From the NCBI GenBank assembly GCA_018606805.1, contig JAGYWI010000003.1, forward strand, positions 1 to 64,000: a DNA stretch of 64,000 nt, given 5' to 3'. A program made the position numbers and the translations under genes. The number at the start of each line of letters is the position of its first letter. The stretch's first letter is position 1. The DNA comes from Candidatus Magnetomicrobium cryptolimnococcus (GTDB taxonomy: Bacteria > Nitrospirota > Thermodesulfovibrionia > Thermodesulfovibrionales > Magnetobacteriaceae). Shown one piece after another: positions 1-64,000 of the stretch. Below the pieces are notes generated by a model, which saw nothing but the letters and a program-made list of their open reading frames with translations, was not told where the DNA came from and made no database searches.

Positions 1-120
1 TGCTTATTGAGGAAACAAAACCCTTGGACTTATATTGCTAAGACAATCGCTCTTGGGAGAAAAGGTATCACCCCTGCTGCTATTCCTGTTTCATAAAGCG
101 AAGGGGGTGTGAACGGTTAC
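1..120 (+). mobile_element. Probable right end of an insertion sequence, with the last 31 codons of a transposase-like ORF
   Basis: An open frame enters from the window edge and stops at 94-96. Its tail includes NPWTYIAKTIALGRKG, which resembles a transposase C-terminus, but I cannot assign the family with certainty. Shortly after the stop comes GTGAACGGTTAC, ending at 120. IS66-family elements end in a similar ..TTAC terminus, so position 120 is a plausible element boundary. The rest of the element lies outside the window. The basis is motif resemblance only. Confidence 0.4.
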
Positions 121-123
121 CTT

Positions 124-258
124 TTATTGTTTTTTTATCCTATCATATAAATCAGGAAAATATTGATTGATTGTTTTGTAAAGTCTAAATACTATAGAAC
201 CTTTTTTTACTTTATTTTTTTTCCTGTTTGAGCTATTATTAGATATAATGATATCCAT
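124..258 (-). CDS. Small basic ORF, 44 aa, next to the insertion-sequence end
   Basis: This ORF is preceded by a very good ribosome binding site (AGGAGG, 7 nt before ATG), which is why I list it despite its size. The product is lysine-rich at residues 12-19, then has the segment FRLYKTINQYFPDLYDRIKK. That segment resembles the start of some transposase-like proteins. Its stop lies only 4 bp from the putative insertion-sequence end at 120, so it may be the 5' remnant of a longer gene cut by the element. Function unknown. Confidence 0.45.
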   Translation of the reverse strand: MDIIISNNSSNRKKNKVKKGSIVFRLYKTINQYFPDLYDRIKKQ

Positions 259-457
259 ATCTTCCCTCCTTTAAAAGTTTTTGACGCTTCTTTTATTTTA
301 CAACTTTATAGGAGGGAATTTTGTGTATTTCTTTTATTATCTAAATATTTTATCTGAAAAGATGTTAAAAATATTTTTACTTCCCTTTGAGCACCCTTAT
401 CCATACTGTCTTGTTATGCTATTTTTTTATCTTCTGAATCGCTGATTTTTGTTTTAG

Positions 458-2935
458 TTATGCTGGCAGCACAATTGTAAAAGTAGTGCCTTTATTAAGT
501 ATTGAATCGCATTGGATAGTACCGCCGTGTTGGGTTACTATGCCATAGACAATAGCAAGACCAAGCCCAGTACCTTTACCAACATCCTTTGTTGTAAAGA
601 ATGGTTCAAATATTTTATCTATATAAACGCTATTGATGCCCGGTCCGTTATCTGAGAGTTTAATAATAATGGCATCTTTTTTGTTATTAAGGGATATATC
701 TACAACAATAGTAGCATCTTTGGTTTTATCTGGAAAAGCGTCTACGGAGTTTTGGAATATATTGATAAAGACCTGCTCAAGTTGTGTTTGGCTGCCGTTA
801 ATAAGGGGTAAGTCTTTTTGGATATTTTTAATAAGTTTAATATTTCTTAAATGAATGCGTTCACCCATAAGAAGCAGTGTGTTTTCAAGAGCTGTTGCTA
901 TATTTGCATTTTCCATAATAATATCATCGCAACGCCCAAAGGTACGAAGGTGTTGAATTATATTGGTTATGCGCTTAACTTGTTCATATGAGGTGTCTAT
1001 TTCTGTTTTAAGCTCGTCAACATCAATAGTATTATATTTAATATCCCTTTTAAGTCCTTGTAAGACACTACTGATATAGGTAAGGGGTTGATTAATTTCG
1101 TGAGCAATGCCTGTAGCGATTTCACCAAGTGTAGCCATTTTGGAAGTTGCAAGCATTTTAGTCTGTATTTTTTGTCTTTCTTCCTCTGATGCTTTGCGCT
1201 CGATTATGGTTGCTAGTGTGTTTGACACAGCTGTAAGGAACTCTTCTTCGCGTTTGTCTTTTGGATGGTTTTCCTTTATATATAGAGCAATAACGCCGAG
1301 GACTTTACCCATGGAAATTATTGGTACGCAATAATGTCCATGTGGGGCTATACCATCGTATTGAATTTCATGGCGTTCGTCTATTTGGCTAGCAAATTCA
1401 ATTTCACCGGAACTTGCAGCTCTGCCACAGATACACCGACCAATTGGTACAAAACCGCATTTATCCATAATGCTTTCGCTAATGCCTTTAGACACATAAA
1501 TAGCAAGCTGGTTGGTATTTTCATCAATTAAAAAGATGATACCTTTTGGTATAGTTTCCATAAAAGGAGCCGATACTATGACATCAAGGGCTTCTTGTAG
1601 CTGTTCATAGAGGCATTTTTCATTAATAGAAACTTGCAGCAGTCTATTTAATGCGTTTTGGAATTGGTAGCTTGTATAGAGTTTTTTTTCAGCGATTTTT
1701 CTATCAGACATATCTCGTACGACGAACACTATGTTGGGTTTTTCTATTGAATTAAGAGACATAACAGAGCCTGATATGGTAACTGGTATATTAGCCCCCT
1801 TTTTATCTATTAGTATGCCTTCTTGGTTATTTATAATGTTTTCATTAATAATAAGTTCCGTAATAGAGGCAAAGTTGCTATTTTTGTTACAAAAAAGTAC
1901 AGTATTTAAAGAAAGTCCAATAAGTTCAGTTTGTGTATAGCCGGTCAATTTACACGCCGAATCATTAACAGTTTTGGTAACAGCCCTGCAATCAGCAACA
2001 AACAAGGCATCAATAATGGATGCCAGCACGCTTTCGAGATAGTTTTTAGCGTCTATAAGTTCGGTTGTTCGCTGGCGTACGCACAGTTCCAGTTCTTTGC
2101 CGTATTTTCGTAAAGCCTCCTCGGCCTCTTTAGCCTCTGTAATATCTATTATGAGCCCATCATATGACGTAAGGGTTCCTTGGTCATTGTAGTGTAGCGC
2201 TGGAGTGTTTCTTACCCAGCGGATACGCCCATCTTTATGTATAATCCGATGCTCTATAGAAGAAGTGTTTTTCCCCTCCAATATGTCAGATAAGTGTTTT
2301 AAAAGAGAGCTGCGGTCTTCTTCATGTATCATTCGATACCATAGGTTGTAGTCTTGGTTGTAGTCATCGGGTGAATAACCGGTAATTACCTTACAGCCGG
2401 GACTATGGATAGTTTGAACAACACGCTTTTTTTCAACAAAGACCGTATATGTATAGGATGTGAGCGCTCCAACAAGGCTTTTATGCTTATGTTCACTAAG
2501 ACGAAGAGCACCTTCTTCTTCTTTTCTATCCGTAATGTCTCTAACAATACCAATAGCATACCATCTACCATGAATGTTTACAGAGGAAATGGACAGTTCT
2601 ATAGGAAAAAGGGTAGAATCCTTTTTTATTGCATAAAATTCAAGGACATTTGCAATAGCAGGACCTGTACCTGTTTCTGAGAAGTATTTAAAACCTCTTT
2701 TGAAGGGTTCATAGTATTTTCTCGGAGCAAGGAGCAGGTGTAGGTCTTTTCCGATAACTTCTTTGCTTGAATAACCAAAGATTCTGCTAGCGGATTTATT
2801 CCAATAGACGATTTCCCCATTGTTATCCATAAGGATGATGGCATCATAGGCATTGGCGGTGATACTGCTTGAAATATCTTCTATTTTTAAAGATACAAGG
2901 TCATTTTTATTCACATCAAGTTCTTCCAAAATCAT
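458..2935 (-). CDS. PAS-PAS-PAS-GAF sensor histidine kinase, 825 aa
   Basis: A cytoplasmic multi-sensor histidine kinase with no membrane segment. Domains in order: PAS at about 22-137, PAS at about 150-270, PAS at about 300-415, GAF at about 430-585, then HisKA with phospho-acceptor His612 in the motif AHEINQPLTY, and a HATPase domain. The ATPase shows the N box (QVFINIFQNSVDAF, 721-734), G1 (DNGPGI, 762-767), F box (FEPFFTT) and G2 (GKGTGLGLAI). Family knowledge predicts autophosphorylation in response to a bound ligand, haem, flavin or redox cue, and the sequence does not tell which. There is no receiver domain and no adjacent regulator, so its partner is unknown. A TATAAT lies 13 nt before ATG with no clear ribosome site. 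Confidence 0.9.
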   Translation of the reverse strand: MILEELDVNKNDLVSLKIEDISSSITANAYDAIILMDNNGEIVYWNKSASRIFGYSSKEVIGKDLHLLLAPRKYYEPFKRGFKYFSETGTGPAIANVLEFYAIKKDSTLFPIELSISSVNIHGRWYAIGIVRDITDRKEEEGALRLSEHKHKSLVGALTSYTYTVFVEKKRVVQTIHSPGCKVITGYSPDDYNQDYNLWYRMIHEEDRSSLLKHLSDILEGKNTSSIEHRIIHKDGRIRWVRNTPALHYNDQGTLTSYDGLIIDITEAKEAEEALRKYGKELELCVRQRTTELIDAKNYLESVLASIIDALFVADCRAVTKTVNDSACKLTGYTQTELIGLSLNTVLFCNKNSNFASITELIINENIINNQEGILIDKKGANIPVTISGSVMSLNSIEKPNIVFVVRDMSDRKIAEKKLYTSYQFQNALNRLLQVSINEKCLYEQLQEALDVIVSAPFMETIPKGIIFLIDENTNQLAIYVSKGISESIMDKCGFVPIGRCICGRAASSGEIEFASQIDERHEIQYDGIAPHGHYCVPIISMGKVLGVIALYIKENHPKDKREEEFLTAVSNTLATIIERKASEEERQKIQTKMLATSKMATLGEIATGIAHEINQPLTYISSVLQGLKRDIKYNTIDVDELKTEIDTSYEQVKRITNIIQHLRTFGRCDDIIMENANIATALENTLLLMGERIHLRNIKLIKNIQKDLPLINGSQTQLEQVFINIFQNSVDAFPDKTKDATIVVDISLNNKKDAIIIKLSDNGPGINSVYIDKIFEPFFTTKDVGKGTGLGLAIVYGIVTQHGGTIQCDSILNKGTTFTIVLPA

Positions 2936-2989
2936 AAAGGAATGCTTTATTATACCTTAAAGTAGACTAAATAATGAAATAAATAAAAA

Positions 2990-3110
2990 GTGAGGGCGCT
3001 GCCCTCACACTGTATATTTCAACGTTATAATAAAAATAGGGCAGACACTCGAAAGGTCTGCCCCCTACAATACCCGTCTTTTTGTAGGGGCGAACCTATG
3101 TATTCGCCCT
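2990..3110. repeat. Fragments of repeat families D and A
   Basis: At 2990-3008 is a perfect small palindrome (arms GTGAGGGC/GCCCTCAC), the core hairpin of the family D repeat. Then 3037-3110 carries the two adjoining stem-loops of family A: GGGCAGAC..GTCTGCCC followed by TGTAGGGGCGAAC..TTCGCCCT. The outer terminal repeats of both families are missing, so these are decayed copies. Confidence 0.7.
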
Positions 3111-3139
3111 TGTATTGCTTGCAATTAAAACACATGATT

Positions 3140-3318
3140 ATTTACTAAAAAAAACTTGAGCATCGAGTTAAAAGTTTTAGGAAGTGCGTAGGCGCACTCC
3201 CGTAAGGGGTGCGGGGTTGGGGAGTGCGCCTACGCACCTTTTGTCAAAAAAGGTTTTCCCCCGCATCCTCTAATCTTCTTTTTTTCTTTCTTTCTTTTTT
3301 TCTTTTTTTTCTTTTTTT
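3140..3318 (-). repeat. Family B element: GC-rich hairpins plus a pyrimidine tract, directly downstream of the exonuclease gene
   Basis: The + strand reads AAAAAAAACTTGAG, then inverted repeats of AGTGCG..CGCACT type, then TTTTCCCCCGCATCCTCTAATCTTC, written here only to mark its extent, followed by a T/C-only tract at 3281-3319. On the minus strand the purine tract begins at the exonuclease stop codon. Sister copies lie at 13856, 21430, 31725, 54067 and 60863. The purine tract and hairpins could act in transcript termination, but no canonical hairpin plus U-run is evident. Confidence 0.7.
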
Positions 3319-3987
3319 TTATTTTCTTATATACTTTTCCCAGATGAGCAATAGTTCTTTTGTTGCAAACAGGTCGCCTGCGCAGTACCTTGCTATTTCC
3401 TTATATTGACCATTTTTAAACATATCCTTCACGTAGTAGCCGGAGACCTCGTCGGATTTAGGGCTGGTTATACCGAAGGTTCTGCACCATATATCCATAC
3501 TGAATTTTCTTTTAGTTGCGCCATAAAAGGAAAGTCTATCGAGCAGGTCTATGTGTTCGTCGCCGTAGCGGTTAGGCATTAGGTTTCTCAGTGGTATAAG
3601 TTTATGAACAGCGCTTCTTATCATTATAAATGGGCAGTCAAAGGCTCTACCGTTAAATGTTACGAATGTATCATATTTATTAATAACATTCCAAAAGTTT
3701 TCCAGTATTTCTTTTTCCGTACAGGGTTTATATTTAATGCCTTTTTCCTCAAAATAATCGGTATTATTACCACCGTTTTGGTAATAGACGGCACCTTTTA
3801 GTGTATCTGGGTTTAGCATGCCGATAGCAACTATTACAGCCGTATTTGGGTAGAAGGAAAGGCTCTCCTTAACTGTTTCTATTTCCTCGTCGGTTTTAGA
3901 CCATTTTAAGAGATACTCTTTAAAATGGTCATCAAGTTGGTCGAAATCCTTACCGGCTGTTTCAATATCGAAGATAATTTTAGACAT
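3319..3987 (-). CDS. 3'-5' exonuclease, DnaQ/PolB-like RNase H fold, 222 aa
   Basis: A predicted DEDD-type 3'-5' exonuclease. Exo I is FDIET (Asp7, Glu9), Exo II is TFNGRAFDCPF and Exo III is YCAGDLFATKE near residue 200; these supply the two-metal-ion acidic residues. The family is the predicted PolB-like exonuclease / YprB-type RNase H-like domain, whose substrate is not settled. Its ATG overlaps the stop of ctpA by 1 nt (TAATG), so it is probably translationally coupled as the last gene of the ftsEX-envC-ctpA block. The length fits a stand-alone exonuclease. Confidence 0.8.
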   Translation of the reverse strand: MSKIIFDIETAGKDFDQLDDHFKEYLLKWSKTDEEIETVKESLSFYPNTAVIVAIGMLNPDTLKGAVYYQNGGNNTDYFEEKGIKYKPCTEKEILENFWNVINKYDTFVTFNGRAFDCPFIMIRSAVHKLIPLRNLMPNRYGDEHIDLLDRLSFYGATKRKFSMDIWCRTFGITSPKSDEVSGYYVKDMFKNGQYKEIARYCAGDLFATKELLLIWEKYIRK

Positions 3988-5354
3988 TAGTTTTTACTAA
4001 TTTTATACATTATGTCCCAAGTCTTTAGAATATCAATAGCCCTTTGTAGTTGGTTATCGTTTTTTTCGTCTATTTCCTCAGGTACAAGGGAGATGTCCTC
4101 ATCCTCTTCGTCGTTGTCATCGTTTATAGTGGGCTCCGTTTTATCTTCCGTCTTATCGAGTTCATTTTGTTGATTTTGTATTTGGTCGTTTTTAAGTGTT
4201 CCTTCGAGGTCTTTTTCTCTGACGACCTTATGTTTGGAAGATTTATCTTCTGTTTTTTTCTTTAGTTCAACTGTAATATCAGGGACTATACCTGTGTTTT
4301 GGATAGAAGTCCCCTTTGGTGTGTAGTACATAGCTGTAGTTAATCTAAGGCCTGAGCCGTCGCTTAAAGGCAGCACGCTTTGTACAGAACCTTTTCCAAA
4401 GGTTGTAACGCCGACGATAACAGCCCTGTTTAGGTCTTTAAGGGCACCGGCTACTATTTCCGAGGCGCTTGCGCTTCCCTCGTTAACAAGCACGACCATA
4501 GGCATATTTTTCAGCTCGTCGGGGTCTTTTGTATAGAATTCCTTTTTTTCGCCAGAACGGTCTTTTATGTACACAACGAGTTTATCGCTTGACAAAAACT
4601 GTTCAGCCACACCAACCGCCCCTTGCAGTAAGCCACCGGGGTCGTTTCTTAAGTCTAAGACAAGGGATTTAATCCGTTCTTGTTTTAAATCACTGATAGC
4701 CTTTTTAAGGTCATCCACTGTGCGCTCTTGGAATTGGCTTATCTTTATGTAGCCGATATTATCTTTAAGCGTTTTATATTTAACGCTTTTTACTTTAATA
4801 ATATCTCTTGCTATCTGAATATCCTTAGGTTCTTTCCAACCCTTTCTCATTATATTGAGTGTTACGGTAGTACCTTTAGGTCCTCTCATTTCATTAACAG
4901 CTTCCATAAGGCTCATTTTATCAGCCTGTTTGCCATCCACCTTAAGTATAATGTCTCCGGCTTTAACCCCTGCATTCCATGCCGGAGTATCCTCTATTGG
5001 AGCTATGACAACGAGCATACCGTTTCTTTTGGCTATTTGAATACCAAGGCCGCCAAATTCGCCTTTGGTGTCTACCTTCATTTCCTTATAAACATCAGGT
5101 GGCATAAAACTTGAGTGTGGGTCTAAGGAATCCACCATACCTTTAACCGCACCGTATATCATATCCTTTATCTTGACTTCCTCTACATAATTTTCCCTTA
5201 TAATGGAAATAACTTCCGTAAAGAGTTTTAGCTCCTGATATGACTCGCTTTCAGCATTTACAATGTTTAAAGCCCATTTGCCAACAACTACACTGCAAAG
5301 TATAGCCATAAACATGAATAACACTAAAAACACCGTTAAAAATCTTCTATTCAT
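3987..5354 (-). CDS. ctpA: Carboxy-terminal processing protease, S41 family, 455 aa
   Basis: A periplasmic serine protease that trims C-termini of envelope proteins. The N-terminal hydrophobic segment (about 5-27) is a signal anchor. A PDZ domain spans about 92-170 and the S41 catalytic domain about 195-365. The Ser/Lys dyad is visible: Ser296 in GSASASE and Lys321 in FGKGSVQ, with the 25-residue spacing typical of the family. After the catalytic domain comes a charged, low-complexity tail rich in Lys, Glu and Asp (about 365-430). It lies 18 bp after envC in the same operon. S41 proteases often sit with EnvC-like activators in Gram-negatives, and a role in controlling murein hydrolase activity is plausible. 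Confidence 0.93.
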   Translation of the reverse strand: MNRRFLTVFLVLFMFMAILCSVVVGKWALNIVNAESESYQELKLFTEVISIIRENYVEEVKIKDMIYGAVKGMVDSLDPHSSFMPPDVYKEMKVDTKGEFGGLGIQIAKRNGMLVVIAPIEDTPAWNAGVKAGDIILKVDGKQADKMSLMEAVNEMRGPKGTTVTLNIMRKGWKEPKDIQIARDIIKVKSVKYKTLKDNIGYIKISQFQERTVDDLKKAISDLKQERIKSLVLDLRNDPGGLLQGAVGVAEQFLSSDKLVVYIKDRSGEKKEFYTKDPDELKNMPMVVLVNEGSASASEIVAGALKDLNRAVIVGVTTFGKGSVQSVLPLSDGSGLRLTTAMYYTPKGTSIQNTGIVPDITVELKKKTEDKSSKHKVVREKDLEGTLKNDQIQNQQNELDKTEDKTEPTINDDNDEEDEDISLVPEEIDEKNDNQLQRAIDILKTWDIMYKISKN

Positions 5355-5372
5355 ATTACCTTTACCTCCAGG

Positions 5373-6506
5373 TTATTTTTTACTTAACCATTGAAGCGGG
5401 TTTATTGGTTTTCCATTATATCGCAACTCAAAATATATACCCGCCCCTTCAAGGACACCGGAGTCCCCGGAATTGCCTACTTTCTCCATACTTTTAATAA
5501 GACTACCGACACTTGCAGACATACGACTTAAATTAGCATAAACCGTATGGTAGCCATCACCGTGGTCAAGTATAACCACCTGACCAAGCCCTTTAAACCA
5601 ATCAGCAAAGACCACCTTACCGGTGTATATAGCCCGAACATCGGCATCTTCTTGAGATTTGATATAGATGCCATTTCGAAAAACCGGTGTATTAAATTTC
5701 GGGTCCTGATATGTACCATAAGGAATTGCCAAATTGCCATCAACCGGCCACTGAAGAGCGCCCTTTAGTGAGCGAAAGTCCTCGCTAGTTGCAGCCGTTT
5801 GTACCCCTTTTTGTACCGAATTATCTATGACCCGCTCCACATGATTATTAGTTGATTCCAGCTCTTGTAGCATTGATTTATATAGGATTTGTTCCTTTTT
5901 TACCGCTAAAAAGATAGCCTCTCTTTTTTTCTTATTACCAGTGAGGGCTTCCTGTTTAGCTTGAGTTTTATCGTTTTTATCGTTAAGCTCTAACAGAAGG
6001 GCTTTTAAGTTTTTTTCCTTATCTTGGAGTTTTTGGGATGTCTCTTTGTATTCAAGGAATTTTTTATACTCGATTTCAGATATTTTGGTTAGGTACTTAC
6101 TTAATCTTAGGAAACTATAAAAATCATCAATATTTAAAATCAAGACAGCGTAGTCGAAATTATACCCGTAACGCTGGAGCATTTGAAGGCGTTTTTTAAG
6201 AAGCGCACGATTCTTGACAAGTTCTTTCTCGTTTTCAGCAATACCGGCTCTTAAATCTTTGATCTTCTTATCTATACCATCTGATTGCTGTTTAAGTTTC
6301 CTTATTTCTTCTTTTACGTTAACAAGGTCTTTGTTTATGCCTTCTAGTTCATCAATAGTGGATTTTTCCTTTACTTTGGCGTTTTTAAGCTTTTCCCTGC
6401 TAAGGCGTATCTCATTTTGTATATCTTTATCCTGAGCATACACATTTAAAGGAAAGATTATTAATAGCGATGCCAAAACTATTAGCGGTTTAATAATAAA
6501 AGCCAT
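5373..6506 (-). CDS. envC: EnvC-like murein hydrolase activator, coiled coil plus degenerate LytM domain, 377 aa
   Basis: Residues 1-24 form a signal peptide. A long Lys/Glu-rich coiled coil covers about 25-240, and a LytM/M23-type domain about 255-375. Zn-binding residues of active M23 enzymes are absent: the first motif reads FRNGIYI where active enzymes have HxGxD, and the HxH region reads YHTVYANL and GIYFELR. This is the pattern of EnvC-type activators, which are recruited by FtsEX through the coiled coil and switch on amidases instead of cutting peptidoglycan. Position 3 bp after ftsX supports the assignment. The partner amidase is not in the window. Confidence 0.88.
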   Translation of the reverse strand: MAFIIKPLIVLASLLIIFPLNVYAQDKDIQNEIRLSREKLKNAKVKEKSTIDELEGINKDLVNVKEEIRKLKQQSDGIDKKIKDLRAGIAENEKELVKNRALLKKRLQMLQRYGYNFDYAVLILNIDDFYSFLRLSKYLTKISEIEYKKFLEYKETSQKLQDKEKNLKALLLELNDKNDKTQAKQEALTGNKKKREAIFLAVKKEQILYKSMLQELESTNNHVERVIDNSVQKGVQTAATSEDFRSLKGALQWPVDGNLAIPYGTYQDPKFNTPVFRNGIYIKSQEDADVRAIYTGKVVFADWFKGLGQVVILDHGDGYHTVYANLSRMSASVGSLIKSMEKVGNSGDSGVLEGAGIYFELRYNGKPINPLQWLSKK

Positions 6507-6509
6507 GGC

Positions 6510-7379
6510 CTAATACTTGAGTCTTCCAAGTGCAATAACGGAACCGATAAAACCGACAAAACATCCCATCAATGGCAAGAAAACGTACATATCAGTAGGT
6601 ACTATCAAAAGAGAGAGGATTGGTACATCTTTTAATACAATTTTGATAACATAAACATAGATAAGATAAAGGATAATGGCTCCTATAATGCCACCAAAAA
6701 ACCCTATAATAGAGCCTTCCAAAAAAAACGGCACTCTTATAAACCCCTTTGTAGCACCAAGCAGCTTATATATGTCAATTTCCTCTTTATAGCGATAAAA
6801 AAGTATACTGACCGTAGTATAACATATAAAAACAACAGCAAAGGTAAAAACCAAGCCAACGGTTACAGCTAAGACTCGAAGCCCATTTTTAAGCAAATAC
6901 ACGGTCTTTAAAAACTCCCCGCCTGATTCTACGTTATCAACACCGTCTATGGCAGAGACTACCTTTATAAATTCATTCACATCATTAACAGTAACGCCAT
7001 TTTCTTTTATTTTTACATTAAAGGTATCAAAAAGCGGATTTTCACCAAACCCCTTTAGCATATAATCATCTGACTTAAACAGCTTCTTAAGCTCTTCCAT
7101 AGCAAGCTCCCTTGGCACAAAGTCAACCGTCTTGACTATCCTTTGGCTCATTATAGCCTTTTCAATATCCTTAACCTTTTCTTTCTCAATAGATTCATTA
7201 AGAAAGACCATTATTGTTAACTTCTGAGGCAACGCCTTAGTAACATTTTCTACATTATAGAGCACTACAAACACTGAAAACAAAATGAAAAGGACTACCC
7301 CCATAGCGAGCATGGATAGGAAATTAACGATAACATCCCTGTATATACTGGATATAGCCAGCCGCAGTGCAAAAATCAC
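6510..7379 (-). CDS. ftsX: Cell division protein FtsX, 289 aa
   Basis: The membrane subunit of the FtsEX complex, which transmits ATP hydrolysis across the inner membrane to periplasmic hydrolase activators. The layout is typical: TM1 at about 20-43, an extracytoplasmic domain at about 45-165, then three TM segments at about 170-195, 220-245 and 262-283. The start is GTG, within a GTGA overlap with the ftsE stop, giving tight translational coupling. Followed after 3 bp by envC. Confidence 0.93.
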   Translation of the reverse strand: MIFALRLAISSIYRDVIVNFLSMLAMGVVLFILFSVFVVLYNVENVTKALPQKLTIMVFLNESIEKEKVKDIEKAIMSQRIVKTVDFVPRELAMEELKKLFKSDDYMLKGFGENPLFDTFNVKIKENGVTVNDVNEFIKVVSAIDGVDNVESGGEFLKTVYLLKNGLRVLAVTVGLVFTFAVVFICYTTVSILFYRYKEEIDIYKLLGATKGFIRVPFFLEGSIIGFFGGIIGAIILYLIYVYVIKIVLKDVPILSLLIVPTDMYVFLPLMGCFVGFIGSVIALGRLKY

Positions 7380-8038
7380 CCAACCACCTCATCAACCAGT
7401 TTACCGTTTTCAAGGAAAAAGACGCGTCTACCGGAATTTTTATATAATCTTATATTGTGGGTTGCTATAAGGACGGTTGTCCCTTTAGCGTTTATCTCTT
7501 TAAATATCTTCATAACTATATCTTCATTATCAATATCCAGATTTCCCGTTGGCTCATCAGCAAGCATAACCGTCGGGTCGCCGACAATAGCCCTTGCTAT
7601 AGTAATCCGCTGCTGCTCACCACCTGAAAGCGTCAACGGATATTTATCCGCCTTATGCCTTAGATTGACCATCTTTAAGACATTTGCCACCTTGTCTTTT
7701 ATGGTTTTTTCCTGAGCCCCCCTTATTCTAAGTGCAAGGGCTATGTTTTCAAACACTGTCTTATTTGGAAGAAGCCTAAAATCCTGAAAAACTACCCCTA
7801 TATTCCTGCGCAACATCGGTATGAGCGACTCTTTCATACTTGATGTATTAAACCCTGCTATCGTTATACTGCCAGCATCTGGCTTTTCATAAAGGTAAAG
7901 GAGCTTAAAAAGCGTAGTCTTCCCTGCCCCACTAGGCCCGGTTACAAATGCCATCTCCCCCTTTTTTATATTAATGTTAATCTTATCAAGGGCAGACTGA
8001 GAATCGTAATGCTTCGTTAGATTTTCTATTTCTATCAT
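7376..8038 (-). CDS. ftsE: Cell division ATP-binding protein FtsE, 220 aa
   Basis: The ABC ATPase of FtsEX. Walker A is GPSGAGKTT (about 35-43), the signature is LSGGEQQR, Walker B is VMLADEP, and the H-loop is ATHN. The size matches FtsE. It is the first gene of the ftsE-ftsX-envC-ctpA-exonuclease run, 84 bp downstream of hisD, so it may share the hisD transcript or have its own promoter in that AT-rich gap. Assignment is firm because ftsX follows with a 4-nt overlap. Confidence 0.95.
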   Translation of the reverse strand: MIEIENLTKHYDSQSALDKININIKKGEMAFVTGPSGAGKTTLFKLLYLYEKPDAGSITIAGFNTSSMKESLIPMLRRNIGVVFQDFRLLPNKTVFENIALALRIRGAQEKTIKDKVANVLKMVNLRHKADKYPLTLSGGEQQRITIARAIVGDPTVMLADEPTGNLDIDNEDIVMKIFKEINAKGTTVLIATHNIRLYKNSGRRVFFLENGKLVDEVVG

Positions 8039-8122
8039 AATAGTATGTACAATTAATTATGTTTAAATTATATAAAAAACACAAGTTTTTTTTTTAAAAA
8101 AAGAAGCATAAAAGAAAGCCCA

Positions 8123-9412
8123 TTAACCAATCTTAGGCAATTGCTTTCTAAATCGGACGGAGTTACCATGCCCATCAAGCCCTTCCATCGTAGACATAAC
8201 CTCAACCGTATCACAAATAGCCTTAAAGCCGCCTTCGGTAAATTCTATAAAACTAGTGCGTTTTAAGAAATCATAAACGCCAAGCGGCGAAAAAAAACGC
8301 GCCGTGCCAGCCGTCGGCAGCGTATGATTTGGACCGGCGGAATAATCCCCCAAAGACTCACAAGACCATCTGCCCAGAAAAACAGCCCCGGCATTTTTCA
8401 CAAGGCTTACATAGCGCTGCGGCTCGTTTATCATAAGCTCCAAATGCTCCGGCGCTATTTTATTTGAAATGCGAAACGCCTTATTCATATCCTCTACTAC
8501 TATAGCAGCTCCATAGGTTTCTATTGATTTCATAGCGATAGACCTACGTGAAAGCGTACTTAACTGTTTTTCTACTTGGCTAATTACCTCACGTACGTAA
8601 CTAGCCTCAGTTGTAACTAATATAGCCGACGCCATCTCATCGTGCTCCGCCTGACTTAATAGATCAGCAGCAACAAGGCTCGGCTCAACGCTGCCATCAG
8701 CTATCACTAAAATTTCCGAAGGTCCCGCTATCATATCAATATCAACCTCTCCAAAAACTAACCGCTTAGCACTAGCTACATAAATATTACCAGGCCCAAC
8801 TATCTTATCCACCTTCTTAACCGACTCCGTTCCATAAGCAAACGCTGCAACCGCCTGAGCTCCCCCCATACCATACACCTCCCGCACCCCAAGCATATGC
8901 ACAGCCGCCATCACGTACGGGTTTATCTGCCCACCCGGCATCGGTACCGTTACCGCTATTTCATGGACACCAGCTACCTGCGCTGGTATAACGTTCATAA
9001 GCACCGTCGAAGGATAAGCTGCCTTACCACCTGGCACATACACCCCCACCCTTCCAATTGCCCTTATCAACTGACCTAACTTAACGCCATCTTCCAAATA
9101 AGACCAGTCCCGCTCTATTTGTTTTTCATGGTAACGTCTTATTCTTTCACTAGAGCGTCTAATAGCATCAATATACCGTCCACCTACTTTTTTAGCATAA
9201 TCTTCAATAACATCAATCGGTATAGATAACCGCTCAGGCTCATATGAGTCATACAGCTTTGTATACTTTTTAATGGCACTATCACCGTTATTTTTAACAT
9301 CTTCAAGAATATTAATAACCCGCGGTACTATCTCAGAATCAAAGGCAACCCCCCTCGTCCTTAAAAGCATATAAAACTTTTCAAAGTCCACATCGGTTTC
9401 AATGATTTTCAT
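8123..9412 (-). CDS. hisD: Histidinol dehydrogenase, 429 aa
   Basis: Catalyses the last two steps of histidine synthesis: NAD-dependent oxidation of histidinol to histidine. The family signature region is clear (IVGPGNIYVASAKR and DMIAGPSE), followed by the Zn/catalytic part SQAEHDE, IAPEHLEL and SAGPNHTLPT. Full length. No other his gene is in the window, so it is separated from the rest of the pathway. Upstream is the tRNA-Phe gene on the same strand. Confidence 0.96.
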   Translation of the reverse strand: MKIIETDVDFEKFYMLLRTRGVAFDSEIVPRVINILEDVKNNGDSAIKKYTKLYDSYEPERLSIPIDVIEDYAKKVGGRYIDAIRRSSERIRRYHEKQIERDWSYLEDGVKLGQLIRAIGRVGVYVPGGKAAYPSTVLMNVIPAQVAGVHEIAVTVPMPGGQINPYVMAAVHMLGVREVYGMGGAQAVAAFAYGTESVKKVDKIVGPGNIYVASAKRLVFGEVDIDMIAGPSEILVIADGSVEPSLVAADLLSQAEHDEMASAILVTTEASYVREVISQVEKQLSTLSRRSIAMKSIETYGAAIVVEDMNKAFRISNKIAPEHLELMINEPQRYVSLVKNAGAVFLGRWSCESLGDYSAGPNHTLPTAGTARFFSPLGVYDFLKRTSFIEFTEGGFKAICDTVEVMSTMEGLDGHGNSVRFRKQLPKIG

Positions 9413-9505
9413 AGTTTTTTATCAATCCCCAGCGGCTAATTTCTGAAGCAATTAAAAAAAGCGGTTTTTTTATTTGATATGCTCATATATAAAACAATAA
9501 AAATA

Positions 9506-9578
9506 TGGGCAGTCGCAGAATCGAACTGCGCACACGAGGCTTTTCAGGCCTCTGCTCTACCTACTGAGCTAACTGCCC
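9506..9578 (-). tRNA. tRNA-Phe (anticodon GAA)
   Basis: A 73-nt cloverleaf on the minus strand. The acceptor stem pairs GGGCAGT with ACTGCCC, with discriminator A. The anticodon arm has a GAGGC/GCCTC stem and the 7-nt loop CTGAAAA, giving anticodon GAA. The T arm contains GTTCGATTC. The 3' CCA is not encoded. Confidence 0.97.
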
Positions 9579-9681
9579 ATACATAACGCTATTTATATTA
9601 AATAAAATGACAATAATATGTCAAGAGAAAAGAGGAAAAAAACAGCAATTCTAATAAGGTATTTTATTAAAGCGATTCGTT

Positions 9682-9895
9682 TCATATGGCTATTTGTTCT
9701 TCTTGGAAATTATCTCCCGCTGCCGCAATGGCATCTTGACGATTAAATTCTAAAGCTTCTCTTAGCGTTATCTTTAGTGTTATAAGTAGCTCCTGTTTTT
9801 GTTGATTCCTGGCAATTTACCCCTGGCATTTCCTCTATCCATCCTATCCACCAATCACCATCTTGCTTTATTATTGCAGTGTATGTACTGTTCAT
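9682..9895 (-). pseudogene. HicB-like antitoxin gene broken by a 1-nt frameshift
   Basis: From ATG at 9895 the frame reads MNSTYTAIIKQDGDWWIGWI, then EEMPGVNCQEST, a HicB-fold N-terminus. It then runs off-frame after a short A-run (ACAAAAACAG) and stops early. Removing one A restores QELLITLKITLREALEFNRQ and a tail ending EEQIAI before TGA at 9682. The total length (3n+1) fits a single-base insertion. No HicA-like toxin is beside it. It is either a decayed orphan antitoxin or a homopolymer sequencing error. Confidence 0.7.
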
Positions 9896-9927
9896 AAGTA
9901 TAATTGTCCTTCTTAATTTTTCTCTTT

Positions 9928-12663
9928 TTAAAAAAGGAATTTTTTAAGGGCATGGGCTGTGAAGGAATCGTTACTTTCAATAAGGTCTTCAACTGTCCCT
10001 TGGAAAAGAATCTGTCCGCCGCCTTTACCGCCACCAGGACCTATATCTATTATCCAATCGGCCTCTTTAATGCAGCTTAAATTGTGTTCGGTTATTACTA
10101 TAGTATTGCCAAGGGCTAGCAGCCTTTTAAGCACAGCCATAAGAGCTGCTATGTCGTCCATGTGCAGGCCTATGGTGGGCTCATCGAATATGTAGAGGGT
10201 TTTTGGTTTATTTGGTGCAGAAGCACACCTGTCTGTTAGATTAAGTTCAGAGCAGATTTTAAGACGCTGGGCTTCACCGCCAGAAAGTGTTGTTGCTGAT
10301 TGTCCAAGGCGTAGGTAACCAAGCCCCACATCTTTTAAAAGTGCGAGCTTTCCTGAGATAAACCTGTCCTCTGAAAACACTGCCATAGCGTCATCTACGG
10401 TTAGCTCAAGGACATCGCTTATGGTGTAGCCTTTATACTTGACTCTTAGGGCGTTTGCATTATAGCGTTTGCCTTGGCATTTGTCGCACTTAACGTATAG
10501 GTCTTCAAAGAAATACATTTCAAGCTTTTTAAATCCCTCACCTTTACAAGATTCACAGCGTCCGCCGGCTACATTAAATGAAAAAAACCCGGCCTCATAC
10601 CGATAGAGCTTAGCCTCTGGTTGATTTGCAAAAATGCGCCGAATTTGGTCAAATAACTTAAGATATGTTGCCGGATTTGAGCGTGGTGAGCGCCCTATTG
10701 GGGATTGATCTATTAGTTTTACGTCTTTTATATGCTCGTAGCCGGACAATTCGTCAAAGGGTAGTCCCTTGATTGCTTGTTCCGTGCCATATATATGTTT
10801 AACTAGTGCTGGATATAGAGTTTGCATTATAAGAGTGCTCTTGCCGGAGCCGGATACCCCCGTAACTACACTAAAACCACCGACCGGAATATCCACGGAA
10901 ACGTTTTTTAGGTTATTGCCACACCCACCTCTTAGCGTAATAAACTTGGTAAAATCTTTACTTGCCTTATTAAAAAAAGCCTTATTAGAAGAGGTTTTAT
11001 TAAAATACTTAGCCGTCGGCGTCTGGGCTTTTGCAAAATCCGTGATAGCTCCATTATAAATTATCTCACCACCTCGCAGCCCCCCGCCAGGCCCTAGCTC
11101 TAATATCCAATCGCTCCGTCGTATTATATCCAAGTCGTGTTCAACGACAAGTATAGTGTTGCCCTGATTGGCTATTTCTTTAATAATATCGGCTATTAGC
11201 TCACTATCTTTGCTGTGCAGTCCAACGGTCGGCTCATCAAGGACGTATAGCGCACCTGAAAGCCGTGCCGATAGCTGTTTAGATAGATTGGCTCGCTGAT
11301 ACTCACCACCGGAGAGCGTGGAGGTTAACCGTCCCAACGTCAAGTAATCAAGCCCTACCTTTTTTAGTAGATTTAGTTTTGAAAACAAATGGGCTAGCGT
11401 TTCACGAACAATTTCCCTTTGGTAGTCCATGAGTTCAATACCGTTTAGAAAGTCAATCAGCTCATCAACAGGCATTTCGTTTAAATCCCCAATATCCATA
11501 CCGCTAATGCGGTAAGCGAGGGCTTCTTTTTTTAGCCTCTTACCACAACAAAGCGGGCATATCTCACTGGTTCTGTACTTACTTAAAAAAACCCGCACGT
11601 GTAATTTATACCGGCGCCCTTCAAGCTCATCAAAAAACTCATCAATGCCGTAAAACCCCTTCCCACCCTTTTGAAGGATTTCCCACTGAGGCTCTGTAAA
11701 ATCTTTTAACGGCTTGTAAACGTCAATGCCCGACTTCAAGATAAACTGCTCCTTCCACCACAGATTTGAAGGCTTCTCCCACGGGTCAATAGCCCCTTCC
11801 GCTATGCTTAAACTATCATTTGGTACAATAAGCCCCCTATCGTAAATAAGTATCCGCCCAAACCCCTTACACTTAGGACATGCCCCTACTGGATGATTAA
11901 AAGAAAACAGTAAAGCCGTGGCATCAGCAGCAACGCTACCACAGGAGTCGCACCGGTTGGCATCAGAAAATGTGAAATCCCCCACATCCAAAACAATCAC
12001 CCTGCACCTGCTGCCACCTCGACGAAACGCTAACTCTATGGAATCCGATAGCCGTTCCTCCGCTTTTATGATTAGTCTATCAAGGACAACAAAGTATGGT
12101 GCTTCCACAGCCCCGGCATCAAAGACATCAACCACCTCTCCGTCAATATATAGCCGATAAAACCCCTGCTCTTTCAAAGCCTCTACCTCGTCTGTGCTTT
12201 CAAAAAGCACCATAGCGCGCTGCCCGGTATACTTGGTTATAAGCTCATGATAAACGGCTGAGCTATTCCATCGCCTTATCTCACTATTGCAAGTGGCACA
12301 AAACCCAACGCTTGCATGACTATAAAGCACTCTTAAATAGTCGTAAATTTCCGTAATAGTGCCTACAGTAGAGCGCGCCCCTCTAACCGGGTTGCGCTGC
12401 TCAAGCGCTATGGCAGGGCGTATGTTTTTGACAAACTCCAGTTCCGGTCTATCTAATTTTTCAAGAAAAAGTCTTGCATAACTTGTAAGCGATTCGATAA
12501 AACGCCACTGTCCCTCTGCAAATATGGTATCAAAGACAAGCGACGATTTCCCAGAGCCAGATACACCAGTTACAGCAATTACCTTGTCATGAGGAAGTTT
12601 AATAGATAAGTTTTTGAGATTGTTTTGTTTAATACCTGAAATCTCTAACCATGATTGTTTCAT
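9928..12663 (-). CDS. uvrA: UvrA-family excinuclease ATPase, 911 aa
   Basis: A tandem ABC ATPase of nucleotide excision repair. The first Walker A is GVSGSGKSS (33-41) and a second GVSGSGKST lies near residue 600, with two LSGGE signatures (LSGGEYQRA and LSGGEAQRL). The UvrA zinc-finger motifs CESCKGEG and CDKCQGKR follow. UvrA hallmarks STVGTITEIYDYLR and IGRSPRSNPATYLKLFDQ are present. It differs from canonical UvrA in EGQWRFIESLTSYARLFL and EQRNPVRGARSTVGT, where usual sequences read EGQRRYVESLSAYARQFL and DQK..RNPRSTVGT. It may therefore be a UvrA2-like paralogue, and a canonical copy may exist elsewhere. It overlaps the upstream membrane gene by an ATGA. Confidence 0.88.
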   Translation of the reverse strand: MKQSWLEISGIKQNNLKNLSIKLPHDKVIAVTGVSGSGKSSLVFDTIFAEGQWRFIESLTSYARLFLEKLDRPELEFVKNIRPAIALEQRNPVRGARSTVGTITEIYDYLRVLYSHASVGFCATCNSEIRRWNSSAVYHELITKYTGQRAMVLFESTDEVEALKEQGFYRLYIDGEVVDVFDAGAVEAPYFVVLDRLIIKAEERLSDSIELAFRRGGSRCRVIVLDVGDFTFSDANRCDSCGSVAADATALLFSFNHPVGACPKCKGFGRILIYDRGLIVPNDSLSIAEGAIDPWEKPSNLWWKEQFILKSGIDVYKPLKDFTEPQWEILQKGGKGFYGIDEFFDELEGRRYKLHVRVFLSKYRTSEICPLCCGKRLKKEALAYRISGMDIGDLNEMPVDELIDFLNGIELMDYQREIVRETLAHLFSKLNLLKKVGLDYLTLGRLTSTLSGGEYQRANLSKQLSARLSGALYVLDEPTVGLHSKDSELIADIIKEIANQGNTILVVEHDLDIIRRSDWILELGPGGGLRGGEIIYNGAITDFAKAQTPTAKYFNKTSSNKAFFNKASKDFTKFITLRGGCGNNLKNVSVDIPVGGFSVVTGVSGSGKSTLIMQTLYPALVKHIYGTEQAIKGLPFDELSGYEHIKDVKLIDQSPIGRSPRSNPATYLKLFDQIRRIFANQPEAKLYRYEAGFFSFNVAGGRCESCKGEGFKKLEMYFFEDLYVKCDKCQGKRYNANALRVKYKGYTISDVLELTVDDAMAVFSEDRFISGKLALLKDVGLGYLRLGQSATTLSGGEAQRLKICSELNLTDRCASAPNKPKTLYIFDEPTIGLHMDDIAALMAVLKRLLALGNTIVITEHNLSCIKEADWIIDIGPGGGKGGGQILFQGTVEDLIESNDSFTAHALKKFLF

Positions 12664-13310
12664 CCTGATATTTTAACATGAATGGCTTTAAGTTTAAGAT
12701 AAAGATACATGCCAATTATAAATGGCTCAAAGCGTATCAGCATATTATCAGCAATTAACCATAAAAACTGCATAAAGATAAATCCGATGTTGTCTGGGTT
12801 TTTATATCCCCGTGCCACCATAAGTTCATCAGCCCTAAACCCTATAAGGCTGTAAATGTACAATAGGTGAATTATTATTAAAATGCCTGAGGCATTAACC
12901 AAAAACTGACTAAACTTACTAAAACGACCAGTAGGTAGGTGTGCTGCCGCCTCATCACATTTGGAAATGCTTAAGATAATCGGATAAAATGCTGCAACTA
13001 TAGCAAATGTTAAAGGCGTATTAAACGTAAAACCTGAGACCTTGACATCAATAGTTAATTCCTCTATGGCATTAAACCTGCCAGGGGCTATTGTAATAAT
13101 AGAAGATTCACCATCTGTAGCAAAACTGACAAGCCTTATATCCTTTGTTTGATAAGCTATGAATGTGGCAGTTTTGGCTATAAAATGGCCGTAGCCATTC
13201 TTTATGCTTATCCAAAAGAGGATAAATAAGACATATGAAAAGGCAAAAACGCAGACTATGATAAATTTATTAGGCGTAGTTTTTTGATGTTGCATGACGC
13301 AAATAAACAA
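12660..13310 (-). CDS. Exosortase H-associated membrane protein, 216 aa
   Basis: An inner-membrane protein with hydrophobic segments at about 17-38, 94-115, 137-160 and 175-205 and a soluble stretch at about 45-92. It overlaps the exosortase gene by about 40 nt. Its size, topology and position match the companion membrane protein that accompanies exosortase H; this is recognised from context and general pattern. An internal Met6 is an alternative start. Its precise role is unknown. Confidence 0.65.
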   Translation of the reverse strand: MFICVMQHQKTTPNKFIIVCVFAFSYVLFILFWISIKNGYGHFIAKTATFIAYQTKDIRLVSFATDGESSIITIAPGRFNAIEELTIDVKVSGFTFNTPLTFAIVAAFYPIILSISKCDEAAAHLPTGRFSKFSQFLVNASGILIIIHLLYIYSLIGFRADELMVARGYKNPDNIGFIFMQFLWLIADNMLIRFEPFIIGMYLYLKLKAIHVKISG

Positions 13311-13809
13311 TCAATATGCCAAGCGCTATGGCTATCATTAAGCCTTGTGCTATATAAAAATGAAAGAAATCAAACACCTGTGGATAGCGTACCCCGACAT
13401 AAGCCAATAGCAAAATACGTATAATGTTAATCAATTGAAGCACGATAAAACCAACAGTAATGCCTGCTAATTTTATTTTCCAAGGTGCTGGAAACACTAT
13501 TACAGCAATAGCAAACATTAATGCTGCCTCAAGCCCATTGCACCCAAACTTAACTTCTAAGATAAGCCCTTGCAGACTTATAAAAGGACCACTGCAACTG
13601 CCTCCAATATCTATTAACGAAAGCGCCTTACAGGTAATGGCAGCAAGCGAGTTAGAATACACGCCATTAATATCGAGCAGTTCTTTTACAGGCCGATAGT
13701 TTATCAATAGAATGGTTATTATTGTCAAAAAAATATAATTTAATAATAAAATGGTTGGATTCCTTTTATTGCTATGTTTGTTAGTATAGTTTTTTTTCTT
13801 ACTTATCAT
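13270..13809 (-). CDS. xrtH: Exosortase/archaeosortase family protein, XrtH-like, 179 aa
   Basis: A multi-pass membrane cysteine protease/transpeptidase predicted to sort proteins with a C-terminal PEP-CTERM-like signal. The catalytic triad is visible: Cys90 in FGCNGLEA, Arg131 in NIIRILLLAY and His150 in FDFFHFYIAQG. Four to five TM helices are apparent. The small size and the adjacent companion gene point to the exosortase H subgroup, whose substrates carry an IPTLxxWG-CTERM tail. No such substrate is encoded in this window, so targets must lie elsewhere. Confidence 0.82.
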   Translation of the reverse strand: MISKKKNYTNKHSNKRNPTILLLNYIFLTIITILLINYRPVKELLDINGVYSNSLAAITCKALSLIDIGGSCSGPFISLQGLILEVKFGCNGLEAALMFAIAVIVFPAPWKIKLAGITVGFIVLQLINIIRILLLAYVGVRYPQVFDFFHFYIAQGLMIAIALGILIVYLRHATSKNYA

Positions 13810-13855
13810 TTGTTTGAGTATTATAATTATACCAAAACATTATTAAAAATGATTA

Positions 13856-14010
13856 AAAAAAAAAGGAAAAGATGGGGGAAACCATTTTAGATAAAAGGGG
13901 TGTAGGTACAATCCCAAACCCCGCACCCCTTACGGGAGTGCGCCTCCGCACCTTACGGGAGTGCGCCTCCGCACCTTACGGGAGTGCGCCTCCGCACTTC
14001 CTAAAACTGT
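13856..14010 (+). repeat. Family B element with an internal 23-bp tandem repeat
   Basis: It starts with an A-rich purine run (AAAAAAAAAGGAAAAG) and GATGGGGGAAACC as in other family B copies. It then carries three back-to-back copies of a 23-bp unit at 13928-13996 containing TTACGGGAGTGCGCCTCCGC, and ends in CTTCCTAAAACT. The unit is the hairpin module that occurs once or twice in sister copies. Confidence 0.75.
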
Positions 14011-14125
14011 TGGTTTGCAATTTCTTTAGTTATCCATCTTATCTTTTGCTACATTAACTTAGCAAAGAGTGGTAAAATATATCATGTTTATTAAAAGTGG
14101 TGGATGATAAAAGGAGAATTTAACT

Positions 14126-14368
14126 ATGCAGGCTATTAAGCAGATTTTAAATGTCCCTGAAAGTGGTGAACTTATAATTAAACTTCCAAACAAGATACCC
14201 AAAAATGAAACAGTTGAGGTAATTATTATATATAAAGAAAATAAACGTAAAATATTTAAAGAAAAGTTAGAATGCTTTAAAGATTTAGATAAAGATGAGC
14301 TTTTTCAGGAGGATTTAAACGAAGTTGCAAAGAGTTTCTCTGAAACTGATAAAGAGGGGTGGGAATAG
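14126..14368 (+). CDS. Putative MazE-like antitoxin, 80 aa
   Basis: A small acidic protein with a strong ribosome site (AAAGGAGA). The N-terminus (LNVPESGELIIKLPNKIP) looks like a short beta-type DNA-binding or swapped-hairpin segment. The C-terminal half is rich in Lys and Glu, and such tails commonly wrap the toxin. It ends 3 nt before a MazF-family gene, which is the main reason for the call. The pair would normally be autoregulated, but no operator was identified. Confidence 0.65.
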   Translation: MQAIKQILNVPESGELIIKLPNKIPKNETVEVIIIYKENKRKIFKEKLECFKDLDKDELFQEDLNEVAKSFSETDKEGWE

Positions 14369-14371
14369 TAA

Positions 14372-14716
14372 GTGGTTTATCGGTGGAAGATTTTTATTGC
14401 CAATCTTGAACCAGTTATAGGAGCTGAACAGGGTAGAATAAGACCGGTATTAGTTATTAGCGAAGACGAAATCAATCAGATATTGCCAGTTGTGAATGTT
14501 CTGCCTATTACCTCGCGCAAACGGAGTAGAAAGATATATCCAAATGAAGTTTTAATTCCAGAAGGTATGTTTGATTTAAAAAAAGATTCAATAGTATTAT
14601 GTTATCAAATAAGGACATTAGATAAGAAAAGATTAGAAAGGGAGCTTGGAGAAGTAGAAGATGAAACAATAAAAGAAGCAATAATTGAAGCACTAAGTTT
14701 TCAGTTAGGAATATAA
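14372..14716 (+). CDS. MazF/PemK-family endoribonuclease toxin, 114 aa
   Basis: The start is GTG, shortly after GAGGGGTGGGA and coupled to the antitoxin gene. The family motif is clear: IFIANLEPVIGAEQGRIRPV, then LVIS and a middle strand with VNVLPITS, matching the MazF pattern (GxEQxxxRPVLVI and VxPITS). MazF toxins cleave mRNA at short sequence motifs. The protein appears complete. Confidence 0.85.
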   Translation: MVYRWKIFIANLEPVIGAEQGRIRPVLVISEDEINQILPVVNVLPITSRKRSRKIYPNEVLIPEGMFDLKKDSIVLCYQIRTLDKKRLERELGEVEDETIKEAIIEALSFQLGI

Positions 14717-14877
14717 AGACTTATCATAAACAACGGTATAAGGCGGACACCTTTGTCAAGAGCACAATTTTCTGTATCGGAGTTTAGGACTGATTTTTTT
14801 GCTTTTCTTTTATATACTTAATATATTATCATAGTATTTAATTTTATGTTTGGAAAGGGAAGGGTTGATATAATTCC

Positions 14878-15393
14878 GTGAGTGAGGAGTTTCCTTTAGA
14901 TATATACGGAAGATTAAGCGAGGCGGCTACACGTCTACAGGGGCGTACTAGGCAAATAATTGATAATACTTTAATGCTCTCTAACGAGGTCAAAGAGTGT
15001 CGGCTGCAAAAGGAGCGTCATAAGGCTATATTCAAGGCTATACCTGTACCGGCGCTTGTATGGCGCGTTATTAATGGGGAGTTTATTTTAATTGATTACA
15101 ATGATGAAATGTACCGTATTTCGGAGGCTAAGGTTATAAAGCATATTGGTATGGCAGCTAAGGCAATCTATGTTCAAACCCCCGATATTGTCTCTGATAT
15201 GGAGCGCTGTCTTATGGAAAGGACTATGGTTCAGGAGGCAATGAGTTATTGTTGTCCGTTTAGTTTAAAGCACTCTAAAATAAAGGTCAGCTGTAACTAT
15301 GCTATATCGGATATTGTAATAACAGTGTTTTCTAATATAAATGAGGATACAAACGAAATTGTTGAGCAAGCTATCGAGCAAGTTGCGGAGTAA
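14878..15393 (+). CDS. PAS-like sensor protein without output domain, 171 aa
   Basis: A GTG-start soluble protein. Residues 1-50 are helical and charged (possible coiled coil), and about 50-160 resemble a PAS fold beginning IFKAIPVPALVWRVINGEF, a phrase typical of PAS strands. No output domain follows. The receiver gene starts 6 bp downstream, so the two probably work as a sensor-receiver module that joins a separate kinase. TATAAT sits 3 nt before the start and GGGAAGGG further upstream. Confidence 0.6.
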   Translation: MSEEFPLDIYGRLSEAATRLQGRTRQIIDNTLMLSNEVKECRLQKERHKAIFKAIPVPALVWRVINGEFILIDYNDEMYRISEAKVIKHIGMAAKAIYVQTPDIVSDMERCLMERTMVQEAMSYCCPFSLKHSKIKVSCNYAISDIVITVFSNINEDTNEIVEQAIEQVAE

Positions 15394-15398
15394 AGTAC

Positions 15399-15779
15399 AT
15401 GGACAGTAAAGATGTGTTGGCTGCGTTGGTTATTTTGTATGTAGAAGATGACCATGTAGTGAGACCTAATGTCGGTAAGTTTTTGCGCAGACGCTGTAAG
15501 ATGGTTATAGAGGCTGCAAATGGGAAAGAAGGGCTTGATGAGTACGTGGCTAACCGGCCGGATGTTGTTATTACAGATATAGAAATGCCGATTATGAATG
15601 GCATTGAGATGATTGATAAAATCTTAATTATAAATGAAAACCAAGTAATAATAATAACGACTGCCTATAACGATATAGAACATAAAAGCAATAGGGTGTG
15701 TAAAAACTTGATAAAGCCCATAATAAGAGAGCAAATGATAGAAGCTATCGTTGAGTGTGTGTTGAATAGCAAAAAATAA
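15399..15779 (+). CDS. Single-domain response regulator, 126 aa
   Basis: A stand-alone receiver domain. The acidic pair is Asp17/Asp18, the phosphorylation site is Asp60 (VITDIEMP), the switch Thr is in IIITTAY (87-88) and the conserved Lys is Lys106 (LIKP). There is no output domain, so it probably works through phosphotransfer or protein contacts. It follows the PAS protein by 6 bp and precedes gltX by 18 bp. Confidence 0.9.
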   Translation: MDSKDVLAALVILYVEDDHVVRPNVGKFLRRRCKMVIEAANGKEGLDEYVANRPDVVITDIEMPIMNGIEMIDKILIINENQVIIITTAYNDIEHKSNRVCKNLIKPIIREQMIEAIVECVLNSKK

Positions 15780-15797
15780 AGGTTATGGAGATTTGAG

Positions 15798-17228
15798 ATG
15801 TCTGATGAACAAATAAGGGTGCGGTTTGCCCCCTCACCAACGGGGTTTTTGCATATAGGAGGGGCAAGGACTGCACTTTTTAATTACCTTTATGCTCGGC
15901 ATAATAACGGTGTTATGGTGCTGCGCATAGAGGATACGGATTCTGAGCGTTCTACGGATGAGTATATAGAGGCTATCATTGATGGGATGAAGTGGCTTGG
16001 GCTTGACTGGGATGAGGGACCTTTTAGGCAAACAGAGCGTAGCTCCATTTATGAAGAATATGCTAAAAAACTGCTTGATAGGGGTGAGGCGTACTTTTGT
16101 TATTGTAGTGCCGAGGAGCTTGAGGCTAAAAGGCAGAAGGCTCAAAGTGAAAAAAGACCTTATAAGTATGATGGTAAATGTAGAAATATTCAAAATGGGG
16201 GAGAGCCTATATTAGATTCTGGCAGACACCCGGTTATTAGATTTAAAATGCCCATTGACGGTCAAACCGTTATTGAGGATTTGATAAAGAAAAAGGTCAT
16301 TTTTGAAAATAAGGTGCTTGATGATTTCATAATTGTGCGCTCAGATGGTATGCCTACTTATAATTTTGTCGTTGTGGTGGATGACATAGATATGGGAATT
16401 ACGCATATAATAAGAGGGGATGATCATCTAAATAATACACCAAAACAAGTACGGCTTTATATGGCATTTGGGAAAACGCCACCAGTCTTTGCACATTTAT
16501 CCATGATACTTGGGGCGGATAAAACGAGGCTCAGTAAAAGGCATGGGGCTACGTCTGTTCAGGCTTACAGGGATATGGGGTATTTGCCAGAGGCATTGAT
16601 TAATTATTTAGCACGCCTTGGATGGTCGTATAAAGACCAAGAGGTCTTTACAAAAGGGGAGTTGATTGAGAAATTTACACTTGAAAGTGTCGGAAGCTCA
16701 TCAGCTGTCTTTAATCCTGAAAAGCTCCTGTGGCTTAACTCAGAATATATTAAAAAAAGTAACCCAAAGGCTTTAATCCCTGATGTTATAGGGTTTTTAA
16801 TAAAAGAAAATATTGTCAAAGCAGGCTATAGCCCTGACAGCGATTGGCTTGCTAAGGCCATAATAACATTACAGGAGCGCTCAAGAACACTTATAGAACT
16901 GGCTCGTTCCTTAAAATACTACATAAATGATGATATAGATATTGATGAAAAGGCTGGGGCTAAATATATAAATGTAAATACTCATCAATACTTGATTGCC
17001 GTAAAAGATGGCATTGACACTATGGAGGTTATCTCTGAAAAGGCAATAGAGCAGTTGTTCTTTTCTCTTATGGAGCGCTTTGGTGTAAAGCTTGGACAAA
17101 TAGCACAGCCTGTGAGAGTGGCGCTTACGGGTAATACGGTAAGTCCGGGTATTTTTGAAGTTATTGACATCATTGGTAAAGAAAAAACGCTTAGAAGGCT
17201 AAATAAAGCTATTAACTCTGTTATATAA
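15798..17228 (+). CDS. gltX: Glutamyl-tRNA synthetase, 476 aa
   Basis: A class I aminoacyl-tRNA synthetase charging tRNA-Glu. The HIGH-like motif is HIGG at 19-22 and the KMSKS-like motif is LSKRHG at 245-250. A Cys-rich insertion (CYC at 101-103 and Cys128) is the usual zinc site. The anticodon-binding domain covers about 330-476. A ribosome site GGAG precedes ATG. Size and motifs are normal. Confidence 0.96.
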   Translation: MSDEQIRVRFAPSPTGFLHIGGARTALFNYLYARHNNGVMVLRIEDTDSERSTDEYIEAIIDGMKWLGLDWDEGPFRQTERSSIYEEYAKKLLDRGEAYFCYCSAEELEAKRQKAQSEKRPYKYDGKCRNIQNGGEPILDSGRHPVIRFKMPIDGQTVIEDLIKKKVIFENKVLDDFIIVRSDGMPTYNFVVVVDDIDMGITHIIRGDDHLNNTPKQVRLYMAFGKTPPVFAHLSMILGADKTRLSKRHGATSVQAYRDMGYLPEALINYLARLGWSYKDQEVFTKGELIEKFTLESVGSSSAVFNPEKLLWLNSEYIKKSNPKALIPDVIGFLIKENIVKAGYSPDSDWLAKAIITLQERSRTLIELARSLKYYINDDIDIDEKAGAKYINVNTHQYLIAVKDGIDTMEVISEKAIEQLFFSLMERFGVKLGQIAQPVRVALTGNTVSPGIFEVIDIIGKEKTLRRLNKAINSVI

Positions 17229-17263
17229 TCTGTAATACCTTTTATAATGTGGTGCAGGTAGTG

Positions 17264-17269
17264 TATAAT
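17264..17269 (+). promoter_or_regulatory. Candidate -10 box for a leaderless transcript
   Basis: TATAAT ends exactly 6 nt before the ATG at 17276, so transcription would start at or next to the start codon. No Shine-Dalgarno sequence is visible. The same spacing is seen before the genes at 27276, 41569 and 54285. Confidence 0.5.
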
Positions 17270-17275
17270 AAAACT

Positions 17276-17686
17276 ATGCCAAAAACAATTGAATTATATA
17301 ACGTACTGAAAGATAAAATAGGGGAAGACGGCGCTGCTGCTATTATAGATGCCTTTGATGAGGTAACAGAAAAGGCTAAAAAAGAGGCCGCTACAAAGGC
17401 TGACCTTAAAGAAGAGATAGGCAAGGCTAGAGCCGAATTAAGAGAAGAAATTGGCAAGGTTAGAGCCGAATTAAAGGAGGAAATTGGCAAGGTTAGAGCC
17501 GAATTAAAGGAGGAAATAGTAAAAACCAATGAACGCATCACACGCCTTGAGGGGGAGATGAAGGGGGAATTTAAATCTCTGCGTTTAGAGATGAAAATCT
17601 TCTTTCTAATTATAATATTTATTCTTGTTTTTAGTAACCCGAAGGCTATGGATTTGGTTGCTAAACTAATTAGCATGTTTAAATAA
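17276..17686 (+). CDS. Tail-anchored coiled-coil repeat protein, 136 aa
   Basis: The N-terminal domain (about 1-45: IELYNVLKDKIGEDGAAAII) is shared with two other genes in the window. Next comes a coiled coil built of three copies of an 11-residue unit, GKVRAELKEEI, encoded by near-identical 33-bp DNA repeats at 17420-17518. A C-terminal TM helix is followed by the conserved NPKAMDLVAKL. I start at ATG 17276, not at the upstream GTG at 17249, because paralogues begin at this point. The pattern resembles DUF1640-like coiled-coil proteins. Function unknown, possibly a membrane-tethered oligomer. Confidence 0.75.
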   Translation: MPKTIELYNVLKDKIGEDGAAAIIDAFDEVTEKAKKEAATKADLKEEIGKARAELREEIGKVRAELKEEIGKVRAELKEEIVKTNERITRLEGEMKGEFKSLRLEMKIFFLIIIFILVFSNPKAMDLVAKLISMFK

Positions 17687-17717
17687 ATATGACAAATCAA
17701 TTGCAAGAGGCAATAGT

Positions 17718-17993
17718 ATGTCTAAAATAGTAGAACTGTATAATGTAATAAAAGATAAAGTGGGTGAAGAGGTAGCTATTGCCATTGTAGATACCCTTGA
17801 GGATGTAGCACAAAAGACTAAAATGGATGCTGCTACAAGGGCAGATTTAAAAGATGAAATTACTAAACTTGAGGAGCGTATTATACGTTTTGAAGGTACG
17901 ATAAAAGGGGAATTTAAATCTTTTAGTTTACAATTAGTCCTGTCTTTTTTATTTATAATATTCATTTTGATTATAGTTGCCATATGGTATTAA
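17718..17993 (+). CDS. Short paralogue of the tail-anchored coiled-coil family, 91 aa
   Basis: Closely related to the preceding protein in its N-terminus (VELYNVIKDKVGEEVAIAIV, then ATRADLKDEI), but it lacks the repeated coiled-coil units and passes through a short helix (EERIIRFEGTIKGEFKS) to a C-terminal TM segment. A ribosome site (AAGAGG) precedes the ATG. It looks like a tandem duplicate with a contracted coil. Function unknown. Confidence 0.7.
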   Translation: MSKIVELYNVIKDKVGEEVAIAIVDTLEDVAQKTKMDAATRADLKDEITKLEERIIRFEGTIKGEFKSFSLQLVLSFLFIIFILIIVAIWY

Positions 17994-18038
17994 TTGCTCT
18001 ATCGAGTGGTCCTAATCTATAAAAATTGCTAAGGTAAT

Positions 18039-18395
18039 TTGTTAAAATTTACAACAGAAAACAAATCTGTTGGCTTTACGTTACTGGAAGTCCTTATAGC
18101 GCTTTCGATAATCAGTGTGTTACTTACGACAATTATTTATACGGTTAACCACCACTTGTCCATTCTTGAAAGACATAAAACAATAACTATTGCTACGATG
18201 TTAGCTAAGGAAAAACTAAACGATTTATTAAATGACAAAAACATTAGTACCAAAGAGTCATTTCCACCGCCTTTTGCAAATTATTATTATGAAATCAAAG
18301 AGTATGATACGACGTTTACCGGAGTGGTCATAAAAGAGCTGCGCGTCAATGCTGGCAAAGAGGTTGTTGTGTTAAAGGCTTTTTATAAAAAATAA
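18039..18395 (+). CDS. gspI: Type II secretion minor pseudopilin GspI, 118 aa
   Basis: A prepilin-like protein: the short positively charged leader ends at Gly12, and the mature N-terminus is FTLLEVLIALSII with Glu at +5, the prepilin peptidase recognition site. Size and sequence match the GspI minor pseudopilin that helps start pseudopilus assembly. The start codon is probably TTG. Its stop overlaps the next ATG (TAATG). Confidence 0.8.
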   Translation: MLKFTTENKSVGFTLLEVLIALSIISVLLTTIIYTVNHHLSILERHKTITIATMLAKEKLNDLLNDKNISTKESFPPPFANYYYEIKEYDTTFTGVVIKELRVNAGKEVVVLKAFYKK

Positions 18396-18970
18396 TGAAG
18401 GGCTTTACTCTTATTGAGGTTGTCATCGCTGTATTACTATTTGCCGTTATAGCGTTTGCTGTGTATAACACGTTTTTTATGGTAAATAGGGCTATTACTC
18501 AAACAGATGACTATGTAATAAGATTGCAAGAACTACGGGAAACGCTTGATGCCATTAAAAAGGAAGTTGAGTCGGCATACTATGTGGGACATACGGAGTC
18601 AACTGTTTTTAAGGTAATAGACACAGACGTATATGGTAAACAAGTCTCATCACTATCAGCAGCAACCTTTGCCGGGCCTGGCAGCAGTTTAAAGCGTGTA
18701 ACCTATTATGTAGATGGCACGGAGGAGTTGTTGGCGCTTTTTAAGGAGGTGCAACCTTCTATTTTTAAAGATATGGGTAGTATAAAGGTAAGCGTTATTG
18801 ATAATATAAAGGAATTTGACGTTAGGGTTTATGTTGGTGAAAATAGTATGCGAAACTGGGATAGTACTGAAACTAAAAAATTGCCTCAAAAGGTGCTTAT
18901 TAAAATAACCGTACCTTTTAATCATTCAGAGATAGAATTTGTTGAAACTATCTATACCAAAATCAAATAG
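18395..18970 (+). CDS. gspJ: Type II secretion minor pseudopilin GspJ, 191 aa
   Basis: The leader is very short (MKG), then comes FTLIEVVIAVLLFAVIAF with the +5 Glu. The remaining region of about 165 residues is the periplasmic head. It is overlapped at both ends by gspI and gspK, consistent with one translationally coupled operon. GspI, GspJ and GspK form the tip complex of the pseudopilus. Confidence 0.82.
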   Translation: MKGFTLIEVVIAVLLFAVIAFAVYNTFFMVNRAITQTDDYVIRLQELRETLDAIKKEVESAYYVGHTESTVFKVIDTDVYGKQVSSLSAATFAGPGSSLKRVTYYVDGTEELLALFKEVQPSIFKDMGSIKVSVIDNIKEFDVRVYVGENSMRNWDSTETKKLPQKVLIKITVPFNHSEIEFVETIYTKIK

Positions 18971-19868
18971 TATCTGTACACTTAAAAACACTGGCGGGTA
19001 TATACTTATTGTAACGCTTTTGATAACGGCTTTATTGATAAGCATGGTGGTTGAATTTGTGTATAGCGTGTACGTATCAACAAGTGCACTGTATAATTAT
19101 AGGGATGCTCAAAATCTCTCAAGTATGGCTTCATCAGGGATTAAAGTAGCTATTAGTTACTTGGATAATTATTTGGCTTCTTTAGAGTATTCAACCATTG
19201 ATAATATAGCACTTCCAGTTACAGGGTTAAGCGATGACGGTAGTGGCGAGGTGTTGGTCTTAACTATTCAAGATGAATGCGCTAAGTTTAACGTAAACTC
19301 CATAGTGTTTGAAAACGGTGAGCTAAACGATGAGCGGTTTGCATCGTTTGTGCGCCTTATTGAAAAGCTGCAACTGGATAAAGATGTTGCATACCGAATA
19401 GCCGATTGGATAGACTATGACGTGGAAGAGCGGATTTTAAATGGTGAAAAACACGCTAAAAACTATTTTCTATTTTCACTTGATGAGCTGATGATGATAG
19501 ATGGTATAACAGTGGAATTTTACAAAGAGCTGCGCCCATTTGTTACCATATACGGTGCGGGTTTAATAAATATAAACACCGCCTCACCTGAGGTTCTATA
19601 CAGTTTATCAGCAAATATAGATGAAACCCTTGCCGTACGGCTAGTGGAATATCGCAAAGAAGGACACGCATTTGAAAAAACCTACGATATTTTAAATGTT
19701 GCAGGGTTTGAGGATAAGGGGACATCGCTAATGGGTAAGATTTCTGTAAAAAGTACGGTCTTTGCTATAAACTCCACTGCCAAAACTGACGAGATTGTTA
19801 AAGTAGTAGATGCCATTATTGAGCGCTCTGCAACTGGTACAGATATTAAGTATTGGAAGGAATTTTAA
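18939..19868 (+). CDS. gspK: Type II secretion minor pseudopilin GspK, 309 aa
   Basis: The largest minor pseudopilin. The hydrophobic N-terminus (YILIVTLLITALLISMVV) lacks the +5 Glu, as usual for GspK. The head domain includes the helix-hairpin-helix-like part ININTASPEVLYSL that is typical of GspK, and an acidic stretch (IADWIDYDVEE) that resembles the calcium-binding D-rich segment of the family. The start overlaps gspJ by 32 nt. Confidence 0.87.
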   Translation: MLKLSIPKSNSICTLKNTGGYILIVTLLITALLISMVVEFVYSVYVSTSALYNYRDAQNLSSMASSGIKVAISYLDNYLASLEYSTIDNIALPVTGLSDDGSGEVLVLTIQDECAKFNVNSIVFENGELNDERFASFVRLIEKLQLDKDVAYRIADWIDYDVEERILNGEKHAKNYFLFSLDELMMIDGITVEFYKELRPFVTIYGAGLININTASPEVLYSLSANIDETLAVRLVEYRKEGHAFEKTYDILNVAGFEDKGTSLMGKISVKSTVFAINSTAKTDEIVKVVDAIIERSATGTDIKYWKEF

Positions 19869-20933
19869 GTGTATATTGGTTTTATTGAATATAGCAAAGA
19901 GCACCCGGAGATATATATATTCCAAAAAAAGTCCCTAAAATATAGTATCTACCAAATAATAGAGTTTCAGCACGGTACTGGCCATATGCCCATTATCGAG
20001 CCTTTGACTATAAAGGTACAGACCTTCTACCTGAGCTTGCCCATTGAGTACTTGAATTTTAGAATAATGGAGACACCATTTGCAGATAAGGAAAAGGTAC
20101 TGTCTACAGCCCCGTACGAACTACAAGGAATGCTTGCAAAACCAGCGGTTTATCATATCTTTGATGCACTAGTTGTTGGCAGTGTCGGAGAACGTTTTAA
20201 GGTGCTTATTGTTTATATTGAAAAGGATATGCTAAGGGATATTATCGCTGGGTTTAAAGGTGTAAAGATGGAGCCTATGGTTATCAGTTGTGCGGAGCTG
20301 CGCTTTAAATTAGCCAATTACCCGTTGGATGATATGTTTAGTAGTTTTGATAAAACAAACATTAATTGGCAGGACATTATCGTTGATGAGCTAAAGTCGC
20401 CTATAATTAACCTTAGAAGGAACGAGTTTTCCTATACTAAATATTTTGACGAAGCAAAAAAACGGCTGAAGTCTGCCTTTGTGCTTACTGTATTAATACT
20501 ACTAAGCATATCAGTCTACATGGGCATTAAAATCACCATAATAAAAGACCGCACTGCCGCTATAACAACTAAGATGGTAACTTCATATAAGATATTATTT
20601 AAAGATAGCACAAACGTGTCAAGCCCCCTTTATCAACTGAAGGGCAAAGTAAAAGAGCTTACACAAAAGGAGGCTATCATTAAAACCAACTCAGTACTTA
20701 ACTTAATGTTACAATTAGTCGGTGTTGGGGACAGTGGCGTTATTGTTGATGAGCTGGAAATTGACGACGCTAAGGCCGTTATTAAAGGTAGTGCCGATAC
20801 TATGGAAAACATTGAGGCAGTTAAAACTATATTAATGAAAAGCTTTACTAAGGTTGACATCCTTGAAACAAAAAATACTGGACAACTTAATAGTATTAGA
20901 TTCGTTTTGCAGATGAATTATGCTGAAAAATAA
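19869..20933 (+). CDS. gspL: Type II secretion inner-membrane protein GspL, 354 aa
   Basis: A cytoplasmic actin-like domain (about 1-205), one TM helix (about 213-235) and a periplasmic ferredoxin-like domain (about 270-350). This is the GspL plan linking the GspE ATPase to the periplasmic apparatus. The start is GTG, directly after the gspK stop. Sequence similarity to known GspL is low by eye, and the assignment rests on topology and gene order. Confidence 0.72.
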   Translation: MYIGFIEYSKEHPEIYIFQKKSLKYSIYQIIEFQHGTGHMPIIEPLTIKVQTFYLSLPIEYLNFRIMETPFADKEKVLSTAPYELQGMLAKPAVYHIFDALVVGSVGERFKVLIVYIEKDMLRDIIAGFKGVKMEPMVISCAELRFKLANYPLDDMFSSFDKTNINWQDIIVDELKSPIINLRRNEFSYTKYFDEAKKRLKSAFVLTVLILLSISVYMGIKITIIKDRTAAITTKMVTSYKILFKDSTNVSSPLYQLKGKVKELTQKEAIIKTNSVLNLMLQLVGVGDSGVIVDELEIDDAKAVIKGSADTMENIEAVKTILMKSFTKVDILETKNTGQLNSIRFVLQMNYAEK

Positions 20934-21429
20934 ACAAAAAACAGCTCTCTGGATATACATAACACTCGTCGTTGGCATAGTAGGACTATTATTCATTTTT
21001 GGTGAACTAAAAGATGCTCAAAAAAAATACACCTCTGCTAAAGATAGGCTTTATGAATTTAACACCCTATTGAAAGACTATGAACAACTTAATGCAAAGG
21101 TAATAAGTATCGAAAAAAAAATCGAAAGTACAAACGCCCTAAGTGCCTTAAAGGTAATAGAGGATATATTTTCATCCGTTGGTTTAAAAGACCGCTTAGC
21201 ATCAATTAAACCAGGCATTAAAAAAACACACAGTAAAATGTTAGAGGAAAATTTTGAAATAAAACTTGATAACGCCGATTTAAATGAGATTGTCAATTTT
21301 TTATATAAAATAGAAAATGGCAACGACAGCTTAATTATCAGAAGGTTTAGTATGAAAAAGATATTTTCAGATCCAAGTAGATTTTCAATTACTATAGATA
21401 TTGCTTATGTTAAAAAAGGTGATTATTAA
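20920..21429 (+). CDS. gspM: Type II secretion protein GspM/PilO-like, 169 aa
   Basis: One TM helix near the N-terminus (about 10-27), a coiled coil (28-70) and a periplasmic ferredoxin-like domain with the pattern FEIKLDNADLNEIVNFLYKI. GspM partners GspL in the inner-membrane platform. It overlaps gspL by 14 nt. It ends the gspIJKLM run; gspC, D, E, F, G and H are not in the window. Confidence 0.72.
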   Translation: MLKNKQKTALWIYITLVVGIVGLLFIFGELKDAQKKYTSAKDRLYEFNTLLKDYEQLNAKVISIEKKIESTNALSALKVIEDIFSSVGLKDRLASIKPGIKKTHSKMLEENFEIKLDNADLNEIVNFLYKIENGNDSLIIRRFSMKKIFSDPSRFSITIDIAYVKKGDY

Positions 21430-21735
21430 AGAAAAAGAAAAAAGATAGAAGAGCTGGGGGAAACCCTTTTAGGCAAAAGGGTTATCCCCCAGCACCCCTT
21501 TCCTAAAACTTTTATCCTGACAATCAGTGCTAAATGTTGTACACTGTGGCAGGATGACACTTTTTTCCCCAAATCTTGTGCAGGCATAACGAGTAAATCG
21601 GCAATGGAAAGAAAACCCCCAAAAAGAACGGGGGGTTTTCTTTCCATTGCCGATTTGGCGCTGAAAGGGGGAGGAAAAAAACTCCCCCTTTAAAACCCCC
21701 TCTCGCTACTTTGTAACTACGCAGAGACTTTACAA
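21430..21735 (+). repeat. Family B element, long form with two hairpins
   Basis: It begins right after the gspM stop with a purine tract (AGAAAAAGAAAAAAGATAG). A hairpin at 21453-21493 pairs GCTGGGGG with CCCCCAGC around ACCCTTTT/AAAAGGGT. Farther on, 21595-21656 has perfect 26-bp inverted arms around a 10-nt loop. A near-identical long copy lies at 60863-61210. Confidence 0.85.
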
Positions 21736-21756
21736 CTAACCATGTGTTGTACATAA

Positions 21757-21824
21757 GGGCGAACACATAGGTTCGCCCCTACAAATGAAAATGGATGCGT
21801 AGGGGCAGACCTATGTGTCTGCCC
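21757..21824. repeat. Family A core stem-loops, no terminal repeats
   Basis: Two adjacent hairpins, AGGGCGAAC..GTTCGCCC and GGGGCAGAC..GTCTGCCC, the same modules as in the complete copies at 27897 and 47259. The outer TATAGCAC ends are not seen here. Confidence 0.7.
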
Positions 21825-21951
21825 TGTGTTCAGATTGAGTGTATGGTGTTGCACAGCGGTATCACCCCCTGGTGCGCTTGCGCACCAGTAGAAGAAAGAG
21901 TTAGAGGGGGTCTTTTCTCAGGGGGAGTCTTTTACTCCCCCTGATTACACC

Positions 21952-22042
21952 AAAGCGTCTATGGGGAAATGGCACTGCCCTCAAAGAAAGCCGTTTTTTT
22001 GGCTTTCTTTGAGGGCAGTGCGCTTTCCCCAATAGACGCTTT
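21952..22042. repeat. 91-bp near-perfect hairpin
   Basis: The arms of about 43 nt pair over their whole length apart from a 1-nt bulge and a 2-nt mismatch: AAAGCGTCTAT..GCACTGCCCTCAAAG on the left and the complement on the right, with a loop of seven Ts. There is no T-run after it, so it is not a standard terminator. It resembles a small mobile palindromic element. It was not seen elsewhere in the window. Confidence 0.85.
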
Positions 22043-22092
22043 AGCTGTTATGATAGTACAGATGTGAAGATAAAATATACCAAAATAAAAAT

Positions 22093-22290
22093 GGTTTGCA
22101 AAAAATAAGAGCTATATTTTTTGTTATACTTCATAAATATAATGTTATTGGGGTTCAAGGGGCAAAGCCCCTTGTGCGGGATTCCAAAGGGACGAGTCCC
22201 TTTGGCGGGAGTGTGAGGGCAGCGCCCTCACTGTGTATTTGTTTCCTTATTATTTTAATGATGCCTTGCAAACCTAATTGTTTGGGTATA
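22093..22290. repeat. Family D element (GTTTGCAA ends), inserted into the 3' part of kdpD
   Basis: It opens with GGTTTGCAA (22093-22101) and has the inverted copy TTGCAAACC at 22266-22274, followed by an outer tail TTGTTTGGGTATA. Inside are three small palindromes: CAAGGGG..CCCCTTG, CAAAGGGAC..GTCCCTTTG and GTGAGGGC..GCCCTCAC. Copies are at 38033-38212 (inverted) and 48676-48844. It supplies the last four codons and the stop of the truncated kdpD. Confidence 0.85.
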
Positions 22291-24268
22291 ACAGTGTCTG
22301 CTGGGCTTCCTTTGTAAGTAAGACACGCTCAATAGCCATAGCTGTCTGGTTTGCAAAACTTTCTAAAAGGTGCATTTGTCTATGGTCAAAAAATACATCA
22401 GAGGTCCCTGTAAGGATGGCAACGACACCAACTGTTTTAGAAGCAGTAGCAAGTGGCAGGTACAGTGCCTTTGCGCCTGAGAGTGTATCCGTTGCATAGC
22501 CTGCTTTTTGTTTGTGGTCAAATGCCCACTGGGCTACTCCAAGCTCCTTTTGATCTATGTCAAACGTATTGTTGCCAGATAAAGTAGGCATCAATTTGCC
22601 GCTTTCATCAGGCACTAACAAGGTAACACTACTTCCAAACACCTCACTAATATGATTTATAGCGGCAGCGCTTAGACTTTCGATTGTCTGCTCTTGCACC
22701 ATTTTGCGGCTTAGGTTAAAAAGAGCCGCCGTGGTTTGATGCTGCTGTCTTGCCGTATTGGCCTGAATACGCACACGGTGTGTAAGCTTACTAATAACAA
22801 TAGTAACCGTAAACATGACGGCAAAGGTTATCAAGTACTTTGGGGAGTTGACATTAAAGGTATAGCGTGGTGGTACAAAGAAAAAGTCAAAGGCTAACAC
22901 ACTAAGAAGTGCTGTAAGGAAAGACGGGGCGTTTTCAATCCAACTTGCCATAACAACAACCCCCAATAGATATACCATGGAGAGGTCTCCAAGGGCAACA
23001 TATGGGAACATTACAAGTGATATAACCGTACAGAAAAACACCGGCAGAATACTTAGAAAACTACTATTTATTAATGTTTTTTTACGTTGTTTGGACGTTT
23101 TAACTACCGTATGCGGTTGCGACTCCCCAACATCCCCGCTTATTACATAAACATCAATATCGCCACTACCACGCACTATCTCATCGAGCATGGAGCCAAA
23201 GAGCATATCCTTCCACCGTGGATGGGCTGGCTTACCGATGATTATTTTAGTTACATTTCGAGTGCGTGCATAGCGCAATATTTCTTCACTTGCCTTTTGC
23301 CCAGAGAGCGTTACCGTCTCAGCCCCAAGCTTTTCCGCTAAACTCATATGCTCAGCAAGCTTTATAATATCGCTTTTTGATGGCTTGACCTTAGATGGTG
23401 CTTCTACATTGACGGCTATCCACTCCGCCCTTAGCCCTACCGCCATACGCTTTGCTGCCCTAATTAGACGAATAGAGCGCGGATTTGGTCCAACACTCAC
23501 AAGTATCCTCTCAGAAGCCGGCCACACCTCCCGTACCCCCTGAACGACCCTGTAGCTTTGCATCTGCTCATCCACCCGCTCCGCCGTCCGCCGCAGTGCT
23601 AACTCCCGCAGTGCCATCAGGTTACCCTTTCTAAAAAACCCCTCACCCGCTCGCCGCGCCATCTCCGGCACATACACCTTCCCCTCACCGAGCCGCTGCA
23701 AAAGCTCCTCCGGCGGTAAATCTATAAGCCCTATCTCATCAGCGCGCTCCAGTACAAAGTCCGGCACCGTCTCACGCACAGTAACCCCCGTAATCTGCGT
23801 TACCACGTCGCACAGGCTTTCCAAATGCTGGACGTTTATTGTGGTGTACACATTAATCCCAACAGCCAGTAGCTCAAAGACATCCTGCCAACGTTTCTTG
23901 TGGCGCAACTGCGGGGCATTTGTGTGCGCTAACTCATCAACAAGAATAAGCTCCGGTTTGCGGCTTAGGGCCTTATCTATATCAAATTCGTATAATACCG
24001 TCCCGCGATATTCCACCTGTTGACGTTGAAGTATTTCAAGACCGTGCAGGAGCTTTTCTGTTTCTTGGCGTCCGTGTGTCTCCACAATGCCAACAACTAC
24101 CTCAATGCCCTCGGACTGTCTTTGGTGTGCTGCCTCAAGCATGGCATAGGTTTTTCCAACACCCGGAGCTGCTCCAAAGAAAATCTTCAACTTACCTTGG
24201 CGCTTACGCACCTCTTCTTGCTGCACACGCAGCAATAATTCGTCAGGACTTGGCCTTTCTTCTTTCAT
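22274..24268 (-). pseudogene. kdpD: KdpD sensor, truncated before the kinase core, 664 aa
   Basis: The N-terminal KdpD domain has Walker A GAAPGVGKT (32-40) and VDELAHTNAPQLRH, followed by a universal-stress-like domain (about 250-375), a four-helix DUF4118 membrane module (about 400-500) and a GAF domain (about 525-655). The protein then ends. Full KdpD is about 900 aa and continues with HisKA and HATPase domains. The last residues YPNN and the TAG come from the family D repeat, so the kinase part was lost by insertion or deletion. No kdpABC or kdpE is nearby. The remaining ORF is open and could still make a membrane sensor without kinase activity. Confidence 0.85.
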
Positions 24269-24289
24269 TTGTAGTATAAAATAGGGGAG

Positions 24290-26392
24290 TTAAAATTTTT
24301 TTATATTACATAAAAGCCCACGCAACTGATATGAACCAAAGGCCGGGTCGTAAGGGGCATCATCGCAGGTAAGTACGTTAGCATTTGATTCAAAAAAGCT
24401 GTTAGCATCATTTAATCGTTCAGGAAACCACCACCCATGCTCTACATGCACCACATCATGGCGTATGTTTTCAGTAAGCTTGGCCTTCATCTTAATCTCC
24501 CCCCTTCGGCATGATACGGCTACCCATTGTCCGTCATCAATACCTAACTTTTTAGCTAATTTGACGTGTAGCTCAACTACTGGATAAGGGGAAAGTCTTC
24601 TTAAGCCTTCCACTTGCCGGTGTTCGCTATGAAAGAACTCTCGCTTTCTACCACCTGTTATAAGTATATAGGGAAACTCCTTAGCCAGTTCAGGGTTACT
24701 TACAGGGGTTTCAGGTGGCTCTATGTAATCAGGCAAGGGGGCATAGTTTAGCCTTTTAAGAAAAGAGCTGTAGAGTTCCACCTTTTTTGATGGTGTGCGA
24801 AATCCATCAGGTATATATTTTTTATATTTATGTTCAGGATAATAATAGCCAATTTTTAAAAGCTCATCAAAGGTCATAGAAAGCGGTGATAGTTGATAGT
24901 CAAAAATCTCTCGATAAGACATATGCGAGCCCGGCAGTTGTAAACGCCGTGAAAGCTCATCTATGATAAACTCATCTTGTTTAGCGTCATGAAATTGAGT
25001 AATTTTTGGTTGAGCAAAAACCATATTTTCAGCCACAAGGGGAAACCCCATCAGGTGTTCTATCTCAGTCCAAAAGGCAGCAGGCAGCACATAATCAGCA
25101 TAGTATGCCGATGGTGTCATAAATAAGTCGCTTACTACGAAAAGCTCAAGCTCCCTGATTGCCTGCCACACCTTCTTTGAATTTGCAACCGTAAGGAGTG
25201 GATTATTGCCAAAGAGGATAAGGGCGCTAATTTTGTAAGGCTCACACGTTTGCATAGCCCGAAAAATAGCAGGTATATGGGCAGAGGGCATGTAGGCGCG
25301 AAAGCCACTTAGAAGCTTAAATTCATCAACGCCAAGGCGCTTTCTTGATATGCCTTGTGGTAATTTTTCTTTAAGAGTGGGGTAGGCTTTAAGTATGTGC
25401 ATACCTAAAATATCGCCACCGGGTACATCCAAATTCCCCGTAATAGCGCGCAATATGGCAATAGCCCGTACCGTTTGCAGCGAGTTTACGTTTTGTTCAA
25501 TGCCAACCCCCCAGTCAATAACGGCCGGTTTGTTTGTGGCGTAAATACGGGCGGCATCTTTAATATCGCCTTCAGTGATTCCAGTAATTTGAGCTGCCCA
25601 CTTGGCGGTATACTGCTTAATGTGTGCACTAAGTTCATCAAACCCGGTTGTCCATTGCTCTACAAAGTCTTTATCATAAAGCTTATCTTCAATTATCACA
25701 TGTATCATGGCAAGTGCAAGTGCTGCATCAGTAGCTGGCCTTATGGGTAACCACATGTGGCATTTTCGCGCCGTATCGCTCCTCCTTGGGTCAACTGCTA
25801 TGGTCTTAGCACCAGTATTTATAGCCCTTTGCACACAAATGGCAAGCTCCCCATCCGCACTTGAAACCAGCGGGTTATGTCCCCAAAAAATGATACACTG
25901 CGGTGCTTGTTTGTTATAATAATCGGCATGTACAAACCCGCCATAGGTCATATTGCTAACCGTTATACGCGGTATAAAGCACTGCGCAAGTCCCGGCTCA
26001 TACCAATTAGGCGTGCCAAGGGCATTTGCAAAACGTACAACGTGCATGTAATGGTGTCTGCCAGTGCCTTGTCCAAGGACTATGCTTTCAGTCCCGTAGC
26101 ACTGCCTAAGTGCCGATAGCTTTTCAGTTATTTCAGTAAATGCAGCCTCCCAAGAGAGTTTTTTAAAGCTGCCACTGCCGCGCCCTCCGGTTCTTTTAAG
26201 CGGTACGGTAAGCCTTTGTGGGTGATTTGCTATATTTGACGAGTTAATCCCCTTGACACACATCCATCCCCTGCTTATGGGCGAATCCGCATCCCCTCTT
26301 ACCTTAATAACCCTGCCATCTTCAACATAGACCAAGGCGCCACATCCCCCGTGGCATATCCTGCAAATGCTCTTATATACACTTATGCTCAT
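24290..26392 (-). CDS. Molybdopterin oxidoreductase of the DMSO reductase superfamily, 700 aa
   Basis: The N-terminal [4Fe-4S] motif is Cys10-x2-Cys13-x3-Cys17-x27-Cys45. The probable Mo/W ligand is Cys138 in AQCFIPR. The central fold has FWGHNPLVSS and VDPRRSDTA, and the C-terminal molydopterin-binding domain starts near 575 (YILITGGRKREFFHSEHRQ). No Tat signal is present, so it is cytoplasmic. No electron-transfer or membrane subunit is adjacent. The overall type is close to PhsA/BisC and acetylene-hydratase-like enzymes. The substrate cannot be read from the sequence. Confidence 0.85.
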   Translation of the reverse strand: MSISVYKSICRICHGGCGALVYVEDGRVIKVRGDADSPISRGWMCVKGINSSNIANHPQRLTVPLKRTGGRGSGSFKKLSWEAAFTEITEKLSALRQCYGTESIVLGQGTGRHHYMHVVRFANALGTPNWYEPGLAQCFIPRITVSNMTYGGFVHADYYNKQAPQCIIFWGHNPLVSSADGELAICVQRAINTGAKTIAVDPRRSDTARKCHMWLPIRPATDAALALAMIHVIIEDKLYDKDFVEQWTTGFDELSAHIKQYTAKWAAQITGITEGDIKDAARIYATNKPAVIDWGVGIEQNVNSLQTVRAIAILRAITGNLDVPGGDILGMHILKAYPTLKEKLPQGISRKRLGVDEFKLLSGFRAYMPSAHIPAIFRAMQTCEPYKISALILFGNNPLLTVANSKKVWQAIRELELFVVSDLFMTPSAYYADYVLPAAFWTEIEHLMGFPLVAENMVFAQPKITQFHDAKQDEFIIDELSRRLQLPGSHMSYREIFDYQLSPLSMTFDELLKIGYYYPEHKYKKYIPDGFRTPSKKVELYSSFLKRLNYAPLPDYIEPPETPVSNPELAKEFPYILITGGRKREFFHSEHRQVEGLRRLSPYPVVELHVKLAKKLGIDDGQWVAVSCRRGEIKMKAKLTENIRHDVVHVEHGWWFPERLNDANSFFESNANVLTCDDAPYDPAFGSYQLRGLLCNIKKF

Positions 26393-26400
26393 AATTTGCG

Positions 26401-27159
26401 TTAGTTAGCCGCAGGAGGCACTATGGAGACATCTTGAGAGCCTTCCTCGGATTCACCAGTTAAAATAGCGCTCTTTACCCGCGGATAAAGCGAAATACCG
26501 CTTTCAAGACTGACAACCGGTCCAAGTATGCGCGATATATGAGTTAAAAACCGACTAACCGTAGCAATGCCAGTCGTCGGCACATATACAATATCCCCAC
26601 CGGCAAGCGTAACGTTTTGTGCAACTTCACCTTCAACCGCCTTTTCATAATCTACAACCCTTATCTTATCATTTCGTATAAGCACAATCCTAGACGCCTT
26701 AGCATCTTCCGTAATCCCACCGGCATTAGCCAAAGCCTGCAATAAACTAACCTTATCATCCAAGACCAAAACCCCGGGAGTTTTCACCTCTCCAAGTAAG
26801 TAAGCCTTAGCACTTTTCACCTCTACTACATTAACTGTAACGTTAGGGTCTACTACATACTGAGAAAGCCTTTGCTCCAATAGCCGCTCTATCTCATCAA
26901 CCTTTAACTCACTAATCTTAAGCTCACCCACTAGCGGCATAGAGATAGTCCCATTTGGCCGTATACGATAAGATGTTCCTGATAATTCGTCGTGCCTATA
27001 GACTTTAATGCTTACAACGTCATTTGGTCCTAATACAAAACCATCCTTTACCTCTGCTGCTGGCTTAGAAACACTCTTAAGCTCCTCATGATTTTTGACA
27101 CTACAACCAAAACTAATAATAAATATGATTAAAAAAATATAGTTAAATAATTTATTCAT
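26401..27159 (-). CDS. Polysaccharide export outer-membrane lipoprotein, Wza-like, 252 aa
   Basis: The signal peptide ends in a lipobox with Cys19 (ISFGC). The Poly_export domain follows (LGPNDVVSIKVYRHDELSG, then RIRPNGTISMPLVGELKI), with SLBB-like repeats next (AYLLGEVKTPGVLVLDDKVS and ALANAGGITEDA). Such proteins form the outer-membrane exit channel for exopolysaccharide. No glycosyltransferase or Wzc-like partner is in the window, so it is detached from its pathway. Ribosome site GAGGGG. The mature protein is shorter than Wza. Confidence 0.88.
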   Translation of the reverse strand: MNKLFNYIFLIIFIISFGCSVKNHEELKSVSKPAAEVKDGFVLGPNDVVSIKVYRHDELSGTSYRIRPNGTISMPLVGELKISELKVDEIERLLEQRLSQYVVDPNVTVNVVEVKSAKAYLLGEVKTPGVLVLDDKVSLLQALANAGGITEDAKASRIVLIRNDKIRVVDYEKAVEGEVAQNVTLAGGDIVYVPTTGIATVSRFLTHISRILGPVVSLESGISLYPRVKSAILTGESEEGSQDVSIVPPAAN

Positions 27160-27263
27160 TAAAATTCACCCCTCTACATTAAAATATCATATACAGCTAC
27201 AAACATTCAAGTGAGACAGAAGAGATAAGAGAACGGGGAAAAAATCTTACAAACTACTTATGT

Positions 27264-27269
27264 TAAAAT
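27264..27269 (+). promoter_or_regulatory. Candidate -10 box for a leaderless transcript
   Basis: TAAAAT ends 6 nt before the ATG of the Uma2 gene at 27276. No ribosome binding site is visible. No convincing -35 was found. Confidence 0.4.
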
Positions 27270-27275
27270 ATCACT

Positions 27276-27806
27276 ATGGAAACAGCAACCTTGACAGAAA
27301 GAGATTTTGACCTTATAGAGATAATCAACGGAGAAGAAGTAATGTCGCCAAGTCCATATAGAAAACACCAAAGAGTCAGCATGAGAATAATAAGAAAAGT
27401 CATACTACACTTAGAAAAGGATAATAATATAGGAGAGTTATACTATGCCCCTTTAGATGTTATATTTAAGGAAGGAGAGCAAAGATTACAACCCGACCTT
27501 TTGTTTATTAAGAAAGAAAATATGGCTATTGCTCAAGACTGGATACGAGGTGTGCCTGATATGGTGTGTGAAATAGTATCAATAGGGTCAATTAAAAAAG
27601 ATACAATTACCAAAAAAGAGATATATGAGCAATACCGAGTGCCTGAGTACTGGATAGTTATACCTGAGCTACAGACGATTGGAATATTTACCATTGAAGC
27701 GGATAAATACCAAGTATTTTCGTGGGCTGAGGGAGAGGGTGTAGTTAGCTCTAAGATAATAAAAGGACTCCAGATAAACATAAAAGATATTTTTGAAGAA
27801 TATTGA
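27276..27806 (+). CDS. Uma2 family (DUF820) PD-(D/E)XK protein, 176 aa
   Basis: Family features: INGEEVMSPSPYRKHQRV at the start, the catalytic-type motifs LQPDLLFI and VCEIVS (Asp and Glu), and the Uma2 signature KKEIYEQYRVPEYWIVIPE. The fold is a restriction-endonuclease-like nuclease core. These genes occur in many copies in some bacteria and their function is not established. A decayed C-terminal fragment of a relative lies at 54759-54833. Confidence 0.85.
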   Translation: METATLTERDFDLIEIINGEEVMSPSPYRKHQRVSMRIIRKVILHLEKDNNIGELYYAPLDVIFKEGEQRLQPDLLFIKKENMAIAQDWIRGVPDMVCEIVSIGSIKKDTITKKEIYEQYRVPEYWIVIPELQTIGIFTIEADKYQVFSWAEGEGVVSSKIIKGLQINIKDIFEEY

Positions 27807-27896
27807 CAGTTCACATAATTTAATGCTCTAGTAAAAATAGATAATTATTTTAAAACTAAGACTATGGAGCATAAGCGACGAAGCAATCTCGTTGTT

Positions 27897-28036
27897 TATA
27901 GCACATTTCAATTTGATAAGAACACTAAACATAGGGCAGACACATAGGTCTGCCCCTACGATGCACGTGTTTTTGTAGGGGCGAACCTGTGTGTTCGCCC
28001 TTAAGTTTGTTATCTATTAAATCGAAATGTGCTATA
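27897..28036. repeat. Family A element, complete copy, 140 bp
   Basis: The 22-bp terminal inverted repeats (TATAGCACATTTC.. and its complement) match at 20 of 22 positions. Inside are two stem-loops, GGGCAGAC..GTCTGCCC and GGGGCGAAC..GTTCGCCC. The size, the ends beginning in TA and the lack of an ORF fit a MITE-like element. Further copies: 47259-47412 and, inverted, 38593-38731. Confidence 0.88.
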
Positions 28037-28046
28037 TCAAAGAGAG

Positions 28047-28116
28047 ATTGCAGGGAGGTGTGCCTCCACAACTTCGTTGCGCTTACAATGACGAGGCATG
28101 GGGGCTGAACTATTAC
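28047..28116. repeat. Family C motif upstream of rubrerythrin
   Basis: Contains a GGGAGGTGTGCCTCC palindrome-like block, AACTTCGTTGCGCTTACAAT and the tail TGGGGGCTGAACTATTAC. The tail recurs at 45060-45077, in variant form at 46142-46156, and inverted at 55814-55832. Confidence 0.6.
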
Positions 28117-28148
28117 ACAAATAACTATTTAATTAACAAGGAGGAAAA

Positions 28149-28724
28149 ATGAACACTTTAAAGGGAACAAAGACGGAAAAAAACCTCTTATGTGCCTTTG
28201 CAGGGGAATCACAGGCAAGAAATCGCTATACGTATTTTGCAAGTCAGGCTAAAAAAGAGGGATACGAGCAGATAGCAGGTATTTTTCAAGAAACAGCAGA
28301 CAATGAAAAAGAACATGCAAAGAAGTTTTTTAAATTCCTTGAAGGCGGTGAAGTGGAAATCATAGCAGCGTTTCCTGCTGGCGTGATAGGCACTACAGCG
28401 GAAAACCTGAAGGCTGCCGCAGCAGGTGAAAACCACGAGCATACAACGCTTTATCCAGAATTTGCAAACATAGCAATGCAAGAGGGGTTTAATGAAATAG
28501 CCGCCACTTTTCGCTTAATAGCATCAGTAGAGCAACATCATGAGAAACGTTACTTGGCTCTTTTAAAAAATGTTGAAAGTAATAGCGTATTTAAAAAAGC
28601 CACGGACTCTCACTGGAAATGTCGCAATTGCGGCTATGTACACAAAGGTACAGAAGCCCCGGAAAAATGCCCTGCTTGTCAACATCCAAAATCTTATTTT
28701 GAGCTTTTAGTTGAAAATTATTAA
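28149..28724 (+). CDS. rbr: Rubrerythrin, 191 aa
   Basis: A non-haem diiron peroxidase that protects anaerobes by reducing hydrogen peroxide with electrons from reduced pyridine nucleotide via rubredoxin-type carriers. The N-terminal four-helix ferritin-like domain carries the ligands in [34 protein letters not shown] and [11 protein letters not shown]. The C-terminal rubredoxin-like domain has [10 protein letters not shown] and [11 protein letters not shown]. Strong AAGGAGG ribosome site. It suggests an anaerobic or microaerophilic lifestyle. Confidence 0.96.
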
Positions 28725-28781
28725 GTCTTTTCAAAGACAACAACGGGGATTCCAAATAAATAATTTTTACTAACAAATGAT

Positions 28782-28812
28782 AGCAGGCCTTAAATTAAGC
28801 TTAAGGTCTGCT
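28782..28812 (+). other. Hairpin between rubrerythrin and the HD-GYP gene
   Basis: The arms AGCAGGCCTTAA and TTAAGGTCTGCT pair except for one mismatched position, with a 7-nt loop. No T-run follows, so termination is uncertain. It may stabilise the end of the rubrerythrin mRNA. Confidence 0.5.
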
Positions 28813-28842
28813 GTCTAAAGTTAGGCTATCGGAGGAAATAAG

Positions 28843-30093
28843 GTGACGTTTAATTTAAATGAATTTTTATTGGCAGTATCTTTTGCAATAGATGCCGTAG
28901 AAATGGAAATACTTGGTGTCAACTCCAATCACGGTAAAAGAGTCGGATACATAGCAATAAGGATGGCAGAGGTCTTTGGACTATCACAAGAAGAGATATT
29001 TGACCTACTTTCTTTATCAATTATGCACGATAATGCCATCAGTGAGGAATTGCTTAAATCCCAGCCGATGATAAAAACCATGGACAACTTTCAAAGGGTA
29101 GAAACACTAATGACGCATTGCAGTATTGGTGAAAAGAACATTAGAAAATTCCCGTTTTTAACATCTCCTAAAAGCATTATAACATATCATCATGAAAATT
29201 ATGACGGGAGTGGCTTTTTTGGTTTAAAAGGACAAAAAATCCCTCTAATGGCACAGATTATCTCATTTGCAGACTTTACAGATTTCCTTTTTAGTTTTGA
29301 TAATCAAGATATAAATAATCGTGAAAAGATTATTGATTACGTAAAAGAACAAAAAGGCAAACGACTCTCACCTGATATAGTGGAAGCATTTCTTGAAAAT
29401 GCTCAATACATAAGTTTCTGGTTAGACCTCCAAAACCATAACATAAATGATGCCATAGGCCAAAGACTTCCCTCCCTTACAAAGGAACTGTCTTGGTACG
29501 ACATATTTCAAATAACCGATGTCTTTAGCAATATCATTGATTGTAAATCCAAGTTTACGCAGTGGCACTCCATTGGGCTTAATGCAAAGGCATCAATATT
29601 AGCCAAACACTACGGCAAAGATGAAGAAGAACAAATAAAATTATCAATAGCTGCAAACGTGCACGACCTTGGAAAACTAACTATCCCTAATTCCATACTG
29701 GATAAACCGGATAAACTAACTAAAGCGGAGTTTAGCGTAATCCAAACACACACTTATTATACAAGATACTGCCTTAAAGACATAAAACCGTTTAATGAGA
29801 TAACGGAATGGGCGGCTAACCACCACGAAAAATTAGACGGCGGCGGTTACCCATATGGGTTTAAGGCCGATAGGCTTGACTTTAATTCACGAATGATATG
29901 CTGCCTTGACATCTATCAAGCCCTAACAGAGGAAAGACCATATCGCAAAGAGCTTCCCCACGAACAGGCCATGGATATACTAAGAGCATTGGAGAAAAAT
30001 GGCCAGATTGATTCACTCATCGTAAACGATATAGATAAGGTATTTGAAGATATAATATTTTATAAAAGTTTTTATAGTCCTTTTTCTGGTTGA
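28843..30093 (+). CDS. Double HD-domain protein with C-terminal HD-GYP phosphodiesterase, 416 aa
   Basis: The start is GTG behind CGGAGGAAATAAG. The first half is an HD-like domain (SIMHD near 57-60, then HHENYDGSGFFG). The second half is an HD-GYP domain with VHDLGKLTIP, an intermediate His (QTHTYYT) and HHEKLDGGGYPYG, as in enzymes that hydrolyse cyclic di-GMP. Two HD modules in one chain occur in this family. The gene is convergent with the RuBisCO-like gene, and the two 3' ends overlap by 22 bp. No sensor domain is present. Confidence 0.85.
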   Translation: MTFNLNEFLLAVSFAIDAVEMEILGVNSNHGKRVGYIAIRMAEVFGLSQEEIFDLLSLSIMHDNAISEELLKSQPMIKTMDNFQRVETLMTHCSIGEKNIRKFPFLTSPKSIITYHHENYDGSGFFGLKGQKIPLMAQIISFADFTDFLFSFDNQDINNREKIIDYVKEQKGKRLSPDIVEAFLENAQYISFWLDLQNHNINDAIGQRLPSLTKELSWYDIFQITDVFSNIIDCKSKFTQWHSIGLNAKASILAKHYGKDEEEQIKLSIAANVHDLGKLTIPNSILDKPDKLTKAEFSVIQTHTYYTRYCLKDIKPFNEITEWAANHHEKLDGGGYPYGFKADRLDFNSRMICCLDIYQALTEERPYRKELPHEQAMDILRALEKNGQIDSLIVNDIDKVFEDIIFYKSFYSPFSG

Positions 30094-31658
30094 TCTCGCA
30101 CGTGATCTACTATACAAAAGAAACCAAACGTTTCATTACTGGTATTTTTCAATTGGTGGGGGGTTGAAGGCGGTACGTAGGCAATATCATATGGATTGAG
30201 GGTATAGGTATTTTGGCCACACTTAAGCATACCTTCACCCTTTAGACATATGATGACGTGCTCATGTACGTGTTTTTCAAAGCTTGAATAACCGTTCGGT
30301 TCTATTTGAAAATATCGTAAGTCAAAGGAGGTGCTTTCTCCATTTTTGCCTGTTAGCTCGTGGCGGGTTATTTTACTAAAATCAATATTGCTGTCAGTTT
30401 TATATAAAACAGGTTGGCGACCTGACCACATACAACTTGTGTTGTTAAATTTCATATATTCAAGTAATTTAGAGCTTGAGTGCCCTATTTCACAGGCTGA
30501 GACAAATTGTTTATCCGTTGGCGTGGTTTTATATTCGTTAAAATATAACGCTATCTTTTCCATAAATATCTTTGTTGCCTTTTCGAGGTTTGTATCATAG
30601 CCATGAAGTGCCCCACCTATTAAATATACAACATCCGGCCCGTAGTGTTTAGCCATATCCTCTATGTTATCTATAGACATCCCACCAGCGGGAGCTCCAA
30701 ATGCACCTTTTAACTTACCAAGCGGTTTTGTTGCAAGCCGTGCATTTATCTCCTTACACTCATCTAATGTAAAGCCAAAACGTCCACCCGTGTTTGGATA
30801 TACTGAAATATCTGCACCAAACAAGCGAAAAAGAGTTCCAAGCAATACAGTGGCCGATATGCCGTGGGCTGAGTAACTAAAGAAAGTGCCGGTAAGGGCA
30901 GGATGAGCCATTATTATAAATCCATACTGTTTACTGATATAACGCATAATGTCGGCTCCCATAAGGAATGGGGAGACTAAAACGCCCTCTACGGAAAGTC
31001 TCTTGGCATAGTCAAGAGTCCTTTCTATTTCCTCAAAGTTTACACATATGTTTGGAAAGTATAGGGTCTTTTGCCCTGTTTTAGCATACACAGTTGAAAC
31101 AGCATCTTGACACCTTGCAACACGTTCGTAAAAATTGCTAAAACTTTGGTTATCAAGGCCATGGTCATCTTTTATAATATCACCACCACCAAGAGCAAAT
31201 GACTTAGCAATGGCGGCAAATTCTTTCGGCTCAAGCCCCATAGGTTTTAATGCTGTACTAAAAAGCGGCCTTCCCCATATACCAGTTAATTGTCTTATAC
31301 CACTGATACCGTATGCAGGGCCAAAAAAGTGCTCAAGGAAACTATCAGGAAAGGCTACATTGACTATCTTAATATTATTTTTAAGCGAAATATTACCGTA
31401 TAAGAGATTTAATAGTTGTGGAATATTGTGTCCACTTATTTCAGGATTATATGCTATAATAACGCTGTATAAATGTGGTTTTTCATTTACTTGATTTATG
31501 CTTTGAACTTTTCCGATAATACTCTTGCGGATAAATGCCGATTGCACAAGCTCATCTGGCAGCTCTACTGTTTGTTCGAGGGCAATTTCTCTGCATATTG
31601 TCCGAATATCCTCATCTGCCCTTATGGTTATTTCATATGTTATATCAATTGTGTCCAA
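30072..31658 (-). CDS. RuBisCO-like protein (form IV) fused to a cupin domain, 528 aa
   Basis: Residues 1-420 form a RuBisCO large-subunit fold. Lys138 (ALKPMG) matches Lys175 of true RuBisCO, and Lys163-Asp164-Asp165-His166 (IIKDDHGL) matches the carbamylated Lys201 region, with Glu204 replaced by His. The loop-6 Lys and His327 positions are changed (YPNTGGRFGF), so CO2 fixation is not expected. Residues 448-520 form a cupin with HVHEHVIICLKGEG (His463, His465, His467) and PPSTPHQLKN (His501). In Rhodospirillum rubrum a RuBisCO-like protein isomerises MTRu-1-P to MTXu-5-P and a separate cupin then yields DXP. This fusion would join both steps, which is inference. The start is TTG, as no in-frame ATG exists. 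Confidence 0.88.
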   Translation of the reverse strand: MDTIDITYEITIRADEDIRTICREIALEQTVELPDELVQSAFIRKSIIGKVQSINQVNEKPHLYSVIIAYNPEISGHNIPQLLNLLYGNISLKNNIKIVNVAFPDSFLEHFFGPAYGISGIRQLTGIWGRPLFSTALKPMGLEPKEFAAIAKSFALGGGDIIKDDHGLDNQSFSNFYERVARCQDAVSTVYAKTGQKTLYFPNICVNFEEIERTLDYAKRLSVEGVLVSPFLMGADIMRYISKQYGFIIMAHPALTGTFFSYSAHGISATVLLGTLFRLFGADISVYPNTGGRFGFTLDECKEINARLATKPLGKLKGAFGAPAGGMSIDNIEDMAKHYGPDVVYLIGGALHGYDTNLEKATKIFMEKIALYFNEYKTTPTDKQFVSACEIGHSSSKLLEYMKFNNTSCMWSGRQPVLYKTDSNIDFSKITRHELTGKNGESTSFDLRYFQIEPNGYSSFEKHVHEHVIICLKGEGMLKCGQNTYTLNPYDIAYVPPSTPHQLKNTSNETFGFFCIVDHVRDQPEKGL

Positions 31659-31724
31659 GTCGTTATATTTTAATATATTTGTGAAGAGAAATTATAGTAT
31701 TTTTCATTATATGATTATTTGTCA

Positions 31725-31920
31725 ACTAAAAAAAACTTGATCATCGGGTAAAGAGATGACAGTCCAAAAGTTTTAGGAAAGGGGGTGCGGGGGAAGAACC
31801 CTTTTTCAAAAGGGTTTTCCCCCGCATCCTCTATCTTTTTTTTCTTTTTTTTCTTTTTTTCTTTTTTTCTTTTTTTCTTTTTTTCTTTTTTTTTCTTTTT
31901 TTTTCTTTTTTTTTTCTTTA
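31725..31920 (-). repeat. Family B element ending in a pure pyrimidine tract of about 90 nt
   Basis: The + strand shares ACTAAAAAAAACTTGA and AAAGTTTTAGGAA with the copy at 3140. A hairpin then pairs GGGGGAAGAACCCTTTTT with AAAAGGGTTTTCCCCC, and CGCATCCTCTATC is followed by a T/C-only tract at 31822-31919, largely repeats of CTTTTTTT. The tract ends about 10 bp before the -10 box of the thiamine operon. Confidence 0.8.
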
Positions 31921-31928
31921 ATTTATAC

Positions 31929-31934
31929 TATAAT
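31929..31934 (+). promoter_or_regulatory. -10 box of the thiamine operon promoter
   Basis: A perfect TATAAT (in TTTATACTATAATG) lies 6 bp before the start of the riboswitch. The expected -35 region falls in the upstream T/C tract and has no good match to TTGACA. Confidence 0.6.
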
Positions 31935-31940
31935 GATTTA

Positions 31941-32039
31941 GACCCAGGGGGAGGCTTTCATTTTATAAGTCTGAGATACTCTATTTTCATGGGTAACCCC
32001 TTGCACCTGATACGGGTAATACCGGCGTAGGGAATGGGA
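31941..32039 (+). promoter_or_regulatory. TPP riboswitch (THI box)
   Basis: The conserved aptamer elements are present in order: CCCAGGGGGAGGC, CTGAGATACT, ACCCCTTGCACCTGATACGG, then GTAATACCGGCGTAGGGAA. P1 can form between CCCA near the start and TGGG after AGGGAA. It binds thiamine pyrophosphate and controls the thiSGECD operon. The following hairpin is the expression platform. Confidence 0.97.
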
Positions 32040-32061
32040 AATATAATATTGAAAAAAGCAG

Positions 32062-32096
32062 CCGTATTTCCTTAGCCGGGGAATACGGTTTTTTGT
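32062..32096 (+). terminator. Intrinsic terminator of the TPP riboswitch
   Basis: The 10-bp stem CCGTATTTCC/GGGAATACGG (one G-U pair) has a 6-nt loop and is followed by TTTTTT. It lies between the aptamer and thiS, so ligand binding is expected to favour termination before the operon. Confidence 0.85.
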
Positions 32097-32111
32097 ATTT
32101 TTGGGGGCTAT

Positions 32112-32312
32112 ATGGAAATTATATTAAACGGTGAAGCATATTTAGTGAAAAGGGCAAATACTGTTAGTGGGCTTCTTGATGAGCTTGGGGTTAAGTCTGA
32201 ATTGGTGGCAGTTGAAATCAATATGAACATTATAAAAAGAGCGGATTATATAAACAAAAAAATCAATGGAGGTGATAGGGTAGAGATAGTTAATTTTGTA
32301 GGTGGTGGTTAA
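32112..32312 (+). CDS. thiS: Sulfur carrier protein ThiS, 66 aa
   Basis: A ubiquitin-fold sulfur carrier. It starts MEIILNGE, and the middle is [11 protein letters not shown]. It ends in Gly-Gly-Gly, whose C-terminal Gly-Gly is thiocarboxylated and delivers sulfur to ThiG for the thiazole ring. First gene after the riboswitch. The adenylating enzyme ThiF is not in the window. Confidence 0.95.
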
Positions 32313-32343
32313 TTTCAATCAAATTAAAAACGGCAGGAGATAT

Positions 32344-33114
32344 ATGGACGATACATTAATAATAAGAGGGATAGAGTTTAAGTCGAGATTATGGGTAGGC
32401 AGTGGAAAATACAAAGATTTTGAAGAAACGGCTAAGGCGATAGAGGCTTCTGGTTCGGATGTGGTAACGGTGGCTACTAGAAGGGTAAATATTACAGATA
32501 GGAAAGCCCCTAACTTGCTTGACTATATAGACCCTAAAAGGTATAAGATTTTGCCAAATACGGCTGGCTGTTACACGGTGGAAGATGCCCTGCGTTATGC
32601 GCGTCTTGGCAGGGAGGCTGGGATTTCAGACCTTGTTAAGCTTGAGGTTATTGGCGATGAAAAGACGCTTTTTCCTGATGTTTGCGGGTTACTTCAGGCA
32701 ACTGAGATACTTGCAAAAGAGGGATTTATAGTTTTACCATATACGACTGATGACCCGGTTGTGGCTAAGCGGCTGGTTGAAGCAGGGGCGGCTGCGGTTA
32801 TGCCGCTGGGGGCGCCTATAGGTTCGGGGCTTGGTATTAGGAATCCATACAATATTAAGATAATATTAGAAACGGTTAAAATACCGGTGGTGGTGGATGC
32901 TGGTGTAGGGACGGCCTCGGATGCTGCTATAGCCATGGAGCTTGGGTGTGATGCGGTACTTATAAACACAGGGATTGCAGGGGCTAAGGATGCCATATTA
33001 ATGGCAACGGCTATGAAGTATGGGGTTTTGGCTGGACGCGCTGCATTTAAGGCGGGTAGGATTGGCAAAAAACTCTATGCCAGTGCTAGTAGTCCGTTTG
33101 AGGGTATGCTTTAA
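32344..33114 (+). CDS. thiG: Thiazole synthase ThiG, 256 aa
   Basis: A TIM-barrel enzyme that condenses 1-deoxy-D-xylulose 5-phosphate, dehydroglycine and ThiS thiocarboxylate into the thiazole phosphate. Family motifs: [30 protein letters not shown] and [19 protein letters not shown] place the start at ATG 32344, behind AGGAGA, not at the GTG at 32302 that overlaps thiS. It is in the same operon as thiS, 31 bp downstream. Confidence 0.95.
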
Positions 33115-33115
33115 G

Positions 33116-33730
33116 GTGGATTTCAAGTTATATTTAATAACAGACCGTAATATGCCAAAGGGAGGATTGGTGGCTGCCATTGAAGAGGCATTGATAGCTG
33201 GTGTACGGGCTGTGCAGCTTAGGGAAAAGGACATTAGTGTCAAGGATTTAACGGAGTTAGCTATAAAGCTAAGGGTGCTTACGAGTAAGTATGGGGCAAA
33301 ATTTCTAATAAACGACCGCTTGGATGTGGCATTAAGTGTTGGGGCGGATGGTGTGCACCTTGGGCAAAGCAGTTTTACTGCTGATGTGGTGCGACGGGTT
33401 GTGGGGGATAGACCGTTTATTATAGGCGTATCTACGCACGGTGTGGATGAGGCGATGAAGGCTCAGGATAAGGGGGCTGATTTTATCACAATTGGGCCGG
33501 TGTACGAAACCGCGTCAAAGCTGCAATATGGAGTCCCCGTTGGGGTTACCATTATTGAGGAAGTTAAGGAGTGGGTACAGATACCATGCTTTGCCATTGG
33601 CGGAATTAAGACCGATAACGTTAAGGAAGTGTTAGATTACGGGGCAGATGGTGTAGCCCTTATCTCTGCAATATTAGCCGCTGACGATGTGCGCAGGGAA
33701 AGTGAAAAATTTATGGAGTTATTAAAATGA
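33116..33730 (+). CDS. thiE: Thiamine-phosphate synthase ThiE, 204 aa
   Basis: Joins HMP-PP and thiazole phosphate to thiamine phosphate. Motifs: LYLITDRN, AVQLREKD, FLINDRLDVAL, GVHLGQ, STHG and ADFITIGPVYETASK. I choose GTG 33116, right after the thiG stop, because the family begins with FKLYLITD. An open frame extends upstream to 33020 but reads through thiG and is unlikely to be used. The 3' end overlaps thiC (ATGA). Confidence 0.92.
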   Translation: MDFKLYLITDRNMPKGGLVAAIEEALIAGVRAVQLREKDISVKDLTELAIKLRVLTSKYGAKFLINDRLDVALSVGADGVHLGQSSFTADVVRRVVGDRPFIIGVSTHGVDEAMKAQDKGADFITIGPVYETASKLQYGVPVGVTIIEEVKEWVQIPCFAIGGIKTDNVKEVLDYGADGVALISAILAADDVRRESEKFMELLK

Positions 33731-35010
33731 ATAAAATAGAAGCAGCCCGCAAGGGTATAATCACTGAAGAGGTACGGGAGGTGGCTGCATTTGAATCAAT
33801 AGATGCAGAGAGGCTTTCAAAAGACATAGCCGATGGGTTTACCGTAATAACAAGAAACATTAACCACAACATTAAGCCATTGGGCATAGGGCGCGGGCTT
33901 AGCACTAAGATTAATGCAAACATAGGGACATCGAAAGACCACATATCCGTTGAAGAGGAGCGCATGAAGCTTGAGATGATAATCAAGTACGGGGCTGATG
34001 CTGTTATGGACTTATCAACGGGGGGACCTTTAAAGGAGCTTAGACGGACGCTTACGGAAAAATCCCCTATTTCCATAGGCACCGTTCCAATATATGAAGC
34101 GGTTGTTATGGCTGTGGAAAAGTACGGCTCTATTACTAAGATGACGGTAGATGACCTTTTTGATGTAATTGAAGCCCACGGGCTAGAATCGGTGGATTTC
34201 ATAACAGTCCACTGCGGCTTAACAAGAAACGCTATAGAGCACCTGAAGGCTCAAAGGCGCAAGCTTGATGTAGTAAGCCGTGGCGGGGCTTTTTTACTTG
34301 AGTGGATGATTTATAATGATAAGGAAAACCCCCTTTATGAAAACTACGACCGTCTACTTGAGATAGCTAAGAAGTACGATATGACGCTTAGCCTTGGTGA
34401 TGGCTTACGGCCGGGGTGTATTGAAGATGCTACCGATAGGGCACAAGTTGAAGAGCTTTTAACGCTTGGTAAGCTGCAAAAGACAGCACTTGAAGCCGGT
34501 GTACAAGTTATTATAGAAGGACCTGGACATGTCCCATTAAACCAAGTTGAGATGAACATAAAGCTACAAAAGAAACTCTGCAATAATGCCCCATTTTATG
34601 TACTGGGACCGCTTGTAACGGACATTGCTATGGGCTATGACCACATAGCAGCAGCCATAGGCGGGGCTATTGCAGGGGCGGCAGGGGCGGATTTCCTTTG
34701 TTATGTAACGCCGTCTGAGCATATAAGGCTACCAAGCGTGGATGACTGCATTGAAGGTGTGATAGCGTCAAAGATAGCTGCACACGCAGCTGATATATGT
34801 AAGGAAGTGCCGGGGGCTCTTGCCAAGGACCAGCTTATGGCTAAGTATAGAAAGGGGCTTGATTGGAAGGGACAAATTTCTATGTCCTTTAATCCAGAGA
34901 AGGTTGAAAAGATGCGTGAGCATATACCGCCAAAGGAAAAAGAGGTATGCAGTATGTGTGCCGATTTTTGTGCTATTAAAACAGTGGAGCGCGCACTTGC
35001 TGGACGTTAA
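33727..35010 (+). CDS. thiC: Phosphomethylpyrimidine synthase ThiC, 427 aa
   Basis: A radical SAM enzyme converting aminoimidazole ribotide to HMP-phosphate. The C-terminal cluster-binding motif is CSMCADFC (Cys-x2-Cys-x4-Cys). Other hallmarks are GADAVMDLSTGG, FITVHCGLTRNA, LSLGDGLRPG and GPGHVPLNQV. The size fits the shorter bacterial ThiC form. It overlaps thiE by 4 nt. Confidence 0.96.
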   Translation: MNKIEAARKGIITEEVREVAAFESIDAERLSKDIADGFTVITRNINHNIKPLGIGRGLSTKINANIGTSKDHISVEEERMKLEMIIKYGADAVMDLSTGGPLKELRRTLTEKSPISIGTVPIYEAVVMAVEKYGSITKMTVDDLFDVIEAHGLESVDFITVHCGLTRNAIEHLKAQRRKLDVVSRGGAFLLEWMIYNDKENPLYENYDRLLEIAKKYDMTLSLGDGLRPGCIEDATDRAQVEELLTLGKLQKTALEAGVQVIIEGPGHVPLNQVEMNIKLQKKLCNNAPFYVLGPLVTDIAMGYDHIAAAIGGAIAGAAGADFLCYVTPSEHIRLPSVDDCIEGVIASKIAAHAADICKEVPGALAKDQLMAKYRKGLDWKGQISMSFNPEKVEKMREHIPPKEKEVCSMCADFCAIKTVERALAGR

Positions 35011-35023
35011 AACCCATGGGGAA

Positions 35024-35809
35024 ATGGCAAAGGCCCAAAAGACAGCCTTAACGATAGCGGGCTTTGATCCAACGGGAGGGGCCGGTATACAGGCGGATTT
35101 AAAGGTGTTTCATAGCTATAACGTCTACGGGTTTTCCGCAGCGACCTCCATAACTGCCCAAAACAGTCAGGGCGTTAAACACGTCGAGGGGCTTAGTAAC
35201 AAGCTCGTGCAAAGGCAGTTAGATGTCCTTTTAGAGGATTTCACGCCTGATGCCCTTAAAACAGGTGTATTATTTGGAGTGCCCACGGTATACACTATTT
35301 ATGAAGTCATATCAACCTATAAGCTTAAAAACCTTGTAATAGACCCAGTGCTTATAGCCTCGGCTGGTGTTGAGTTGGCAGCAGCTGGTACTGTTAAGGC
35401 TATTAAGGAAATGCTTATGCCCTGTGCAGCGGTGATAACGCCAAATATACCGGAGGCTCAGATATTTACAGCACTTAGTATTAAAAACCTTGAGGATATG
35501 AAAGAAGCCGCAAGACGGTTTATAGATTTTGGCGTTAAGGCGGTCGTTATTAAGGGAGGACACCTTGAAAGTACACCGATAGACGTGTTTTATGACGGTA
35601 AGGATTTCGTATTATTTACCTCACCAAGGACCCAAGGGGAATATCATGGCACTGGCTGTGTGTTTTCAGCGGCAATAACGGCAAACCTTGCCCTTGAAAA
35701 GCCCTTAACAGAAGCCATCGGTCAAGCTAAGACAAAGGTTACAAATGCCATTGAGGGGGCTAATAACTTACGTCATAAATACACAGGGATGAAATTTCTT
35801 GCCATCTAA
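35024..35809 (+). CDS. thiD: HMP/HMP-phosphate kinase ThiD, 261 aa
   Basis: A ribokinase-fold enzyme that phosphorylates hydroxymethylpyrimidine twice. Motifs: LTIAGFDPTGGAGIQADLK, TSITAQNSQGV, ITPNIPEA, VVIKGGH and HGTGCVFSAAI (anion hole/catalytic Asp region is HGTGC). ATG 35024 is chosen because the family starts just before this segment; the frame extends upstream through thiC. Fifth gene of the operon. Confidence 0.94.
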   Translation: MAKAQKTALTIAGFDPTGGAGIQADLKVFHSYNVYGFSAATSITAQNSQGVKHVEGLSNKLVQRQLDVLLEDFTPDALKTGVLFGVPTVYTIYEVISTYKLKNLVIDPVLIASAGVELAAAGTVKAIKEMLMPCAAVITPNIPEAQIFTALSIKNLEDMKEAARRFIDFGVKAVVIKGGHLESTPIDVFYDGKDFVLFTSPRTQGEYHGTGCVFSAAITANLALEKPLTEAIGQAKTKVTNAIEGANNLRHKYTGMKFLAI

Positions 35810-37181
35810 TAAAACAAAGACAGTGTACGAGTGCCAGTCCTGCGGCTATATATCGCCTAAATGGGCTGGTAAATGTCCGGATTGTGGGGCATGGAATAGT
35901 TTAGTTGAAGAAACGAGGGAGGCTCTACCGAAGGCGATTCAAAAGGTAAGTGCCGGTACAAAGCCTGTGCCGTTATCATCACTTGAGCTAAGCGGTGAAG
36001 AGCGTATTAGTACTGGTAGCATTGAGTTAAATCGAGTAACAGGTGGGGGCATCGTTGCCGGGTCTTTAATCTTGATAGGGGGCGACCCAGGCGTTGGTAA
36101 GTCTACGCTAATGCTTCAGCTCCTTGATGGAATATATAAACATGCAAATAACCAACTACCCGCTGCCCTTTATGTCTCCGGTGAAGAATCCCTTAAGCAA
36201 ATAAAAATCCGCTCACTGCGCCTACATATTAATACACCGTTAATTGTGGTGCTTTCTGAAACTTGTGTAGAAATCATAATTGAACATGCCAAAAAACTGC
36301 AACCAAGCATCCTTATCGTAGATTCCATCCAAACAGTGTACACCCAAACACTGCCAAGTGCCCCCGGTTCAATAGGACAGGTGCGAGAGTCTGCCACAAA
36401 GCTTATGCACTTTGCCAAGCGTACGAACACGCCGGTTTTTTTGGTTGGACACGTTACCAAAGAAGGCGCCATAGCAGGTCCGCGGGTACTGGAGCATATA
36501 GTAGATACGGTGCTTTATTTTGAAGGTGAGCGTATGCACCACTATAGGATTTTGCGCGCAGTTAAAAATCGCTTTGGCTCAACAAATGAAATAGGCGTCT
36601 TTACCATGGAAGACTCCGGACTTAAAGAAATAACCAATCCGTCTGAGCTTTTCCTTTCTGAGCGACCGGAGGGGAAGGTTTCAGGCACAACCGTTGTGTC
36701 AACGATTGAAGGCACGCGGCCTTTGATGGTTGAGCTGCAAGCGCTTGTGTGTCAGACGACCTTTGGCGTGCCACGGCGGACAAGCATTGGCGTGGATATA
36801 AACAGGGTGAACTTGCTCGTTGCTGTACTTGAAAAGATAGCTGGCCTTAATCTGGGCTATATGGATATATTTACAAATGTTGTTGGCGGTCTTAAGATAG
36901 TAGAGCCAGCCTTTGACCTTGGCATAATAGCTACAATTGCCTCGTCTTTTAAAAATGTACCGATTAAAAAAAACACCTTTGTCTTTGGCGAGGTGGGGCT
37001 TTCAGGGGAGGTGCGCACCGTGTCGCAGGCAGAGGCAAGACTTCGGGAGGGGGAAAAAATCGGCTTTAAAGAGGCCGTTATCCCTGCTACAAATTATAAT
37101 AAACTGACTATTAAACCAAATATAAATGTAATAGGGGTGAAAAACATAGATGAGACGATTAAAGCTGTGCTTGATTATTAG
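35799..37181 (+). CDS. radA: DNA repair protein RadA, 460 aa
   Basis: A RecA-like helicase/ATPase that promotes branch migration in recombination repair. The N-terminal zinc finger is CQSCGYISPKWAGKCPDCGAW, Walker A is GGDPGVGKST, the RadA motif is KNRFGSTNE, and the C-terminal Lon-like domain includes FGEVGLSGEVR. The start is TTG 35799, with CAGGGA upstream, overlapping thiD by 11 nt. It therefore may be expressed with the thiamine operon. Confidence 0.95.
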   Translation: MPSNKTKTVYECQSCGYISPKWAGKCPDCGAWNSLVEETREALPKAIQKVSAGTKPVPLSSLELSGEERISTGSIELNRVTGGGIVAGSLILIGGDPGVGKSTLMLQLLDGIYKHANNQLPAALYVSGEESLKQIKIRSLRLHINTPLIVVLSETCVEIIIEHAKKLQPSILIVDSIQTVYTQTLPSAPGSIGQVRESATKLMHFAKRTNTPVFLVGHVTKEGAIAGPRVLEHIVDTVLYFEGERMHHYRILRAVKNRFGSTNEIGVFTMEDSGLKEITNPSELFLSERPEGKVSGTTVVSTIEGTRPLMVELQALVCQTTFGVPRRTSIGVDINRVNLLVAVLEKIAGLNLGYMDIFTNVVGGLKIVEPAFDLGIIATIASSFKNVPIKKNTFVFGEVGLSGEVRTVSQAEARLREGEKIGFKEAVIPATNYNKLTIKPNINVIGVKNIDETIKAVLDY

Positions 37182-37788
37182 CATAGGCGTATTACTGTAT
37201 GCCTGTGTGCCACAGATTGAAAAACTGGAAACAACCACTGTACCGGATTGTGTGGAAGAAGTCAAAAGCCTTACTATAGAGCAACTGTTAAACAGATTAA
37301 ACGCTATAAAGACAATAAAGGGCACAGCCGAGGCCTCACTGAAAACACCAAGTAAAGTACTCTCTGGCGATGCCTCTATTACAATAAATAATGATGACAC
37401 AATTAGTGTGAAAATCTATTCACTTGGCGTACAGGTAGGTGAGCTGGGGAAAAAAAATGGTGCTACCTACAGTAACCCAGAAATGACATTAAACGAGAGG
37501 ACTTTTTTTGTAAATGCCATAAAAGACGGTCTCCTTTGGTGGAAAGATGTTTCAATACAAAAAGGGGGCACTGAAATTAAAGCCTTTAATAAAAATAAGG
37601 TAGTAAAGATAGATAAGGCAAGCCTCCTACCCATGGAACAACGGATAATACTTCCAAGTGGTTATACTTTAAAGGTAAAATATAAAGAGGTGCTTTGCAC
37701 AGAAGGCGTATGGTTTCCATCACAACTGGAGGCATCTATTGGAACGCTGAGTATATCCATAGCCTTTGATGGTGTTAAACTACATTAG
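37150..37788 (+). CDS. DUF4292-like lipoprotein, 212 aa
   Basis: The signal peptide has a lipobox at Cys19 (LLYAC). The remainder resembles the LolA/LppX-like fold of DUF4292: IKGTAEASLKTPSKVLSGDA, KIYSLGVQVGEL, and later VKYKEVLCTEGVWFPSQLEA. Such proteins are thought to handle lipids or lipoproteins in the envelope, but this one is uncharacterised. It overlaps the 3' end of radA by 32 nt. Confidence 0.7.
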   Translation: MRRLKLCLIISIGVLLYACVPQIEKLETTTVPDCVEEVKSLTIEQLLNRLNAIKTIKGTAEASLKTPSKVLSGDASITINNDDTISVKIYSLGVQVGELGKKNGATYSNPEMTLNERTFFVNAIKDGLLWWKDVSIQKGGTEIKAFNKNKVVKIDKASLLPMEQRIILPSGYTLKVKYKEVLCTEGVWFPSQLEASIGTLSISIAFDGVKLH

Positions 37789-37803
37789 GAGGTAAAATAA
37801 GAA

Positions 37804-38022
37804 ATGATAAATACATATACTGCAAAATACACTAAGATTAGCTCAGGCTACATGGGGCAAATAATAGAGTGGCCTGAGATTATAACAGAAGGGAAAGATT
37901 TAGAGGAATGTAGAGAGATGATACAAGATGCCCTAAAGGAAATGATAGAAGTCTATCGGCAACAAAATTGGGAAATACCCATTGGAAGAGGATTGATTGA
38001 GCAGGTACCGGTTGAGATATAA
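37804..38022 (+). CDS. HicB-like antitoxin-family protein, 72 aa
   Basis: A typical partial-RNase-H fold of the HicB family: YTAKYTKISSGYMGQIIEWP, then TEGKDLEECREMIQDALKEM. The ribosome site is AGGAGG. No HicA toxin gene is adjacent and a family D repeat begins 11 bp after the stop, so it is an orphan or has lost its partner. Confidence 0.8.
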   Translation: MINTYTAKYTKISSGYMGQIIEWPEIITEGKDLEECREMIQDALKEMIEVYRQQNWEIPIGRGLIEQVPVEI

Positions 38023-38032
38023 TATATGTCAG

Positions 38033-38212
38033 TTATACCCAAACAAATTAGGTTTGCAAGGCATCATTAAAAATAATAAGGAAACAAATACAGAATGAGG
38101 GCTCTGCCCTCACACTCCCGCCAAAGATGCGGAGGCGCACCTCCCTGGGACTTGTCCTTTTGGAATCCCATATATGGAAATCCATACTTTACTCGTTATT
38201 TTTTTGCAAACC
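38033..38212. repeat. Family D element, inverted copy
   Basis: Starts TTATACCCAAACAAATTAGG, continues with GTTTGCAAGG and ends with TTGCAAACC at 38204-38212. The GTGAGGGC-type hairpin lies at about 38096-38114. The middle carries GCGGAGGCGCACCTCC in place of one stem of the other copies. It lies between the HicB gene and the next ORF. Confidence 0.8.
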
Positions 38213-38279
38213 AGTTTGCTTTTGGTATTGGTTAAAGACACAAGTACTGAAGCTAACAAAAGAATTGAGGGGTTTTCTG

Positions 38280-38597
38280 TTGGAAAAGCATTTTACAGTA
38301 AATGAGGGTTTTAATAACATAATAACAATTAAAAAGTCCATGTTTGCGTATATTTTGGAAAGTGTTAAGGATATACAAAACGAACGAGCGCGTATTGCCG
38401 AGCAACTTGGCATAGAGTGGTGCTTAATTAAAAAACAGGATTTTTTCACAATAAACGGAAACCTTGATACTGAGTACGCTATTGTGGATGGTATGAAGCT
38501 CTATGAGCTTGGTTATAACGTAAATCCTCTTATGAAGGTTATTGTATTTAAAAGAGATGAATTTGATGAAATAGCTAAACTTGCTGCTTCTGTTTAA
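38280..38597 (+). CDS. Hypothetical protein, 105 aa, ended by a repeat
   Basis: The frame is open upstream into the family D repeat, so I start at TTG 38280, where GAGGGG sits 7 nt upstream. An alternative is ATG 38331 (MFAYILESVKDIQNERARIA). No family recognised. The C-terminal part reads IVDGMKLYELGYNVNPLMKV. The TAA stop lies inside the family A element at 38593, so the native C-terminus may be lost. Confidence 0.5.
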   Translation: MEKHFTVNEGFNNIITIKKSMFAYILESVKDIQNERARIAEQLGIEWCLIKKQDFFTINGNLDTEYAIVDGMKLYELGYNVNPLMKVIVFKRDEFDEIAKLAASV

Positions 38598-38731
38598 TAG
38601 GTGACAAAAATTAAGGGCTTGCCCCTAGTTTCGCCCCACAAAAATAGGTGTATCATAGGGGCAGACCTTTCGAGTGTCTGCCCTATTTTTAATCTACACT
38701 TTGTGTCCTTATCAAATCGAAATGTGTTATA
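38593..38731. repeat. Family A element, inverted copy, left end incomplete
   Basis: The right end retains ATCAAATCGAAATGTGTTATA (one base different from the usual end) at 38711-38731. The left end begins at TTTAATAGG, missing the outermost 12-13 bp of the terminal repeat. Both internal stem-loops are present, one degenerate. Confidence 0.8.
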
Positions 38732-38784
38732 AATTTGTGAAATTTTATTTAAGCAATATTTATGCCAAACGGTATTGGTTTTTT

Positions 38785-41247
38785 TCAAATTGGTTCTTCA
38801 CTTTTTAGTTCAATGATAAATGTAACGCCACTTGGTGAATTAACCGCATAAATAGTGCCATCCATGCCTTTTTCTATTATAGCCCTGCAAATATATAGAC
38901 CAATGCCAGTGCCCTTGGAGCCTTTTGTAGTAAAATATGGCTGAAAGATTTTTGGAAATATATGTTCAGGGATTCCACCTCCATTGTCTTTAATAGCTAT
39001 GGTTGCAACACCATTTTTTTGCTCTATGGTTACATTGATTTCGCCTTCTGTTTGCTTAAGTATTCCCTTATTTCTTGAATCTATAATAGCGTCTTTGGCA
39101 TTACTTATTATATTAATAAGTACCTGCTTTAATTCATTTGCAAAACCAAAGATTTTCAGCTGGTTTGTGGTGTTACACGAAACGCTGTAGTGTATAGAGT
39201 GATTTCTTAACTGTCCTTCAAATATTGTGCTAATCTTTTTAATAGCGTCGCTTAAATCAAAGAGCTTTTTTTCTTTTGATGGTTTAAAAAAATTTCTAAA
39301 ATCATCAATAGTCATAGCCATAAAATTGATTTGTTCCATGATATTTTGTATGCTTTTAGATATATAATTTTTATCGAGCTCGCCATAGTCATAGGCATCT
39401 TCAAAGTCTTGAACATAAAGCGCTACGGAGTTCAACGGTTGGCGCCACTGGTGCGCAATAGCACCTATCATTTCTCCCATGGCTGCCATCTTTGATTGTT
39501 GAAGTAAAATCTGTTCCTGTTGCCGATTTTTAGCTAACTTATTTGCTATATCTTCTTTAAGTTGTTTATTTAAGTTTTTGAGTTCCTCGGTTTTTTCCAT
39601 AAGCTCTTGTTCCATACGCTTACGTCTTGTTATATCTCTTTGGATTGCCACAAAACCATTTAGTGTGCCGTTTTTTTCTAAAATAGGTGCTATCGTCATA
39701 TAGGCATCATAAAGTGTGCCATTTTTTCTTTTATTTATAAGTTCTCCAGACCATACATTGTGTGCCATTATGGTTAGCCACATACCTTCATAAAACCCAT
39801 CACTATGTTTACCGCTTTTTAGTATGTTTGGTTTTTTACCCTTTACATCTTCCATACTGTAACCAGTCAATTTTTCAAATGCAGGATTTACATACTGAAT
39901 TATGCCGTTAATATCTGTAATTACAACGGATTCGCCGGCATATTCTATGCTTTGCGTTAGGCGATTCATTAATTCATCTTTTTGTCTTATTTCAGTAACA
40001 TCCTTAGACAGTAGTACAAATCCAACTATATTGTCGTTTCTGTCTTTTATTGCTGTCATCACTGCTTCAACATAGCATACTATACCGTTTATTATGCGTT
40101 CAAAGGTAAAGCTGTGAGTTTGTGATTTATATATTTTTTGTTTACATTCCTCTAATCTTTTACTATTTATATTTTCGTTTTCATGGATTTCCATTACCTT
40201 TTTACCAATAACGCTGTCTCTTTCATAGCCAAACAGCCTTTGTGCTTCAACGTTATAATATTTAATGTTAAAGTTAATATCTGTTGCTATGATAGCCCCA
40301 GTTGAGGAGTTTAGTATATTATCAAGATATACGGATTTTTCTTCCCTATCTTTTTCTGTAATCTGTCTTTCTTTTATCTGGTATAAAAGCGGGCGAAATA
40401 TTAATATGTAAAGTATAGGATTTATAACAATAATTAATATAAAGCTGTCTATCAAGGCAGATATAATAAACGGTAGGTGGTCTAATGTATTATGTAGAAA
40501 TATCATAATAGCAAGTTCTGTACAGAAAATGGACGCTATGGTAACTATCAATAGTCTTATAGCAGTAGGTTTGTCGTATTTTTCGGCTAAAGGGGTAGCA
40601 ACAATCCGTTTTTCTTTTAATATAATAATGGTTACGAACAATAAATAAATGAAAGTAAAGGCTATGAGTGTTATCATAGAGCGTTGGGTTAGGGTGTCAA
40701 GCGTATTTTTTCTTTCGCTAATATCATAGTAAATTTCTATAACGCCTAATAGTTGACCATTCTTCATAAAAGGCACATATGTTTCTATGCAATGAAAATC
40801 ATACTTTTGTCCTTCAAGCGATGATACGCCTTTACTGACGACCTTTGAGTATGGGATTCCTTTGGCAACTATATTTGTAAAATATTCTTTAGTATTAAGT
40901 TCCCCTATGTCTTCTTTAGCTGTGGAGTATATAACCTCTGCGTCTTTAGAAAATATTTTTAATTTAAGAAACTCAAAATCGTCTTTTGCCCCATTTACCA
41001 TTTCTTCAAAGTGTGCAGGCAGCTTTTTTTCGGTTAATAACCTGTCATCGTAAAAAAGCATATTAGACATATGTGTAGCTACGCGCTTAGCCTCTTGTTG
41101 GGAATTTTCCGTTAGTAACTCAACAAACGACGGATATACAATGAAAACTTCATAAAACGACAACGCTATTACCATTAGTAAAGATAGCGCTAAAGTCTTT
41201 TCAAATAGTTTTATCCTATGCACTTTATATACATTCCCTTCAAACAT
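38785..41247 (-). CDS. Membrane sensor histidine kinase with two PAS domains, 820 aa
   Basis: TM1 (about 15-37), a periplasmic region (40-185) and TM2 (190-212), followed by further hydrophobic helices (about 228-285). Then PAS at about 305-420 and PAS at about 425-545, a coiled coil (545-580), a HisKA with phospho-acceptor His599 (IAHQWRQPLN), and a HATPase with DNGGGI and KGTGIGLYI. The IAHQWRQPLN subtype is shared with the kinase at 55866. No receiver or regulator gene is adjacent. Signal unknown. Confidence 0.9.
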   Translation of the reverse strand: MFEGNVYKVHRIKLFEKTLALSLLMVIALSFYEVFIVYPSFVELLTENSQQEAKRVATHMSNMLFYDDRLLTEKKLPAHFEEMVNGAKDDFEFLKLKIFSKDAEVIYSTAKEDIGELNTKEYFTNIVAKGIPYSKVVSKGVSSLEGQKYDFHCIETYVPFMKNGQLLGVIEIYYDISERKNTLDTLTQRSMITLIAFTFIYLLFVTIIILKEKRIVATPLAEKYDKPTAIRLLIVTIASIFCTELAIMIFLHNTLDHLPFIISALIDSFILIIVINPILYILIFRPLLYQIKERQITEKDREEKSVYLDNILNSSTGAIIATDINFNIKYYNVEAQRLFGYERDSVIGKKVMEIHENENINSKRLEECKQKIYKSQTHSFTFERIINGIVCYVEAVMTAIKDRNDNIVGFVLLSKDVTEIRQKDELMNRLTQSIEYAGESVVITDINGIIQYVNPAFEKLTGYSMEDVKGKKPNILKSGKHSDGFYEGMWLTIMAHNVWSGELINKRKNGTLYDAYMTIAPILEKNGTLNGFVAIQRDITRRKRMEQELMEKTEELKNLNKQLKEDIANKLAKNRQQEQILLQQSKMAAMGEMIGAIAHQWRQPLNSVALYVQDFEDAYDYGELDKNYISKSIQNIMEQINFMAMTIDDFRNFFKPSKEKKLFDLSDAIKKISTIFEGQLRNHSIHYSVSCNTTNQLKIFGFANELKQVLINIISNAKDAIIDSRNKGILKQTEGEINVTIEQKNGVATIAIKDNGGGIPEHIFPKIFQPYFTTKGSKGTGIGLYICRAIIEKGMDGTIYAVNSPSGVTFIIELKSEEPI

Positions 41248-41568
41248 GACTTTCTATACAAGTATTATCTTTACAGATATAAAAAACAACTGAATTTTAC
41301 TTTACTGTCAAAAATTTACAGATTTGCTGAAGCACCTCTTCATGCAATTAAAAATAGCCAGCCATGTTAAATAATAATAAATTATTTTATAGTATAAATC
41401 TTATTAAGTCAATGTCTTATATATAGGTAAATTATTTGAAATTATAAAGTAATCTGTTTTTGTAAGTATAAATAACTTCAGTTAATCGTTATCATATTTT
41501 ATTTATAAGTTATTTAAATATTGTTAAATGTGTTGAGTTTTTTGTTGGCAATAGTTTAAAATTAAACT
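41248..41568. other. AT-rich intergenic region with divergent promoters
   Basis: This 321-bp gap separates divergent genes and has no ORF. A -35/-10 pair for the + strand gene is seen at 41533 (TTGAGT) and 41557 (TAAAAT), 18 bp apart. The remainder is about 75% A+T and shows no family A, B or D repeat. Confidence 0.6.
41533..41562 (+). promoter_or_regulatory. Promoter of the coiled-coil gene, apparently leaderless
   Basis: TTGAGT (41533-41538), an 18-bp spacer and TAAAAT (41557-41562), then 6 nt to the ATG. There is no ribosome binding site between the -10 and the start codon. Confidence 0.5.
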
Positions 41569-42327
41569 ATGGCAATAATAACGGTACCAAGAGTATTAAG
41601 AGAAAGGCTTGGCGAAGATGGTGCTGAGGCATTTATTGATATCTTTAATAGATTGGATATTGTTTCTAAAAGAGATTTGCCAACGAAAGAGGACTTGGCC
41701 AAAAGTATAGAGCGTTTAGCAACGAAAGAGGACTTAGCTATACTTAGAGAGGAAATAGCTGAAACGAAAGAGGACTTAGCTAAAGTTAGAGATAGTATGG
41801 CAACGAAAGAGGACTTAGCTAAGATGAGAGAGGCAACACAGGAGGAGTTTGTCAAAATAAGAGAAGTTATGGCCACTAAAGAAGATTTAACCAGAGTTAA
41901 AGAAGATTTAACCAAAGTTAAAGAAGATTTAACCAAAGTTAAAGAAGATTTAACCAAAGTTAAAGAAGATTTAACCAAAGTTAAAGAAGTTATGGCTACC
42001 AAAGAGGACTTAGCTAAAGTGAGAGAAGTCATGGCCACTAAAGAGGACTTAGCTAAAGTGAGAGAAGTCATGACTACTAAAGAGGACTTAGCCAAAGTTA
42101 GAGAAGAAATGATAAAAATGGAGAGTAGGCTTTCGGAACGAATAGTTGCCCTTGACAGCAAAGCTAGTAAAGAAGATTTAGCTAAAGTAGAAGGCAGGCT
42201 TTCGGAACGAATAACCTTGTTAGAAGGCAAGATGAGGTTATATCTTATAATAATTATTTTTATTATCCTCGCAACTAATCCAAAGGCACTAGACTTGTTT
42301 GCAAAACTACTAGGCTTTATAAAGTAA
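41569..42327 (+). CDS. Long tail-anchored coiled-coil repeat protein, 252 aa
   Basis: N-terminal segment VPRVLRERLGEDGAEAFIDI is related to the two proteins at 17276 and 17718. The coil is made of repeated KEDLAK-type units: five 7-residue VKEDLTK units from 21-bp DNA repeats (41878-41982) and three 13-residue KEDLAKVREVMAT units from 39-bp repeats (42001-42117). After SRLSERI repeats comes a C-terminal TM helix (LYLIIIIFIILA) and NPKALDLFAKLL. Near-identical DNA units suggest recent expansion and length variation. Function unknown. Confidence 0.8.
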   Translation: MAIITVPRVLRERLGEDGAEAFIDIFNRLDIVSKRDLPTKEDLAKSIERLATKEDLAILREEIAETKEDLAKVRDSMATKEDLAKMREATQEEFVKIREVMATKEDLTRVKEDLTKVKEDLTKVKEDLTKVKEDLTKVKEVMATKEDLAKVREVMATKEDLAKVREVMTTKEDLAKVREEMIKMESRLSERIVALDSKASKEDLAKVEGRLSERITLLEGKMRLYLIIIIFIILATNPKALDLFAKLLGFIK

Positions 42328-42476
42328 ATAATCATCAATTCTGTTAAATATAATTGGTTGTTATCCCCATCTTTAACTGATAAAAATATCTTTTTTTAAG
42401 CCTAAGTTGTTTGGGTATAATATCGTGTATAATAATAAATTATTAAAAACATTAAAAAGTGAATGGAGTGTATATT

Positions 42477-43415
42477 ATGAGCAGAAGAATGATTACCACT
42501 CTTATTTTAGTTATGGTGTTTATAGCTATTAAAATTCCCATTATAAATAGTATGCCTTGTGCGTTATCGCAAGTCAAAGAAGTAAACGCAACAAAGCTAC
42601 CTGTGGTTGCTAGCATCTATCCAATTTATTTTTTCTCTAAGGCAATCGGTGGTGGAAAGGCCGAGGTGTTTAATATGACGCCCTCCGGTGTAGAGCCTCA
42701 CGATTATGAACCAACTGCCTTGGATATGGCACGCATTGAAGATAGTAAATTAGTGATTTTAAATGGTGGAGGCTTAGAGGGTTGGGAGAAAAATGTCAAA
42801 AAAAATATTAAATCTGACCATACTTTAATAGTAATTGCCGGTGAGGGGTTAGCTAACCAACAAATGGTGGAAGAGGGTAAAAACACAATAGACCCGCATA
42901 TTTGGCTAAGTCCGACTTTAGCGCAAAAAATGGTTGATAACATCGCGACAGGCTTTATACAGGTAGACCATGCAAACGCTGATTATTATAAAACAAATGC
43001 CTCAACCCTTAAAGCCAAAATAGAGACGCTGGATGTTGCCTATAAGACAGGCCTTAAAAACTGTAAAGAAAAAAATATAATTACCTCTCATGCAGCCTTT
43101 GGTTACCTTGCAGCCAGTTATGGCCTTAAACAAGTTTCAATTGCGGGCTTATCGCCCGATAATGAGCCATCGCCACGTCAAATGGTGGATATTGTTAAAT
43201 TTGCCAAAGCCAACAATGTAAAATACATATTTTTTGAAAGTTTAGTTAGTCCGAAATTATCCCAAACCATCGCTAATGAAATTGGCGTCCAAACTATGGT
43301 ATTAAATCCAATAGAGGGCTTAACCGCTGAGGAAGTAGCAGAAGGTCAAGACTATTTTACTATTATGATGAGTAATTTAACGAATATTCAAATAGCTTTG
43401 CGATGTCGCCAGTAG
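42477..43415 (+). CDS. znuA: Zinc/manganese ABC transporter substrate-binding protein, 312 aa
   Basis: Cluster A-I periplasmic binding protein for Zn, Mn or Fe. Signal/anchor at about 8-30. Metal-binding residues appear in VEPHDYEP (His), DPHIWLSP (His), ITSHAAFGYLA (His) and the C-terminal FFESLVSPKL region. I start at ATG 42477, behind TGGAGTG, not at GTG 42459. The His-rich loop of classical ZnuA is absent, so Mn is also possible. A short AT palindrome-like TAATAATAAATTATTA at about 42429-42444 could be a metal regulator site, but this is weak. Confidence 0.87.
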   Translation: MSRRMITTLILVMVFIAIKIPIINSMPCALSQVKEVNATKLPVVASIYPIYFFSKAIGGGKAEVFNMTPSGVEPHDYEPTALDMARIEDSKLVILNGGGLEGWEKNVKKNIKSDHTLIVIAGEGLANQQMVEEGKNTIDPHIWLSPTLAQKMVDNIATGFIQVDHANADYYKTNASTLKAKIETLDVAYKTGLKNCKEKNIITSHAAFGYLAASYGLKQVSIAGLSPDNEPSPRQMVDIVKFAKANNVKYIFFESLVSPKLSQTIANEIGVQTMVLNPIEGLTAEEVAEGQDYFTIMMSNLTNIQIALRCRQ

Positions 43416-44167
43416 ATCACACACAAAATATTATAGAAGTTGAAAATGTGTTTTTCTCCTACGGTCAATGTGATGTCCTAAAAGACATTACGTTGACAAT
43501 CCACAAAGGGGACTATCTTGGGCTTGTCGGTCCAAATGGCTCAGGTAAGACTACGCTTATTAAGGTAATCTTAGGGCTACTTAAGCCAAGACGGGGTTTA
43601 ATCAGATTATTTGGCGATGATATTAAGGATTTTCAAAACTGGCATAAGATCAGTTATGTGCCGCAAAAAACCATTAGCTTTGAAGTGGGCTTTCCAGCTA
43701 CAGTAAAAGAGGTGGTCCTTATGGGCAGGTATGGCAGACGAGGTATGTTTCATAAGGTAACGGCAGAAGATAGAAAAAAAACCGAAGAAGCCTTAAAAGA
43801 GGTAAATATGTGGAATTTTCGGGACTGTCTTATAGGAGAGCTCTCTGGAGGCCAGCAACGGCGCGTATTCATAGCGCGTGCATTAGCTAGTCAACCGGAG
43901 GTTATCTTCCTCGATGAACCCACTGTCGGTATTGATAAAACCAACCAAGAGGAACTATACGCCATATTGCGGAAATTAAACAAAGATATGGATTTGACCT
44001 TAGTTATGGTATCGCATGATATTGAAAAAATCGTTCAAGAAACAATGCACATTGCCTGCATTGACCGTACATTAGTGTGTCATGCCTCACCGGAAGACTT
44101 CCTTAAAGATAGTCCACTGCAAAACATACTCGGTTATAATATTAAAATGATTCACCACCGCCACTAA
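43403..44167 (+). CDS. znuC: Zinc/manganese ABC transporter ATP-binding protein, 254 aa
   Basis: ABC ATPase: Walker A GPNGSGKTT, Q-loop YVPQK, signature LSGGQQRR, Walker B VIFLDEP and H-loop VSHD. It overlaps the binding-protein gene by 13 nt and is followed after 5 bp by the permease, a standard three-gene metal importer. Confidence 0.92.
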   Translation: MSPVDHTQNIIEVENVFFSYGQCDVLKDITLTIHKGDYLGLVGPNGSGKTTLIKVILGLLKPRRGLIRLFGDDIKDFQNWHKISYVPQKTISFEVGFPATVKEVVLMGRYGRRGMFHKVTAEDRKKTEEALKEVNMWNFRDCLIGELSGGQQRRVFIARALASQPEVIFLDEPTVGIDKTNQEELYAILRKLNKDMDLTLVMVSHDIEKIVQETMHIACIDRTLVCHASPEDFLKDSPLQNILGYNIKMIHHRH

Positions 44168-44172
44168 AGCAT

Positions 44173-44973
44173 ATGGGGCTTGATATTTTTCAATATAGTT
44201 TCATTGTGCGTGGGCTAGAAGCCGGTATTATCGTAGCACTGATAGCACCGCTAATCGGTATTTTTTTGGTCTTACGCCGCTACTCCCTGATAGCTGACAC
44301 ACTTGCTCATGTGTCTTTGGTAGGTGTTGCCCTTGGTTTACTTTTAGGATTAAATCCGATATTAACAGCTATTGCCATAACTGTTATAGCTTCTTTAGGG
44401 ATTGAACGCTTGCGAGTTTCTAAAAGGGTATATGGTGAGTCAGCATTAGCACTTTTTTTATCCGGCAGTTTGGCGCTTGCCATAATCATCTTGGGCTTGG
44501 CTAAAGGATTTAATACCAATTTGTTTAATTATCTATTTGGCAGTATTGTTACGGTTACCAATGGGGATATTTATGTGATTGCAGTCTTGGCTTTCATAGT
44601 GCTTGTTAGTCTTTCGCTTTTTTACAAGGAGCTTGTTTACATTACCTTTGATGAAGAATCCGCACAAGTAAACGGTATACGCACACACTTAATCAACATG
44701 GTATTAATTATGCTTGCAGCCTTGACTGTTTCTTTGTCTATCCCTATAGTTGGCGTGCTGCTTATATCAGCCCTGCTCGTCATACCTGTACTGATTGCCC
44801 TGCAATTAAAAACGAGCTTTGCTAAGACTATTTTTTACGCTGAAATCATTTCCTTGTTTTCTGTAATTGCTGGTATCGTTATTTCCTTTTACCTTAATCT
44901 TGCAACTGGCGGCACTATTGTCTTAGTTATGCTTATTATTTTTGTCGTTATTACATTTATAAAAAAAAGATGA
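44173..44973 (+). CDS. znuB: Zinc/manganese ABC transporter permease, 266 aa
   Basis: ABC-3 family membrane permease with about eight TM segments. Family features are FLVLRRYSLIADTLAHVSLVGVALG at the N-terminus, shown here for identification only in part (SLIADTLAHVSL), and IPIVGVLLISALLVIPV. It completes the importer with the preceding two genes. Complete length. Confidence 0.92.
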   Translation: MGLDIFQYSFIVRGLEAGIIVALIAPLIGIFLVLRRYSLIADTLAHVSLVGVALGLLLGLNPILTAIAITVIASLGIERLRVSKRVYGESALALFLSGSLALAIIILGLAKGFNTNLFNYLFGSIVTVTNGDIYVIAVLAFIVLVSLSLFYKELVYITFDEESAQVNGIRTHLINMVLIMLAALTVSLSIPIVGVLLISALLVIPVLIALQLKTSFAKTIFYAEIISLFSVIAGIVISFYLNLATGGTIVLVMLIIFVVITFIKKR

Positions 44974-45039
44974 AACGTAATAGTTAAGCCCCCCCTGTCT
45001 CGTATTTCCCTCTACTTTGAACGCCAACTTTTAATTGCG

Positions 45040-45077
45040 ACACCGCATCAATGACAACATGGGGGCTGAACTATTAC
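45040..45077. repeat. Family C motif
   Basis: CGCATCAATGACAACATGGGGGCTGAACTATTAC lies between the permease gene and the Rpn pseudogene; only the tail GGGGGCTGAACTATTAC is shared with the copies at 28099-28116 and 55814. Confidence 0.55.
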
Positions 45078-45084
45078 TTATTAT

Positions 45085-46017
45085 TTAATTTTTTGTAATT
45101 TTCTGAATAAATTCAGCCACCGTGCTTGTATTTTTTATAATCTCCTTTATATTTTCTAATCGTTGTATATCTTTGATCTCCTTGATTTTTTCAATTAATT
45201 CTAAACTATCAAACCCAAACTTTAATTTCAATGCAAATTCAAGCCCCTCTTTTAATCCTTCTTCTCTGCCTTTTTCTCTACCTTTTTCTATTCCTTTTGC
45301 CATTCCTTCTTCTCTGCCTTTTTCTCTACCTTTTTCCATGCCTTGTTGAAACCTATAATCTTTTGTTAAATCAAATGTAAAAGCCATTTTATCTACCTCC
45401 TCGCCCACATAATTTTGTAAATCCCGTAAATTAGACAATATCTCCAATTGTCTTATGTATTTACTTAGTAGTGTTTCCTCTTTTACTAATTCCCTTATCC
45501 TTTCAAGTATTGCCTTTATAAACATTTTAACATCTCTACCTTTATAATCACACAATATAGAAATGATAATCTCTTCGGGTCTATCTGCATACAAAAATTT
45601 TTCACAATCAACCGTTTTCATGTCTATTATTGTGTAACTGTAGGTTATGTTATCTTCTTCAATGGTACTTTTCATCTTTAAAGGCTTTTTGCCTATATAA
45701 ACCACATATTGCTTAACAGGCAGCTTATAAACCTGCCGTAGATAAACCCAGTAGCGCAGCTCCCGATAACCCATGTTATTGTCGTTTGTTGAAGGGAGGT
45801 GTGCCTACACACCCTTGAAATTCTATGTGATAAATCTCTTGGCTGCCATCTTTAAGTGCGCCTTTAAGATAAAATCGGCTTCCCGTTCATCCGTAATTTG
45901 CATCTTCGGCTCTAATAACTCAGCCTTCTTTATATCCACTCCTGTAATCTTTTCAAGCAAAGCCTCTACCGTATCCTTTAACAGTTCTTTAATAACCTTA
46001 TCGAACTCTTTTGACAT
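45085..46017 (-). pseudogene. Rpn/PD-(D/E)XK nuclease-transposase family gene, broken by a frameshift and a palindrome insertion
   Basis: The N-terminal part (46017-45823) reads MSKEFDKVIKELLKDTVEAL and then KMQITDEREADFIL, and stops. The shifted frame continues DGSQEIYHIEFQ. About 22 bp (GGGTGTGTAGGCACACCTCC) then intervene, and the frame STNDNNMGYRELRYWVYLRQ resumes, continuing to 45085. The expected uninterrupted text is HIEFQSTND. The C-terminal portion has the GREKGREEGMAKG repeats common in this family. The open part from ATG 45774 (229 aa) may still be translated. Such proteins promote recombination in E. coli (RpnA). The gene is interrupted here. Confidence 0.82.
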
Positions 46018-46109
46018 TTTTTTTAATCCTCACAATATTATTATAACCAGATTGTATAGTTGCTGCATATAAAAAAACGGTAGTCCTGAATGGGTAGTGT
46101 TGGATAACA

Positions 46110-46157
46110 AATTTGTCATTGCGAGCGCAGCGAAGGTGTGTGTGCTGAACTATTACG
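46110..46157. repeat. Family C motif, variant
   Basis: GTCATTGCGAGCGCAGCGAAG is followed by GTGTGTGTGCTGAACTATTACGG; the final block matches the CTGAACTATTAC tail of other family C copies. Confidence 0.5.
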
Positions 46158-46192
46158 GTGAAACAAAAGAGAGAAACGTAGGTATGATTAAT

Positions 46193-46732
46193 CTACCTTG
46201 CAGTAATACTTGCTTCAAATACTGGCTGTGAGAGGTCCCTTGCGTATGCCGTTATTGATACGGTTTTAGAGCCTGCTAAGCTAAGAACTATGCTTCCAAC
46301 GGCAGGTGTTTTTACAAATAGATAACTGGAAGTATTATATGGGCTTTTATACCTTTGACCTTCATAGTGTTTTATTAAATAATCAATAACATCAGCCATA
46401 TCGTTATACTCATTTATATTAGTTGATACATTATACATGGTTTGACATGTAGTGTATATGTTACCACCTTGGATTTGTACACATATTTCCGCCCCTGTTT
46501 CATCTAACAACAAAAAAGGAGCTCCTCCCATATAGCTATCAAGAAGGGCCTCTATCTCGCCAACTGCCGCTTTAGCACTACTTTTAACAGCTGCTATTTG
46601 GGATTTTTCCCGCTGCCCTAAGAAACTCGGTATGGCTATTATCGCTACAATTGCCATTATTCCCAACACTATTAGGAGTTCTATTAGTGTAAAACCATTT
46701 TTTACTTTTCTACTATTAAAGGCACTTTCCAT
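46193..46732 (-). CDS. Type IV pilin-like protein, 179 aa
   Basis: The prepilin cleavage site follows Gly13, and the mature sequence FTLIELLIVLGIMAIVAI has the +5 Glu. The head contains three or four Cys residues (ICVQIQ, TTCQT), likely one disulfide. It may be a major pilin or pseudopilin, and the class cannot be decided from the sequence alone. A response regulator gene lies 55 bp upstream. Confidence 0.82.
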   Translation of the reverse strand: MESAFNSRKVKNGFTLIELLIVLGIMAIVAIIAIPSFLGQREKSQIAAVKSSAKAAVGEIEALLDSYMGGAPFLLLDETGAEICVQIQGGNIYTTCQTMYNVSTNINEYNDMADVIDYLIKHYEGQRYKSPYNTSSYLFVKTPAVGSIVLSLAGSKTVSITAYARDLSQPVFEASITAR

Positions 46733-46787
46733 AGCTAATTAACTTTATCATGTTTTAATTAATAAAGTAAATAAGGAAAAAAATATA

Positions 46788-47165
46788 TCAACACTGAGTC
46801 TTCATGATAAAAGCCTTTTTTAACGTATTTGTAAGAACGTCTATTTCTGGTGGTTTTTTTAAAAAATCGAAGATACCTATCCTGCGCGCTTCCTTTTCGT
46901 CTCGCTCAGAACTATAACCAGTTAGCATTATAACCGGTAACTCTTGGCAACAACCACGTATCCACTTAAGTACCTCTATGCCCTCCATACCCGGCATCTT
47001 AACATCCAATACCACTATATCAACGGTGTTATTTGATAAAAAATTGACTGCCTCAGCACCACTATAAACCACATGCGTTTCAAAACCCCTAACCTCAAGA
47101 CGTTCTGCCAGTATATCAACAAATGCCTTCTCGTCATCCACTAACAATGTTCTTATTCTACCCAT
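46788..47165 (-). CDS. Single-domain response regulator, 125 aa
   Basis: A receiver domain: acidic pair Asp10/Asp11, phosphorylation site Asp54 (VVLDVKMPGM), Thr82 (MLTGYSS) and Lys104 (FLKKPPE). Helix 4 and beta 5 are typical. No output domain. Located upstream of the pilin gene; a functional link is possible but unproven. No kinase adjacent. Confidence 0.92.
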   Translation of the reverse strand: MGRIRTLLVDDEKAFVDILAERLEVRGFETHVVYSGAEAVNFLSNNTVDIVVLDVKMPGMEGIEVLKWIRGCCQELPVIMLTGYSSERDEKEARRIGIFDFLKKPPEIDVLTNTLKKAFIMKTQC

Positions 47166-47258
47166 TTATCTTAACATAGCTCCCATAATCATTAAACTGT
47201 CTTAAGGCATAATACCATAAATGTTAAATACGTTCAACCAAAAAGGGTTTTGTAATAA

Positions 47259-47412
47259 TATAGCACATTTCGATTTGATAAGAACACAAATTGTAGATAT
47301 AAAAATATGGCAGACACTCGAAAGGTCTGCCCCTACGATACACGTATTTTTGTAGGGGCGAACCTAGTGGTAAGCCCTATTTTTGTTACCTATTAAATCG
47401 AAATGCGCTATA
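47259..47412. repeat. Family A element, complete copy, 154 bp
   Basis: The terminal repeats start TATAGCACATTTCGATTTGA and end with the near-complement TCGAAATGCGCTATA. The first stem-loop is degenerate (GGCAGACACTCGAAAGGTCTGCC) and the second, TAGGGGCGAACC, is altered. It lies 7 bp from the stop codon of the gene at 47420. Confidence 0.87.
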
Positions 47413-47419
47413 TAAGAAG

Positions 47420-47617
47420 TTAGATATGATTTGAATTTGTACGACTTTCTTTTATTTCTTTCTCTACAATTTGCATTATTTGCTCTTCGTCCATATTGGT
47501 AAACTCATTTTCCTTTTGATTTGCAAATATTTCTTCTAATTCTTGAACTGGAGCTTTTGTTTTTATTTCTATTGGACAGATTTTTAAACCGTCTTTTTCT
47601 TTAGCAAATTTAACCAT
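47420..47617 (-). CDS. Possible antitoxin-like protein, 65 aa, perhaps 5'-truncated
   Basis: Acidic C-terminal text (KICPIEIKTKAPVQELEEIF and NEFTNMDEEQIMQIVEKEIK). The reading frame is open upstream and reads VDVTIPKEVKTIENGFRIGE back to a stop near 47697, without an ATG. A longer protein may therefore have existed and its start is lost or is a non-standard codon. The upstream text looks like the DNA-binding part of an antitoxin. No toxin is adjacent and a family A repeat sits at the 3' side. Low certainty. Confidence 0.45.
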   Translation of the reverse strand: MVKFAKEKDGLKICPIEIKTKAPVQELEEIFANQKENEFTNMDEEQIMQIVEKEIKESRTNSNHI

Positions 47618-47805
47618 TTCGCCTATCCTAAAACCATTTTCGATAGTTTTGACCTCTTTTGGTATAGTAACATCAACCCTCTGCTTATTATTCTAATGTG
47701 TTTTACATTTATAGAATAACTCATATCTGAATTTTTTTCAAGTGCGGTAGTAGTCGTTTTAAATTTCAAGCCGAAGTTGGTTAAGAGATTAAGGTGGATA
47801 TATTT

Positions 47806-47835
47806 TTGACACATCTATTATTAAAATGATAAACT
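47806..47835 (+). promoter_or_regulatory. Promoter of cooC
   Basis: A perfect -35 TTGACA (47806-47811), an 18-bp spacer and TAAACT (47830-47835), then 8 nt to the ATG at 47844. No ribosome site. The transcript would be leaderless or nearly so. Confidence 0.55.
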
Positions 47836-47843
47836 ATAAAACT

Positions 47844-48623
47844 ATGAAAATTGCAATAACAGGAAAAGGTGGTGTGGGTAAAACTACGCTTTCTGTGCTA
47901 TTAAGCCGACTATACGCTAAGGGCGGAAGGCGTGTTATCGCTGTGGATGCCGACCCGGATGCAAACTTATTGTCTGCCTTTGGTGTTAAAGAGGATATTA
48001 TCAAAAAAGTAAGACCTATTGCTCAGTTGACGGAAGTCATAGCTGAGCGTACCGGGGCTCAGCCGGGCAGTATGGGTGGGGTTTTTAAATTAAATCCGCG
48101 TGTTGATGACATTCCGGATACTTATAGTCATGAGGTTGATGGTGTTAGGGTTATGGTTATGGGGAAATCTAAGGAGGCTTCTTCTGGGTGTTATTGTCCG
48201 GAGAATGTCTTTCTTAAGCGCCTTCTAAAACATCTTGTCATGGAAAAAGGCAGCGTTTTGATTGTTGATATGGAAGCTGGCATTGAACATATGACGAGGG
48301 GGACGGCTGAGGGGGTTAATGCCTTTATCGTTGTAGTTGAGCCGGGACAGCGCAGTATTCAGACTGCTTATACGGTTAATGAGCTTGCTAAGGGGCTTGG
48401 AGTTCCACATGTTTTTGTGGTAGCAAGCAAGATTAGGAATAGGGACGATTTGGCGTTTATTAAATCCAGTATTGGTTCTATGGAGTTAATCGGTTCTATT
48501 AGTTTTAGCTCAGATATAATGGAAGCAGATATTAAAGGAATGTGTCCTTTTGATAATGCACCAGTAGCCTCTGAGGAAGTAAGAAGCATTAAGGATGTCT
48601 TGGAATCAATAGTCAATAGGTAA
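47844..48623 (+). CDS. cooC: CooC-type P-loop ATPase, CO dehydrogenase maturation factor, 259 aa
   Basis: A MinD/NifH-like ATPase that inserts nickel into the C-cluster of CO dehydrogenase. The deviant Walker A is KGGVGKTT with the preceding signature Lys (GKGGVGKTT), and the switch is DADPDAN. The Cys-x-Cys metal motif is GCYCPEN. I start at ATG 47844 (MKIAITGKGG) rather than 47826, because the family starts there and the promoter implies it. No CODH subunit gene is in the window, but folate-branch genes follow. Confidence 0.87.
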   Translation: MKIAITGKGGVGKTTLSVLLSRLYAKGGRRVIAVDADPDANLLSAFGVKEDIIKKVRPIAQLTEVIAERTGAQPGSMGGVFKLNPRVDDIPDTYSHEVDGVRVMVMGKSKEASSGCYCPENVFLKRLLKHLVMEKGSVLIVDMEAGIEHMTRGTAEGVNAFIVVVEPGQRSIQTAYTVNELAKGLGVPHVFVVASKIRNRDDLAFIKSSIGSMELIGSISFSSDIMEADIKGMCPFDNAPVASEEVRSIKDVLESIVNR

Positions 48624-48675
48624 CTTAAGCTATCCATTTTCATAAATAAAGTTATTTTATACTATAAAAAAAATA

Positions 48676-48844
48676 GTTTGCAAAAAAATAATAGCTGTAT
48701 TTTTTATTATGTCTCATGAAATAGTGTTTTTGGGGTTCAAGGGGCTACGCCCCTTGGGCGGGATTCCAAAGGGACGAGTCCCTTTGGCGGGAGAGTGAGG
48801 GCAGCGCCCTCACTGTGTATTTGTTTCCTTTTTGTTTGGGTATA
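48676..48844. repeat. Family D element, copy lacking the right inner repeat
   Basis: Starts GTTTGCAAAAAAATAATAG and holds the same stems as the copy at 22093 (CAAGGGG..CCCCTTG, AAAGGGACGAGTCCCTTT, GTGAGGGC..GCCCTCAC). It ends GTTTGGGTATA, but the TTGCAAACC block before the tail is deleted. Sits directly upstream of the 5-formyl-THF cyclo-ligase gene. Confidence 0.82.
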
Positions 48845-48876
48845 TAAACAACAAGCGGGGTAGTTTTTTTATATAA

Positions 48877-49449
48877 ATGGACAAGGATTTTTTAAGAAAA
48901 AAAATATTAGCCATACGCAATAAGATAGATAAGGAAATAAGAAAAACCAAAGACGAAAAAATCGCTCAAAACCTGTTTAGTCAAACAGAGTATATAAATG
49001 CAAGACAGGTTATGTTTTTTGCATCTTTTAAGAGTGAGCCAAACACGTTGCCTATGATTGCACGGGCATTAACACAGGGTAAACGCGTTGTAGTGCCGCG
49101 AGTTAACATAAAAGAAAGGTGGCTTGATATTTTTGAAATAAAGGATTTAGATGAGCTAAAACCCGGGTGTATGAATATCCCGGAGCCAGCGGTTGGGGAT
49201 GAACGGCTTTTTGATAAGCGAGGGCTTGAGCTAATAGTAATGCCAGGGGTGGTGTTTGACTCAAGAGGTGGCAGGATTGGTTATGGTGGTGGATATTATG
49301 ACAAGCTACTTGGGCAGATGGAGTCCAAACCACCGCTTATAGCGCTTGCATATGTAGAGCAGATTGTTGATAGTGTGCCTGTGTTGGAGCATGATGTCTT
49401 GGTTGATAAAATTATTACGGATGAGGGGGTATGGATAGGGAAAAGATAA
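48877..49449 (+). CDS. 5-formyltetrahydrofolate cyclo-ligase, 190 aa
   Basis: Returns 5-formyl-THF to the active folate pool as 5,10-methenyl-THF using ATP. Signatures: [27 protein letters not shown], and the ATP/folate motif [15 protein letters not shown]. Overlaps folE by 19 nt. Part of a folate cluster with folE, folD, metV, metF and thyX. Confidence 0.93.
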
Positions 49450-50000
49450 AGCGTGGAGTGCGGTTAATCCTTGAAGGTATAGGTGAGGATATTGAGCGTG
49501 CCGGTATTAAAGATACGCCTGAGCGCGTGGCTAAGATGTATGAGGAAATCTTTAGTGGGCTTACTGATAAACCGAGTGAGCTTTTAAAACCGATAGCCGG
49601 GGAAACTCACGATGAAATGGTTATTTTAAAGGACATTTCCTTTTATTCGATGTGTGAGCATCATCTGTTGCCTTTTTTTGGTAATGCCAATATAGCGTAT
49701 ATACCGGAATCGGGTAAAATCGTCGGTATCGGCGAGCTTGCTAAGGCTCTTGAAACACTTGCAAAACGCCCTCAAGTGCAAGAACGGCTTACTACAGAGC
49801 TTGCAGATATGATAATGAATATGCTAAACCCCAAAGGTGCCATGGTGATTATAGACGCTGAGCACTTGTGTTTAAGTATGAGAGGACTTAAAAAACAGGG
49901 CAGCCGTACTGTAACATCTGCCGTTAGGGGGATTTTTAGAACCAAACAATCAACGAGACAGGAGATGCTCGCTTTGATAAATAGGCACGTTTTATTATGA
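49431..50000 (+). CDS. folE: GTP cyclohydrolase I FolE, 189 aa
   Basis: First step of tetrahydrofolate synthesis: GTP to dihydroneopterin triphosphate. Zinc ligands are visible in [11 protein letters not shown] and HLCLSMRG, with the catalytic ERLTTELAD and [11 protein letters not shown] regions. Complete; starts inside the preceding gene. Confidence 0.96.
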
Positions 50001-50068
50001 TTGCAGTGTAGAGTATAGCAAACGTATAAGGATAACTAATATATTTTAAAAATATTAAGGAGGTATAA

Positions 50069-50923
50069 ATGTCTGCACAGATAATTGATGGCAAGAAGGT
50101 ATCAGAGGATATCAAGCAGTCGTTGAAGGCTGATATAGCCGAGTTAAAAGCAAAAGGGGTTGAGCCGGGGCTTGCTGTAGTGTTAGTTGGGGAAAATGCT
50201 GCATCCAAGAAATATGTTGGCAGTAAGGAAAAGACTTGTGAGGCTCTGGGGATAAAGAGCATTGGTCATAAAATCCCGGAAAGTACTACGCAGGCAGAGC
50301 TTATAGAGCTTATAGATAAATTAAATAATGACCCGGCTGTGCATGGTATATTAGTGCAGCTGCCTTTGCCAAAGCACTTAAATGAGAAGGAAGTTATGAA
50401 CAGAATCTCGGTTAAGAAAGATGTTGATGGCTTTGGGCCGGATTCATTAGGGAATCTTGTCTTGGATGAGCCCGGATTTTTACCATGCACGCCTTATGGG
50501 TGTATCAAATTGCTTGAGGCTTATGATATAAATCCACAGGGTAAGCATGCCGTTGTTGTTGGTAGGAGCGTTATTGTTGGTAAGCCTATAGCTATGTTGT
50601 TACTTAGAAAACACGCTACCGTAACCATCTGTCATAGTAAGACGCCGGACCTGAAGGAAACGTGTTTGAAGGCAGACATACTTTGTGCAGCTGTTGGACG
50701 GGCTGAGATGATAAAAGGCGACTGGGTTAAAGAAGGAGCTGCGGTTATAGACATAGGCATTAACGTTAAAGAAGATGGCAAGCTTGTAGGGGATGTGGAG
50801 TTTGCAACGGCAAAGGAGCGCGCTGGGTACATTACGCCTGTGCCAGGCGGGGTTGGTCCTATGACAATAGCCATGCTTATGTATAACACTGTAGAGGCAG
50901 CTAAGGCTACTTTGAAAAAGTAA
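50069..50923 (+). CDS. folD: Bifunctional methylene-THF dehydrogenase/cyclohydrolase FolD, 284 aa
   Basis: Interconverts 5,10-methylene-, methenyl- and 10-formyl-THF. Motifs: AVVLVGENAASKKYV, GILVQLPLPKHL, DVDGFGPDSLGNL, VVGRSVIVGKP and VPGGVGPMTIAMLMYNT. Ribosome site AAGGAGG. In the Wood-Ljungdahl pathway it works between formyl-THF synthetase and MetF, which lies two genes downstream. Confidence 0.97.
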   Translation: MSAQIIDGKKVSEDIKQSLKADIAELKAKGVEPGLAVVLVGENAASKKYVGSKEKTCEALGIKSIGHKIPESTTQAELIELIDKLNNDPAVHGILVQLPLPKHLNEKEVMNRISVKKDVDGFGPDSLGNLVLDEPGFLPCTPYGCIKLLEAYDINPQGKHAVVVGRSVIVGKPIAMLLLRKHATVTICHSKTPDLKETCLKADILCAAVGRAEMIKGDWVKEGAAVIDIGINVKEDGKLVGDVEFATAKERAGYITPVPGGVGPMTIAMLMYNTVEAAKATLKK

Positions 50924-50939
50924 TGAGGTAATTAAAAAT

Positions 50940-51617
50940 ATGATTATTACAAAACAAAAGGAAAAAGACAAGTTACAAAAATGCCTCGATAAATATAACA
51001 GTTTCTATTTAGTAGGCTGTTCGGAGTGTGCGTCGCTTTGCGGCACTGGTAGCGAGGAGGCATTAAAGAAAATGGAAGAAGAACTAAAGGCCTCCGGCAA
51101 AACCGTTACCGGCGTGTTTATGCCAAAGACAGCATGCCAAACGCTTGGTACAAAGGTGGAGCTTAAAAAGGAAAAGGACAAAATAGAAAGTGCTGAGGCT
51201 ATAGTGGCGATGTCTTGTGGGGCGGGTACTCAAACGGCTGTTGAGTTATACCCGAATAAGCCTGTGGTGCCTTCAAATGATACAATGTTTTTAGGCAATA
51301 TGACACGCTTTCAGATGTTTGATGAGCGCTGTTCGATGTGTGGCGAGTGTGTTATAGACCAAACCGGCGGCATTTGTCCGGTTACGAACTGTCCAAAAGG
51401 GCTTTTAAATGGACCGTGTGGCGGTATGAAGGATGGCAAATGTGAGGTAAGTGCTGAGATTAACTGTGCATGGGTTAGAATTTATGAAAGGCAAAAAAAT
51501 ATAGGCGAACTTTCACAAATGGAAGAGATAATACCGGCCAAGGACTGGTCTAAAAAGCAGGGACCACATAGTTACGTTGCCAAGGAAACAAAGAAGGATA
51601 AGGAGACGAAGAAATGA
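50940..51617 (+). CDS. metV: MetV-like methylene-THF reductase partner (MTHFR C-terminal family), 225 aa
   Basis: A Cys-rich protein with an N-terminal LVGCSECASLCGTG motif and a C-terminal cluster: CSMCGECVIDQTGGICPVTNC, shown only in part (CSMCGECV, CPVTNCPKG), then GPCGGMKDGKCEVS. This family forms a complex with MetF in acetogens, and its zinc/iron-sulfur sites may pass electrons. It ends in an ATGA overlap with metF, giving strong coupling. A dedicated MetVF pair points to a catabolic or Wood-Ljungdahl methyl branch. Confidence 0.87.
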   Translation: MIITKQKEKDKLQKCLDKYNSFYLVGCSECASLCGTGSEEALKKMEEELKASGKTVTGVFMPKTACQTLGTKVELKKEKDKIESAEAIVAMSCGAGTQTAVELYPNKPVVPSNDTMFLGNMTRFQMFDERCSMCGECVIDQTGGICPVTNCPKGLLNGPCGGMKDGKCEVSAEINCAWVRIYERQKNIGELSQMEEIIPAKDWSKKQGPHSYVAKETKKDKETKK

Positions 51618-52495
51618 GCTTCAGACAAGCACTGGAATCCGGCAAGTTTGTTGTAACAGCTGAAGTAGGCCCACCCAAGGGCACTGATATAGCCACTATG
51701 CTTCACGACATGGACCTATTAAAAGGCAAAGTGGATGCCGTTAACGTAACAGATAATCAATCGGCTGTTATGCGTATATGCTCTTTAGCTGTGTGTAAAT
51801 TAGCACTTGAAAAGGGGCTTGAGCCAATACTACAGATGACGTGCAGGGATAGAAACAGGATAGCACTTCAGGCAGACCTACTTGGTGCCAATGTGCTTGG
51901 CATTAAAAACGTCCTTTGCATGACAGGCGATCATGTATCGGCAGGCGATCAGAAGGGTGCTAAGCCGGTTTACGATGTAGAGTCAGTACAGCTTTTACAG
52001 ATTGTGGAAAAACTAAATAACGGCAAGGATATGTCCGATATTGAGCTGAAAGGGGCTACGGATTTCTACCAAGGGGCTGTTGTAACGCCGGAGGCAAGTC
52101 CACTAGAGCCGCAGCTTATGAAGTTTGCCAAAAAGGTTAAGGCTGGTGCTCACTTTTTTCAAACGCAGGCGGTTTATAACTTAGAGCATTTTAAGGAGTT
52201 TATGAGCCATGCCAGAAAATATCCGGTAAAGGTGATGGCCGGTCTTGTTGTATTAAAAAGTGTAGGGATGGCTAAATTTTTGAATAATTTTGTACCCGGC
52301 ATTAAGGTCCCGGATGAGCTTATCAATGAACTAAAAGATGCAGGCAAGGAAAAGGCGCTTGAGACGGGTTTAAATATAACGGCACGACAAATCAAACAGT
52401 TAAAAGATGAAAAGATTTGTGATGGCGTACATATAATGGCCATCGGTATGGAGGATAAGGTGCCCTTAATACTTGAAAGGGCTGGCCTTATTTAG
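51614..52495 (+). CDS. metF: Methylenetetrahydrofolate reductase MetF, 293 aa
   Basis: A flavoprotein TIM barrel reducing 5,10-methylene-THF to 5-methyl-THF. Motifs: VTAEVGPPKGTD, NVTDNQSAVMRIC, PILQMTCRDRNRIALQAD, LCMTGDHVSAGDQ and FFQTQAVYNLEHF. Coupled with metV upstream; panB starts 2 bp downstream. The pair most likely serves acetyl-CoA or methionine synthesis. Confidence 0.95.
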   Translation: MSFRQALESGKFVVTAEVGPPKGTDIATMLHDMDLLKGKVDAVNVTDNQSAVMRICSLAVCKLALEKGLEPILQMTCRDRNRIALQADLLGANVLGIKNVLCMTGDHVSAGDQKGAKPVYDVESVQLLQIVEKLNNGKDMSDIELKGATDFYQGAVVTPEASPLEPQLMKFAKKVKAGAHFFQTQAVYNLEHFKEFMSHARKYPVKVMAGLVVLKSVGMAKFLNNFVPGIKVPDELINELKDAGKEKALETGLNITARQIKQLKDEKICDGVHIMAIGMEDKVPLILERAGLI

Positions 52496-52497
52496 TA

Positions 52498-53301
52498 ATG
52501 GCAAGGAAAAGCGTAAATGATTTTGCAGAGAAAAAAAGGGCGGGTGAGCGCCTTGTCCTTTTAACTGCTTATGATTATACCTTTGGAAAGATAGTGGACG
52601 ACTCAGGCGTGATAGATGGCATATTGGTTGGTGATTCGCTTGCGATGGTTGTGCAAGGTGCGGAAAATACCCTTGGCGTTACTATGGATGAGATGGTATA
52701 TCATACAAAACTAGTGTCAAGGGCTGCAACCAATGCTATGGTTATCGGTGATATGCCCTTTATGTCCTATCATACAAGTGTAGAGGAAGCCGTTAGAAAC
52801 GCCGGTAGATTTATAAAAGAAGGAGGCGCTCAGGCAATCAAGTTAGAAGGTGGAGCAGAGGTTAAGGAAAAGGTGCGCTCTATAACTAATGCTGAAATAC
52901 CGGTGATGGCACATATAGGGCTGACCCCTCAGGCGATTAACCGCATGGGCGGGTATAAGGTACAGGGGAAAACCGTTGATGCTAAAAGGCGATTGATGGA
53001 CGATGCCTTAGCACTTGAAGATGCTGGGGCTTTTTGTATCGTACTTGAGGCTATACCGATGGAGCTAGCACGCGATATTACCGCAAAACTAACAATCCCC
53101 ACTATTGGCATTGGCGCAGGAATGCACTGTGATGGCCAAATATTAGTCCTACACGACATTATCGGTATATTTGAGCGCTTTTTGCCTAAATTTGCCAAAA
53201 GATACACTAATCTTAAAGAAGAAACACTAAATGCCGTAAAACTCTATGCTAAAGAGGTAACCGCCGGGGTGTTTCCTTCTGAAAAGGAGAGTTTTAAGTA
53301 A
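52498..53301 (+). CDS. panB: 3-methyl-2-oxobutanoate hydroxymethyltransferase PanB, 267 aa
   Basis: First committed step of pantothenate synthesis, using 5,10-methylene-THF. Motifs: LTAYDYTFGKIVDDSGV, ILVGDSLAMVVQG, VIGDMPFMSYH, EGGAQAIKLEGG and IGIGAGMHCDGQILVLHD. The folate dependence fits its position behind the folate genes. panD is far away at 62425 and panC is not in the window. Confidence 0.96.
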   Translation: MARKSVNDFAEKKRAGERLVLLTAYDYTFGKIVDDSGVIDGILVGDSLAMVVQGAENTLGVTMDEMVYHTKLVSRAATNAMVIGDMPFMSYHTSVEEAVRNAGRFIKEGGAQAIKLEGGAEVKEKVRSITNAEIPVMAHIGLTPQAINRMGGYKVQGKTVDAKRRLMDDALALEDAGAFCIVLEAIPMELARDITAKLTIPTIGIGAGMHCDGQILVLHDIIGIFERFLPKFAKRYTNLKEETLNAVKLYAKEVTAGVFPSEKESFK

Positions 53302-53310
53302 AGAGCTACT

Positions 53311-54066
53311 ATGGGTGAAGTTAAACTAAATGTAAAGTTAATAAGGTGTACCCTAAATCCGGAAGAAATTGTAGCCCTTGCGGCTAAGTTATGTTATAGT
53401 CCGGTCAAAAATATAGATGAATTACAAGAAAAGATCAGCGTAGATGACCAACAACAATTTATTAAAAAATTAATTGATATAGGCCATCTAAGTCCCATAG
53501 AACATGCCACATTCACATTTGCTATAGAGGGCATATCAAGGAGCTGCTCCCATCAAATAGTAAGACACAGGCTTGCCTCATACAGCCAACAGTCCCAGCG
53601 TTATGTATCAAAGGAATCCAATGAATCCGACTTAAATAATATATTTGATTATATAGTCCCACCGTCGTTGGCAAACGATGGGGAAGCCCTAAGTATATTT
53701 AATAAATTTATGGAATATGCCCAGCATACGTATAATGCCATCGTTGAAAGGTTAAACCACCTTGGCTATCAAGGAGAGCTGGCCTTTCAAGACGCTCGCT
53801 TTGTCTTACCAAACGCCTGTGAAACAAAACTAATAATGACCATGAATGCCCGCGAACTATTGCATTTTTTTAATCAGCGCTGCTGTAATCGTGCCCAGTG
53901 GGAAATTCATGCCCTTGCCGATGCTATGCTAAGGGAGGCTAAACGAGCAGCACCTGTGCTGTTTAATCTGGCAGGACCGGGATGTCTTTCAGGAGCATGC
54001 GAGGAAGGCAGTTTTTCTTGTGGTAAGATTAATGAAGTACGTAGAAAATATGAAATTTTACAGTAA
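53311..54066 (+). CDS. thyX: Flavin-dependent thymidylate synthase ThyX, 251 aa
   Basis: Makes dTMP from dUMP with methylene-THF and FAD. The signature RHR-x7-S is RHRLASYSQQS. Other family text: LIDIGHLSPIEHATFTFAIEG, shown here in part (GHLSPIEHATFTF), and RELLHFFNQRCCNRAQWEI. Position 9 bp after panB extends the folate-using gene run. A family B repeat begins immediately after its stop. Confidence 0.95.
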   Translation: MGEVKLNVKLIRCTLNPEEIVALAAKLCYSPVKNIDELQEKISVDDQQQFIKKLIDIGHLSPIEHATFTFAIEGISRSCSHQIVRHRLASYSQQSQRYVSKESNESDLNNIFDYIVPPSLANDGEALSIFNKFMEYAQHTYNAIVERLNHLGYQGELAFQDARFVLPNACETKLIMTMNARELLHFFNQRCCNRAQWEIHALADAMLREAKRAAPVLFNLAGPGCLSGACEEGSFSCGKINEVRRKYEILQ

Positions 54067-54236
54067 AGAAAAAAAATAAAATGATAGAAGAAAAGGGGAA
54101 GGACGCTGTCCCAATAGCATTAAGTTAAGGAAAGAAAAAGAGCGGGGGGTTGGGAGTGCGCCTACGCACTTTTTTGACAAAAAGGTGCATAGTCGCACTC
54201 CCAACTCCCCGCACCCCTTAAAAGAATACGTAACTT
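54067..54236 (+). repeat. Family B element after thyX
   Basis: Opens with AGAAAAAAAATAAAATGATAG right at the thyX stop, with a purine stretch (GAAGAAAAGGGGAAGG). It continues to a hairpin with GGGAGTGCGCCTACGC-type arms (54151-54209), and ends CCCCGCACCCC. It matches the orientation of the copies after gspM and the chemoreceptor gene. Confidence 0.75.
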
Positions 54237-54249
54237 ACTAACACAAGTA

Positions 54250-54278
54250 TTCCAATTTAAGATTTAACGTGGTACAAT
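54250..54278 (+). promoter_or_regulatory. Promoter of the DUF29 gene, apparently leaderless
   Basis: TTCCAA (54250-54255), a 17-bp spacer and TACAAT (54273-54278), then 6 nt to the ATG at 54285. No ribosome site. The -35 is a weak match. Confidence 0.45.
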
Positions 54279-54284
54279 ATTTCT

Positions 54285-54758
54285 ATGAACAATCCAATAA
54301 TCATAACTGATAGCAATATAGCTACAGAAAAATCGCTTTATGAAGCTGATTTCTACCAATGGGCTATTCATAACGCCAAGTTATTGAGACAGGGTCGGTT
54401 TACTGAGATAGACGTAGAAAATGTGGCAGAGGAAATAGAGGACATGGGGAGGAATAATAAAAGAGAATTAGCAAGTAGATTAGCATTATTAATTATGCAC
54501 TTGCTTAAGTGGCAGTATCAACCCAAAAGACGTTCACGGAGTTGGAAGGCAACAATAAATATACAGAGAAAAGAAATTGAACGTTTGCTAAAAATTAGCC
54601 CTAGTTTGAAATACAATATAGAAGAAGTAGCATACGAAGAATTTATAACAGCTAAAAGAATGTTTGAAGACCAAACAGGTATTAGCCAAAACATCTTACC
54701 CAAACCCTGCCCATACATATTTGAGCAATTAAGCGATTATGATTTTTGGCCTGAGTAA
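54285..54758 (+). CDS. DUF29 family protein, 157 aa
   Basis: Matches the DUF29 pattern: YEADFYQWAIHNAKLLRQGR, VDVENVAEEIEDMG equivalent (IDVENVAEEIEDMGRNNKRE), LLIMHLLKWQYQP and SWKATINIQRKEI. The fold is helical, and the function is unknown. These genes are common in cyanobacteria and Nitrospirota and often occur near Uma2 genes. The frame continues past its stop into a Uma2-like fragment. Confidence 0.85.
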   Translation: MNNPIIITDSNIATEKSLYEADFYQWAIHNAKLLRQGRFTEIDVENVAEEIEDMGRNNKRELASRLALLIMHLLKWQYQPKRRSRSWKATINIQRKEIERLLKISPSLKYNIEEVAYEEFITAKRMFEDQTGISQNILPKPCPYIFEQLSDYDFWPE

Positions 54759-54833
54759 TTATACGAAGGTACTCTTAAACCTAACGTTATAAAAGGTCTT
54801 GAGTTTGATATAAAAGATATTTTTTATGAATAA
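54759..54833 (+). pseudogene. C-terminal remnant of a Uma2 gene, 24 codons
   Basis: Directly in frame after the DUF29 stop, the text YEGTLKPNVIKGLEFDIKDI ends in FYE and TAA. It aligns with the C-terminus of the Uma2 protein at 27276 (IIKGLQINIKDIFEEY). Only the tail survives. It overlaps the start of the next gene by 8 nt. Confidence 0.65.
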
Positions 54834-55746
54834 AAAATTAGAAAACGCCCTTCCATTATTTGATTTTGTGAGCGTAAAGAGAAATGAGGTAATAAACAAT
54901 ATAATAGCGCTTGACTTTGAAAAGGCAAGGCGGGGTCTTTATGAGTTAAATAAGGGCTATCCATCGCTTGATACGAAAGAGCTGAATGAGATAGTTGCTC
55001 TATTTTGTAACAATTACAGGGGGGGTGAGCCGCAGGTGATGTTTTCAACGTGGAAGCTTTTTGCCAATCTAAAAATGAAGATCCCTTGGTATGAAAAATT
55101 TGAAAGGGCATATTTTTTAGCCATATGTAAGGCAATTGAAGCGACAAATAGTACTCAGTGGCAGATGGATGGCATACCAGTGCCAATGTTTTATTTGAAA
55201 GCGGGCAAATTAGTTGAGGCAAGAAGAGGCTTTGAAAAACTCATAGTTCAAAGGCCGGCGGATGCCAAAATCTATGCTTATTTGGCTGATACGCATTTCC
55301 TTGAAGGCAGGACGACTGAGGCAGCACTATGTTATCGTGAGGCATTTGAGCTTTCACCGGAGGTTATTGACATTACGCACATTAAAGACAGAAGGGTCAT
55401 CGCACTTATGGAAGAGGTAAACACCTTAGTTGCAGATTCGTACATGTGGTGGGTTATAAGCTATGGGTGTGTTGAAGAGGTCTTCCCCTACAAAACTATA
55501 AAGCTCTTGGAAGATTTAAGGGTATATGTAGACGAATTTATAACGCTTCAAAAGGAATATAGAAAAGCCGTCACGCCCTGTCTTAGTGCCAAACTTTTCT
55601 ATAAATGTATAGTGCTTTCTCACAATAACTCGCACTTAAGGCATATCAAAACAGTTGAGCTATCAATAGTACGGGCGTTAATGAAGGAAATCAACCCACA
55701 GCTCTTTCATAAATATATGTACACTAAAGAACAAAAGGAAAAATAA
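54826..55746 (+). CDS. TPR-like helical protein, 306 aa
   Basis: No family recognised with certainty. Residues about 125-200 contain two TPR-like helix pairs (MFYLKAGKLVEARRGFEKLI and AYLADTHFLEGRTTEAALCY). The remainder is also helical with Trp-rich stretches. No signal peptide or TM. It may be a protein-protein scaffold. The ATG overlaps the Uma2 remnant. Confidence 0.65.
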   Translation: MNKKLENALPLFDFVSVKRNEVINNIIALDFEKARRGLYELNKGYPSLDTKELNEIVALFCNNYRGGEPQVMFSTWKLFANLKMKIPWYEKFERAYFLAICKAIEATNSTQWQMDGIPVPMFYLKAGKLVEARRGFEKLIVQRPADAKIYAYLADTHFLEGRTTEAALCYREAFELSPEVIDITHIKDRRVIALMEEVNTLVADSYMWWVISYGCVEEVFPYKTIKLLEDLRVYVDEFITLQKEYRKAVTPCLSAKLFYKCIVLSHNNSHLRHIKTVELSIVRALMKEINPQLFHKYMYTKEQKEK

Positions 55747-55810
55747 CTGCTACTGCCTTTGCGTATAAATCAATTCAATGCAGTTGGCTTTTGCGTCTTC
55801 ATCATTACAT

Positions 55811-55845
55811 CGCCGTAATAGTTCAGCCCCCCGTTGTCAATGAGG
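55811..55845. repeat. Family C motif, inverted
   Basis: CCGTAATAGTTCAGCCCCCC followed by GTTGTCAATGAGG is the complement of the family C tail, in the gap between the TPR-like gene and the next kinase. Confidence 0.55.
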
Positions 55846-55865
55846 CTTATTCTACACTGATACGT

Positions 55866-57878
55866 TTAAGTATAAACGGCGTTTAATTCAATTTTCATCA
55901 TGGCACCGTTTTTAGCATTTTCTGCCCATATGCGACCGTTCATATTGTCCTCGATGATTACCTTTGTCATATATAAGCCGATGCCGGTACCGTTTTCTTC
56001 TAATTTTGTTGTAAAGTATGGGTCAAATATTTTATCCATGATATTTAGGTCTATACCGCCGCCGTTATCGGATACTTCTATGAAGATTCTACCCTGTTTA
56101 TTGTATATATTAACATCTATTGCTCCTTCGTATGTTTCATTGCTGGATAGGAGGAGTTCTTTTTTGTGCAAGATAGCATCCTTTGCGTTATTGATTATAT
56201 TAATTAGCACTTGTTTGAACTCGTTTGGGTAGCCAAGTACTATAAAATGGCTGTCGTTGCCTTCATAGGTGAAGACGTTTATGTTTACAGTTATATTATG
56301 ATTTTCAAGTTGGTAAATGATAATGGACAGTGCTTCTTTGACGGTATCTTTAACATTAAAAACCATTTTAGCTTTTGATGGTTTGCAAAAATTTCTGAAA
56401 TCATCAATTGTCTTTGACATGTATTCAAGTTGTAGGCGCGCCTTTTGAAGAAAGTTATTTAGGTACTGGCTATCTAATTCGCCAAATTCATAAGCGTCTT
56501 TAATATCAAGCATCAAGATGCTCACAACGTTAAGCGGCTGTCTCCACTGATGGGCTATGGAGGCTATCATTTCGCCCATGGAGGCTAACTTGGATTGTTG
56601 TATTAGGATTTGTTCGTGTTTCCTGCGTTTGTCCATTTCCTCGATAACCTTGGTTTCGAGGTCTTTTTGGTCTGCCTCTATACGGTCAAGCATGTTATTA
56701 AAGGCGGCTGTTAATATGTTTATTTCCTTTATATGAGTTTTTTGTGCTCTGGCGTTTAAGTTGCCTTTTTCGATAGCCGCAGCGGTTTTACTTAGCAGGC
56801 TTATTGGCCTTGCTATGCTTGCTGAAATCAGATAGGTTATTATTAGTGTAACAAGCATACCGCAAACAAAAAATATGGCAACGTATAATATCATCGCCTT
56901 TAAGGGGGTAAAAATCTCTTCTTTATCTACTTTAACAATCATGCCATAGCTTACGGCCGGTGTTATGCGCAAATGTCTAAAGGCTGCTATAACCTCTTTT
57001 CCGTTATAGTCTGTACTGATTAAGATGCCCTCTTTGCCTTCAGCGGCTAATTGGCTTGGTTTATCGGTTAGTTTATATTCCAATGGGATTGCATTTAAGA
57101 GGTTTTTTAATGGTGTGATAATCCTTGTTTGTCTATCAACAAGGAGTACTTCAGCGGTTTTGCCAAGACCGTAATCGGTTTCAAGTATTGGTTCAAGCAT
57201 ATCATTAGTGTTTATTTGCATGATTAAGGCAGCCTTGTGTGTTTTAATATCAGAGGTTTCATAATTTAGCAAATAAGTAATAATTAAGTTGACTTTATTG
57301 CTGTTGGCGTCATGTCTGAAGGCTATAGACTCCAGAAATGGGGTTTGCATAGCAGCTTTAAAATAATCTTCCTCTGATACGTTATTGCCAACGTTATTTA
57401 TATCTGTAGAGACGATGATTTTACCGCTTTGAACGTCCACTATGTGTATGTTTTCATACAAGGCGAATTTCCTTTTAAACGTATTTAGATAATCATACAT
57501 CTCATTAAAGTTGACACGCTGCATGAGTTTCACTCTTATAAGGTTTTCATTTATGCCGCTACCTGCAAGCAATTGGAATACTTGGTTAATTTCATTTACA
57601 TGATTTATAATCAATCTTGATTCAGATAAAACTGCTGCATTATTGCGTCTTTCTTCAAACCAGAGCGATAGCTTATCTTTTTTCAAGTCTGAGATAACAT
57701 TTAAATTTTTCAAGTACTCGGCATATCGTTTTTTGTGCATACCGTCTATTTTTGTAAATGGTACGCCATATAGATAAATCAAGGGCATTAGAAACATCAT
57801 CACAACAAAAAGCACTCCAAAGGATATTAATATATTAGTCTTAAGACCAATAGCTATAGGGTTACTTATTTTATTCAT
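55866..57878 (-). CDS. dCache-HAMP sensor histidine kinase, 670 aa
   Basis: TM1 (about 14-37), a large periplasmic dCache-like domain (40-325), TM2 (328-351), HAMP (352-404), a coiled coil, HisKA with phospho-acceptor His443 (SIAHQWRQPLN) and HATPase (DNGGGI, ENGTGIGLYM). It is of the same kinase subtype as the protein at 38785. It overlaps the upstream binding-protein gene by 8 nt, so the two are co-translated, and the binding protein may present the ligand. No receiver gene is adjacent. Confidence 0.9.
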   Translation of the reverse strand: MNKISNPIAIGLKTNILISFGVLFVVMMFLMPLIYLYGVPFTKIDGMHKKRYAEYLKNLNVISDLKKDKLSLWFEERRNNAAVLSESRLIINHVNEINQVFQLLAGSGINENLIRVKLMQRVNFNEMYDYLNTFKRKFALYENIHIVDVQSGKIIVSTDINNVGNNVSEEDYFKAAMQTPFLESIAFRHDANSNKVNLIITYLLNYETSDIKTHKAALIMQINTNDMLEPILETDYGLGKTAEVLLVDRQTRIITPLKNLLNAIPLEYKLTDKPSQLAAEGKEGILISTDYNGKEVIAAFRHLRITPAVSYGMIVKVDKEEIFTPLKAMILYVAIFFVCGMLVTLIITYLISASIARPISLLSKTAAAIEKGNLNARAQKTHIKEINILTAAFNNMLDRIEADQKDLETKVIEEMDKRRKHEQILIQQSKLASMGEMIASIAHQWRQPLNVVSILMLDIKDAYEFGELDSQYLNNFLQKARLQLEYMSKTIDDFRNFCKPSKAKMVFNVKDTVKEALSIIIYQLENHNITVNINVFTYEGNDSHFIVLGYPNEFKQVLINIINNAKDAILHKKELLLSSNETYEGAIDVNIYNKQGRIFIEVSDNGGGIDLNIMDKIFDPYFTTKLEENGTGIGLYMTKVIIEDNMNGRIWAENAKNGAMMKIELNAVYT

Positions 57879-58986
57879 AGCTAAAGGTATCTATTTCGTA
57901 CTTTTGTGTATTTGCCAAGATGTCATCAACGATTGAAAAATTAAAACTATCTTTGACATGTTGCCACTTTATATCTGTGGCTATTTTGCCTATTTGTTTA
58001 AGGAAGGTAAACTCTTTATAGAGCACGCCCTCTTCAGTTGTTTCATATTGTGGTATACGTGGCTGAGGTGCCCGTCCAATTAGATCTTTTCTTGCTAAGT
58101 CTGCTATCTGTAAGGTTGTCAATAGAGCCTTTTTCCCTGCAAATGTACCTTCAGTCGTTCTTGTCCACTCTATGGCCGTATATAGATTCTTAGTATCCTG
58201 ATTAAGCCATTTTAAGGCACGAATCTCGGCTGCTATTATTGCATATACGGCTTTATCGTTATTGTCTACAAAAAACGCCTTCGAAAAATATATAAATCCT
58301 AAACTAATATTCCTATAAATTATAGCATGTGCAGTTGAAGAAAAAAAAGCATAATGGGCATAAGGCTCCCATGCCGCTAAGGCATCAACGTTACCTTTTT
58401 CAAAGGCATCGGGCATGTCCGTTATTTCCATAGAGAGCATGTTAACGTCTTGCTCTTTAATGCCAGCAGCCGCTAAGGCTTCTAATAGCATATAATGAGC
58501 ATTTGAACCGAAGGCATACCCTATGTTTTTACCTCTTAGGTCTCCTACCATCATATGTTCTTTTGCAACAATAGAGGTAAAGCCCATCTGAAAAAGTGCT
58601 GGTACTATTATATCGGTTTTAGTGGCTGCCGTTATTGTTGGCATATCACCACCAATACCGCCATGAAGGTAACCCTTTAGTAAAAAGGCATTAACATCGG
58701 CACCTTTTAAAAATGGGTAAAACATCAGTGTTTTCCCAACTGCTGCTAACTGCCGCTTTAGTACGTTATCCCTCTTCATAGCCTCTATGATTATGTTTGT
58801 TGGTAGATATAACGGTTGTATGCCTATTTTAATCACGTCTTTTGAGGTGGAAAACGCATATTTGGAATATATTGGGTGGCTTAAAATATCTTTGTCTACG
58901 GAGCATCCTATTTGAGCAACCTGCAATATAACTATACATGACAGTAATAGACAGATTAGCTTTAGAATAACAAATTGTCTTATCAT
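57871..58986 (-). CDS. NMT1/SsuA-type periplasmic binding protein, 371 aa
   Basis: The signal peptide has a lipoprotein-like Cys28 (AQIGC, not fully canonical). The binding fold follows: IKIGIQPLYLPTNIIIEAM, then KGADVNAFLLKG, VGDLRGKNIGYAFGSNAHYM and DALAAWEPYAHYA. These are the features of the nitrate/sulfonate/thiamine-precursor binding family. There is no ABC permease or ATPase, and it is coupled to a histidine kinase. A sensing role is therefore more likely than transport. Ligand unknown. TATAAT lies 4 nt before the ATG, with no ribosome site. Confidence 0.82.
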   Translation of the reverse strand: MIRQFVILKLICLLLSCIVILQVAQIGCSVDKDILSHPIYSKYAFSTSKDVIKIGIQPLYLPTNIIIEAMKRDNVLKRQLAAVGKTLMFYPFLKGADVNAFLLKGYLHGGIGGDMPTITAATKTDIIVPALFQMGFTSIVAKEHMMVGDLRGKNIGYAFGSNAHYMLLEALAAAGIKEQDVNMLSMEITDMPDAFEKGNVDALAAWEPYAHYAFFSSTAHAIIYRNISLGFIYFSKAFFVDNNDKAVYAIIAAEIRALKWLNQDTKNLYTAIEWTRTTEGTFAGKKALLTTLQIADLARKDLIGRAPQPRIPQYETTEEGVLYKEFTFLKQIGKIATDIKWQHVKDSFNFSIVDDILANTQKYEIDTFSYE

Positions 58987-59283
58987 AGTTATTATATAGT
59001 ATACTACTTTTTTATGAAATTCTACTTAAAAAGCGCAAAAACTGCTATTTTTTTTGCACTTAAAAAGTAATATTACTCTATTTTTTTACCAATAAATAAA
59101 TATAAAATATGACAATATGATTACTTTTTTGTTGCAAATTGATATAAAATAATAAGTAAGGGGTTAGTTTTTAACGTTAGAGGAGGCGGCAGACGACAAT
59201 GTAGACCACAAAGTTCTTTACTATTCGTATAGCTGAAACGAGAGAAATATGAGTGCTGTTTTATAAATAAGGGGAGATTTTAT

Positions 59284-60862
59284 TATGATTAAAAATTTAA
59301 AAATAAGGACTAAATTAATAAGTGCTTTTGCTTTATTGGTGATTATTACCTGTATAACGGGTGTTTCTGGAATACATTACACAACAGAGGTAGGTAGCTA
59401 TGGACGTTATATAGGCAGAGAATTAGCTCCTTTAGGTGATGCGGCTATGGAGATAAAACTAAGTGCAACACAAGCACATCTCGTTGTAGAGGAGGTTATG
59501 GTTAATGCCTCGGGCGAGCGTATTGATAAGGCTTGGAAATTCGTAGACGAGGCATTATGGTACTGTGATGCCATATTAAATGGTGGAGAGAATGAGGAAG
59601 GAAAGTTTTACGCTACTAAAGATGAAGCAGTTAGAAAACAGGTTGAAAGCGTAAAGAAGGCCTTGGTTGAGTTTGGCGAAATTGCTAAAAAAAGATATGG
59701 GCACACTTTAAAGGCCTCTCAATCCGGTGCAGATAAAGAGTATCAAGACGTAGCAATGCAACTGGATGAACATTTTCATAAAATATATAATCACTTCATG
59801 GAAGAAATAGATGTAGCTGAAGAAGCAATACACGATATGATGGTACATGGATTTGGTCTATTAGGGGAACATGAAGAAACTGCAACACAGATAATGATAC
59901 TATTAACAGTTGTAGCTGCTGTGATAGCCACCATTATAGGAATATACATGATTATAATAATAACAAGACCATTAAAAATGGCAGCGGATTTTGCAGAAAA
60001 GATAGCAGGTGGGGACCTGACAGGGAAAATCACCACTGCACAAAGGGATGAAATAGGGGAGCTCATTATATCAATGAAGATGATGGCAGATAATCTATGT
60101 AATTTCATGAAAGAGGCAAGAGGCGCTGCTGAAAATGTGGCCTCCGGCAGTAGCCAGTTAAGCTCAAGTTCACAGCAAATGTCAGAAGGTGCGACCGAGC
60201 AGGCAGCATCAGCGGAAGAGGCCTCCTCTGCAATTGAACAAATGACCGCTAATATAGCACAAAATGCTGCTAATTCTAAGGAAACCTCCCGCATAGCCTC
60301 TAAAGTAGCAAAAGATACCGAGGAAGGTGGCAAGGCGGTTGAAAAGGCAGTAGTAGCAATGAAAGAAATCGCTAATAAAATATCTATAATTGAAGAAATA
60401 GCAAGACAAACAAACCTGCTGGCATTAAACGCTGCCATAGAAGCAGCCCGCGCCGGTGAAGCCGGTAAGGGTTTTGCCGTTGTAGCTTCTGAGGTTAGAA
60501 AATTGGCTGAACGCAGCCAACAAGCAGCAGGGGATATTAGCGAGCTATCTGTTTCAAGTGTGGAGGTAGCAGAAAAGGCCGGATTACTGCTTAGTACAAT
60601 AGTACCGGATATTCAAAAAACCGCTAAACTTGTACAGGATATAACAAGTGCAACAGAAGAACAAAACACCGGTGTGCAACAAATAAATAAAGCAATCCAA
60701 CAACTTGATAGCGTAATACAACAAAACGCCTCCATATCCGAACAAATAGCCTCAACATCCGAGGAATTGGAATCACAAGCCCAAGTACTCCTTGACAGCA
60801 TAAGCCGGTGTAAAACTGATGAGGATGGTAAGACTACAAGAAGTTTAGCTGTACGTAGTTAA
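59284..60862 (+). CDS. Methyl-accepting chemotaxis protein, 525 aa
   Basis: TM1 (8-30), a helical periplasmic sensor of the four-helix-bundle class (35-200), TM2 (203-226), HAMP (227-279) and a cytoplasmic signalling domain whose hairpin tip reads [19 protein letters not shown]. The coiled coil ends at about 515. The ATG at 59284 follows AAGGGGAG. Signal unknown. No other che gene in the window. Confidence 0.94.
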
Positions 60863-61210
60863 GAAGTAGTAGAAGATAAAAGATAGAAGAGCGGGGGAAA
60901 ACCCTTTTCGAAAAAGGTGCGTAGGCGCACTCCCAAACCCCCGCACCCCTTACGGGAGTGCGCCTACGCACTTCCTAAAATTTTTATCCTGACAATAAGT
61001 GCTAAATGCTGTACACTGTGGCAGGATGACACTTTTTTTCCCAAAATCTGTGCAGGCATAACGAGTAAATCGGCAATGGAAAGAAACCCCCCCCCAAAAA
61101 GAACGGGGGGTTTTCTTTCCATTGCCGATTTGGCGCTGAAAGGGGGAGGAAAAGACTCCCCCTTTAAATCCCCCTCGCTACTTTGGAGCCACGCAGAGGC
61201 TTTACGCAGA
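60863..61210 (+). repeat. Family B element, long form, second copy
   Basis: Starts after the chemoreceptor stop with GATAAAAGATAGAAGAGCGG, then hairpins of GTGCGTAGGCGCACTC type. At 61067-61131 is the same 60-bp-scale hairpin as at 21595, with longer C and G runs. The last part, GCTGAAAGGGGGAGG to the ACTTTGGAGCC end, also matches. About 270 bp are nearly identical to 21445-21735. Confidence 0.87.
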
Positions 61211-61371
61211 AATCATGTGTAGCATAAGGGCTTACCCCTAAGCTCCTTTCATTATCTTTTACTACATAACACTTAGAGTAAAACTAAGATTTTGACTTTT
61301 TGAACCTTTTTAGGATATAATAGAAGTTGTGAAGGAGTGGTAGTATTATTATTTGACTCAGGGAAGGAAAC

Positions 61372-62268
61372 GTGGATATAATCATTTTACATAATTCGCC
61401 CCGAAGTACTGATGTTTTAAGGTCATCATTAAAATATTTAGGGCATGGGATAGTACAGTCAGTTCATAGGATAGAGTCTTTGTTATCAGTGCTTGAAGCG
61501 AAGTCCTTTGATATTTTAATAGCTGATTATCAGGCTATCAAAAATGATGATGAAGAGTTTTTTGAATCATTGAAGAAGGTGCACGTTAAGCGCTCTATTC
61601 GCGTCATATTGTTGACATTGGCTGATATATCACCGAAGGAGATAAAAAAGATGTACAAAGATGGTGTAAATGCCATCTTGCGTTATCCTTTTGAATTAAA
61701 TGATATAAAAAAGGCCGTGGATGACTCCATGCGCAATGTGCCAATAACGTTGACTTCTACGGTGCAGAAGTTAAGTGAGTTGGATTTTTTCAGTTTTTTG
61801 GATAAGGAAGAACTACTTTCGCTGTTGAGGATAAGCCGGTGTAGAAAGTATCAAAAAAGCGATATTATCTTTGATGAAGGTCAACCGGGGGATAGGTTTT
61901 ATGTTATCCTAAACGGTACGGTTGAAATTACAAAGGTTATTAGCGAGCAAAAGGAGCAATCCCTTGCTCGGATTAGTCGGGGGAATGTCATAGGGGAGAT
62001 GGCTGTTTTAAATGATTTACCGCGCTCGGCTAGAGCGAAGGCTTTTGATGATGTATTGCTGCTTGAGATGGACCGCAATGTTATGGAAGGCTACGATGAT
62101 ATAGTTACGCTTAAATTGTTTAAGAAAATGGCTTTAATATTTACTCAAAGGCTTAGAAAGGCAGATGCTAAAATTATGGAGCTAAGTCAGCAGGCTCGCA
62201 TAAAAAGAACTGATACAGCTACTAAAGATGTATCTACTCAAGATATTAAAGATATAATTGAAGATTAA
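61372..62268 (+). CDS. Pseudo-receiver plus cyclic-nucleotide-binding domain protein, 298 aa
   Basis: The start is GTG. Residues 1-115 form a receiver fold that keeps Asp52 (ILIADYQ) but lacks the usual acidic pair (HNSP at 7-10) and has Arg in place of the conserved Lys (RYPF), so it is probably inactive as a phospho-acceptor or switched differently. Residues about 135-265 are a cNMP-binding domain with RFYVILNGTVEITK and the phosphate cassette GEMAVLNDLPRSARA. It lacks a DNA-binding domain. May bind cAMP/cGMP-like ligands and act by contact. Confidence 0.82.
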   Translation: MDIIILHNSPRSTDVLRSSLKYLGHGIVQSVHRIESLLSVLEAKSFDILIADYQAIKNDDEEFFESLKKVHVKRSIRVILLTLADISPKEIKKMYKDGVNAILRYPFELNDIKKAVDDSMRNVPITLTSTVQKLSELDFFSFLDKEELLSLLRISRCRKYQKSDIIFDEGQPGDRFYVILNGTVEITKVISEQKEQSLARISRGNVIGEMAVLNDLPRSARAKAFDDVLLLEMDRNVMEGYDDIVTLKLFKKMALIFTQRLRKADAKIMELSQQARIKRTDTATKDVSTQDIKDIIED

Positions 62269-62424
62269 GAGATGTGGCTTTTGTATCTATGTTTAGTTTT
62301 ATATAATAAAACTTGTTAATCACCTAATTTTGGATAAAGACAATATGATGTGGTTTTTTATTTGTAAATTTGTGGTGTATATTAATTGAAGTAATACTAT
62401 GAATGTTTTTAGGGGTATAAAATA

Positions 62425-62781
62425 ATGTTAATATCAGTATTGAAGTCAAAACTGCATATGGCTACAGTAACGGAGTCTGATCTTAATTATGTGGGTAGTC
62501 TAGGGGTGGATGAAGATTTGATGGATTTAGCTGGACTGGTGCCATATGAAAAAATCCTTGTCAGTAACGTTAATAATGGTGAAAGATTCGAAACCTATGT
62601 CATACCAGCTCAGAGGGGTTCTGGGAGGATTTGTTTAAACGGAGCTGCTGCTAGGATGGGTCTTAAGGGTGATAGAGTAATTATATTTTCATTTGCTTTA
62701 CTTTCTGAAGATGAGGTGGGAAAGTTTAAACCGACAGTTGTAGTTCTTTCTGACAATAAACCAGTTAAAGGCCCCAGCTAA
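62425..62781 (+). CDS. panD: Aspartate 1-decarboxylase PanD, 118 aa
   Basis: A pyruvoyl enzyme making beta-alanine for pantothenate. The self-cleavage pair is Gly24-Ser25 in LNYVGSLGVDEDLMD. The rest matches: ISVLKSKLHMATVTE, ERFETYVIPAQRGSG and ICLNGAAARMGLKGDRVII. Length is normal. Together with panB at 52498 it implies pantothenate synthesis; panC is not seen. Confidence 0.95.
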   Translation: MLISVLKSKLHMATVTESDLNYVGSLGVDEDLMDLAGLVPYEKILVSNVNNGERFETYVIPAQRGSGRICLNGAAARMGLKGDRVIIFSFALLSEDEVGKFKPTVVVLSDNKPVKGPS

Positions 62782-62816
62782 AATCTCCAGTTAAAATCTA
62801 ATGAAAAAAAACTAGT

Positions 62817-62856
62817 ATAAAATAAGAGATGTGCACCCACACCTCTCTTATTTTAT
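62817..62856. terminator. Bidirectional terminator between panD and the metallohydrolase gene
   Basis: A stem pairs AAAATAAGAGATGTG with the complementary CACACCTCTCTTATTTT (2-nt bulge) around a short loop, flanked by A-rich and T-rich runs on both sides. The two genes are convergent, so it suits both. Confidence 0.75.
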
Positions 62857-62870
62857 ATTTATATATACGC

Positions 62871-63764
62871 TTATACGTTAATCTCGATACCTTCCTCAGC
62901 TATAGTGATTTTCATATCTGGAGAGCCTTCTTGAATAGCCTTTTGTTTAACCATTTCCAAGATATTATCAAGGGCATCATCTGAGCGTACCGGCTCATGA
63001 TGAAATAAGACAAGATGTTTAACCTGTGCCTTAATAGCAAGGTCTAGGGTTTGACTGACAGTGCTATGACCATAGCCGGCTTTTTCAACATATTCTTCCT
63101 CTAAATATTGTGAGTCGGCAATCAGGAGGTCTACTCCTTTGACAAAATCCACTTCTCCCTCGGCTCTTTCCTCTTTGACAGTGCCTTCATATTTTTGAGC
63201 TAGTTTAGTGCCACCTTCTGTGTTTCTAAATTCAAAGAATTGCTCATGGTCTCCTGTATAGAAAATATACTTGCCATTTTCCTCCACTTTATATCCAAAG
63301 CAGGTGATTGGATGATTCATTTTTCTGGGTTTAATAGATAAATTACCCACCTTAATTAAATCCTCGTTAATATTATGAAAGACTATCTCGGCTTCTAGCT
63401 CATCAACATGTACAGGAAACACTGAGTAAATCATCTGTAGGGTAAGGGTTTCGCGAATAGTTTTTTCGGAATTATACGGTCCGTAGATATTTAGCGGTAG
63501 ATTTTGCCTGTATGCTGGCCTGAAAAAAGGAAACCCATGGATGTGATCCCAATGGGTATGTGTCAAAAACAGATGTATATCACTTGGTGGTAACGTAAGC
63601 AAGTGATCACCTAAAGACCGAATACCTGTTCCGGCATCAAAAATAACCAACGTACCATCCTCACCATATAACTCAATACAAGACGTATTGCCACCGTACC
63701 TCGCCGTATGTTTACCAGGCGATGGTATAGAACCCCTGACACCCCAAAATTTTACTTTCATCAT
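62871..63764 (-). CDS. Metallo-beta-lactamase-fold hydrolase, 297 aa
   Basis: The metal-binding motif is HTHWDHIHG, with the other ligand region YTGDHE and a later HSTVSQTL. It starts MMKVKFWGVRGSIPSPGKHT, a pattern of stand-alone metallohydrolases often annotated as 3',5'-cyclic-nucleotide phosphodiesterase-like or RNase Z-like. Possible substrates are phosphodiesters, but the sequence does not fix them. Met1 and Met2 are both possible starts. Confidence 0.83.
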   Translation of the reverse strand: MMKVKFWGVRGSIPSPGKHTARYGGNTSCIELYGEDGTLVIFDAGTGIRSLGDHLLTLPPSDIHLFLTHTHWDHIHGFPFFRPAYRQNLPLNIYGPYNSEKTIRETLTLQMIYSVFPVHVDELEAEIVFHNINEDLIKVGNLSIKPRKMNHPITCFGYKVEENGKYIFYTGDHEQFFEFRNTEGGTKLAQKYEGTVKEERAEGEVDFVKGVDLLIADSQYLEEEYVEKAGYGHSTVSQTLDLAIKAQVKHLVLFHHEPVRSDDALDNILEMVKQKAIQEGSPDMKITIAEEGIEINV

Positions 63765-63958
63765 CCTACCTTTAACATAAATTCACTCATGGATTTCATT
63801 ATAATTTATTAGTTAATATAAATTCAAAAGTTTTTTTTATAAGTACTCTGGTGTGCAAATACCCCAAGTGCCGGCTGGGTCGCAAAAGAAATAATAAAAC
63901 AAAAAAGTGTTATAGTTTAAAAAAATTTAGCCCTTTTTTATTAATAAAGAAACAATCT

Positions 63959-64000
63959 CTATTTAAGGCTGTTATTATAATCAACAATAGCCTTTGCTGT
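63959..64000 (-). CDS. Partial C-terminus of a gene that enters from the right edge, possibly TolC-like
   Basis: The minus-strand frame from the edge reads TAKAIVDYNNSLK then TAG at 63961-63959. The AIVDYNNSL phrase is typical of the last helix of outer-membrane efflux proteins of the TolC family, but 13 residues cannot prove it. Between this stop and 63780 I see only AT-rich DNA without a convincing gene. Confidence 0.35.
   Translation of the reverse strand, partial: TAKAIVDYNNSLK

Follow-up and report, generated by a model that had tools for sequence, protein, structure and literature searches.

A RuBisCO-like protein fused to a cupin in Magnetobacteriaceae, a predicted two-step enzyme of the MTA-isoprenoid shunt

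The window, i.e. the whole stretch of 64,000 nucleotides of Candidatus Magnetomicrobium cryptolimnococcus DNA that was analysed, harbors a gene coding for a RuBisCO-like protein (RLP) domain, a linker and a cupin domain in one open reading frame (Table 1). The minus-strand ORF with its two parts had been proposed in the first-pass annotation and was recovered in the ORF list and by Pfam, which matched RuBisCO_large at residues 116-353 (4.9e-29) and Cupin_2 at residues 448-515 (1.5e-12); the KDDH motif and the four cupin histidines were found exactly at the residues given there. Homologues at about 50-57% identity span the entire fused protein, and the TTG start is supported by the alignment of their N-termini at this point. 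The full-length AlphaFold2 model has a mean pLDDT of 90.4, with the disordered part of the linker lying between two folded domains. A fold search with the whole model matched the RLP domain alone, and the cupin was therefore modelled separately. The fused gene is convergent with an HD-domain gene (28843-30093), their 3′ ends overlapping by 22 bases (30072-30093).

Table 1 Features of the fused gene, with positions in the window and residue numbers of the fused protein.
Feature	Position	Strand	Remarks
Fused gene: RLP domain, linker and cupin domain	30072..31658	-	528 aa, TTG start
RLP domain, residues 1-374	30537..31658	-	DeepYkr clade; predicted MTRu-1-P 1,3-isomerase; PDB match 3qfw and tree
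KDDH motif, residues 163-166	31161..31172	-	K163, D164 and D165 invariant; carbamylated Lys/metal ligands of the RuBisCO fold
Linker, residues 375-408	30435..30536	-	385-395 predicted disordered (AlphaFold2 pLDDT <50)
Linker Cys389 in S-[SA]-C-[DE]	30492..30494	-	Motif counts in linkers
Cupin domain, residues 409-528	30075..30434	-	Rru_A2000 family; predicted MTXu-5-P methylsulfurylase
HxHxH metal ligands His463, His465, His467	30258..30272	-	Invariant in fused, paired and standalone cupins and three PDB cupins
His501, fourth cupin histidine, within PHQ 500-502	30156..30158	-	Invariant
Cys515, GF[FL]C motif (GFFC in the window protein)	30114..30116	-	Invariant in all groups including Rru_A2000

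The best PDB match to the RLP part is 3qfw, an RLP from R. palustris (1.5e-72), which also ranks first in Foldseek and is presumably RLP1 (RPA2169), since RLP2 has an entry of its own, 2qyg. A tree built from 77 sequences of RLPs and Rubisco places the window RLP in a clade with 3qfw and the RLPs having a neighbouring cupin (support 100/100), and the MtnW/YkrW enolases, Photo RLPs and form III Rubisco are located outside this DeepYkr clade. The placement in a form IV tree, proposed earlier as a check, thus came out with R. palustris RLP1 and not among the YkrW enolases. Residues K138, K163, D164, D165 and R293 are identical in the window protein, all fused rows and 3qfw. The loss of the loop-6 Lys, also noted in the first-pass annotation, was confirmed, as the position is occupied by Arg293 in the window protein and in RLP1 and by the retained Lys in Rubisco; a bona fide Rubisco was rejected on this residue and on KDDH in place of KDDE. 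The RLP domain is a DeepYkr member with predicted MTRu-1-P 1,3-isomerase activity.

Taken alone, the cupin part groups with Rru_A2000 and its orthologues by sequence, profile and fold and not with unrelated cupins, which answers a second check proposed for it. The closest structures by sequence are 3ibm (Halorhodospira), 3jzv (Rru_A2000) and 3kgz (R. palustris), all with values of 1.7e-15 or better, and other cupins follow at 1e-6 or worse, about nine orders of magnitude weaker. With the family profile the values are 4.9e-45, 2.5e-37 and 7.4e-38, respectively, the next family being TM1459 with 5e-15. The cupin-only model has a pLDDT of 93, and Rru_A2000 ranks first among its fold matches. Residues R448, Y449, F450, E461, H463, H465, H467, H501 and C515 are invariant among the fused, paired and standalone cupins and the three structures; Cys515 and Glu461, together with a conserved Cys389 in the linker, come in addition to the residues listed previously. 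The cupin domain is accordingly best described as metal-dependent and, by likeness to its family, as a predicted MTXu-5-P methylsulfurylase of the Rru_A2000 type. As sugars are bound by AraC-type cupins and the cupin part also matches Pfam AraC_binding (2e-07), a non-catalytic domain that senses or binds the product and regulates the RLP was considered as well, but it is very improbable given that the metal ligands and Cys515 are invariant and that, in R. rubrum and R. palustris, independently encoded members of the family act as enzymes (PMC4334135, PMC5893883).

The whole protein is likely to be a bifunctional MTRu-1-P isomerase/MTXu-5-P methylsulfurylase producing 1-deoxyxylulose-5-phosphate (DXP). 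Both activities are predicted from homologues in which they have been proven genetically and biochemically, the architecture, clade, active-site residues and pathway genes being observed in the genomes themselves. MTA from polyamine synthesis would undergo phosphorolysis by MtnP, and MtnA would isomerise the product to 5-methylthioribulose-1-phosphate (MTRu-1-P). The RLP domain would then move the carbonyl (1,3-isomerisation) to give 1-methylthioxylulose-5-phosphate (MTXu-5-P), from which the metal-dependent cupin domain would strip the methylthio group with a thiol, leaving DXP. Joining the two domains may channel the intermediate or may just keep them at a fixed stoichiometry. In R. palustris the 1,3-isomerisation by the DeepYkr RLP1 and the methylsulfurylase step of the cupin were shown with deletions and labelled MTA (PMC5893883), and in R. 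rubrum the formation of a glutathione-methylthiol adduct requires the cupin (PMC4334135). With the window RLP at only 36.5% identity to RLP1, the substrate may have shifted.

The supporting genes were sought in the genome of the window. MtnA (2.4e-129, above the cut-off), the MTA phosphorylase MtnP (MTAP model, 2.0e-90), AdoMet decarboxylase and Dxs are all present; owing to Dxs, DXP supply does not depend on the shunt. The acireductone dioxygenase (ARD) model found nothing either in this genome, the fused gene included, or in any of the 19 family genomes, so that the oxygen-dependent classical salvage is unavailable. This bears on the reading in which the RLP part is the DK-MTP-1-P enolase (MtnW) of classical methionine salvage and the cupin part is acireductone dioxygenase-like: MtnW enolase is indeed the best NCBIfam name for the RLP part, and MtnD and the window domain are both cupins, but with 200 bits the RLP part stays below the MtnW cut-off of 409, the MtnW structures are excluded from the DeepYkr clade with 100/99 support, and the cupin part matches Rru_A2000. 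A YkrW/MtnW enolase was rejected on the tree and the score, and the classical salvage reading as a whole is extremely improbable.

The draft of the window's genome is 98.5% complete, and neither the glutathione synthetase GshB (PF02955) nor the bacillithiol enzyme BshC was found in it. O-acetylhomoserine sulfhydrylase gave weak partial matches only; among the 19 family genomes it is present in two, a glutathione synthetase domain is partially matched in one, and the absences are otherwise family-wide. Thus, the assignment of the fusion to the MTA-isoprenoid shunt for this lineage holds as far as MtnP, MtnA, AdoMet decarboxylase and the missing acireductone dioxygenase are concerned, but two components carried over from R. 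rubrum, glutathione as the thiol and the regeneration of methionine by O-acetylhomoserine sulfhydrylase, are not supported here. Due to the absence of glutathione synthetase and BshC, the shunt probably runs with a thiol other than glutathione in this lineage, and removing MTA and supplying DXP may be more important functions of it than the recovery of methionine.

It was also considered that the main substrate could be a related 5-deoxypentose phosphate, e.g. 5-deoxyribulose-1-phosphate from 5′-deoxyadenosine, with 1,3-isomerisation giving DXP directly and MTA conversion being a side activity. Anaerobes must dispose of the 5′-deoxyadenosine made by radical SAM enzymes. The MtnA of M. jannaschii acts on both substrates (PMC6302742), and a cupin is not always encoded beside a DeepYkr RLP. 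Nevertheless, this is quite unlikely: every fusion examined retains a demethylthiolating-type cupin with its full set of residues, which is sensible solely for a methylthio substrate, and no report of the direct conversion of 5-deoxyribulose-1-phosphate by an RLP was found in the literature.

The fusion is present at full length in 16 of the 19 Magnetobacteriaceae genomes, that of the window included, as a fragment in one more and not at all in two, one of which is 64% complete; in all six other family members sampled, a single open frame spans both domains. A single-protein query scan of the genome contigs yielded no confirmed relatives, and an alignment-based search did find them. The best 80 loci of this search in named genomes comprise 55 one-ORF fusions, 19 pairs of separate neighbouring genes and six RLPs without a cupin in the locus, one of the latter ending at a contig end. 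The fused loci come from at least nine phyla (Nitrospirota, Planctomycetota including Scalindua, Firestonebacteria, FCPU426, KSB1, Fibrobacterota, Pseudomonadota, Hydrogenedentes and Sumerlaeota), as taken from the titles of records that are mostly metagenome-assembled. An assembly error as the source of the fusion is ruled out by the 16 family genomes and the 55 of 80 loci.

One clade (100/97) holds all 32 fused RLPs tested and, in addition, four RLPs without a cupin in the locus, a distribution that fits a single fusion event, followed by spread between phyla and some losses. Side-by-side RLP and cupin genes are found in many relatives outside the fused clade. In Terrarubrum flagellatum, too, the two genes are separate and adjoining. 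One genome of the window's order (G093, locus L028) harbors an unfused, overlapping RLP/cupin pair, neither partner of which is the closest relative of its fused counterparts. Three cupin-less DeepYkr RLPs (L010, L011 and L015), belonging to one family of the window's phylum, are followed by a tmRNA-like sequence (GGGGGCGAACGGCTTCGACGGGG...) within about 30 bases downstream of the stop.

No mtnA or mtnP gene was detected flanking any RLP locus examined, and an operon with these genes was rejected for that reason; apart from synteny over short distances inside the family, the neighbourhood shares no more than HD-domain and sensor genes of common types. In the window, a thiamin cluster thiG-thiE-thiC-thiD is located at 32302-35809 on the other strand, about 640 bases from the fusion. 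ThiG uses DXP. This adjacency is not conserved at other fused loci and was given no weight as a functional hint. Between the fusion and thiG there is a T-rich low-complexity run (TTTTTTTC repeats) at 31835-31900 and beyond.

In comparison with the R. rubrum shunt (Rru_A1998 RLP and Rru_A2000 cupin), the same two families act consecutively, the cupin fold and residues match, and MtnP and MtnA are present; however, R. rubrum has two separate proteins instead of one, uses glutathione as the thiol (PMC4334135), for which the synthetase was not found in the window's genome, and recycles methanethiol with O-acetylhomoserine sulfhydrylase, also not found there. R. palustris shares the DeepYkr RLP clade and the cupin family (RPA2169 and RPA2170), whereas its genes are separate, with consecutive locus numbers, and its RLP has the limited identity given above. 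Fusions of consecutive methionine-salvage enzymes are known from Tetrahymena, namely MtnBD and MtnAK, although these join other enzymes, in an oxygen-dependent route and in a eukaryote (PMC3698126, PMC6302742). A 'type IV RubisCO' has been noted in magnetotactic Nitrospirota and in Scalindua profunda (PMC10278575, PMC11344931, PMC8353452, PMC3655542), and the relevant passages of these papers leave its role open or suggest sulfur metabolism and mention no cupin domain. The XS-1 (Magnetocorallium) genome carries the same fusion (L003/L032), and the Scalindua, Planctomycetes and Magnetobacterium sequences lie within one clade of the RLP tree. No description of an RLP-cupin fusion was found in the literature searched, a set without the first R. 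rubrum reports (Erb 2012, Warlick 2012).

The attached cupin suggests a specific and testable job for this 'type IV RubisCO', that is, the conversion of MTA to DXP without oxygen, a role that would cover magnetotactic Nitrospirota, Scalindua, Planctomycetes and several uncultured phyla. The shunt turns MTA, a sulfur-containing waste product, into an isoprenoid building block, with other bacteria using two enzymes in succession, and it would extend far beyond proteobacteria into genomes seemingly without glutathione, where the thiol chemistry must therefore differ.

The linker motif S-[SA]-C-[DE], counted as the pattern [SAT]C[DENS], occurs in 45 of the 59 distinct fused linkers, in 7/13 standalone cupins, where it sits in the N-terminal tails, and in none of the 20 unfused neighbouring cupins, and a similar cysteine pattern is rare among other ORFs of the fetched loci. 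The fusion could be imagined as a self-contained demethylthiolating enzyme for glutathione-less cells, in which the mobile Cys389 would resolve a methylthio adduct on the cupin, a thioredoxin-like protein would be the final reductant and MTXu-5-P would be passed between the domains unreleased; we regard this as rather unlikely. The motif is not essential, since some family members do not have it, and the case for Cys389 as a glutathione substitute is weakened by its absence from some members without glutathione genes, e.g. L006.

Many genomes of the window's order encode MtnA, MtnP and a standalone cupin of the same clade while lacking an RLP. These cupins (L029 7992-8525, L030 7840-8298, L031 6126-6680, L144-L149 and L151) are 39-48% identical to the window's cupin, and the cupin tree unites them with the fused ones in a 100/100 clade. 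They are nested inside the fused cupins in the best free tree, and a single clade of fused cupins is likewise compatible with the data (AU test, p 0.58). The idea that standalone cupins are certain products of RLP loss was dropped, as this test leaves the direction either way. One genome of the order (G052) has a form III Rubisco above the NCBIfam cut-off (L132 407-1690) and a standalone cupin at L149.
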